Shown here: positions 1 to 32,219 of the stretch, in pieces | Position numbering within the stretch: the stretch's first letter is position 1 | Layout of the letters: each line of letters starts with the position of its first letter | DNA from: Saprospiraceae bacterium | Lineage (GTDB): Bacteria; Bacteroidota; Bacteroidia; Chitinophagales; Saprospiraceae | Assembly: GCA_029252685.1 (NCBI GenBank) | Contig: JAQXAY010000102.1 | Coordinates: forward strand, 1 to 32,219 | Length of the DNA: 32,219 nt | Reading direction: 5' to 3' | The notes under the pieces: generated by a model | The model's input: only the letters and a program-made list of their open reading frames with translations | Databases searched by the model: none | What the model was told of the DNA's origin: nothing | Position numbers and translations under genes: made by a program

Positions 1-115
1 ACTCATATGCTTTTATTTAAATAGATTTTAATATTGAATTAGTATTTAAACGGGTAGGAAAATATAATTTTTTCTATAAGAAGTGGCTATAAAGAATCTA
101 CTTTCACAAAATACC

Positions 116-128
116 GCCTTCAAAAGGC
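116..128 (-). terminator. weak hairpin after the rhodanese gene
   Basis: A 5-bp stem (GCCTT / AAGGC) with a CAA loop lies just past the stop of the minus-strand rhodanese gene, and a short T-rich stretch follows on that strand. It could end the four-gene minus-strand group. The stem is short, so this is a weak call. The remaining bases 1-115 show no convincing gene. Confidence 0.3.
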
Positions 129-132
129 AAAA

Positions 133-435
133 TTAATGATTCAGTAGTGGATATATTCCACCCTTTAGGTTGTAAAAGTTACTAGACTTAAGATGAAATT
201 TTAATTTTTGAATGGCTATTTGAGAGCGAATACCCCGCTTACAATAAAAGACAACAGGTTGGTCTAAATTAATTTTATTCTTTTGGTTAACGACCTCACT
301 AAGTGGAATCCATTCCCCTCCAATATTAAAATGAGCACGCTCAGAATCTTCGCGAACATCTATCAACTGAAAGGACCTTTCCTCTTCCTCCCATTGTTTC
401 AATTCCTCCAGGTCTATTGACTTTATCCCCATCAT
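133..435 (-). CDS. single-domain rhodanese-like protein
   Basis: This 100-residue protein is the size of a stand-alone cytoplasmic rhodanese (GlpE/PspE type). The family moves sulfane sulfur through a cysteine persulfide. The conserved early segment LIDVRED is at about residues 24-30. The active-site loop is CKRGIRS, with Cys65 as the predicted nucleophile, followed by the expected helix and the NLKGGI turn near the C-terminus. There is no signal peptide. Two ATG codons stand in tandem at the start and either could be used. The gene sits 10 bp after the DUF4230 gene and is probably its operon partner. The physiological sulfur acceptor cannot be told from sequence. Confidence 0.85.
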   Translation of the reverse strand: MMGIKSIDLEELKQWEEEERSFQLIDVREDSERAHFNIGGEWIPLSEVVNQKNKINLDQPVVFYCKRGIRSQIAIQKLKFHLKSSNFYNLKGGIYPLLNH

Positions 436-445
436 AACTTAAATT

Positions 446-1087
446 TTACTCAAAGGTATTAAAGTTTTTTTGTGGAATAGAGTCCATACCTATAATTTCA
501 AATGACCAACCAGATGCTTCTGTAATAAAGCGCATCATATCAACCATTTTATTTCCATTAGTACTTGCGAGCTCAATAAGATCAGATTGTTCCGCAGCTT
601 TTCGAATTTGGGCCTCCGCCTCTCTATTTAGATAAATATAGTCTGCCTCAGTTAATTCATTCAGGAACGTCCATTCATCCTTTTCAAAATACACCACCTC
701 ATGGTCTATAGAAAGTACCTTAGGATCAGGCAGGTTACTAATGATAATTGTATTATCCTCCTCAATAGCTTCTATCTTAATAGAGCCCATGTCATAACCG
801 ACCATGACGGTAGCATTGACCTTTAGAGTTGCTCGAACGGGCAAGTAATTTTTAATCAAAAGGTAGTCCATATAGCTAGAAAAGTCTGACTCGTCTTTAT
901 ATTCTACCACTTCAGAAAAAAAACCTTCAACAGTAACCAATTTGCAGACCTCTTCAATTTTGTTGATTACAACCTGAGAAGCAATTTGTACTTGCTTTGG
1001 CTTGGCATTAAAGAAATTCCAGCTAACTAGAATACCTGCTCCAAAGATAAATAACACCATAAAAACTCTGAACATAGTCTTAGCCAT
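446..1087 (-). CDS. DUF4230 family membrane-anchored protein
   Basis: The protein has one N-terminal membrane segment (about residues 7-24, FMVLFIFGAGILVSW) followed by a roughly 180-residue extracytoplasmic region. That region matches the DUF4230 pattern: an early part mentioning loss or gain of activity is absent, but the VGYDMGSIKIEAIEE strand and the NREAEAQIRKAAEQSDLIELA helix are typical. The function of this family is unknown. An in-frame GTG lies three codons upstream at 1096, and I chose the ATG at 1087. The gene is 49 bp after the DUF3108 gene and 10 bp before the rhodanese gene on the same strand, so it is probably cotranscribed with both. The family call is from memory of the pattern and was not tested by search. 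Confidence 0.75.
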   Translation of the reverse strand: MAKTMFRVFMVLFIFGAGILVSWNFFNAKPKQVQIASQVVINKIEEVCKLVTVEGFFSEVVEYKDESDFSSYMDYLLIKNYLPVRATLKVNATVMVGYDMGSIKIEAIEEDNTIIISNLPDPKVLSIDHEVVYFEKDEWTFLNELTEADYIYLNREAEAQIRKAAEQSDLIELASTNGNKMVDMMRFITEASGWSFEIIGMDSIPQKNFNTFE

Positions 1088-1136
1088 AGTCGACACTTGA
1101 TTTATTCAGATAAAAAATACAAAAATTAATCGAATA

Positions 1137-1973
1137 CTAATTTTTAGAATTTAATTTTTTGGGTGCTTCATAACGTAATCCCTTATAATCCATCAACACT
1201 GCCTTAACTGAACCGACAGCAATCGGCGACTCGATAAGTAAAGGAATACGATTTTTATCTTTACTAACCCATACTTTCATTTCATCTCCATCCTTGAAAA
1301 CCTCCCCTGCAATTGTGGCAGGAGAAAAAACATAGGCTTCAAATACACCTAATCCTTTTATCTTTTTCTTGTTTGCTACCCCCTTGTATCTTACTTCTAG
1401 AGGGTAGACCTCATTATCTAAAAAAATTGAAACGGGAAAACTCTCATTCTTAGACATCCCGGCATAATCAAGGTTTCTTGCAAAATATATAACTGACAAC
1501 ATATCATGAACACAAGACTGAATAGGAACCGGATCTTTATAAACTGCCTTATCCTTAGATTTTCCTCTTCGAGAATATGCTTCACCAGAGCTTCTATTAA
1601 ATTCAACTCGATCATATAAGGTAAACTTACCTTCCTGAATATCTCGAACAGACACTTTTGGTAGCAGTGTGTTGGGATCGACATATGATTCGTAAACATC
1701 ATTTACATCAAAGAACCATTCGTAAGATTTATAAGTCTCCCCCTCTGCTTTAAACCGAAGAAGGCCATCAATATCTTCAACAGAAAACACCACTTCCCCT
1801 GCTGGAACCCAAACAAAATTCCAGTTATAATATAGCTTATAACGAACCTCCTCTCCTGCTTGAAATGCCACATTTTTAGTCGCACAATTCTGTAAAGATT
1901 GAGCAGTAATAGTATTCAAAGACAAAGAAAAAAGAAATGCACAAATACAATATTTAATGAGAGTTCTCAACAT
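1137..1973 (-). CDS. DUF3108 domain-containing exported protein
   Basis: This 278-residue protein begins with a clear signal peptide (charged MLRTLIKY, hydrophobic core, likely cleavage after TITAQ). The mature part matches DUF3108: an opening FQAGEEVRYKLYYNW segment with a Tyr/Trp-rich strand, then AGEVVFSVED, and a late VWVSKDKNRIPLLIE segment. The family is periplasmic and beta-rich, related in fold to LolA/LolB-type lipid-binding half-barrels, and its ligand is not established. The coding start overlaps the end of the flippase gene by 20 nt, which suggests translational coupling. It may handle an envelope lipid together with that flippase, but this is inference from position only. Confidence 0.8.
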   Translation of the reverse strand: MLRTLIKYCICAFLFSLSLNTITAQSLQNCATKNVAFQAGEEVRYKLYYNWNFVWVPAGEVVFSVEDIDGLLRFKAEGETYKSYEWFFDVNDVYESYVDPNTLLPKVSVRDIQEGKFTLYDRVEFNRSSGEAYSRRGKSKDKAVYKDPVPIQSCVHDMLSVIYFARNLDYAGMSKNESFPVSIFLDNEVYPLEVRYKGVANKKKIKGLGVFEAYVFSPATIAGEVFKDGDEMKVWVSKDKNRIPLLIESPIAVGSVKAVLMDYKGLRYEAPKKLNSKN

Positions 1974-3024
1974 GTTTAATCTGTTTAAAGCTAATGTCTG
2001 ATTTAAAAAAGAAATATACTCCTAAAAACGCTGTAAGACTAAAGTTTATTATAAACAGTAAGTAAGAAGCAACTACTCCTAACATGGAAGCACTGCATAG
2101 GGTACCCCAAACCAGTAAAGAAACATTTCCACGCATGATCAAACCTAATCCGGCAGGCAAAGGAATACTAGCCTGTATGAAAAATATAAATGCTACTCCT
2201 GCAAAAGCATATGGCAATGAACATTCAATGCCTAAGAAATAGAGTAACAAGACATATTGACTCATATACAATAGATATCTGCATGCAGATAGACCTAAAA
2301 GTTTGATCAAAATTCTATTGTCCTGCTGTTCTAAAACTTCGAAGACATCAACATAGGATTTGAGTAGCTTAAATTTCCCCGACAAATAGGTGAACCATTT
2401 TTTGACCAATGAAATCTTAAAAAATAAAAGAAAACCAATTATAGTTATAAGAATAACCACTAGGGTGTATGAAGTATTGAAATAAGAAGAGAATTCAATC
2501 TGTTCGTTAAATAAAAACAAGACAGCAAGTATGCCTGCAGTCCAGGTAATTAGATTTTGTGCAAAACCACCTAACAGAGTAGTCAAAATACCAGCACCTC
2601 GCTGATCAGGATTAATACCTGCTACTCGTCCAAAATATTCACCAATTCTATTTGGGGTAACAAGAGATACTGATACGCCCATCAAAACACATTTAATGCA
2701 GGTGCGCCAACTAATTGAATAACTAACGCGCATAGTCAAAAACCATTTCCCACATTCCGTTAGCCAATTCAAAGGCATCAATAAACAGGCAAAAGCCAAG
2801 AAAAACCAATTAGAAGAGATACTAAGCTTTAATAAGGCTATCTCTTGGGAACCAACCTCAAGCTTAGTAAATTGATATACTAATGAAACCATTAGTAAAA
2901 TACCTATGGTTATCTTTATAAATTGCTTTAATTTTAGATTCCTGATACGTAGGAGTTTTGAAACTGGTGAAAAATCGAGGAGGACAAATATATAACACTT
3001 TGTTTGGACAAAAATGTTCTGCAA
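1954..3024 (-). CDS. lysylphosphatidylglycerol synthase TM-region/YbhN-type flippase-like protein
   Basis: This is a polytopic inner-membrane protein of up to 356 residues with about eight hydrophobic segments. It matches the LPG_synthase_TM / UPF0104 (YbhN, AglD) group: the SVSLVTPNRIGEYFGRVAGI segment and the late ASIPLPAGLGLIMRGNVSLL segment are the usual signature regions. Members flip or interact with polyprenyl or lipid-linked substrates, and the MprF catalytic domain is absent here. The start is uncertain. The only canonical start before the first helix is TTG at 3024; the next ATG (2892) cuts the first helix in half. It is divergent from ruvC with only 23 bp between them. Confidence 0.75.
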   Translation of the reverse strand: MQNIFVQTKCYIFVLLDFSPVSKLLRIRNLKLKQFIKITIGILLMVSLVYQFTKLEVGSQEIALLKLSISSNWFFLAFACLLMPLNWLTECGKWFLTMRVSYSISWRTCIKCVLMGVSVSLVTPNRIGEYFGRVAGINPDQRGAGILTTLLGGFAQNLITWTAGILAVLFLFNEQIEFSSYFNTSYTLVVILITIIGFLLFFKISLVKKWFTYLSGKFKLLKSYVDVFEVLEQQDNRILIKLLGLSACRYLLYMSQYVLLLYFLGIECSLPYAFAGVAFIFFIQASIPLPAGLGLIMRGNVSLLVWGTLCSASMLGVVASYLLFIINFSLTAFLGVYFFFKSDISFKQIKHVENSH

Positions 3025-3047
3025 TCCCGATCACCTAAAAAATACAG

Positions 3048-3611
3048 ATGTCGACAAAAGCGAACTACAAAATTTTGGGAGTAGATCCAGGGACAAATAT
3101 CCTAGGTTATGCAGTACTTGAAGTGAAAGGTAAAAAACTTACCCCGCTCGAAATGGGTGTTGTAAATCTTCAAAAGTTAGGGGATCATTACGAAAAATTA
3201 AAACACATTTTTATTCGCATACAACAACTTATTTCAAGTCACCAAGCTTCTGAAATGGCTGTGGAAGCCCCTTTCTATGGTAAAAATGTTCAATCTATGC
3301 TCAAGTTGGGGCGGGCGCAAGGCGTTGCAATTGCAGCAGCAAAGGTGAGTGGTATTGATGTTGTTGAGTATTCGCCTAAACGAATCAAGCAAGCAATTAC
3401 AGGAAGTGGAAATGCAAGTAAAGAACAGGTTGCTAAAACTCTTGAAATGATTTATAAAATATCATTTGATGATCACTACCTGGATTCATCTGATGCATTA
3501 GCAGCTGCGGTTTGTCATTATCAAGAGCAGTCGTCTCCAGTAAAAAGAGTAAAAGGGAAGCAAGATTGGAGTAGTTTCTTATCTGAACATTCAAACAGGA
3601 TTATAAAATAA
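3048..3611 (+). CDS. ruvC: Holliday junction resolvase RuvC
   Basis: RuvC is the endonuclease that cuts Holliday junctions in the RuvABC complex during recombinational repair. The four acidic catalytic residues are visible: Asp13 in GVDPGTNILGYA, Glu73 in MAVEAPFYGKN, and Asp146/Asp149 in YLDSSDALAAAVCH. The central segment SMLKLGRAQGVAI is typical of the family. At 187 residues the length is normal. The start is ATG. ruvA and ruvB are not in the window, which is common in this phylum. The gene is divergent from the flippase group and is followed by a 158-bp gap before tatA. Confidence 0.97.
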   Translation: MSTKANYKILGVDPGTNILGYAVLEVKGKKLTPLEMGVVNLQKLGDHYEKLKHIFIRIQQLISSHQASEMAVEAPFYGKNVQSMLKLGRAQGVAIAAAKVSGIDVVEYSPKRIKQAITGSGNASKEQVAKTLEMIYKISFDDHYLDSSDALAAAVCHYQEQSSPVKRVKGKQDWSSFLSEHSNRIIK

Positions 3612-3701
3612 TCTTTATCAATAGATTAAACTTAATCCGCCTAATAAAGTCAAAACTAGGTCACACCTTTACGATTATTTTATCGATTAGATCAATTAAT
3701 C

Positions 3702-3738
3702 ATACGATTTAAAAGATACTTTAAAAAGTAAATCGTAT
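3702..3738. repeat. perfect 10-bp inverted repeat upstream of tatA
   Basis: ATACGATTTA (3702-3711) and its exact reverse complement TAAATCGTAT (3729-3738) are separated by 17 bp. The right arm runs into the -7 element of the predicted tatA promoter, and the left arm covers the -33 region, so a bound factor or cruciform would block the promoter. It is not followed by a T-tract in the plus direction, which argues against a simple ruvC terminator. Confidence 0.55.
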
Positions 3739-3743
3739 TTTTG
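3736..3743 (+). promoter_or_regulatory. tatA promoter, -7 element
   Basis: TATTTTTG matches the Bacteroidota -7 consensus TAnnTTTG exactly and lies 26 bp before the tatA start codon. No clear TTG is present about 20 bp upstream, so the -33 element is weak or replaced by an activator. Confidence 0.5.
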
Positions 3744-3769
3744 CATTAGAAATAAAGAAATCAACTGTT

Positions 3770-3994
3770 ATGAATACAGCAATATTTGGATTGTTTAATT
3801 CTTTTGGCCCAGAGTGGATTATAATCTTTCTGGCAATCATTCTTTTATTTGGAGGAAAGAAAATTCCTGAATTGATGAGAGGTATCGGTAAAGGTATCAG
3901 AGAATTCAATACTGCAAGAAATTCATTGGAAAATGAATTCAAGCATGGAATGAAAGAGGCTGAAAAAAAAGAAGCTGATAAAGACGAAAAATAA
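3770..3994 (+). CDS. tatA: Sec-independent protein translocase TatA/TatE
   Basis: This 74-residue protein has the complete TatA layout. A short N-terminal stretch leads to one membrane helix (about residues 13-29, PEWIIIFLAIILLFGG). The conserved FGGKKIPEL hinge and an amphipathic helix (RGIGKGIREFNTA) follow, and the tail is highly charged. TatA oligomers form the pore-like element through which folded twin-arginine substrates pass, together with TatC. No tatC is in the window. The gene stands alone, with its own promoter and a strong hairpin terminator that overlaps the stop codon. TatB cannot be fully excluded, but the length and the FG motif favour TatA. Confidence 0.93.
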   Translation: MNTAIFGLFNSFGPEWIIIFLAIILLFGGKKIPELMRGIGKGIREFNTARNSLENEFKHGMKEAEKKEADKDEK

Positions 3995-4019
3995 AATGCT
4001 GCCCAATGGGCAGCATTTT
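3994..4019. terminator. bidirectional terminator between tatA and the glucosaminidase gene
   Basis: A perfect 11-bp stem (AAATGCTGCCC / GGGCAGCATTT) with an AAT loop has T-rich sequence on both exits. It lies between two convergent genes and overlaps the tatA stop, so it should stop transcription in both directions. Confidence 0.9.
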
Positions 4020-4844
4020 TTATTTTACCTTGTCCAAAAGATGTAAATCCCAACGTTCAATCAAATTGATCAACTTCCTAGAATAACCAGGATCTGTTGC
4101 ATAACCTGCGGCTTTCAAGCCTTTTGACCAACCTTTATAATCGTCGATGTTCAGTTCATAAAGCGATGCATATCTGCTGCGCTTCAAAAAATAACTATGA
4201 TCTCTAAAACCTGACCAAACGGATTCATAATGCCTAAATCTGTCATTAGGTCCGTCCGAATAGAATGCAACACAAGCACCCTTTATGTTCTTCTGATCAT
4301 AACACTTAATACCAAAATGATTCTTGTGCTTAACTGCAAGATTACTTCTGCCCGCATTACTTTCTAATAAAGCTTGAGCTATTGTTATAGAAGCTGGTAT
4401 ACCGTGGATTTTCATTTCTTCAATGGAAACCCCTGCGTATCTCTTTAAGTACTCAAACTTTGGAAGTTCCTTAACTGAAACCCCTTTTGCTGAAACTAAT
4501 TTCTTCCATTTAGCTACAGACATTGTAGCTGAGGAACCAGATTTATCAGCATTCAAAGATGCTAACTTCGTGTCATCAATGTTCGAACCATCTTCAGCAA
4601 CAGATAAAGATGCTGCTAGATTGCTTGGTTGCTGCGACTTTTTATCAATAGCTTGTTCTTTATTAAAAGAAAACGTGGGAAAACTTAACACGATCTGCCC
4701 TTTATTGTCCTTGTTTGAATCCAACATCAGTAGCAAGACCAAAACAACAAGGATATTGTCTTTAAATTTGACAAGGATAAAATTTAAAAAGCCAATAGTC
4801 AGAGCAAACATGCTAGGAATTTTTTCGTAGATTATAGTTTTCAT
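4020..4844 (-). CDS. membrane-anchored glucosaminidase domain protein (GH73, FlgJ-like)
   Basis: The predicted role is cleavage of the N-acetylglucosaminyl bond in peptidoglycan. A hydrophobic anchor at about residues 30-42 is followed by a Ser/Asp-rich linker (about 60-110). The glucosaminidase domain follows (about 130-270): ITIAQALLESNAGRSNLA with Glu161 as the probable catalytic acid, then NHFGIKC, FRHYESVWSGFRDHSYFL and the late GYATDPGYSRKLI segment, all in family order. No LysM repeats are present. It has its own strong promoter on the minus strand. Unusually, palindromic elements lie on and around that promoter (see 4855-4919), so it is probably repressed or switched under some condition. 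Confidence 0.88.
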   Translation of the reverse strand: MKTIIYEKIPSMFALTIGFLNFILVKFKDNILVVLVLLLMLDSNKDNKGQIVLSFPTFSFNKEQAIDKKSQQPSNLAASLSVAEDGSNIDDTKLASLNADKSGSSATMSVAKWKKLVSAKGVSVKELPKFEYLKRYAGVSIEEMKIHGIPASITIAQALLESNAGRSNLAVKHKNHFGIKCYDQKNIKGACVAFYSDGPNDRFRHYESVWSGFRDHSYFLKRSRYASLYELNIDDYKGWSKGLKAAGYATDPGYSRKLINLIERWDLHLLDKVK

Positions 4845-4854
4845 AAATCACGTT

Positions 4855-4873
4855 TTTAAAACAAAATGTTTTA
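4855..4873. promoter_or_regulatory. palindromic operator-like element, copy 1 (TAAAACA-N3-TGTTTTA)
   Basis: The element is TTTAAAACA, AAA, TGTTTTA. It lies at the predicted transcription start of the minus-strand glucosaminidase promoter, a classic repressor position. The same 16 non-spacer bases recur at 5237-5255 with a different 3-base spacer. The factor is unknown. Confidence 0.6.
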
Positions 4874-4904
4874 CAAACTTAATCCATTTAAAACAAAAAA
4901 ACAA
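4874..4904 (-). promoter_or_regulatory. glucosaminidase gene promoter
   Basis: On the minus strand, TTG (4902-4904) is followed after 20 bp by TAAGTTTG (4874-4881). Both match the Bacteroidota vegetative consensus at ideal spacing. The start codon is 29 bp further on. Confidence 0.75.
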
Positions 4905-4919
4905 CAATTTGTTTTAAAT
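4886..4919. promoter_or_regulatory. 12-bp inverted repeat, operator-like copy 2 (N14 spacing)
   Basis: ATTTAAAACAAA (4886-4897) and its exact reverse complement (4908-4919) are separated by 10 bp. The inner half-sites TAAAACA and TGTTTTA have centres 21 bp apart, two helical turns, against 10 bp in copy 1. The repeat covers the -33 element of the glucosaminidase promoter and ends 15 bp before the start codon of the plus-strand 7TM gene, so it could control both. Confidence 0.6.
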
Positions 4920-4934
4920 ATTTGATTTTTATAA

Positions 4935-5933
4935 ATGATTCAAGAATTATATCACATTAGTGGCATCCTTTTGTATTTCAGTTGCTTATGCATAAGCAGC
5001 TGTGCCTTTTTATATTTTTTCAGAAAAAGAGGTAATTATAGATCAAACTTCTTTCTAGCGATATTTTTTATTGCCTTCGGTATGGCCTTGATCCGCAATG
5101 GGCTTATACTTTCAGGCCAAATAGAACCAGATAATCAGCTTACATCTGCACTGTGGAATATCATTTGGTTTGGGCCACTATTCTTTTATTACATCAAATT
5201 AATCATCTATCCGCATTATCTGCTTCGGGGATCAGATTTAAAACATTTTGTTTTACCAATTGCTCAAACACTTACGCATATCGTGATAAGTATTCAAGCA
5301 TTAATGAACCCAGAACAAGAAAATACCTACTTCAAATATTTGTATTCAATCGAAGGGATAATCTTCTTGCTCACATTTTTTCCCTACATCATCCTCTCTT
5401 TTCGATATATTAAATACGCCACAGTTTCAGAGCCTTCACAACCATTGTGGAGAGAAAAAAAATTACTTTGGCTCAAAAGAATTACAAAAGTGCTTTATGT
5501 ACTCGCATTTATCAATTCAACATACGTAATCACAAACTTCTTGTCCAAATTCATCTACGCAGATGAATTGTCTAGCCTACCGAGCTATTTCCTTTTCTCA
5601 GAATTCTCTTTTAGTTTAATTGCCATTTGGATTGCCTACCAAGCGATTAAACTAGTTCTGGGCAAAGCATACATTTACAAGGAAAACAGGACAGGAAATC
5701 AAACCTTTACAGATTTACTTCATAAAGAAAAAATCTTTCTAGATGCAGACCTAAATATATCCTTATTTACAAAAAAGAAAACCGAGCAAAAGGCATTGCA
5801 TACCCTTGTCCTAAAAGAACGTGCAAATCATTTACGAAACCTACGTAAACACGGCAAGTATGGCACACATGAATTAAAGAGTTTGATCTATCGATCCGGT
5901 TATCCAAATCATTGGATTTACAAGAAAAAATAA
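4935..5933 (+). CDS. 7TM membrane protein with degenerate AraC-type C-terminus
   Basis: The first about 240 of 332 residues form seven hydrophobic segments. This matches the N-terminal module of the membrane-bound AraC-family regulators common in Bacteroidota. The C-terminal part starts like their DNA-binding domain (KIFLDADLNIS corresponds to the usual K-[LI]-[YF]-LDP-x-L segment) and ends like it (HELKSLIYRSGYPNHWIYKK corresponds to the second helix-turn-helix). About 13 residues around the first recognition helix appear to be missing. There is no frameshift; the frame is open and intact. It may have lost DNA binding, or may bind through one helix-turn-helix. The gene is divergent from the glucosaminidase gene, with operator-like palindromes between them and one inside its coding sequence. 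The cellular role is unknown. Confidence 0.6.
   Translation: MIQELYHISGILLYFSCLCISSCAFLYFFRKRGNYRSNFFLAIFFIAFGMALIRNGLILSGQIEPDNQLTSALWNIIWFGPLFFYYIKLIIYPHYLLRGSDLKHFVLPIAQTLTHIVISIQALMNPEQENTYFKYLYSIEGIIFLLTFFPYIILSFRYIKYATVSEPSQPLWREKKLLWLKRITKVLYVLAFINSTYVITNFLSKFIYADELSSLPSYFLFSEFSFSLIAIWIAYQAIKLVLGKAYIYKENRTGNQTFTDLLHKEKIFLDADLNISLFTKKKTEQKALHTLVLKERANHLRNLRKHGKYGTHELKSLIYRSGYPNHWIYKKK
5237..5255. promoter_or_regulatory. palindromic operator-like element, copy 3, inside the 7TM gene
   Basis: The element is TTTAAAACA, TTT, TGTTTTA, identical to copy 1 outside the 3-base spacer and 382 bp away from it. It lies within coding sequence at about codon 101-107. It could act as an auxiliary operator for looping across the divergent promoter region, or be a chance match in AT-rich code. 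Confidence 0.4.
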
Positions 5934-6030
5934 GTCTCTGCCTCTTCATGGATACCTGAAAGTTCTTAATACTTGAACCCTTATTAAAATTCGAGTTACT
6001 TGTACTAATCCAAAGCAGTTTTTATAACTT

Positions 6031-6038
6031 TATTTTTG
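6031..6038 (+). promoter_or_regulatory. promoter of the LolA-like/ABC cassette, -7 element
   Basis: TATTTTTG fits TAnnTTTG exactly and lies 55 bp before the chosen start codon of the LolA-like gene. The nearest upstream TTG (6000-6002) is 28 bp away, too far for a good -33 element. Confidence 0.45.
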
Positions 6039-6093
6039 CTAAACAGACATCTTTTTAGACTACAATGTGTTTCAAGTAAAAAAGAAGCGAAGT

Positions 6094-6855
6094 ATGAAAT
6101 TCCTATCAAGCACCCTATTATTCTTATTGCTTATCTGCGCGCCTATAGATCAGATAAAAGGCCAAAATCTTACCTCAAAGCAGATCATCCAGAAGGTGGA
6201 AAATACTATGCGTGGAAACAGTAATTTTAGTGAGCTAAAAATGACTATAATCCGCCCAGATTGGTCTCGAGAAATGACTATGAAATCATGGGCAAAAGGT
6301 GAAAATTATGCCTTAATTCAAATAACAGGGCCAGCAAGAGACAAAGGCACAACGTTTCTAAAAAGAGAAAATGAACTATGGAATTGGCAACCGAAGATCA
6401 ATAAAACAATCAAAATGCCTCCTTCCATGTTAACACAATCATGGATGGGTTCTGATTTCTCCAACGATGACCTAGTAAGGCAAAGTTCATTCGTAAGTGA
6501 CTTCACACATGAAGCATTAGAAGATGAAAAAGTTGAAGGCAGAGACTGCTATGTAATCATGCTAACTCCAAAGGAAGGTGTTCCTGTTGTTTGGGGAAGC
6601 ATCAAATTCTGGATTGACAAAAAAGAATTCATTCAAATGAAGTCTGAGTTTTATGATGAAGACGAATATCTTGTCAGTACTATAAAATTCTCGCAGATCA
6701 AGAACATGGCTGGTAGACCTATACCAACAGTGCTTACGATTACTCCAGCAGAGGATGAAGCCAATAAGACTATTATAGAGTATTTAAATCTTGAGTTTGA
6801 TAAAAAATATAATGATAGTTTCTTTACCATTCAAAATATGAAGCGCATCAAATAA
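6094..6855 (+). CDS. LolA-like outer-membrane lipoprotein-sorting protein (PF17131 type)
   Basis: This secreted protein of 253 residues has a signal peptide (MKFLSSTLLFLLLICAP, predicted cleavage around IKGQN). The body has the pattern of the LolA-like family: an early TSKQIIQKVENTMRGN helix, the MTIIRPDWSREMTMKSWAKG strand pair, then NELWNWQPKINKTIKMPPSM, SWMGSDFSNDDLVR and a late GRPIPTVLTI strand. Such half-barrels bind acyl chains and carry lipids or lipoproteins across the periplasm. I chose the ATG at 6094 over an in-frame GTG at 6067 because the signal peptide then starts normally. It is the first gene of a five-gene cassette and lies 1 bp from the first permease gene. Confidence 0.85.
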   Translation: MKFLSSTLLFLLLICAPIDQIKGQNLTSKQIIQKVENTMRGNSNFSELKMTIIRPDWSREMTMKSWAKGENYALIQITGPARDKGTTFLKRENELWNWQPKINKTIKMPPSMLTQSWMGSDFSNDDLVRQSSFVSDFTHEALEDEKVEGRDCYVIMLTPKEGVPVVWGSIKFWIDKKEFIQMKSEFYDEDEYLVSTIKFSQIKNMAGRPIPTVLTITPAEDEANKTIIEYLNLEFDKKYNDSFFTIQNMKRIK

Positions 6856-6856
6856 T

Positions 6857-8092
6857 ATGAAAAAGATATTAAATCTAGCTTGGAGAAATATTTGGAGGAA
6901 TAAAAGAAGAACACTAATCACAGCAGCATCGGTTTTCTTTGCTGTTTTGTTTTCAAGCTCCATGAAATCACTCCAAAAAGGTGCATGGAATGAGATGATC
7001 AAAAATGTAACATCCTTACATATTGGTTATGCGCAGATCCACGCTAAAGGCTTTTGGGAAGAACGATCAATAAATACAAGTCTGGAAGAATCTTTGATAA
7101 AGGAGCAACTTGAAGAAATTCAAACAGAAGGCCTGATAGACTACCTCCCAAGGATCGAATCATTTGCACTAGCCTCATCCGGAGAAAAATCTAGTGCTGT
7201 ACTTGTAGTGGGAGCAGACTTAGAAAAAGAACATAAGCTTGGTCAATTAGAAAACAGGATGGTAGAAGGTTCGCTGCTCTCGAGCAATGAACATGGTGTA
7301 ATTCTTGCAGAAGGACTTGCAAAAAAACTGAATCTTGGACTCCAGGATAGTCTAATCCTAAGCAGTATTGGTTACCATGCTAGTAGTGCCATTGATTTAT
7401 ACCCAATAAAAGGAATCGTAAGCTTTAATAACCCTGAACTCAACAAACAGTTCTGCTATTTAGATATCAAAACTGCCCAAACCTTTTATGGTGCAGAAGG
7501 CATGCTAACAGGGATTGTTCTTAATGTAGAAAACAATAATGTCCTAGAATCTATAGTCACTAATTTGAGATCAAAACTAGACTCAGAAAAATACGATGTG
7601 ATGGATTGGATGGAAATGATGCCTGACTTGATGCAAGCCAAAAACCTCGATGCAGCAGGTTCACTCTTAGTGTTGGGCATATTGTATATAATAATCACAT
7701 TTGGAATATTCGGAACGCTTTTGATGATGACAAGGGAACGTCAATATGAATTTGGTGTACTCACAGCAATCGGCATGAAAAAACAACTCCTTGCATTTTC
7801 AGTTTGGTTGGAAATTCTTTTCATGGGCTTTGTTGGAGCGATAGCAGGTATTGTTGGAAGTATTCCCATTGTGCAATACTTTGTTAGCAACCCTATTGAT
7901 ATGACGAAGTTCAGCCAAGATGCAGCAAATACCTATGAGAAATTTGGCTTCCACCCAGTATTTCCAATGAGTTTTGATATAAACATTTTTATTGGTCAGG
8001 CACTAATCGTATTCCTAATTTGCACCGTATTGGCTATATACCCAATCCTTGTAATTCGTTCATTGAAGCCGATTCAGGCAATGAGAAAATAA
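6857..8092 (+). CDS. ABC transporter permease, FtsX/MacB/LolE-like (first)
   Basis: This 411-residue inner-membrane permease has the four-helix FtsX layout. One helix lies near the N-terminus after the typical LAWRNIWRNKRRT segment. A large periplasmic domain follows (about residues 45-270), then three C-terminal helices. The MTRERQYEFGVLTAIGM coupling segment comes after helix 2, and the C-terminus ends SLKPIQAMRK as in this family. These are mechanotransmission (type VII) transporters, which move or extract substrates in the periplasm rather than pumping them through a channel. It is paired with a second permease 7 bp downstream, implying a heterodimer as in LolCE. Confidence 0.92.
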   Translation: MKKILNLAWRNIWRNKRRTLITAASVFFAVLFSSSMKSLQKGAWNEMIKNVTSLHIGYAQIHAKGFWEERSINTSLEESLIKEQLEEIQTEGLIDYLPRIESFALASSGEKSSAVLVVGADLEKEHKLGQLENRMVEGSLLSSNEHGVILAEGLAKKLNLGLQDSLILSSIGYHASSAIDLYPIKGIVSFNNPELNKQFCYLDIKTAQTFYGAEGMLTGIVLNVENNNVLESIVTNLRSKLDSEKYDVMDWMEMMPDLMQAKNLDAAGSLLVLGILYIIITFGIFGTLLMMTRERQYEFGVLTAIGMKKQLLAFSVWLEILFMGFVGAIAGIVGSIPIVQYFVSNPIDMTKFSQDAANTYEKFGFHPVFPMSFDINIFIGQALIVFLICTVLAIYPILVIRSLKPIQAMRK

Positions 8093-8099
8093 TAATCTA

Positions 8100-9341
8100 A
8101 TGTTACTAAAAATAGCTTGGCGAAATATTTGGCGAAGTAAACTTAGGTCCTTCGTAGTTATAGGCTCCATTGCAATAGGAGTATGGTCACTTGTATTCCT
8201 GCTCAGTTTCTCTAGAGGCATGATTATGACCTATATTGAAAAAGCCATAGAAAATCAGACTTCGCACATCCAAGTGCATAATCCTGATTTCATAAACGCA
8301 GATGTTGAGGCTAATGAATTGGAAAAAGCACCCTATAATTTTATTCAGGATGTTACAAAGGTAAAAGAAGTACTTGCTTCGGATCCAAAAGTTGAGGCTT
8401 TTGCGATGCGATCTTATGCACACCAAACTTTCGTAGGAGTTGCAGGAAAAACGGGAGTAGCAAATGTTTACGGAATCAACCCAATTCAGGAAAAAGCCGT
8501 AACAAATATTCATAGTCTTGTGATTGAAGGAGACTATTTTGAAAAGGACAAGAAGAATCAAATATTGATTAGTGCCTCACAAGCTGAAAAGTACAATATA
8601 GGTCTAAGAAAAAAAGTGGTACTCTCCTTTACCGATAAGAATGGTAACCCAACAAAGGTCGCATTCAGAGTTTGTGGAATCTATGATACCAAAAATCAAC
8701 TACAGGATCAATTCAATGTTTATGTGAGACAAAAAGACCTAAACAGGGTCTTAGGGCTTGGGGAAGAAAGTCACGAAATAGCTGTATTGGTAAATGATGT
8801 AGACGGAGTAGATGGGATACAAGAAAACCTATCCGCTTTACTTCCTAGTCAGTTGGTTCGGGTTTATGATCAGATCTCACCAGAAATAGAATTATTCAAT
8901 GTGCAAATTCAGCTAAGTACATTCATCTTTACTTTTATTTTTATGCTAGGTCTCATATTCGGAATTATAAACACCATGTTAATGGCTGTACTTGAGCGTA
9001 TGAGAGAATTAGGGATGCTAATGGCAATAGGTATGAACAAAGCAAAGGTATTCAAGATGATTACCTTAGAAACTTTGTTACTTGGATTGATATCCGCCCC
9101 TATAGGTATGCTTATAGGAACCTTGTCTGTCGGCTATTTCAAAAGAGTAGGATTGGATCTTTCAAACTTTTCCAAAGGCATGCAGAAATTTGGAATGTCT
9201 GAGATTGTCTATCCTGAATCTAGTGGGGATATGTACATTACATTTGGGATAGCTGTACTGATTACTGCAATTCTCGGTTCTCTTTATCCTGCATTCAAAG
9301 CCATAAGCCTAAGGCCTGTGGAAGCAATCAGAAAAATTTAA
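8100..9341 (+). CDS. ABC transporter permease, FtsX/MacB/LolC-like (second)
   Basis: This 413-residue permease has the same layout as its upstream neighbour. It has the N-terminal LKIAWRNIWRSKLRS segment and helix, a periplasmic domain (about 45-275), three C-terminal helices, the ERMRELGMLMAIGM coupling segment and the C-terminal SLRPVEAIRKI. It is clearly homologous to the first permease but quite diverged from it, as expected for two specialised halves of a heterodimer rather than a recent duplication. It lies 7 bp after the first permease and 12 bp before the ATPase gene. The substrate is not evident; the LolA-like protein and barrel in the same cassette point to a lipidated or outer-membrane-bound cargo. 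Confidence 0.92.
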   Translation: MLLKIAWRNIWRSKLRSFVVIGSIAIGVWSLVFLLSFSRGMIMTYIEKAIENQTSHIQVHNPDFINADVEANELEKAPYNFIQDVTKVKEVLASDPKVEAFAMRSYAHQTFVGVAGKTGVANVYGINPIQEKAVTNIHSLVIEGDYFEKDKKNQILISASQAEKYNIGLRKKVVLSFTDKNGNPTKVAFRVCGIYDTKNQLQDQFNVYVRQKDLNRVLGLGEESHEIAVLVNDVDGVDGIQENLSALLPSQLVRVYDQISPEIELFNVQIQLSTFIFTFIFMLGLIFGIINTMLMAVLERMRELGMLMAIGMNKAKVFKMITLETLLLGLISAPIGMLIGTLSVGYFKRVGLDLSNFSKGMQKFGMSEIVYPESSGDMYITFGIAVLITAILGSLYPAFKAISLRPVEAIRKI

Positions 9342-9353
9342 AACGATTGAATT

Positions 9354-10043
9354 ATGTCAATTATTAGTGTAAAGAACATACATAAGATATATAACGAAAA
9401 GACCGTTCCAGTTCACGCACTTCAAGGGGTAGATCTTGAAATAGAAGTTGGTGAATTCACAGCAATTGTCGGTCCATCAGGTTCTGGAAAAACAACGCTC
9501 TTAAATATCATTGGAGGGTTGGATCGTCCAAATCAAGGAAAGGTAAGACTCGCTGATACTGGACTAGAGGATTTAAATGATAATCAACTGATTGATTTTA
9601 GAAAAAATAATATTGGATTTATATTCCAAGCCTATAACCTCATACCAGTATTAACGGCACAAGAAAATGTAGAGTTTGTTATGCTTCTTCAGAATAGACC
9701 TAAAGATGAAATGGAGAAACGAGCTGTAGATCTATTAAAATCTGTTGGTCTAGAAGATAAACTAAACCAAAGACCATCCCAGTTATCAGGAGGTCAGCAG
9801 CAGCGTGTTGCTGTTGCAAGGGCTTTGGCTTCCAAACCTAAGTTCGTCTTAGCAGATGAACCAACTGCCAACTTAGATTCTAAATCAACAGCAGATTTAC
9901 TTGACATAATGGCAAGGTTAAACAAAGAAGAGAACATTACTTTTGTATTCTCTACACACGATAGCAGGGTGATAGAACGAGCAAGACGTGTGGTAAACAT
10001 GATTGATGGTAAAATTGAATCCGATGAACAACAGGCTGTTTAA
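9354..10043 (+). CDS. ABC transporter ATP-binding protein, LolD/MacB type
   Basis: The 229-residue nucleotide-binding subunit has every canonical motif. Walker A is GPSGSGKT at residues 40-47, the Q-loop is in IFQAYNLIPVLTAQEN, the signature is LSGGQQQRVAVARAL, Walker B is FVLADEPTANLD, and the H-loop is STHD. The N-terminal VHALQGVDLEIEVGEF pattern and the length are those of the LolD/MacB/FtsE group that works with FtsX-type permeases. It should power the two permeases encoded just upstream. Its last 20 nt overlap the start of the beta-barrel gene, so the barrel is probably translated in coupling with it. Confidence 0.96.
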   Translation: MSIISVKNIHKIYNEKTVPVHALQGVDLEIEVGEFTAIVGPSGSGKTTLLNIIGGLDRPNQGKVRLADTGLEDLNDNQLIDFRKNNIGFIFQAYNLIPVLTAQENVEFVMLLQNRPKDEMEKRAVDLLKSVGLEDKLNQRPSQLSGGQQQRVAVARALASKPKFVLADEPTANLDSKSTADLLDIMARLNKEENITFVFSTHDSRVIERARRVVNMIDGKIESDEQQAV

Positions 10044-11202
10044 AATCTTCCTTCTTATACTCTTTACTTCTCCTAGCCTTCTATTTGCTCAGGAAGAAAA
10101 GAAAGATTCTCCATGGGAAGTAGATGGTTATATAAAAAATTTGCAATCGGCATCAATTATCAATTTTCCCAACCTGATTACAGGGGGAGTGGATAAAATA
10201 ATACTCTCAAGTAATCTTATCCACAATCGGCTAAACTTCACACGTACAATAGGAGAAAAAGTAGTTTTTCACTCATCCTTAAGGAACAGATTCCTCTACG
10301 GTGACCTGGAATCACCCCAGCGTATGAAGGAGCAATTTGAACAAGGCAATGACTATTTTGACCTATCTCTCGAGAGTAGCCAAGATAGCTGGGCTGCTCA
10401 AACTATCATAGATCGACTATACCTAGATATCTATCTTGGCGACTGGGAGATGAGTATCGGTAGGCAGCGAATCAACTGGGGGATCAGTACATTCTGGAAC
10501 TCCAATGACATTTTCAATGCCTACAACTTCACAGATTTCGATTATGAGGAAAGACCAGGTTCCGATGCCATTTTAATCCGAAAATATATTGGATTCACCT
10601 CTAGTATAGAGTTTGCAATAGCAGCCACAGACGACATCAAAAAACTCAAGGCAGGTTTACTTTATAAATTCAACCTTAAGAACTACGATTATCAAATACT
10701 TGCTGGTCTTTCTGAGAATTATCTAGCACTTGGAGGAGGATGGTCTGGAGCGATAAAGCAAGTTGGATTCAAGGGTGAATTCAATACATTTAGTCCACTT
10801 GGAACTACTGGAGATCCAGCAAACTCCCTTTCCATTGAGTTCGATTATATCAACAAAAAGGCACTCTACTTCGGTCTAGGATTCTTGTACAATAGTCTTG
10901 GAGAGGCTGATACTAATATTTTAAATCTTCTAGATTTTGATATATCTGCGCGTAATCTATATCCCTTCAAAACCACTTTTTTCTTTAGTATGAATCAGAG
11001 TTTTAATCCAATAATAAGTGGAGGATTGTCTTTTTTATATTCTCCAGGAGAAGCACATGCGACTTTTGTCAGCCCAAACCTAAATGTATCGATCGCACAG
11101 AATTGGGATCTCGCATTTTTCGGTCAGATAGTACTTGATAAGCAGGAAAAGTATACAAGTCCAGTACAGGGATTCTTTCTGAGACTTAAATTAAGTTTCT
11201 AA
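10024..11202 (+). CDS. outer-membrane beta-barrel protein of the ABC cassette (DUF1302-like)
   Basis: This 392-residue protein begins with a signal peptide (KIFLLILFTSPSLLFAQ). After that it consists of alternating amphipathic strands and ends in a phenylalanine-terminated strand (GFFLRLKLSF), as outer-membrane barrels do. The segment MSIGRQRINWGISTFW, followed by SNDIFNAYNF, resembles the GRQ-x-x-x-WG pattern of DUF1302-type and porin-like barrels. I chose the ATG at 10024, which puts the signal peptide at the start; TTG 10003 and ATG 10006 are in frame upstream. It overlaps the ATPase gene by 20 nt, so it is part of the same unit, probably the outer-membrane exit or acceptor. The stop overlaps that of the convergent glycosyltransferase by 4 nt. 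Confidence 0.8.
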   Translation: MNNRLFKIFLLILFTSPSLLFAQEEKKDSPWEVDGYIKNLQSASIINFPNLITGGVDKIILSSNLIHNRLNFTRTIGEKVVFHSSLRNRFLYGDLESPQRMKEQFEQGNDYFDLSLESSQDSWAAQTIIDRLYLDIYLGDWEMSIGRQRINWGISTFWNSNDIFNAYNFTDFDYEERPGSDAILIRKYIGFTSSIEFAIAATDDIKKLKAGLLYKFNLKNYDYQILAGLSENYLALGGGWSGAIKQVGFKGEFNTFSPLGTTGDPANSLSIEFDYINKKALYFGLGFLYNSLGEADTNILNLLDFDISARNLYPFKTTFFFSMNQSFNPIISGGLSFLYSPGEAHATFVSPNLNVSIAQNWDLAFFGQIVLDKQEKYTSPVQGFFLRLKLSF

Positions 11203-12326
11203 ATTGTAGTAGCAGCTTTGATTGCATCATAGCAAACCGATGCAGCCCGATCCCAGGTATAATATGAAACTCGATTTCTACCTTTCTTGATGAGCCCTTC
11301 ACGGAGCTCCTCTGAGGTATTCAAAGCGTGCATTTTTTCCCCTAAGTCTTCATAATCATTTATGCCAACTACCAATGCGGCATCACCTGCAACTTCAGGC
11401 AAGGATGTTTGATCAGATATAACCAAGGGCACATCGCAACGCATTGCTTCTAAAAGTGGGATGCCAAAACCTTCCGATTTGGATACATAAATCATTGCTT
11501 TTGCAGCAGCAGTAATTTCCACTAAAGTTTCAGAAGTACAATATCCTGGAAGCACAATATCTTTAGACACCGGAGATTCTTTTATTTTCCGTTCAAAATC
11601 ATCTGTTTGCCAGGCCATCCTACCCAGTAAAACGAGCTTAAGATCAGAGGGGTATTTTGATTTCATATACTCAAAACCCTGAAGTATTAACGACACATTT
11701 TTTCGAGGATGAATAGCTCCTACATACAACATATAAGGCTTTCCTGCAGTATAGGTTTCTCGAACCCGTTCGACAACGGAAGGTTCTAAAGGCTTAAAGA
11801 CCTCTCGGGCAGCATTATTAGCAACGAAGACCTGCTCTTCTTTTGTATTGTAAACGGCCTTAAGATCATCTTTTACAAACTCTGAAACAGTAATTATTTT
11901 CTGAGCCCGAGCCAAGAATTTGGGCATAAAATGCCTATAATACTTATTCACTAACTTAGGTACATACTGTGGATAATGCATGAAGGCAATATCATGACAA
12001 ACCATTACTTGAGAACAGGTAGCACTTAAACTTAAATAACCGTCTGGCGAGAAAAATACATCCGGATTTTCACGTTTCAGAAACCTACGGACTGCAAATT
12101 CAAACCACAGATACCATAAAAAAGGATGCCTTGCTGGAGGGAAAAGTTTTACTCCACGAACATTTGGCCCATAGATAAATGAAGCATCGAAAGGCCTGTC
12201 AAAGAGGAAAATAAATTCATCCTCTGGATTTGCCTCTACCATTCGGCGAAGCACCTCATGGGAAAACCATCCGATTCCTTCGAGCTTATCTCTGATTAAA
12301 AACCGGGCATTGACTACGATCTTCAT
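11199..12326 (-). CDS. GT4 family glycosyltransferase
   Basis: This 375-residue enzyme has the GT-B fold layout. The N-terminal Rossmann half begins MKIVVNARFL and contains the RDKLEGIGWFSHEVL loop. The C-terminal half has YVGAIHPRKNVSLILQGFE, the PGYCTSETLVEITAAAKAMIY region and the E-x7-E motif in SKSEGFGIPLLEAM, then TSLPEVAGDAAL. All are typical of GT4 retaining transferases that use nucleotide sugars. The start was placed at the ATG at 12326, since AAAGGA lies at good spacing before it; a longer in-frame TTG start at 12347 is less likely. There are no sugar-pathway neighbours, so donor and acceptor are unknown. Confidence 0.92.
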   Translation of the reverse strand: MKIVVNARFLIRDKLEGIGWFSHEVLRRMVEANPEDEFIFLFDRPFDASFIYGPNVRGVKLFPPARHPFLWYLWFEFAVRRFLKRENPDVFFSPDGYLSLSATCSQVMVCHDIAFMHYPQYVPKLVNKYYRHFMPKFLARAQKIITVSEFVKDDLKAVYNTKEEQVFVANNAAREVFKPLEPSVVERVRETYTAGKPYMLYVGAIHPRKNVSLILQGFEYMKSKYPSDLKLVLLGRMAWQTDDFERKIKESPVSKDIVLPGYCTSETLVEITAAAKAMIYVSKSEGFGIPLLEAMRCDVPLVISDQTSLPEVAGDAALVVGINDYEDLGEKMHALNTSEELREGLIKKGRNRVSYYTWDRAASVCYDAIKAATTI

Positions 12327-12460
12327 ATTACATGTCCTTTTCAGCACCTAAAATAAGGAAAAGACTTTCTAAAATACAGGCTAGCGGCGTTCAAATAAAT
12401 ATTAATTTTTTCAAAAAAAATGTATTTTAGGCAAGTCCAAGAAAATACCACAAAAATACT

Positions 12461-13984
12461 ATGGCTAAAACACCTTCACTATCACTAAGAAACCTAATAA
12501 ACGCGCTTACCGGGAGTGAAAAAAGATATTTCAAACTCTATGTTGGTGAGAAGATTGAAAAAGAAAGTAAATACCTGATACTCTTCGATTTAATCGACCA
12601 AGGAATCATCCAAGATGAAGATGAATTGAAGCAGGCAGTTTATGAAGGTGACATCGGAGAAAGCCGAAAATTCTCTGAGCTAAAATCCTATCTTTTTGAA
12701 CTTATTTTAAGGGCACTTCAAGCTTACGATACGAAGGGCAATGTCAATATTCGATTACAAGAATTACTGCAAGGCACTCAGGTACTTTTCAGAAGATCTT
12801 TATTCAAAGAAGCAAGACAGAATCTTGGTAAAGCAAAAAAATTGGCCTCAAAATATGAGGAGCATCTACTTTTACTAGAAATTATACGTTGGGAAAAAAA
12901 GATAGCATACGCATTGACGGATATAAAATTCCTGGACGAAGAACTAGAGAACCTAGAGCGTGAAGAACGTTATCACCTCGCACAATATCAACTTAGAACA
13001 AGATATAGAAATACGTTCTTCAGACTACTAATCAACATTCGAAAGCAAGGACCAGGATCTGGGCAAGGTCAGCACTTACAACAGCTAGTAACATCTATAA
13101 AAAGGTTAGTTCTTCCAAAAGAAACAGGGCATAACACAAAGGTCATCTTTTATAGATTAATCTCTATGCAAAAGTATATAGAAGGTGATATTGAAGGCTT
13201 CATAGAGACCAATATCTTATTGATGAAACTGCTTGAATCAGAACCACACTTCTTAAAGCAAGAAGTTTCTGAATACATATCGGTAGTAAACAATCTATTG
13301 ATTGGATATGGGACACTAGAAAATTTTGACAAGGTACTTATGCTTCTGGAAAAGTTCAAAACGATCAATGCAATAACTACAGATGATGAGCTTAAAATCC
13401 ATCGTCAATATTACATGAACCTATTCGCTTATTACATACATACAGGTGCTTTCGACGATGGGATTGAAGCATTCAAGGAGCATCAAAAATTCATAAAGAA
13501 AAACAAATCGCAAAGCTTCCTTAAACATTCCTTCTACTTCCAATACTTTTACCTACACTTTGGTGCGGCACAATTTGATTTAGCATTACAATATCTGAAT
13601 GATTGGCTTGACTTAAAGGCAAATACAGAGCGACACGATCTTCAAGCTTTAGCAAGGATATTGAACCTTCTTATTCATAAAGAAATGGGCAACACTATCC
13701 TTATTCATTCATTAACAAGGTCTGCTACTCGATTCTTGAATAAGAACAGTAAACCATCAAAATACGAGGAAGCTGTATTAAAATATTTCAGACGTAGCAT
13801 CAATTCAGTAGACCGTTCGGATGAGATTCGAAACTTAGAAACGCTTCTGAATGATATAAGAAAAATAAAGTCAAATAGGATAGATAATAATATTATGAAC
13901 CTATTTGACATGGAAAGCTGGGTGATTTCTAAGTTGAAGAATATTCCATTTATGGAATTAAAAAAACAACAGACTAGGCTGTAA
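12461..13984 (+). CDS. conserved all-helical protein, function unknown
   Basis: This protein of 507 residues has no signal peptide and no membrane segment. Its composition is rich in Leu, Lys, Glu and Tyr, and it is predicted to be almost entirely helical. The opening LRNLINALTGSEKRYFKLYV segment looks like the start of a protein family I recall in many Bacteroidota as hypothetical. Several stretches (for example LFKEARQNLGKAKKLASKYEEH, read in two parts around residues 113-135) resemble TPR-like helix pairs, suggesting a scaffold. No catalytic motif is visible. It stands alone, with its stop 12 bp from the convergent leader-peptide gene. Confidence 0.75.
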   Translation: MAKTPSLSLRNLINALTGSEKRYFKLYVGEKIEKESKYLILFDLIDQGIIQDEDELKQAVYEGDIGESRKFSELKSYLFELILRALQAYDTKGNVNIRLQELLQGTQVLFRRSLFKEARQNLGKAKKLASKYEEHLLLLEIIRWEKKIAYALTDIKFLDEELENLEREERYHLAQYQLRTRYRNTFFRLLINIRKQGPGSGQGQHLQQLVTSIKRLVLPKETGHNTKVIFYRLISMQKYIEGDIEGFIETNILLMKLLESEPHFLKQEVSEYISVVNNLLIGYGTLENFDKVLMLLEKFKTINAITTDDELKIHRQYYMNLFAYYIHTGAFDDGIEAFKEHQKFIKKNKSQSFLKHSFYFQYFYLHFGAAQFDLALQYLNDWLDLKANTERHDLQALARILNLLIHKEMGNTILIHSLTRSATRFLNKNSKPSKYEEAVLKYFRRSINSVDRSDEIRNLETLLNDIRKIKSNRIDNNIMNLFDMESWVISKLKNIPFMELKKQQTRL

Positions 13985-13996
13985 AAAGCATTTAAT

Positions 13997-14221
13997 CTAT
14001 CTGCGGTTTCCTTTGCCAATTGACCCTAAAGCCCTTCCAATATTGACACTGTTTTTCTTGATTGGCCTGCGAACCTCAACCTCGCCCCATATCTTAGATT
14101 TCTTTCCCAATTCAATAAAATTAAAAAGTCCATTAGGAGCATAGCCACCTTTAGCTTTTTGCTGATCTGCTGAACTTAATTCAAATTTCTTTAGTGTGTT
14201 TAGTGTTTGTTCATTTTTCAT
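13997..14221 (-). CDS. double-glycine leader peptide, bacteriocin or natural-product precursor-like
   Basis: This 74-residue protein looks like a GG-type precursor. An N-terminal leader of about 26 residues ends FELSSADQQKAKGG, with the acidic and helical pattern and terminal Gly-Gly recognised by C39-peptidase ABC exporters. The remaining 48 residues form a basic core (NSVNIGRALGSIGKGNRR at the end) rich in Lys, Arg, Gly and Asn. The core has no Cys, which argues against lanthionine or disulfide types. It resembles the short GG-leader precursors described in Bacteroidota. No peptidase-exporter, maturase or immunity gene is in the window, so it is an orphan here. It lies 69 bp after recX on the same strand. 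Confidence 0.65.
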   Translation of the reverse strand: MKNEQTLNTLKKFELSSADQQKAKGGYAPNGLFNFIELGKKSKIWGEVEVRRPIKKNSVNIGRALGSIGKGNRR

Positions 14222-14290
14222 AATATCAATATTTTATATTGTGAATATACGTAGCAGCAAAACTTAAACCTAACAAGGTATCAAAATAAG

Positions 14291-14758
14291 TCAGTCTTCA
14301 AGATTCCTAAAACTCTGTACCTCATCGTAAGTAAACCCTTTATTATTTAAGAAAACAACAATTTTCCTATTCAATAAATAAGGCTCCATATTTTTATAAT
14401 CTTGTTCTACTTTTTTCACCCAATGCCTAATATTCTCCATATTCATAGATGGATCAAGCTCCTCAAAACCCTTCCGAATACAATATTCAGAGATCTGTCT
14501 AGCTTTTAGTTGGCCTACAATCTTCATCTTTCCCCAGCGTTTAATTCGAGCTTTACCTCTTACATAGGCACGCGCATAACGCTCCTCATTTAGGAAACCT
14601 TCGCTAATAAGTGAAGAAATTACATGTTCAAGATCGTCTCCATAAACATTTAGTTTAATCAACTTATTCCTAACCTCCTGGTGACAGCGCTCCTGATAAG
14701 CGCAATAGTGTTGCAGCTTTATAATGGCTTGCTCCTTGGTTATAGATGACTCACTCAA
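14291..14758 (-). CDS. recX: regulatory protein RecX
   Basis: RecX binds RecA filaments and limits recombinase activity. This 155-residue protein has the three repeated three-helix units of the family. Unit 1 contains KLQHYCAYQERCHQEVRNKL, the middle unit has the hallmark SEGFLNEERYARAYVRGKAR, and KRWGKMKIVGQLKARQIS leads into the third. The start is TTG at 14758; no ATG exists before the conserved first helix. It lies 11 bp after the TrpF-like gene on the same strand, probably in one transcript. recA is not in the window. Confidence 0.93.
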   Translation of the reverse strand: MSESSITKEQAIIKLQHYCAYQERCHQEVRNKLIKLNVYGDDLEHVISSLISEGFLNEERYARAYVRGKARIKRWGKMKIVGQLKARQISEYCIRKGFEELDPSMNMENIRHWVKKVEQDYKNMEPYLLNRKIVVFLNNKGFTYDEVQSFRNLED

Positions 14759-14769
14759 TAGACCTATAT

Positions 14770-15408
14770 TTAAAATTCTTCTTCTATTTCAAGATAGTCT
14801 AAAATCTCATCTAGATCATCAAAAGATTTGAATCCAACCTTTTCTTCTTCTCCTCCTCGCATGAGTATTCCAGACCACTTCCCATCACTTGTTGCAGCGT
14901 CAATTCCGTAAAGTTCCCAGGGAAAACTAACTATCAATGGAAAACGTTCGCTGAGTTCACTTAAATATTTCTTTGTAAATCCAGTACTACCAGGATATAC
15001 CTTATTCTTATCAAAATCAAGTACAAAATAAGCTACATTACCTTCATACTCTTCAAGGAGACCACTGAGTTCATCCTCCGTCATAGACTTCTCTATCACA
15101 ACCTCCTTGAATACAGGAACACCAATACCTTCTATTGCTTCTTTACTTGTAAAAGGACCAGCCAAAACGGCGTCTAGACCTATACTTTCAACAGTATCAG
15201 CAAGCTCCAAATTGGACACATCGCCAAACTCACCTACAATCTGCACACCATCAAGCCATTCTTTAATAGCGTTGACTTCCATTACAGACACGGACAAGGG
15301 GTTCATTTTATCCAAATTAAAACCCAGCCATTTTGCTTCTCTAGCAGCAAAATATCTTGCATCAGTCAGGTTACCTATTGTCCCGGCAAAAACATCGAGT
15401 TTTAGCAT
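14770..15408 (-). CDS. TrpF-fold protein lacking catalytic residues
   Basis: The 212-residue protein can be aligned along its length with phosphoribosylanthranilate isomerase (TrpF), a TIM barrel. The N-terminal GTIGNLTDARYFA corresponds to the usual CGIT-x-LEDA segment, FVLDFD (Asp131) to the catalytic Asp strand, GSTGFTKKYL to the phosphate loop, and YGIDAATSDG to the DVSSGVE segment. The catalytic Cys is replaced (Gly or Ala by alignment), and the His-Gly-Glu region and the late glycine loop also differ. A true isomerase is therefore unlikely. It is not in a trp operon but sits upstream of recX. The ATG at 15408 was chosen because upstream codons would overlap the divergent gene. Ligand and role are unknown. 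Confidence 0.7.
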   Translation of the reverse strand: MLKLDVFAGTIGNLTDARYFAAREAKWLGFNLDKMNPLSVSVMEVNAIKEWLDGVQIVGEFGDVSNLELADTVESIGLDAVLAGPFTSKEAIEGIGVPVFKEVVIEKSMTEDELSGLLEEYEGNVAYFVLDFDKNKVYPGSTGFTKKYLSELSERFPLIVSFPWELYGIDAATSDGKWSGILMRGGEEEKVGFKSFDDLDEILDYLEIEEEF

Positions 15409-15424
15409 TATCTTGTTTTTTTTA

Positions 15425-15458
15425 CAAATGTACAAAGCAATTAGCTTATGGAGAACAA
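15425..15458 (-). promoter_or_regulatory. promoter of the TrpF-like/recX group
   Basis: On the minus strand TTG (15456-15458) is followed after 23 bp by TACATTTG (15425-15432), a perfect TAnnTTTG. The spacing is at the long end of the accepted range. It lies 16 bp before the start codon. Confidence 0.5.
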
Positions 15459-15777
15459 TTATCACGAGCTCGTCTACGAATGTACCCGAAAAATTCCCTT
15501 TGGCAAGGTCTGTACCTATGGACTAATTGCCGATTTTTTAGGTTTAGGTTCTGCCAGGATGGTAGGCTGGGCCTTAAATAAGTCCTTCTCATCCCAACCC
15601 GAAGTTCCTGCGCATCGAGTAGTAAATAGAAAAGGTGAACTTAGTGGTAGAAATCATTTTAGCAGCCCAGATATCATGCAAAAAAGACTAGAAGCGGAGG
15701 GTATCCGAGTAGAAAACGACAAAGTCAAGAACTTTGAAGATGTCCTTTGGAGACCACAACTAGAAGATTTTGACTAG
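15448..15777 (+). CDS. alkyltransferase-like DNA repair protein (ATL, MGMT fold)
   Basis: This 109-residue protein has the C-terminal DNA-binding domain of O6-alkylguanine-DNA alkyltransferase without the N-terminal domain. The motif IPFGKVCTYGLIADFLG is followed by GSARMVGWALNKS, which carries the arginine finger (Arg37). The active-site segment then reads VPAHRVVNRKGELSG. The acceptor Cys of the PCHR motif is Ala55 here, so it cannot transfer alkyl groups to itself. Proteins of this kind (ATLs, with Trp or Ala at this site) bind O6-alkylguanine and hand the lesion to nucleotide excision repair. The gene is divergent from the TrpF-like/recX group, and its stop overlaps that of the convergent kinase gene by 3 nt. 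Confidence 0.9.
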   Translation: MENNYHELVYECTRKIPFGKVCTYGLIADFLGLGSARMVGWALNKSFSSQPEVPAHRVVNRKGELSGRNHFSSPDIMQKRLEAEGIRVENDKVKNFEDVLWRPQLEDFD

Positions 15778-16658
15778 AATAACTTCAAAGCAGTCCCTTC
15801 AAAATTATCTAAAATATGCTGCTCTGATCCTATAGCAAGATAATATCCCCCGCCACCAGCACCACACAATTTCAAATAGAAATCACCTGTCTTTAAGCCT
15901 TTTTCCCAAAGTGGCACAAAACCGGGAAGGATCATCTCTTTGAAACCATCGAATTGAAGCCTTGAAAGAATCTCAATATTAGACAAGAAATTTAAGTCCC
16001 CTTGTAAAAAGCCTTCGATCGCTCGATCAGAGGCCTCTTTCAAAGGTTGCAGTAATTTTGATTCAAAATCAGAGACCCTCTTTTTTTTATTATAAATATC
16101 AACAAACGGCTGCGTAGACCTTGACACCTCCGAATCCAATAAATAAAATGAGCAGGATTGCGACGGAATATGGACCTGACCTATTGAACCGCTCTGATCC
16201 ACTAACAAAGGAGTATCGTAAAAAGATATCAAAGGGTCAACACCTGAACTTTTTCCATGAAAAAAAGACTCCATAAGCGAAAGTCTCTGGCGAATGTCTA
16301 TAAAGTCATCCGTTTGAGCATTATCAAATAAATACTGATCATAGATCCCAGCTATGAGTGCCCCTGAACTTCCTGTGCCATAGCCATTTCTTATATTTGA
16401 ATTGAATATCAAACCAGATTGAATTGCATGCTCCAAGGTCTTGAGGTCTAAAAACTCATTGAGCTTTTTATCCTGAAAAAAAGATAGCAGTTCAAGCATC
16501 TCCTTGAAATAAGGATTTTTAATCTTAGGATTATCTACCTGCCCCCAATGTCCTTTAAATTTTTTAAAGGGCATAGCTAAAGCTTGAGCCTGTTCAAGCA
16601 CCAAATATTCTCCAAACAGTAAGACCTTCGAATGATATGCTCTGTTATTTTCCTTCAT
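15774..16658 (-). CDS. GHMP kinase, probably mevalonate kinase
   Basis: This 294-residue protein has the three GHMP motifs: an N-terminal SKVLLFGEYLVLEQAQALAM, the ATP-binding glycine loop GYGTGSSGALIAGIYDQYL, and the C-terminal KLCGAGGGGYYLA. The segment ESFFHGKSSGVDPLISFY matches the mevalonate kinase catalytic region, where His, Lys and Asp surround the phosphoryl site. It would convert mevalonate to 5-phosphomevalonate for isoprenoid synthesis. The glycine loop is longer than the usual GLGSS pattern, and other small GHMP kinases cannot be excluded. It overlaps the upstream CYTH gene by 14 nt, implying coupled translation. Confidence 0.8.
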   Translation of the reverse strand: MKENNRAYHSKVLLFGEYLVLEQAQALAMPFKKFKGHWGQVDNPKIKNPYFKEMLELLSFFQDKKLNEFLDLKTLEHAIQSGLIFNSNIRNGYGTGSSGALIAGIYDQYLFDNAQTDDFIDIRQRLSLMESFFHGKSSGVDPLISFYDTPLLVDQSGSIGQVHIPSQSCSFYLLDSEVSRSTQPFVDIYNKKKRVSDFESKLLQPLKEASDRAIEGFLQGDLNFLSNIEILSRLQFDGFKEMILPGFVPLWEKGLKTGDFYLKLCGAGGGGYYLAIGSEQHILDNFEGTALKLF

Positions 16659-17175
16659 TCATCTGAATTAATAGATCTGAATATGATAGATGAATCAGAT
16701 CATCATCTTCTACTTCAAGATATTCCATATAATGATCACATTGTTCTTTCAGGCTGTTCTGATCCGGATAATCCGAACATTCCATAGCTTCTATCTCCAT
16801 AAAAGCACCTAATCCTTCCACCTGATCAATATGAAACTTTACATTACCTATATAATATATCTCACGCTTCTTGTCAACAATTACTTTCTTCCCAAGAGCC
16901 ATATTTAAGGTATTCAACAAGTCTTCACTATGATTATCTGCCTTAAACAAGCTTACCAAAGAGGTTTTTGGACCACTTATGTTTGGCCTTTCATAATAGA
17001 TCAAATGTTTTTCAATACTACCCTGTCTCAACTTTAACCGACCCTGTGGAACATTAAAATATGTATCAATTTGATGATCTGTGCCTACAGATTTTGGATT
17101 TTTAGCTAACAAAAGAGCTCTCAATCTGTCTGCAGAATCTACTCTGGCTTTGATTTCAACGTTTATGAATGCCAT
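16645..17175 (-). CDS. CYTH domain protein (class IV adenylate cyclase or thiamine triphosphatase-like)
   Basis: The 176-residue protein fits the CYTH triphosphate tunnel fold. It has an N-terminal charged strand (INVEIKARV), then TDHQIDTYFNVPQGRLKLRQG, LIYYERPN, and a late FHIDQVEGLGAFMEIEA strand with alternating acidic residues. Family members bind metal triphosphates and include class IV adenylate cyclases, thiamine triphosphatases and inorganic triphosphatases. In the usual E-x-E-x-K motif the first Glu is Asn here, a variation seen in cyclase-like members. It is the first gene of a two-gene unit with the kinase and shares 14 nt with it. The true substrate cannot be read from sequence. 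Confidence 0.85.
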   Translation of the reverse strand: MAFINVEIKARVDSADRLRALLLAKNPKSVGTDHQIDTYFNVPQGRLKLRQGSIEKHLIYYERPNISGPKTSLVSLFKADNHSEDLLNTLNMALGKKVIVDKKREIYYIGNVKFHIDQVEGLGAFMEIEAMECSDYPDQNSLKEQCDHYMEYLEVEDDDLIHLSYSDLLIQMNEGK

Positions 17176-17243
17176 TGGTTCTCAATTTTTTAAATTAATT
17201 TAGATTGTAGTCCAGTTTATTTTTTCCTAAAACTCCTTTTTAT

Positions 17244-17251
17244 TAGTTTTG
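17244..17251 (+). promoter_or_regulatory. promoter of the DUF3127 gene, -7 element
   Basis: TAGTTTTG fits TAnnTTTG and lies 24 bp before the start codon. No TTG is found at the proper distance upstream. Confidence 0.45.
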
Positions 17252-17275
17252 TTAAAAGTATAAAAAAGAACCAGA

Positions 17276-17638
17276 ATGGCATTTGAAGTTATAGGCAAAT
17301 TGCACAAGAAATTTGATGCAGAAGAAAAATCATCTTCATTCAAGATTAGAAACTTCGTAATCGTTACAAAAGATGGCGAATACGAACAATTCATCAATTT
17401 CCAATTGACACAGGATAAATGTGATATCGTTGATAAATTTGAAGAAGGAAGCGAGATAAAAGTTCATTTCAACCTTAGAGGTAGAGAATGGCAGGGTAAA
17501 TATTTCACCAATCTACAGGCTTGGAGAATAGAAGGAGATACAAGTGCAGCTGTTGCTGATGCTCCTGATGATCCATTCCCAAATATGGACGATGCTCCAC
17601 TAGCGGAAGAAGATCAGAATGATGATTTACCATTTTAA
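17276..17638 (+). CDS. DUF3127 OB-fold protein with SSB-like acidic tip
   Basis: This small cytoplasmic protein of 120 residues matches DUF3127. The pattern runs EVIGKLHKKFDAEEKSSSFK, then IRNFVIVT, YEQFINFQLTQDKCDIVDKF, VHFNLRGREWQGKYFTNLQ and AWRIE. This beta-rich body looks like an OB fold close to single-stranded DNA-binding proteins. A flexible acidic tail follows and ends NDDLPF, nearly identical to the C-terminal tip (DDDIPF type) by which SSB recruits partner proteins. It is therefore probably an SSB-like nucleic-acid-binding protein, but no experiment known to me assigns its role. It has its own promoter and a very strong terminator. Confidence 0.85.
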   Translation: MAFEVIGKLHKKFDAEEKSSSFKIRNFVIVTKDGEYEQFINFQLTQDKCDIVDKFEEGSEIKVHFNLRGREWQGKYFTNLQAWRIEGDTSAAVADAPDDPFPNMDDAPLAEEDQNDDLPF

Positions 17639-17640
17639 AT

Positions 17641-17673
17641 AAAAAAAGCTCAGGCAATGCCTGAGCTTTTTTT
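17641..17673. terminator. bidirectional terminator between DUF3127 gene and bcp
   Basis: A perfect 15-bp inverted repeat runs from the A-run plus GCTCAGGC, through an AAT loop, to GCCTGAGC plus a T-run. It has poly-U exits on both strands and lies between convergent genes. Its right end overlaps the bcp stop codon by 2 nt. Confidence 0.93.
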
Positions 17674-18124
17674 ATTTAAGGATTTGATTTGCATGTTCCT
17701 TGGTTTTCACCTTTGTGATAACCTCTTCGATCAAGCCATCTGAACCAATGAGAAAAGTCGTTCTATAAACGCCTTCAAATTCTCTGCCCATAAACTTCTT
17801 AAGTCCCCAGCAGCCAAAGTCCTTTATAACTTTCAAGTCTGTATCAGCGATCAGACTAAAAGGTAATTCAAATTTAGCGATGAAATTTTGATGCTTCTTT
17901 TCAGAATCTGGACTTACACCCAAAAGTGAATAACCCTGTGCCTTTAATGCATCAAAATTATCTCTTAAATCACAGACCTCTGCCGTACAACCCGGTGTAT
18001 TATCCTTCGGATAAAAAAACAGAACCAACTTCTTGCCTGCATAATCAGCAGAACTAACAGTAGAGCCATCTTCAATGACAGCGCTAAAATCTGGTGCCTT
18101 ATCTCCCGCTTTAAGATGTGTCAT
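17672..18124 (-). CDS. bcp: thioredoxin-dependent thiol peroxidase (Bcp/PrxQ)
   Basis: This 150-residue peroxiredoxin reduces hydrogen peroxide and organic hydroperoxides using thioredoxin. The catalytic region is FFYPKDNTPGCTAEVCDLRD, with Cys46 as the peroxidatic and Cys51 as the resolving cysteine in the usual C-x4-C spacing. VSPDSEKKHQNFIAKFELPF and a later GVYRTTFLIG segment complete the family pattern. There is no signal peptide. It starts 2 bp after the stop of the M23 peptidase gene on the same strand, so it is probably the last gene of that transcript. Confidence 0.95.
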   Translation of the reverse strand: MTHLKAGDKAPDFSAVIEDGSTVSSADYAGKKLVLFFYPKDNTPGCTAEVCDLRDNFDALKAQGYSLLGVSPDSEKKHQNFIAKFELPFSLIADTDLKVIKDFGCWGLKKFMGREFEGVYRTTFLIGSDGLIEEVITKVKTKEHANQILK

Positions 18125-18126
18125 AT

Positions 18127-19845
18127 CTATTTTATAAATTCTTTTTCAAAGGTGGCAATATTACCACTTAAATCTTCTACTACTAAACGTAATTTATGCT
18201 TACCAGGTTTAATAGTCCCATCAAATTGATGCGTTATAGTTTTGTATTTCTGGTCATAATTAAAAAGAATCCATTGACCATCTACCTCTCCTCTAAAACT
18301 TAAAACTCCGGCACTTCTCGTCATTGGTATATTATCATCAATCACAAATCTAAGTTTGGATAGTCGCCTAGAATCATAACGAAATCCAATTGATCGTATC
18401 GTCGGTTTTATTGTATCCATAAAAATGGCATAATCTCCAAAACCCCAAACTGTTGCTTTTACAAAATCTCCTTCTAAAGCCCCACCTACTCGCCTGACTC
18501 GTCCGTTCTTATCACAGTGCCCAATGAATAATCTCGATCTATCCTTATCGGACAACAGACTTGGATCTTTGATTCTCAAGGCAATATTTATTGGCCTATG
18601 CAAGGGTACAAGTTTGGAATGTAGCTTCAAAACATCAGAATAATATCCTGCCGATCGATCACTTACAAGGTCAATATGAACCAATTCATCCAGATAGAGA
18701 CTATTCTCAGGAAAGTAAACCTCAAAATCATCTCTTACTATTAGGTTTGGACGATTATGAAATAGATAGTAATTATGTAATTCAGCTTTAGGCTTAATCT
18801 TTTTGACAGTTTCTTTTACAAAAAACTCCAAGGTGGAAGTGTTACCATTTATATCAGCAACCTCTAGAACCACAGCTCGGACTTGGTTTAAATTACGCAC
18901 AAAACCATCTCCTGCTGCTCCCTTATACATATCCAGTTTGTTACCAGGAAGCTTAAACAAACGATTATAGTATGATCTTTTAAAAAGCCATTCTTTATAA
19001 TCAAGATGGGCATTTAGATATCGGGAATCCTTCACAGGAATAGCATCCAGGGAAAATGAAAAATGTCTCTCTCCATCAAGATCCATCTGCATGGCATAAA
19101 CACCATTTTTATTGTGAGACTCACTATGCCTATCGTACGCTTTTAAGGCTAAGCCCCAGAACATACTTTCAGTATTCAATGTATCTCCATTAATTCTATA
19201 TCCCGTTTTTGTTTTACTAAGCTTGATTGCCTTCGATGAAACCACCTTATTGTCTTCATCAAATTCATACAGCTTCAAGGTATACAATATTGGTGCGACA
19301 ACATCCTGAACAGTCAAGCCAAACAACAGAGGGTTCATCTGCTTGTTACTGGCAGTCTCTCTTATTTCAAAATGCAAATGAGCACCATGAGAAGACCCTG
19401 AATTACCCATTTTCCCTATAAAATCTCCTTTATCTACAGGAAACATACCTGGCTCTAGCTCTATAAGCTGACTAAAACGTTCCTGATCATATTGCTGTGC
19501 TTTTACATAATCCTCAACGGAGTCCGAAAAGGAATTCATATGGCCATAAACCGTAGTAAACCCATTTGGGTGCCTTATATAAAGAGCATTGCCATAGCCA
19601 TTAGGTTTTACACTGACTTTGCATATATAACCAGCCCCAGCACTATATAACTTATCCCCAGTTACACCGTATTCAGATTTAATATCTAAACCCCCATGAA
19701 AATGATTGGACCTCAATTCTCCGAAAGTACCTGAAAGGCGGACGGTATGTTTTACTGGCCAATTGAAATAATCTTTAGGTAGATTATCCGCTTTTATAAA
19801 GCTGAAGAGGCAAAGAAAAAATAAGATCAGATATATACGAGACAT
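18127..19845 (-). CDS. M23 family metallopeptidase (LytM domain), exported
   Basis: The protein has 572 residues and a signal peptide (MSRIYLILFFLCLFSFIKA). The LytM domain comes unusually early, at about residues 28-175. The zinc ligands are present: HGGLD at 50-54 gives His50 and Asp54, and HLH at 157-159 supplies the later histidines, with His102 in YGHM. The active centre is therefore intact and peptidoglycan cross-link cleavage is plausible. The remaining about 400 residues are beta-rich with no recognised family and may be Ig-like modules for binding or localisation. It lies 96 bp after aat and 2 bp before bcp on the same strand. Confidence 0.9.
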   Translation of the reverse strand: MSRIYLILFFLCLFSFIKADNLPKDYFNWPVKHTVRLSGTFGELRSNHFHGGLDIKSEYGVTGDKLYSAGAGYICKVSVKPNGYGNALYIRHPNGFTTVYGHMNSFSDSVEDYVKAQQYDQERFSQLIELEPGMFPVDKGDFIGKMGNSGSSHGAHLHFEIRETASNKQMNPLLFGLTVQDVVAPILYTLKLYEFDEDNKVVSSKAIKLSKTKTGYRINGDTLNTESMFWGLALKAYDRHSESHNKNGVYAMQMDLDGERHFSFSLDAIPVKDSRYLNAHLDYKEWLFKRSYYNRLFKLPGNKLDMYKGAAGDGFVRNLNQVRAVVLEVADINGNTSTLEFFVKETVKKIKPKAELHNYYLFHNRPNLIVRDDFEVYFPENSLYLDELVHIDLVSDRSAGYYSDVLKLHSKLVPLHRPINIALRIKDPSLLSDKDRSRLFIGHCDKNGRVRRVGGALEGDFVKATVWGFGDYAIFMDTIKPTIRSIGFRYDSRRLSKLRFVIDDNIPMTRSAGVLSFRGEVDGQWILFNYDQKYKTITHQFDGTIKPGKHKLRLVVEDLSGNIATFEKEFIK

Positions 19846-19941
19846 GTATTTAATAAAGATAATAAAACATGAAAGGCTATAAGCTGTAAGCCCTAATTCA
19901 AAGAATCAAAAAAATAATCTAAAACCAAAGATGTGCTAAAT

Positions 19942-20658
19942 CTAAATATTTTTTTTGGGCAATTCTGTATTTAAAATGTCCATCCAATTACCAAGATGAG
20001 TTCCTTCACTTGCATTACGCTTCAGGATATCCTGAAATTCTGCTAAGTCTATCGGCTTTGCGCCAAGTGTACCTAAGTGACCTGTTTCCTGCTGACAATC
20101 AACTAATTCATAGTTCAATTCCCCCAATCGCTTAACCAATGAAATAAATCCAAATTTTGATGCATTGGGCGCAAGTGCAAACATTGATTCTCCAAAAAAT
20201 ATTTTTCCTATTGCTATACCATACAATCCTCCAACTAAGGTTTCTCCTTTCCAAACTTCTGCAGAATGCGCCAATCCTGATTTGTGCAAACCAATATAAG
20301 CAGAACGCATCTCCTCTGTTATCCAAGTGCCAAGATCACCTTGACCAGGTCTTTTCACCTTTGCACAATTATCAATAACCTGCTCAAATACAGTATCGAA
20401 AGTAACATTGTATTTTTTTTGGTTAAAATATGGCCGCATACTCTTTGAGACCTTCAAGTCCTTTGGGAAAAGCACAAATCTTGGATCAGGTGACCACCAT
20501 AGGATAGGATCTCCAGGATTATACCATGGAAAAATACCATTTTTATAGGCTAGGACTAGGCGTTCTTGACTAAGATCACCACCAACTGCAAGTAAACCAT
20601 CTTCAGCAAAGGACGGATTAGGAAAGGCAAGTTCATCACTTAGGGCATAGATAGGCAT
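19942..20658 (-). CDS. aat: leucyl/phenylalanyl-tRNA-protein transferase
   Basis: Aat transfers Leu or Phe from tRNA to proteins with N-terminal Arg or Lys, marking them for ClpAP/ClpS. The 238-residue protein shows the whole family pattern. The N-terminus has FPNPSFAEDGLLAVGGDLS, then the hallmark GIFPWYNPGDPILWWSPDPR. Later come GLAHSAEVWKGETLVGGLYG, GKIFFGESMF and ELVDCQQETGHLGTLGA. It starts 1 bp after the clpS stop codon, so the adaptor and the transferase of one degradation pathway are made together. This head-to-tail pairing is a strong functional link. Confidence 0.97.
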   Translation of the reverse strand: MPIYALSDELAFPNPSFAEDGLLAVGGDLSQERLVLAYKNGIFPWYNPGDPILWWSPDPRFVLFPKDLKVSKSMRPYFNQKKYNVTFDTVFEQVIDNCAKVKRPGQGDLGTWITEEMRSAYIGLHKSGLAHSAEVWKGETLVGGLYGIAIGKIFFGESMFALAPNASKFGFISLVKRLGELNYELVDCQQETGHLGTLGAKPIDLAEFQDILKRNASEGTHLGNWMDILNTELPKKNI

Positions 20659-20659
20659 A

Positions 20660-20944
20660 TCACTCGATTACAGCAGAAAGACCCCGATCAACCAAAGCAT
20701 CCTTGAATGTTCTCAACTCATCGAGTGAACCAGATTTCACATTAGCTTTACCTTTGAAATGGATCAAAAAGGCAAGTTGCTCTGCCTGAGTAGAAGAATG
20801 TTTTAAAACATCAACAAAGGACTCAATAACCCACTCGAAAGTATTTTGGTCATCATTGTACACAATGATATTAGAGGTATAGTCACTTAAGACCTCCTCC
20901 AATTCTTCGTCAACTAATAATTCTTCTAACTTTTCTTCGATCAT
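20660..20944 (-). CDS. clpS: ATP-dependent Clp protease adaptor ClpS
   Basis: ClpS delivers N-degron substrates to the ClpAP protease. This 94-residue protein has an acidic flexible N-terminus of about 25 residues. Next comes the core IIVYNDDQNTFEWVIESFVDVL, with the Asn30-Asp31-Asp32 stretch that binds the substrate amino group. The helix QAEQLAFLIHFKGKANVKSG carries the conserved His62. The C-terminal strand is shorter than in proteobacterial ClpS. clpA is not in the window. It is translated just ahead of aat, which makes the leucylated substrates that ClpS recognises. Confidence 0.93.
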   Translation of the reverse strand: MIEEKLEELLVDEELEEVLSDYTSNIIVYNDDQNTFEWVIESFVDVLKHSSTQAEQLAFLIHFKGKANVKSGSLDELRTFKDALVDRGLSAVIE

Positions 20945-20964
20945 GTTCAGTTCAATTTGCTAAA

Positions 20965-20972
20965 CAAAGGTA
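20965..20972 (-). promoter_or_regulatory. clpS-aat promoter, -7 element
   Basis: TACCTTTG on the minus strand matches TAnnTTTG and is 20 bp before the clpS start codon. No well-placed -33 TTG is visible. Confidence 0.45.
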
Positions 20973-21119
20973 AAAACTAAAATCTACTAAAAAACACTCT
21001 TTTACAATGATAAGTACACAATACTTACCCAAAAGAAGAAATTTACCAATTATTGATTAAAATTTTCGTACCTAATACTGGAAATTTGATCTTTATTTAA
21101 AAAACAACAAAAGAAGTAA

Positions 21120-21140
21120 AGTGTTTGATGTCAAGACACT
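21120..21140. repeat. imperfect palindrome upstream of the EamA operon
   Basis: Outer arms AGTGT / ACACT enclose TTGA-TG-TCAA, with a single extra G on the right. The element lies about 36 bp upstream of the -33 box, a typical activator position. Confidence 0.35.
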
Positions 21141-21176
21141 AAAACACAATCAAATTACTAATATCAGTTGTATAAA

Positions 21177-21206
21177 TTGAATTTATGCGTGGTATTAATA
21201 CATTTG
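21177..21206 (+). promoter_or_regulatory. promoter of the EamA/O-methyltransferase/FemAB-like operon
   Basis: TTG (21177-21179), 19 bp, then TACATTTG (21199-21206) is an excellent Bacteroidota promoter. The start codon follows 39 bp after the -7 box. Confidence 0.7.
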
Positions 21207-21245
21207 CAGATATTCTCAATAAACAGCTAATTTTTCAAAGAAAAA

Positions 21246-22127
21246 ATGGACAAATCAGTCAAGAGGGCATACCTCCAAATACATCTGGCAGTGTTACTCT
21301 TTGGTCTTACTGCTATCCTAGGAGATCTAATAAAAGTATCTGCATTGTCTATCGTCTGGTGGAGAGTGTTATTGACTTCTGCTAGTTTTCTATTCCTAGT
21401 CAATTTTAAGCACCTAAAATCCATCCCAAGACCTGTTTTATTCAGATTATTCGGTGTTGGTGCTTTGATTGCTCTGCACTGGTTGACTTTTTATGGCTCC
21501 ATTAAATATGCAAATGCATCAATTGCTCTTGTCTGCCTTGCAACAACTTCATTTTTGACATCCATTTTTGAACCTTTAATTCTGAAACAAAAGTTCAAGT
21601 CCTATGAAGTAATGATAGGTCTTATTATAATACCAGGCATGTGGCTTATCGTTAGTGACCTCGAAACAGATATGATGCTCGGTGTATATATAGGCCTTAC
21701 CTCAGCATTACTTGCAACGATTTTTTCCATCCTGAACAAAAAATATATAGACCAGATTGAGACCAAATCTATGGCTCTAGTGGAAATGTTTTCCTCCTTC
21801 TTAACGATGAGTCTTATGCTACCATTTTATCTAAAATATAGCACGGAAGTCCAATTCTGGATGGATGGACGAGATTGGATTTATATGGGAATTTTAGTTT
21901 TGGGCTGCACGACGCTGGCATTTCTCCTTAACTTAGAATCACTAAAACATCTTAGTGCATTTACCTCAAACCTAATCATAAACCTTGAACCTGTTTATGG
22001 AATCATTCTGGCAATGCTGATACTCAATGAACACAGAGAATTAAATACGAACTTCTATATCGGTGTGGTCGTTATTCTAACATCCGTATTCCTGCACCCT
22101 TTTTTAAAGAAAAAATTTGATAAATAA
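21246..22127 (+). CDS. EamA/DMT family transporter
   Basis: This 293-residue protein has about ten hydrophobic helices in two homologous halves, the layout of EamA drug/metabolite transporters. The signature-like segments are AILGDLIKVSALSIVWWRVLLTS near the start of the first half (read as two blocks), ALHWLTFYGSIKYANAS, and the corresponding NLEPVYGIILAMLILNEHRE in the second half. It should export or import a small metabolite across the inner membrane, but the substrate cannot be read. It is the first gene of a tight operon; the methyltransferase gene follows after 2 bp. Confidence 0.92.
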   Translation: MDKSVKRAYLQIHLAVLLFGLTAILGDLIKVSALSIVWWRVLLTSASFLFLVNFKHLKSIPRPVLFRLFGVGALIALHWLTFYGSIKYANASIALVCLATTSFLTSIFEPLILKQKFKSYEVMIGLIIIPGMWLIVSDLETDMMLGVYIGLTSALLATIFSILNKKYIDQIETKSMALVEMFSSFLTMSLMLPFYLKYSTEVQFWMDGRDWIYMGILVLGCTTLAFLLNLESLKHLSAFTSNLIINLEPVYGIILAMLILNEHRELNTNFYIGVVVILTSVFLHPFLKKKFDK

Positions 22128-22129
22128 TA

Positions 22130-22759
22130 ATGGACCTAGATCTTCTCACAACCTACTGCGAAGGATTATGTATACCACAATCAGCTCTTTTAAAAGAACT
22201 GGAGAGAGAGACTAATTTAAAAACTCTTAACCCCAGAATGCTTTCTGGACACCTTCAAGGGACTCTGCTCCATATGCTGGTAAAGATACATGGCAGTAAA
22301 CGTATTCTAGAGATAGGTACATTTACTGGATATGCTACCATATCGATGGCATCTGCACTTCCTGATGACGGAGAATTAATAACATTGGAGGCCAATGAAG
22401 AACTAGAATTCATCTCGAGCAAATACTTCCAAAAAGCGGAACTTCAGGATATAATCACACAGCATTTTGGAGATGCAAAAGCACTCATTAAGACTATCGA
22501 AGGAATCTTTGACCTTGTCTTTATTGACGCTGGCAAAAAAGATAACGAGTTCTACTTCGAACAAATACTCCCACAAGTTAGATCTGGAGGATTAATACTA
22601 GTCGACAATGTACTTTGGTCCGGAAAAGTACTCGACGAAAGCATGGATAATCATACTCAGATCATTCATGACTTCAATGTAAAAATGTCCAGAGACCCTA
22701 GATTAGAATCCTTATATTTACCACTGAGGGATGGTTTAGCTCTGTTCAGGAAAAAATAG
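22130..22759 (+). CDS. class I SAM-dependent O-methyltransferase (catechol/caffeoyl-CoA type)
   Basis: The 209-residue enzyme has the small-molecule O-methyltransferase pattern. Motif I is ILEIGTFTGYATISMA (about residues 59-74), followed by the acidic ITLEANEE segment. Metal-site region FDLVFIDAGKKDNEFYFE and GGLILVDNVLWSGKV come next, with the C-terminal LPLRDGLALFRKK. Family members methylate catechol-like hydroxyls using a divalent metal. The gene is spaced 2 bp from both neighbours, so translation is coupled. Together with the EamA exporter it might modify and export a small aromatic, but that is inference from position. Confidence 0.93.
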   Translation: MDLDLLTTYCEGLCIPQSALLKELERETNLKTLNPRMLSGHLQGTLLHMLVKIHGSKRILEIGTFTGYATISMASALPDDGELITLEANEELEFISSKYFQKAELQDIITQHFGDAKALIKTIEGIFDLVFIDAGKKDNEFYFEQILPQVRSGGLILVDNVLWSGKVLDESMDNHTQIIHDFNVKMSRDPRLESLYLPLRDGLALFRKK

Positions 22760-22761
22760 GT

Positions 22762-23715
22762 ATGGATATTCGTAGGATTAATAATATTGATATTAATGAG
22801 GTAAAATGGAATCAAGTAATCAAAGAAGCTTATAATTCCACCCCCTATGGTTATGCCTGGTATTTGAATGCAGTCTGTGACAATTGGGATGCACTAATAA
22901 TCAATGATTATGAGGTTGTCCTTCCACTCCCATTCGTAACGAAATTTGGATTTAAACTTTATACTCAACCCATACTATCTCAACAATTAGGTCCATTCTC
23001 TAAAGAGGCCCTTAGCGAAAACACTATACGCCTACTTTTTAACAATTTACCCGTAAGCCCTTGGAGGTTAAATCTAAATTTATCAACAGAAATAACTATA
23101 CCTAAAACACACAGCTTCCTAAACCCAATAAAACGAATCAATCAAGTCATTGATCTTGATCAGAGCATGGAAGAAATCGAACTTAAATTCAACAGATCCG
23201 TTCGAAGAAATCTTAAAGCTGGACTGGAAAACCTTGGGCCTCTTGAAAGCCTAAACGACACTAAGGAGGTTACTGAATTCTACCAAAATATTTTAAAAGA
23301 CAAGGTCAATCTAGATAGAGAAGCATATAAAAGAACCCTCAATCTTTTTAAAGTTGCCGAGGAAAACAACATGGCGAAATTCTATCAGATAAGACACAAG
23401 AAATCAGGATTACCAGTCTGCAAGGGCGCTGTAATATTAGATGATAAAAGGGTGATTAACTTGTTTAGCACCTCTCTAAAAACCAAAGATGCTAAAGGTG
23501 CTGCAACCTTGTACATATACCTCTTACTCAAAAAATTTCAATCAGAAAAAAAGGTGTTTGATTTCGAAGGTTCAAATATTCCAGAAATCAACAAGTTCTT
23601 CAACAGTTTTGGAGCAGAAACGACCTACTATTATAGCATAGACAAAATGCACCCTCTCCTAAAACTGGTTTATAAAGCCAAAGTGTACCTTAGGACTAGA
23701 AAAATCAAAGGGTGA
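22762..23715 (+). CDS. GNAT/FemAB-like acyltransferase fold protein
   Basis: This 317-residue protein resembles the GNAT-related FemAB-like proteins. The conserved core begins IELKFNRSVRRNLKAGLE, a helix seen in FemAB and BioF2-like families. The second half has LPVCKGAVILDDKRVINLFS, then AAATLYIYLLLKKF-like text (GAATLYIYLLLKKF) and FDFEGSNIPEINKFFNSFGA, which forms the cofactor-binding half. Such proteins transfer aminoacyl or acyl groups to amines, but no substrate is evident. It is third in the operon. Its last 57 nt overlap the convergent barrel gene. Confidence 0.75.
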   Translation: MDIRRINNIDINEVKWNQVIKEAYNSTPYGYAWYLNAVCDNWDALIINDYEVVLPLPFVTKFGFKLYTQPILSQQLGPFSKEALSENTIRLLFNNLPVSPWRLNLNLSTEITIPKTHSFLNPIKRINQVIDLDQSMEEIELKFNRSVRRNLKAGLENLGPLESLNDTKEVTEFYQNILKDKVNLDREAYKRTLNLFKVAEENNMAKFYQIRHKKSGLPVCKGAVILDDKRVINLFSTSLKTKDAKGAATLYIYLLLKKFQSEKKVFDFEGSNIPEINKFFNSFGAETTYYYSIDKMHPLLKLVYKAKVYLRTRKIKG

Positions 23716-25428
23716 TTCTCCAAGTTTACCAACCGCTAGACTGATTCCAAATATACCGGTCTGAACTTCAAAACTCAGTCCTAAACCTACACCGACATAG
23801 TCGGTGAAAGTTTGATCAGTCCATAACCTTGCAATATCAGAAAAGGCAAAAAGGTAGGCATTCTGATCCAATAAATATCGCAGTTCTACAGCATCAACGA
23901 CATAAGCATCAGCAAACAGCAATCCCTCATTAAAACCTCTAAGATTACTATTCCCTCCTAGAATCCACTGCTCATTCCGTAATATCTTTCGTCCTGCATA
24001 TTGATACGCAGCACGAATTCCATTTTTGAAAACTACTCGTTTAAGGAGTGGCAAGTAAGTTGCAATATAAAGCTCTTGCATAAATAGTAAATTGGCACTC
24101 AACAATGCCTCATCATATAGACTTTCAAAATCAAAATCTGGATCTACAGGATCCAATAGGTCACTAATCACTGGATTAGGTAATATTCGTTTTTGGCTGA
24201 GGGTTGTCTTAGATCTCAATTCAACACCCTTGGTAGGATTAAGTATATAATCAAGCTTAGAGTAATCTATATTCAATCCATAATTACGCGCCCTTGTATC
24301 TAGTGTATTTGGTAGTTGGCGCTGAGCAATTAAACTTAACTCATCAAAGCTTAGTAGATTAGATTGCTCCCAGCCGTAAAAGAGTGAAATTCGATTTGTC
24401 CCTTTAAAATAGGATGCAATTCCCACTTCTCCCTTTACTATATTAAAACTACTATCTCGCCTGTTTTGATACATTTCAGATTCAAAGCCAAAAGGAAGAT
24501 TAAATATATAAGGGAAAGATAAACTCAGGTCTATAGTTTGAGTCTGGGCAAGTAAGCGTTCAAATTTAAAAGCTAAACGTTCTCCTCTTCCAAGAAGGTT
24601 TTGTGTTTTAACATCTGCCAGCCCGGTCAAAGTAAGCCTAGCCCCTGGTACTCCTCCCGCAGGTATAAGTCCTAGCAATAGATTCAAAGAACTACCCTTC
24701 TTTTGTTTTAAAAAAAGCGTGATCACTGCAGCTCCATCCTCAAAGCTTAACCTTGGATCTCGGGTCTGCTCTAAATAATTGAAATTCTTCAAGGTTCGAT
24801 TCAGCTCCTGAATGGCAGACATTTTGAAAATACTTCCTTCAGAAATCCCTATAAGACTAGCAAGTACGGCTGGAGAAATTCCTATATCAAATTCATTCTC
24901 GACGCGACCTATCAGAACTAGAGCCCCCTTTTCAAATCCTACTTTAGAATACAAGGTATCTCCCCTTATCCATAAATCATCAAACTGTATTGAAGCGAAA
25001 GGATATCCCTTATTCGCATATACCTCTATAATCTCTGCACGCCATGCTAAAAGTTCTGCTGTGCTTGCAAGGACTGGCAAGGGACTTATCTGAAAAGACT
25101 CAAACAATACACCTGTCAAAGAATCTACCTGAGGAGATGCCCAAGTAATTTTAGGGCCTTGAAACATATGAATATGAGCTATACTGTCCTTTACGATTAT
25201 TGAATCACAGGAAACGGCTAGATAAGATTCAAGCAAAAGTGTCTCCTCGATCATTTTTGCAAGAGAATCCGGAGCCGAACGAAGATAAATACTATCCGGA
25301 ACTTGCTCCAAAAAACTGGAGTCTACGCCATGTACCCTGTATTGAATCTGGGCATGCAAAAACACAGTACTGCTTATAAAACAGAAAAGAAGTAAGTATT
25401 TGCCTAATTTTGTTCCTATTCGATTCAT
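23659..25428 (-). CDS. BamA/TamA-family outer-membrane protein
   Basis: This 589-residue Omp85-superfamily protein has a signal peptide (KYLLLFCFISSTVFLHAQ). A periplasmic part of about 200 residues follows with POTRA-like units (EIIEVYANKGYPFASIQF is the typical helix-strand of a POTRA). The C-terminal 16-strand-type barrel contains GGNSNLRGFNEG, the (V/L)RGF motif of the L6 lid loop that defines the family, and ends in a Phe-terminated strand (KVHFGFINQF), the beta-signal. With few POTRAs it is closer to TamA than BamA. It is divergent from hemW and overlaps the convergent FemAB-like gene. TamB is not in the window. Confidence 0.88.
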   Translation of the reverse strand: MNRIGTKLGKYLLLFCFISSTVFLHAQIQYRVHGVDSSFLEQVPDSIYLRSAPDSLAKMIEETLLLESYLAVSCDSIIVKDSIAHIHMFQGPKITWASPQVDSLTGVLFESFQISPLPVLASTAELLAWRAEIIEVYANKGYPFASIQFDDLWIRGDTLYSKVGFEKGALVLIGRVENEFDIGISPAVLASLIGISEGSIFKMSAIQELNRTLKNFNYLEQTRDPRLSFEDGAAVITLFLKQKKGSSLNLLLGLIPAGGVPGARLTLTGLADVKTQNLLGRGERLAFKFERLLAQTQTIDLSLSFPYIFNLPFGFESEMYQNRRDSSFNIVKGEVGIASYFKGTNRISLFYGWEQSNLLSFDELSLIAQRQLPNTLDTRARNYGLNIDYSKLDYILNPTKGVELRSKTTLSQKRILPNPVISDLLDPVDPDFDFESLYDEALLSANLLFMQELYIATYLPLLKRVVFKNGIRAAYQYAGRKILRNEQWILGGNSNLRGFNEGLLFADAYVVDAVELRYLLDQNAYLFAFSDIARLWTDQTFTDYVGVGLGLSFEVQTGIFGISLAVGKLGESPFDFSSPKVHFGFINQF

Positions 25429-25484
25429 ATTGGAAATGCCATTCTTTATAAAGGTCTAAGTATTTCCTGATAATTACCATTGTT

Positions 25485-26612
25485 TTGGCAGGAATATATA
25501 TCCACATACCATTTTGTAAACAAGCATGTAACTACTGCAATTTTCATTTCTCAACAAATCTTAGCTATCGACAGGACATGACAGATAGTATTTGTGAGGA
25601 AATCGAAAGACAACAGCATTACCTAAAAGGTGCTCCTATAGAAACCATCTATATGGGTGGAGGAACACCGTCTGTTCTCTCCCCAAACGAATTGAATCAA
25701 ATATTCCTTCAACTCGATCAAACTTTTAACATTGCTAGTGCCCAGGAAATTACTATCGAAGCTAATCCTGACGACTTAAATGAAGATTTCCTCGAATACC
25801 TAAAATCCGACAGCCCCATTAACAGGCTGAGCATAGGCGTTCAATCCTTTCATGAAGAAGAATTGAAATTCATGAATCGAGCCCATAACGCAAAGGAAGC
25901 ATTTAGCAGTATCGAAAAAGCTCGAAAATACGATTTTCAAGAATTTAGTGTAGACCTTATCTATGGCAGTCCCCTGAGTTCACTAGAAAGCTGGGAAGCA
26001 AACTTGAATACCTTGCTTGAGCTTAATATCCCTCATATATCCTGCTACTGTCTTACCGTAGAGGAGAAAACAGCATTAGCGCATCAAATTAAAAAAGGGC
26101 TCACCCAAGCCCCCTTAGAAAAAGATGCTTCTGATCAATTTCTCTTTATGCAAGCTTTCTTTGAAAAGCATCAATACATTCAATATGAAATCTCAAATAT
26201 TGCATTAGAAGGGCACTTTGCAAAACACAATTCCAATTATTGGAAAGGCATTCCTTACCTAGGTATTGGACCAGGTGCACATTCTTTCAATGGAGAAGAT
26301 CGCCAATGGAACATCAGCAATAATGCACTTTACATGAAAAATATTGAAAACAAAATTCAGCATTTTGAAATTGAAAAGCTTGAAGAAAAGGATCGTTATA
26401 ATGAATATGTGATGACGGGTCTAAGAACCATCTGGGGCATCGAAGAAAAAAACTTAAAACAATTTGATGAAAAAATATTCACCCACTTCGACAAACTTAT
26501 AGAACCGCATTTAAAGAACGGAAACATCATTAATACCAATGGTTTCTACGCTCTTAAACCTGAGGCAAAGCTACGCGCAGATGCCATCGCATCAGATTTA
26601 TTTATAATTTAA
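25485..26612 (+). CDS. hemW: HemW, radical SAM heme chaperone
   Basis: The protein is 375 residues long and begins with the radical SAM cluster motif C-x3-C-x2-C (Cys11, Cys15, Cys18) in IPFCKQACNYCNF. The fourth position is Phe rather than Cys, which is the HemW pattern rather than coproporphyrinogen oxidase HemN. YMGGGTPSVL, TIEANPDDL, LSIGVQSFHEEEL and the later GIGPGAHSF segment follow in order. HemW binds heme and delivers it to target proteins. The start is TTG at 25485; no ATG is possible before the cluster. It is divergent from the barrel gene with a 56-bp gap. Confidence 0.94.
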   Translation: MAGIYIHIPFCKQACNYCNFHFSTNLSYRQDMTDSICEEIERQQHYLKGAPIETIYMGGGTPSVLSPNELNQIFLQLDQTFNIASAQEITIEANPDDLNEDFLEYLKSDSPINRLSIGVQSFHEEELKFMNRAHNAKEAFSSIEKARKYDFQEFSVDLIYGSPLSSLESWEANLNTLLELNIPHISCYCLTVEEKTALAHQIKKGLTQAPLEKDASDQFLFMQAFFEKHQYIQYEISNIALEGHFAKHNSNYWKGIPYLGIGPGAHSFNGEDRQWNISNNALYMKNIENKIQHFEIEKLEEKDRYNEYVMTGLRTIWGIEEKNLKQFDEKIFTHFDKLIEPHLKNGNIINTNGFYALKPEAKLRADAIASDLFII

Positions 26613-26642
26613 TTGTTTTAAAAGTTGACAAACTTAAAACAA
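26613..26642. promoter_or_regulatory. palindromic operator-like element over the AntA-like promoter
   Basis: TTGTTTTAA ... TTAAAACAA arms carry TGTTTTA (26614-26620) and TAAAACA (26635-26641) with 14 bp between. This is the N14 spacing seen at 4886-4919 but with the half-sites in reversed order. The -33 TTG of the promoter lies inside. It starts at the base after the hemW stop codon. Confidence 0.55.
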
Positions 26643-26655
26643 TTTGTTAAATTTG
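26625..26655 (+). promoter_or_regulatory. promoter of the AntA-like gene
   Basis: TTG (26625-26627), 20 bp, TAAATTTG (26648-26655): a perfect match in both boxes and spacing. The start codon follows 21 bp later. Confidence 0.8.
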
Positions 26656-26676
26656 TATATCACCAATTAGAAAACA

Positions 26677-27483
26677 ATGGATATTCAAATTTTAATCAGC
26701 AAAAAAGGAACTCCTGTAGTTATTGCCTCCCAATTACACAGGGCACTCGGTCTGAAAGATGAGCAATTCCCAAACCATTGTAAAAAATGGTTGAGTGATT
26801 TCTATCAATTTGAAGATGATATCCGAAAACCTTCAAAAATGAAGGATTATGCAGAACGTAAAATTAAGGGATCAATAATATGTGATTATTACCTTGGTGT
26901 AGAGCTAGCCAAATTGATAAGTTTACACGTGCCTTCAAAGCATAAAAAGAAGGTAGCCTTCTTCTTAAATGCCTTCCAAAGAAAACATCAAATCAAAAAC
27001 GAACTGAATACAGAACAGGTGAAGCTAGCCTATGAACTTGCAATATCTATGTGTTCTATGAATGCCCAAATTCAAGCTAAAGAAAAACATAAAATTTATT
27101 TCTTAGAGCATAGAGCTGGCACAGAGAAAGAGTGGCATACCTCTAGAAATGAGTTAATTGGATTCAACAAATTTGATTTACAAGACAGGCTTATGAAGAC
27201 AGGTCTAATGCCTGGTCAAAAATCCTCTAGTGAACTTCTATTAATGATTGATAAATTTGAATTGATACGTATTGGAGTAATCGACTTACTGAAATCTATG
27301 AACAAAACTGATCTCTTTGCACAAAAGATGGGAAATCTAGCCCTATTCTTTGCAAAGAAACAAGGTCTAGAAATTAATAATGACCTTGAGGCTTATGTAC
27401 TTCAATTCAAACCTATCTCGAAAACAGTCAATCCAGAAATTCTTGCAATGGACTATTTTGACAATCAAGCATATTCTGCTTGA
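26677..27483 (+). CDS. orphan AntA/AntB-type antirepressor-like protein
   Basis: The first about 105 of 268 residues resemble the phage antirepressor AntA/AntB domain. They contain VIASQLHRALGLKDEQF, a Trp-containing segment with Asp-Ile, then CDYYLGVELAKLISLHV and KKVAFFLNAFQRKHQ, the DY-x-L...A...K...F pattern of that domain. The C-terminal half is unrecognised and helical, and ends around DYFDNQAYSA. In phages such proteins antagonise repressors, but no phage genes surround it. It may be a domesticated regulator or a phage remnant. It has a strong promoter overlapped by an operator-like palindrome, suggesting tight control, perhaps by its own product. Confidence 0.55.
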   Translation: MDIQILISKKGTPVVIASQLHRALGLKDEQFPNHCKKWLSDFYQFEDDIRKPSKMKDYAERKIKGSIICDYYLGVELAKLISLHVPSKHKKKVAFFLNAFQRKHQIKNELNTEQVKLAYELAISMCSMNAQIQAKEKHKIYFLEHRAGTEKEWHTSRNELIGFNKFDLQDRLMKTGLMPGQKSSSELLLMIDKFELIRIGVIDLLKSMNKTDLFAQKMGNLALFFAKKQGLEINNDLEAYVLQFKPISKTVNPEILAMDYFDNQAYSA

Positions 27484-27555
27484 CTGGGAGATGAATTTAC
27501 TATGTGTATTGAACAAGTTAACACCCAAATTAAAAAACGAAGAGCTCGCTTATAC

Positions 27556-27571
27556 AACTGATTAATCAGTT
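27556..27571. repeat. 16-bp perfect palindrome after the AntA-like gene
   Basis: AACTGATTAATCAGTT is its own reverse complement. A T-rich stretch follows it on plus, so it could be a weak terminator (6-bp stem, TTAA loop) or a dimer-binding site. Confidence 0.45.
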
Positions 27572-27627
27572 TTCCGGGTAAGCAGCATTTTCTTTTCTGC
27601 GTAGCTTTAGATTAAAATTTAGTGAAA

Positions 27628-27655
27628 AGGGCATCTACATTACTGTAAATGCCCT
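27628..27655. terminator. bidirectional hairpin between the AntA-like gene and htpG
   Basis: A 7-bp stem AGGGCAT / ATGCCCT, one mismatch, then a 4-bp stem TACA / TGTA with a TTAC loop. On the minus strand a short T-tract follows, so it probably ends htpG and perhaps the AntA-like transcript as well. Confidence 0.7.
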
Positions 27656-27688
27656 ACACCTTTATCTATTTTAACAATCTAACTTAGA

Positions 27689-29557
27689 TTAGATTCTCTC
27701 CATACTTGCTTTAACAAAATTCGCCAAATCCTTACCACTAAGCATCTGTTGAGACAATTTTGCTAAGTTAATAAGGTACTCTGCCAAATGTTTTGCATCA
27801 TCTTCAGAAGAAGCCTTTAAAACCTTATCTGTTATCAATGGATGATTGGTATTAATAACTACATTATAGAAGTCGCCCATTGCACCCATATCCATTCCTT
27901 GCATCATCTGCATCTCCTTCATACGTCTCATAAATTCTGGTTTAGTAACCACAACTGGAGCTTCACTTGGGGACATAGCTTTTGTAACAAGAGTAGCACC
28001 TTGCATTTCCTTAGTCAACAATTCAAAAGTGATCTTTACTTTTTCAACATCCTCATCAGAAAGTACAGATTCCTGATTCTCATCTTTTTGAATAAGTTGA
28101 TCTAAAGTATCCGCATCAATTCTTGAGAAAGAAATATTTTCGAACTTGGATTCTACCTGCTGTAGAAAATGGTTGTCAATCATCTGATCAAATATCAGTA
28201 CATCATAGGACTTCTCCTTAGCAGCTTCAATCAAGGTTGCATTAGCACCAGCATCATTAGTATACAACAATATTGTTTTGTTGTTCTTATCTGTTTGAAC
28301 TGGCTTCACTTGATCGATATACTCTTGTATTGTAGCATATTTACCATCCGTGTTCTTAAGAAGTGCAAACTTCACTGCTTTCTCATAGAACTTCTCCTCG
28401 GTAATCATTCCATACTTTACAAACACGCCAAGATCAGGCCACTTAGCCACAAAAGATTCTCTTTCCTTCTTGTATAACTCAGCTAATTTATCTGCAACCT
28501 TTTTAGTGATGTAACCCGTAATTTTTCGAACATTACTATCACTCTGCAGGTATGAACGAGATACATTCAATGGAATGTCTGGAGAATCAATAACTCCATG
28601 TAAAAGCGTTAAAAATTCTGGAACTATCTCTTTCACCTCATCTGTAACAAATACTTGATTACAGTATAATTGAATCTTATTCTTTTGAGTCTCGATTTGC
28701 TGACTAACCTTAGGGAAATAGAGTATTCCTGTAAGGTTAAATGGAAAATCTATGTTCAGATGAATCCAAAACATAGGTGGTTGACTATAAGGATATAGTT
28801 CGTTGTAGAAAGATTTATAATCCTCATCTGTAAGTTCTGCAGGAGATCTTTTCCAAGCAGGATTCGGATTATTAATGATATTATCTACTGTTATTTCCTT
28901 TGTTTTCTTCTCTTCTTCTGTAGATGCTGGATCTTCAACCTGCTCAGTTTTTGTACCAAACTTTATCTCAACAGGAAGGAATTTGCAATACTTATCCAAA
29001 AGGGTTTGAATCCTTGATTCTTCCAAGAATTCAATACTATCTTCAGAAACATTAAGCACTATCTCTGTACCACGATCAGATTTATCAATCTCTTCCAAAG
29101 TATAAGTAGGATTCCCATCACATGTCCACTTAACAGCGGCACCTTCTTTCCATGATTTGGTATGAACTTCAACGATATCTGAAACCATAAATGCAGAATA
29201 GAATCCTAGACCAAAATGACCTATGATACCTGCATCATCCTTATACTTCTCAAGAAATTCACTCGCAGATGAAAAAGCAACCTGATTAAGGTAAGTTTTA
29301 ACCTCTTCCTCTGTCATACCAATACCGGCATCCTTAATAATCAGCTTCTTTGCTTCCTTGTCTAGAATAATCTCAATCTGTAGATTACCCAAATCTCCTT
29401 TAATCTCCCCCTTAGAACTTAATGTCTTTAGCTTAGTTGTTGCATCAACTGCATTTGCTATCAACTCTCTTAAAAATATCTCCTGGTCGGAGTAAAGGAA
29501 TTTTTTGATTATCGGAAATATATTTTCCGATTGTACCGAAATATTGCCCGTTTGCAT
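27689..29557 (-). CDS. htpG: molecular chaperone HtpG (Hsp90)
   Basis: This is a 622-residue bacterial Hsp90. The N-terminal GHKL ATPase domain has ELIANAVDATTK (Glu and Asn for ATP and Mg binding), DAGIGMTEEEV and the GHFGLGFYSAFMV lid region. The middle domain carries the catalytic arginine region LNVSRSYLQSDSNVRK, with FVTDEVKEIVPEFL before it. A dimerisation domain closes the protein. The conserved MEEVD tail of eukaryotic forms is absent, as in all bacterial HtpG. It stands alone on the minus strand with a possible stress-promoter element upstream. Confidence 0.98.
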   Translation of the reverse strand: MQTGNISVQSENIFPIIKKFLYSDQEIFLRELIANAVDATTKLKTLSSKGEIKGDLGNLQIEIILDKEAKKLIIKDAGIGMTEEEVKTYLNQVAFSSASEFLEKYKDDAGIIGHFGLGFYSAFMVSDIVEVHTKSWKEGAAVKWTCDGNPTYTLEEIDKSDRGTEIVLNVSEDSIEFLEESRIQTLLDKYCKFLPVEIKFGTKTEQVEDPASTEEEKKTKEITVDNIINNPNPAWKRSPAELTDEDYKSFYNELYPYSQPPMFWIHLNIDFPFNLTGILYFPKVSQQIETQKNKIQLYCNQVFVTDEVKEIVPEFLTLLHGVIDSPDIPLNVSRSYLQSDSNVRKITGYITKKVADKLAELYKKERESFVAKWPDLGVFVKYGMITEEKFYEKAVKFALLKNTDGKYATIQEYIDQVKPVQTDKNNKTILLYTNDAGANATLIEAAKEKSYDVLIFDQMIDNHFLQQVESKFENISFSRIDADTLDQLIQKDENQESVLSDEDVEKVKITFELLTKEMQGATLVTKAMSPSEAPVVVTKPEFMRRMKEMQMMQGMDMGAMGDFYNVVINTNHPLITDKVLKASSEDDAKHLAEYLINLAKLSQQMLSGKDLANFVKASMERI

Positions 29558-29617
29558 GCGTATAGAATTTTATTGTTTGGTTTATGAAAACCAATAAATA
29601 TGCCACAAATGAATAAC

Positions 29618-29630
29618 TGCCAATTTGTCA
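29618..29630 (-). promoter_or_regulatory. TGACA-N3-TGGCA element upstream of htpG
   Basis: On the minus strand the sequence reads TGACA, AAT, TGGCA, about 61 bp before the start codon. It is a TGnCA repeat with 8-bp period and may be a stress-related control site; no normal TAnnTTTG box is found nearby. Confidence 0.35.
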
Positions 29631-29743
29631 ATAATCTGCAGCAAAGAATATGAAGTAAAAAATATCATTTAGATCGAGGGCTTGGCTCAAAAAAATATTT
29701 ATATTACTTAAAGCCAATCTATTACAAAAAACAAGACCTAAGA

Positions 29744-30409
29744 ATGACCCTCATACAGTATATCTTAGCTATCCTCCCTGGACTAATAATATGTTTTTAT
29801 ATTATTCGATCAGATAAATTTGAGAAGGAACCAATGGGTGCCTTATTACTGTCATTCATTTTAGGTACTTTATTGATTATTCCAGTTATAGGCTTAGGTG
29901 GTTTGTTAGAAATAAATTCACCAAAAATATTAGCAACTCTATTTAATTGCTTTATTTCTGTCGCTCTTGTGGAAGAAGGGCTTAAACTAGGCATTATACT
30001 ACTGCTATTTTACAAGCAACCTTTCTTCAATGAACCTTTTGATGGAATCATTTATGCTGTAATGATCGGAATGGGATTTGCAACAGCGGAGAATCTTATC
30101 TTTGCGGGGAATCACCCATCGGCCTTTTATATTCAGAGAGCCTTCACTACAGAAATAGCACATGGTGCCTTCAGCATCATTTTGGGTTACTTTATAGGCC
30201 AGTCTAAATTTTCTAAAACTACAAAGGCAAGAAAAAAATCACTAGTGCTTGGACTGCTTTTTTGCACTTTGCTCCATGGCATGTACGATTTATTCCTGAT
30301 TTTATCGTCTTTGAGATTCACCCTATATTTTGCTCTTGTAATCCTATTGGGGAGTATAGTTCTAGCCTACCAATTTATATTGATACAAGTGGAGAAACCA
30401 CCCCGTTAA
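29744..30409 (+). CDS. PrsW-family intramembrane metalloprotease
   Basis: This polytopic membrane protein of 221 residues has the motifs of the PrsW/CPBP-like group. The Glu-Glu pair is at 77-78 in VALVEEGLKLGII, Glu116-Asn117 is in GFATAENLIFA, His140 is in EIAHGAFSIILGYFIG, and His178 is in LLHGMYDLFL. PrsW in Bacillus cleaves an anti-sigma factor to start regulated intramembrane proteolysis. No anti-sigma factor gene is nearby, so the substrate here is unknown. Its stop lies 2 bp from the convergent MazG-like gene. Confidence 0.92.
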   Translation: MTLIQYILAILPGLIICFYIIRSDKFEKEPMGALLLSFILGTLLIIPVIGLGGLLEINSPKILATLFNCFISVALVEEGLKLGIILLLFYKQPFFNEPFDGIIYAVMIGMGFATAENLIFAGNHPSAFYIQRAFTTEIAHGAFSIILGYFIGQSKFSKTTKARKKSLVLGLLFCTLLHGMYDLFLILSSLRFTLYFALVILLGSIVLAYQFILIQVEKPPR

Positions 30410-30411
30410 AC

Positions 30412-30747
30412 TTATAATTTTTCGTTATTCCTATGCCTATCCTTATCGCGTTTAGTCTTTTTCTCAATACTCTTTCTAAATGCTGTTTCTAGGTCTACAC
30501 CACATTGGTTCGCTAAACAAATCAATACAAACAAAACATCTGCCATTTCACCTTCTAAAGATTCCATAGCTGAATCTTCATCTGATTTTCGCTTAAATGA
30601 TTGTTCGCCATATATCCTTGCCATAAGGCTTGCCAACTCACCCACTTCCTCGGTCAGAATGGCTGTATTCGTTAATTCATTAAAATAACGAACGCCCACG
30701 GTCTTTATCCATTCATCTACAGTTTGCTGCGCTTCTTGTATCTTCAT
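30412..30747 (-). CDS. MazG-like nucleotide pyrophosphohydrolase
   Basis: The 111-residue all-helical protein has the MazG metal-binding pattern: the EEVGELASLMAR helix carries the E-x-x-E pair, and the later EGEMADVLFVLICLANQCG helix has E-x-x-D. Such enzymes hydrolyse non-canonical nucleoside triphosphates to monophosphates, and single-domain forms also act in dCTP or house-cleaning roles. The start codon overlaps the dtd stop by 1 nt (TAATG), so the two are translationally coupled. Both act in quality control, of nucleotides and of aminoacyl-tRNAs. Confidence 0.9.
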   Translation of the reverse strand: MKIQEAQQTVDEWIKTVGVRYFNELTNTAILTEEVGELASLMARIYGEQSFKRKSDEDSAMESLEGEMADVLFVLICLANQCGVDLETAFRKSIEKKTKRDKDRHRNNEKL

Positions 30748-31199
30748 TACTCTTTATTTTTCGTATCTATCCATATAGTTACTGGACCATCATTTAACAA
30801 ACTCACTTTCATATCCGCACCAAATATACCAGCCTCAACCTTTAGACTACTTGATTTTTTAAGTTCTTGAATAAATAATTCATACATCTTTTCAGCAAAT
30901 TCCGGTCTTCCAGCTTTTATAAACGAAGGCCTATTACCTTTTTTTGTTCCTGCATGTAGAGTGAATTGACTAACAACTAAGATTTCTCCATTTATATCAT
31001 TTGCTGATAAATTCATCTTCCCTTCTGAGTCAGAGAAGATCCTCATTTTAAGAATCTTTTGTGCAAGCCATGTTATATCCTCCATTCCATCAGCATCCTC
31101 TACACCAAGAAATACTAAAAGTCCAGTATCTATTGCACCTATAGTGCTATCATCTACCACTACCTTAGCAAAACTTACTCGTTGAATTATTGCTCTCAT
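30747..31199 (-). CDS. dtd: D-aminoacyl-tRNA deacylase
   Basis: Dtd removes D-amino acids wrongly attached to tRNA. The protein is 150 residues, the normal length. The two family motifs are present: SQFTL at 77-81 followed by HAGTKKGNRPSF, and the Gly-cisPro motif GPVT at 138-141, which gives chirality proofreading. The N-terminal MRAIIQRVSFAKVVVDD strand is also standard. It leads a two-gene unit with the MazG-like gene. Confidence 0.97.
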   Translation of the reverse strand: MRAIIQRVSFAKVVVDDSTIGAIDTGLLVFLGVEDADGMEDITWLAQKILKMRIFSDSEGKMNLSANDINGEILVVSQFTLHAGTKKGNRPSFIKAGRPEFAEKMYELFIQELKKSSSLKVEAGIFGADMKVSLLNDGPVTIWIDTKNKE

Positions 31200-31297
31200 C
31201 TTAGTTTTGAATTATCGTAATTTGATGTCATAATTTAGAAACAAAATCTTTAAAAATCATCTGTAAGTCCTTTTGATTTGTTTCTACCCAATAATTT

Positions 31298-31328
31298 TTG
31301 GAAAATCTTTAAGGTTGCTTTACTTTTG
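31298..31328 (+). promoter_or_regulatory. promoter of the 41-residue membrane protein gene
   Basis: TTG (31298-31300), 20 bp, TACTTTTG (31321-31328): both boxes and the spacing are ideal. The gene starts 61 bp after the -7 box, giving a 5' leader of about 50 nt. Confidence 0.75.
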
Positions 31329-31389
31329 CATAAAATAAGGACCTTTACGATTAGGTCTACAATTACTTTAAATCAAAACAATAGAAGCC

Positions 31390-31515
31390 ATGGCAGGAGG
31401 AATTCAAAATGCTGGAAAGAAAGGATACTTTTTAATGTTTTTAATTGTTGCTTTCCTTTGCATCTTCTCGCTTATAACATACGTAGTTAAGTATAACTAC
31501 AAATTCCTAGGATAG
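31390..31515 (+). CDS. 41-residue single-pass membrane protein, unknown function
   Basis: This small gene has a clean reading frame from ATG to TAG. The product has a short polar N-terminus (MAGGIQNAGKKG), one strong hydrophobic helix (about residues 13-33, including FLMFLIVAFLCIFSLITYVV) and a basic, aromatic C-terminus (KYNYKFLG). It has its own near-perfect promoter and a probable terminator hairpin 20 bp downstream, so it is very likely a real independent gene. I do not recognise a family. Small one-helix proteins of this kind often attach to larger membrane complexes, but no partner is evident. Confidence 0.7.
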   Translation: MAGGIQNAGKKGYFLMFLIVAFLCIFSLITYVVKYNYKFLG

Positions 31516-31532
31516 TAGTCCTAATTCATGCC

Positions 31533-31559
31533 TATACTTGGGCAAGTAGTATTTTTTTT
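31533..31559 (+). terminator. hairpin and T-run after the 41-residue gene
   Basis: TACTT (31535-31539) and AAGTA (31544-31548) form a short stem, followed by a run of eight Ts within a few bases. The same upstream arm also pairs with CCAAGTATA at 31573-31581, a 9-bp alternative. Confidence 0.5.
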
Positions 31560-31571
31560 GTCTTAAATTTG
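31538..31571 (+). promoter_or_regulatory. promoter of the nucleotidyltransferase gene
   Basis: TAAATTTG (31564-31571) fits TAnnTTTG exactly; a TTG lies 23 bp upstream (31538-31540). The start codon is 37 bp beyond. The promoter overlaps the hairpin region of the preceding gene. Confidence 0.5.
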
Positions 31572-31608
31572 TCCAAGTATATGAGCTAAACTTTATTATA
31601 TTCATTGC

Positions 31609-32219
31609 ATGAATGCAATGATACTAGCTGCAGGTCTTGGAACAAGACTAAGACCACTAACTAATGACCGTCCAAAAGCACTTGTCGAACTAAACGGCAT
31701 ATCACTGCTTGAGTTTACAATTAGAAGACTAGCATTCTTTGGTGTTGATACCTTTTATATCAACGTGCATCACTATGCTGATAAGGTCGAAGCATTCCTG
31801 AAATCCAATAAAAATTTTGGCCACCAAATTATTCTATCTGACGAAAGAGAGGAACTACTAGAAACAGGTGGTGGCATAAAAAAAGTCCTTCTAGATCATA
31901 AACCAAAGGGCGATCTTCTCATCTACAATACAGATATTGTATCCGATTTGAATATCAAGGAATTTATGGCTCAGCATAAATCGTCTGGAGCACATGCTAG
32001 TCTTTCTGTTAAACAAAGAAATTCATCTAGGCAGCTTCTCTTCAATGAAAACCATGAATTAGCAGGGTGGAAACACAATGAAAAAAACGAATATCGCTGG
32101 AGAATAAAACCCATAAAAGACTACAAGGCTTTTGCATTTAGCGGCATTCATATCCTCGGAAGTGAATTTACCAATGCAATAACTCAAGAAGGTAAATTTT
32201 CAATCATTGAAACCTACCT
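31609..32219 (+). CDS. sugar nucleotidyltransferase, MurU-like (partial, cut by window end)
   Basis: Only the first 203 codons are visible; the gene runs off the window. The N-terminus MILAAGLGTRLRPLT is the G-x-G-T-R-x-R-P-x-T nucleotide-binding loop, followed by DRPKALVELNG with the conserved Pro-Lys. YNTDIVSD is the metal-binding Asp region of this family. It transfers a nucleotide to a sugar 1-phosphate. The pattern fits MurU-type enzymes (UDP-MurNAc recycling) or mannose-1-phosphate guanylyltransferases. An in-frame ATG three codons later could also be the start. Confidence 0.85.
   Translation, partial: MNAMILAAGLGTRLRPLTNDRPKALVELNGISLLEFTIRRLAFFGVDTFYINVHHYADKVEAFLKSNKNFGHQIILSDEREELLETGGGIKKVLLDHKPKGDLLIYNTDIVSDLNIKEFMAQHKSSGAHASLSVKQRNSSRQLLFNENHELAGWKHNEKNEYRWRIKPIKDYKAFAFSGIHILGSEFTNAITQEGKFSIIETY

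Follow-up and report, generated by a model that had tools for sequence, protein, structure and literature searches.

Background

The closest described counterparts of the locus studied here are the RRNPP systems of Firmicutes (Rap, Rgg, NprR, PlcR and PrgX). According to the available part of a survey that covered complete Firmicutes genomes (PMC10075063), their signature consists of a small propeptide of 10-100 aa, its secretion by Sec (PptAB in SHP and PrgQ), a receptor of 250-500 aa that contains TPRs, and adjacency of the two genes. A second point of reference is provided by peptides with double-glycine (GG) leaders, which are substrates of C39-peptidase ABC transporters. The recognition residues described for known C39 substrates are L-12, E-8 and L-7, and V-4, L-7 and L-12 dock in a groove (PMC6363468, as far as the text was accessible). 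A link between the two kinds of system is described in the consulted portion of PMC7595303, where pneumococcal Rgg144 induces the neighboring GG peptide VP1. In Bacteroidota, peptide signalling seems to be little described, as judged from our literature searches.

Here we analyze a small peptide gene and its neighbor orf507 in a contig of 32,219 nucleotides from a Saprospiraceae bacterium (assembly GCA_029252685.1, contig JAQXAY010000102.1), hereafter the window. An earlier note on this DNA had described the peptide as an orphan GG precursor with an acidic leader and a cationic, Cys-free core of 48 residues, had suggested a secreted antimicrobial or signalling peptide matured by a transporter encoded elsewhere in the genome, and had proposed searches for homologs, C39 transporters and further GG-leader genes.

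Peptide gene and its genomic locus

The features of the locus are listed in Table 1. The peptide gene and orf507 are convergent, with their stops only 12 bp apart. By direct reading, the leader is charged, lacks a hydrophobic signal stretch and ends in GG; it carries L-12, D-8, Q-7, A-4 and K-3, and its five K against three D/E do not make it notably acidic, so that this element of the earlier description is withdrawn. The length of the core (48 residues) and its lack of Cys were read as described before. Searches of the window peptide against Pfam and NCBIfam returned no family at E<=10, and scans for sigma-70 promoters and terminators gave nothing beyond chance level.

Table 1. Features of the peptide locus, with positions in the window
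Feature	Position	Strand	Basis or remark
GG-leader precursor peptide gene, 74 aa	13997..14221	-	ATG-start ORF; orthologs; dN<dS
Leader, residues 1-26, C-terminal KAKGG	14144..14221	-	Direct reading
Core, residues 27-74, N-terminal YAPNG, no Cys, net charge +8	14000..14143	-	Direct reading
Core motif IWGEVEVR, residues 44-51	14069..14092	-	Longest invariant core stretch in three congeners
orf507, 507 aa, BT2802 superfamily, helical TPR-type	12461..13984	+	Candidate partner, putative receptor
recX	14291..14758	-	Pfam RecX domains; next gene upstream of the peptide, same strand

The homolog search returned orthologs with 59% and 46% identity at the matching position, beside recX, in both congeners. 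The three congeners share the invariant stretches LKKFELS in the leader, KGGYAP at the junction and IWGEVEVR in the core, and the closer congener pair has a dN of 0.33 and a dS of 0.98 (Nei-Gojobori). By the same method, dN was below dS in all 18 pairs examined, both over the whole gene and in the core, while two of these pairs did not show it for the leader alone. A strict GG-leader rule was passed by 59 of the 61 selected peptides but by none of 88 control ORF neighborhoods and none of 305 mononucleotide-shuffled stretches of 700 bases. The family profile A3, described below, matched the window peptide in its own genome at E 2e-12. Conservation, the dN/dS relation, the control ORFs and the shuffles rule out a chance ORF; on these comparative grounds we regard the ORF at 13997-14221 as a real, conserved and translated gene, and its earlier assignment as a GG-leader precursor holds.

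Pairing of the peptide with orf507

A profile built from the three congeners detected distant members only weakly. At two loci from other genera (L034 and L040), distant GG peptides lay tail-to-tail with a homolog of orf507, and orf507 was therefore searched across the family; at L036 and L038 other GG-leader ORFs occurred away from orf507, and the remaining translated loci obtained with this profile looked unrelated. Among 248 genomes of the family, orf507 orthologs (defined by E<=8.3e-90) were found in 67 genomes of 37 genera, and paralogs gave much weaker matches with about 24-33% identity. A convergent GG-leader ORF adjoins orf507 in 62 of these 67 genomes, representing 35 genera, at distances of -19 to +298 bp. 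The other five comprise three contig ends (G002, G226 and G228), one genome with the peptide on a different contig from orf507 (G013) and one with the peptide 1.2 kb away and another ORF in between (G256).

The peptides beside orf507 orthologs were compiled into a profile of 62 rows (A3), which includes the separated peptide of locus L086 and leaves out those of L079, L113 and L196-L198. At E<=2.6e-6, A3 had a match in 66 of the 67 genomes with an orf507 ortholog and in none of the 181 genomes without one. Since A3 was trained on the positives and its E cut was set after the results had been seen, the former count is partly circular and the latter is the informative half, for peptides similar enough to be reached by a profile that would miss very divergent ones. 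The sole ortholog-bearing genome lacking a match was G228, where the ortholog lies at a contig end. At E<=0.001, leader-only matches (6e-5 to 8e-4) appeared in five of the 181 ortholog-less genomes (G016, G057, G201, G235 and G283).

No leader-like convergent neighbor was found at 49 superfamily loci, namely 20 paralog loci of the family (18 near the top of the matches listed, one in the window genome and one in a congener) and 29 loci taken phylum-wide, which include two from the same family (L160 and L161) and three partial orf507 matches (L149, L156 and L159). Among the phylum-wide loci, one unrelated GG ORF was located 669 bp away. On the other flank, as far as the DNA was read, recX was seen at just 33 of the 63 peptide loci, which rules out a constant link; recX is a frequent but not constant neighbor and probably stands outside the system. 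Because this flank is not fixed, the peptide and orf507 are kept together while other neighbors change. The peptide is thus no orphan: it forms with orf507 a conserved, near-obligate gene pair across one family of Bacteroidota.

Family and predicted fold of orf507

orf507 matches NF058569 (BT2802 family ribose utilization protein) over residues 7-499 with an E-value of 3.8e-47 and 161.4 bits, the cut-off being 550. As judged by these scores, it is a distant relative within the NF058569 superfamily and not a member of the BT2802 family proper, the name of which reportedly comes from work on how Bacteroides utilizes ribose. Some genomes contain up to seven BT2802-superfamily matches. More of these proteins are encoded in the window genome (G000:C201:91-1563 and G000:C117:2037-3533), the former at a locus where no convergent leader-like ORF was found. 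At L103 (G120), L106 (G209) and L108 (G148), orf507 is repeated in tandem, and one peptide gene follows the final copy.

Near-duplicates were left out of the sequence sets used for comparison, A4 retaining 64 of 68 ortholog sequences and A5 60 of 66. The window orf507 itself had no match in Pfam, and none among PDB sequences by phmmer at E<=1; in the orthologs, TPR_14 was detected in 21 of 64 sequences (best E 9.8e-7) and TPR_2 in 14 of 64, at E<=0.1. The AlphaFold model is all helical, with a pLDDT of 87 and a pTM of 0.84. Foldseek against the PDB gave just three matches at E<=0.001; the best were large eukaryotic TPR assemblies and LGN, the latter ranked above Rap from pLS20, which took rank 9. 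When the Foldseek candidates were re-ranked by VIA-align, the first ten rows consisted of nine Rap structures and one NprR (Z 17.7-19.1). The eukaryotic TPR protein LGN followed at Z 17.3, and AimR stood at Z 15.1; since differences in Z of less than 1 count as ties, LGN is level with the lower-scoring Rap structures. Considering that helical repeats often give high scores and that LGN is nearly equal, the likeness to Rap and NprR is taken as a lead and not as proof of function.

The N-terminal domain has the lowest mean column entropy of the regions compared, in orthologs and paralogs alike. Searched alone, it gave no fold match at E<=0.001 and a best VIA-align Z of 5.2, and for this reason we neither claim nor exclude a DNA-binding domain. 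Positions conserved only in the orthologs include R232, D309 and Y362; eight such positions fall on presumed inner helices of the TPRs and three on outer ones, according to the helix order in the AlphaFold model. This bias is a weak hint that the ortholog group may have a ligand peculiar to itself.

Proposed peptide-receptor system

We propose that the two genes form a communication module composed of a C39-exported peptide signal and a dedicated cytoplasmic TPR partner, orf507, a reading to which we assign a probability of about 0.5. The steps, as we infer them, would be the following. The peptide would be synthesized as a GG-leader precursor, and an unlinked C39-peptidase ABC transporter with its HlyD partner would cleave it after GG and export a core of about 20-56 residues, the working part of which may be the W-x-x-[VI]-[DE]-[IV]-R stretch. 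Next, the peptide, whole or as a fragment, would re-enter or be read inside the cell; in these didermal cells, re-import assumes passage across two membranes. orf507 would act as the dedicated intracellular partner, most likely as the peptide receptor, and binding of the peptide in the TPR groove would act on the conserved N-terminal domain and alter its output, which is probably gene regulation. A broader version of this proposal, held more tentatively, is that Bacteroidota possess a clade-wide system in which a C39-exported GG peptide is sensed by a dedicated intracellular TPR receptor, so that a logic resembling RRNPP might have arisen or been retained outside Firmicutes, with the double-glycine route replacing Sec.

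The main rival is that orf507 regulates the peptide gene without being a receptor, and that the exported peptide acts elsewhere, in the manner of VP1 under Rgg144. We consider it rather unlikely, although the gene-pairing logic is the same, with the adjacency of Rgg and a GG peptide reported in the accessible part of PMC7595303 as a precedent, and the conserved N-terminal domain is common to paralogs that have no peptide. The ortholog-specific R232, D309 and Y362, with the bias toward presumed inner helices, weakly favor a special ligand and hence speak for the receptor.

A peptide tied so tightly to one TPR protein amounts to a named candidate ligand-receptor pair. No published description of the pair was found within our partial coverage of the literature, and the pairing suggests a peptide signal with its sensor that has so far not been described.

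Leader conservation and C39 transporters

The leaders of the 62 family members are dominated by a few positions. K occupies position -3 in 58 members and L position -12 in 48; these two vary far less than the core does, GG itself being a selection rule. V, A or I is found at -4 in 47 members, whereas -8 is less uniform, with E in 23 and D in three, and -7 is mostly non-hydrophobic, with Q in 32 and L in just seven. Position +1 is Y in 32 members.

The window genome encodes two C39 ABC transporters that exceed the cut-off, both away from the peptide locus, in agreement with the expected transporter elsewhere in the genome. Both were read to contain the DCGIAC, NH and DP motifs, which we presume to have their usual roles in C39 transporters. 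The transporter gene on contig 158 is followed by an HlyD gene, and no adjacent HlyD gene was noticed by eye for that on contig 190. The stretches of 20 kb and 12 kb inspected around these genes contained no leader-like GG precursor; three GG ORFs were present, none of them leader-like by eye. Three models returned no further GG-leader genes in the window genome: A3 gave no second good match there, and two known leader models gave none, a weak negative since these two miss the window peptide too.

Across the family, 65 of the 67 genomes that carry an orf507 ortholog encode C39, compared to 88 of the 181 that lack one. Nine genomes combine the pair with a single C39 match. In all eight of them that were examined, the transporter is nearer to the contig 158 type, with 39-44% identity against 30-33% for the other type, and has HlyD beside it, with no leader-like precursor by eye. 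Many genomes that lack the pair likewise carry the contig 158 type, which is thus not pair-specific. Upstream of the C39-HlyD transporter, two genomes contain lipase-like and small sterol-carrier-like genes, as classified by eye (L026:6852-8100 and L205:382-1557).

These data bear on the possibility that the peptide is never exported and serves as a small intracellular partner of orf507, with GG having a structural role. Near-strict pairing, the mostly non-hydrophobic -7 position and two C39-negative genomes that carry orf507 (G002 and G228) would fit such a partner. We nevertheless judge it improbable: both C39-negative genomes are just 87-89% complete, C39 is enriched in carriers, K-3 and L-12 are held far more strictly than the core, and leaders from relatives score above the cut-off set for an established GG-leader family (see below).

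Core sequences and the nature of the peptide

The cores vary considerably. W is found in 54 of 62 cores, and a W-x-x-[VIL]-[DE]-[IVL]-R type motif is recurrent; 32 cores have a WxxIDIR-like pattern, 15 a WT-type pattern and 15 neither. Genome G226 encodes a second GG peptide (L198:1583-1747) with a core of 22 residues that carries VDWTAVDTR at its C-terminus, and no orf507 homolog was present in the 3.5 kb read around it; the presence of this stretch in so short a core suggests that it marks the working part, or minimal motif, of the peptide. The net charge of the cores has a median of +1 and ranges from -5 to +8, with values <=0 in 26 of 62. The window core, at +8, is therefore a family maximum, common to two other members, and the cationic character noted earlier applies to the window peptide while family cores are not consistently cationic.

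These charges bear on the possibility that the peptide is a bacteriocin-like toxin of class II, for which orf507 would serve as regulator or immunity factor. The GG leader and the strongly cationic window core would suit a toxin, and a bacteriocin was considered as the first choice but set aside as the charge is not conserved. In addition, the peptide is present in 66 of 67 carriers, mostly as a single strong A3 match in a stable place, and no immunity gene was noticed next to it. The toxin is accordingly rated as very improbable, and of the two roles suggested in the earlier note, signalling is favored over killing.

The leaders of many relatives resemble those of known precursor families: 23 of 62 match the pinensin leader model NF038180 at E<=0.1 (best 4e-12), and 13 of 62 match TIGR04149. 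Several exceed the curated NF038180 cut-off of 24 bits, the best reaching 45.8 bits. A RiPP precursor matured by enzymes encoded elsewhere, for instance a pinensin-type lanthipeptide, is suggested by these matches yet very unlikely, given that Cys occurs in just two of 62 cores, the window peptide itself matches neither model, and neither a recurring maturase gene nor LanB or LanC enzymes were noticed in the surroundings of the peptide. For the window peptide, lanthipeptide identity is ruled out by its Cys-free core.

Precursors with Cys-free cores that pass the NF038180 cut-off include L100:1418-1633, L055:3051-3311 and L111:1893-2102. The NCBI pinensin leader model thereby scores Cys-free peptides as lanthipeptides, and database entries for such precursors probably carry the wrong name.

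Comparison with known systems

The resemblance to the pinensin family (NF038180) is confined to the leaders of those relatives that exceed its curated cut-off. Lanthionine is impossible in 60 of 62 cores because they contain no Cys. The protein orf507 belongs to the same superfamily as the BT2802 family (NF058569), to which it aligns over residues 7-499, but it differs in its score, 161.4 against 550 bits, and in its peptide, as the 49 superfamily loci checked had no leader-like convergent GG ORF.

Like the C39/PCAT substrates described in the available part of PMC6363468, the family has L-12 and V/A/I-4 in most members and GG at -2/-1, and the genome encodes a C39 ABC transporter together with HlyD. 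It departs from them in that the transporter is unlinked, Q is the commonest residue at -7 and K stands at -3. From these substrates and from the GG peptides CSP and BIP, named in the sections of PMC7595303 at hand, the family is further distinguished by a recurrent core motif and by a TPR protein beside the gene instead of a two-component system.

The closest parallel is with RRNPP, where a small propeptide gene likewise adjoins the gene of a TPR-type protein roughly 500 aa long (accessible parts of PMC10075063 and PMC7595303). The propeptide, at 74 aa, falls within 10-100 aa; orf507 orthologs show TPR signatures and orf507 is modelled as a helical repeat; the genes are direct neighbors in 62 of 67 genomes; and Rap and NprR come first in the VIA-align comparison. 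The differences lie in the host, which belongs to Bacteroidota, in the export route, which by direct reading is probably C39 double-glycine export and not Sec or PptAB, in cores of up to 56 aa, and in the lack of a sequence relation to any solved RRNPP receptor in the phmmer search of the PDB. At 507 aa, orf507 also lies just over the receptor bound of 250-500 aa. With the leader read as double-glycine where the signature has Sec, and with this marginal length, the pair is not classed as RRNPP; in propeptide size, TPRs and adjacency it agrees with the signature, and we propose that it works like an RRNPP system.
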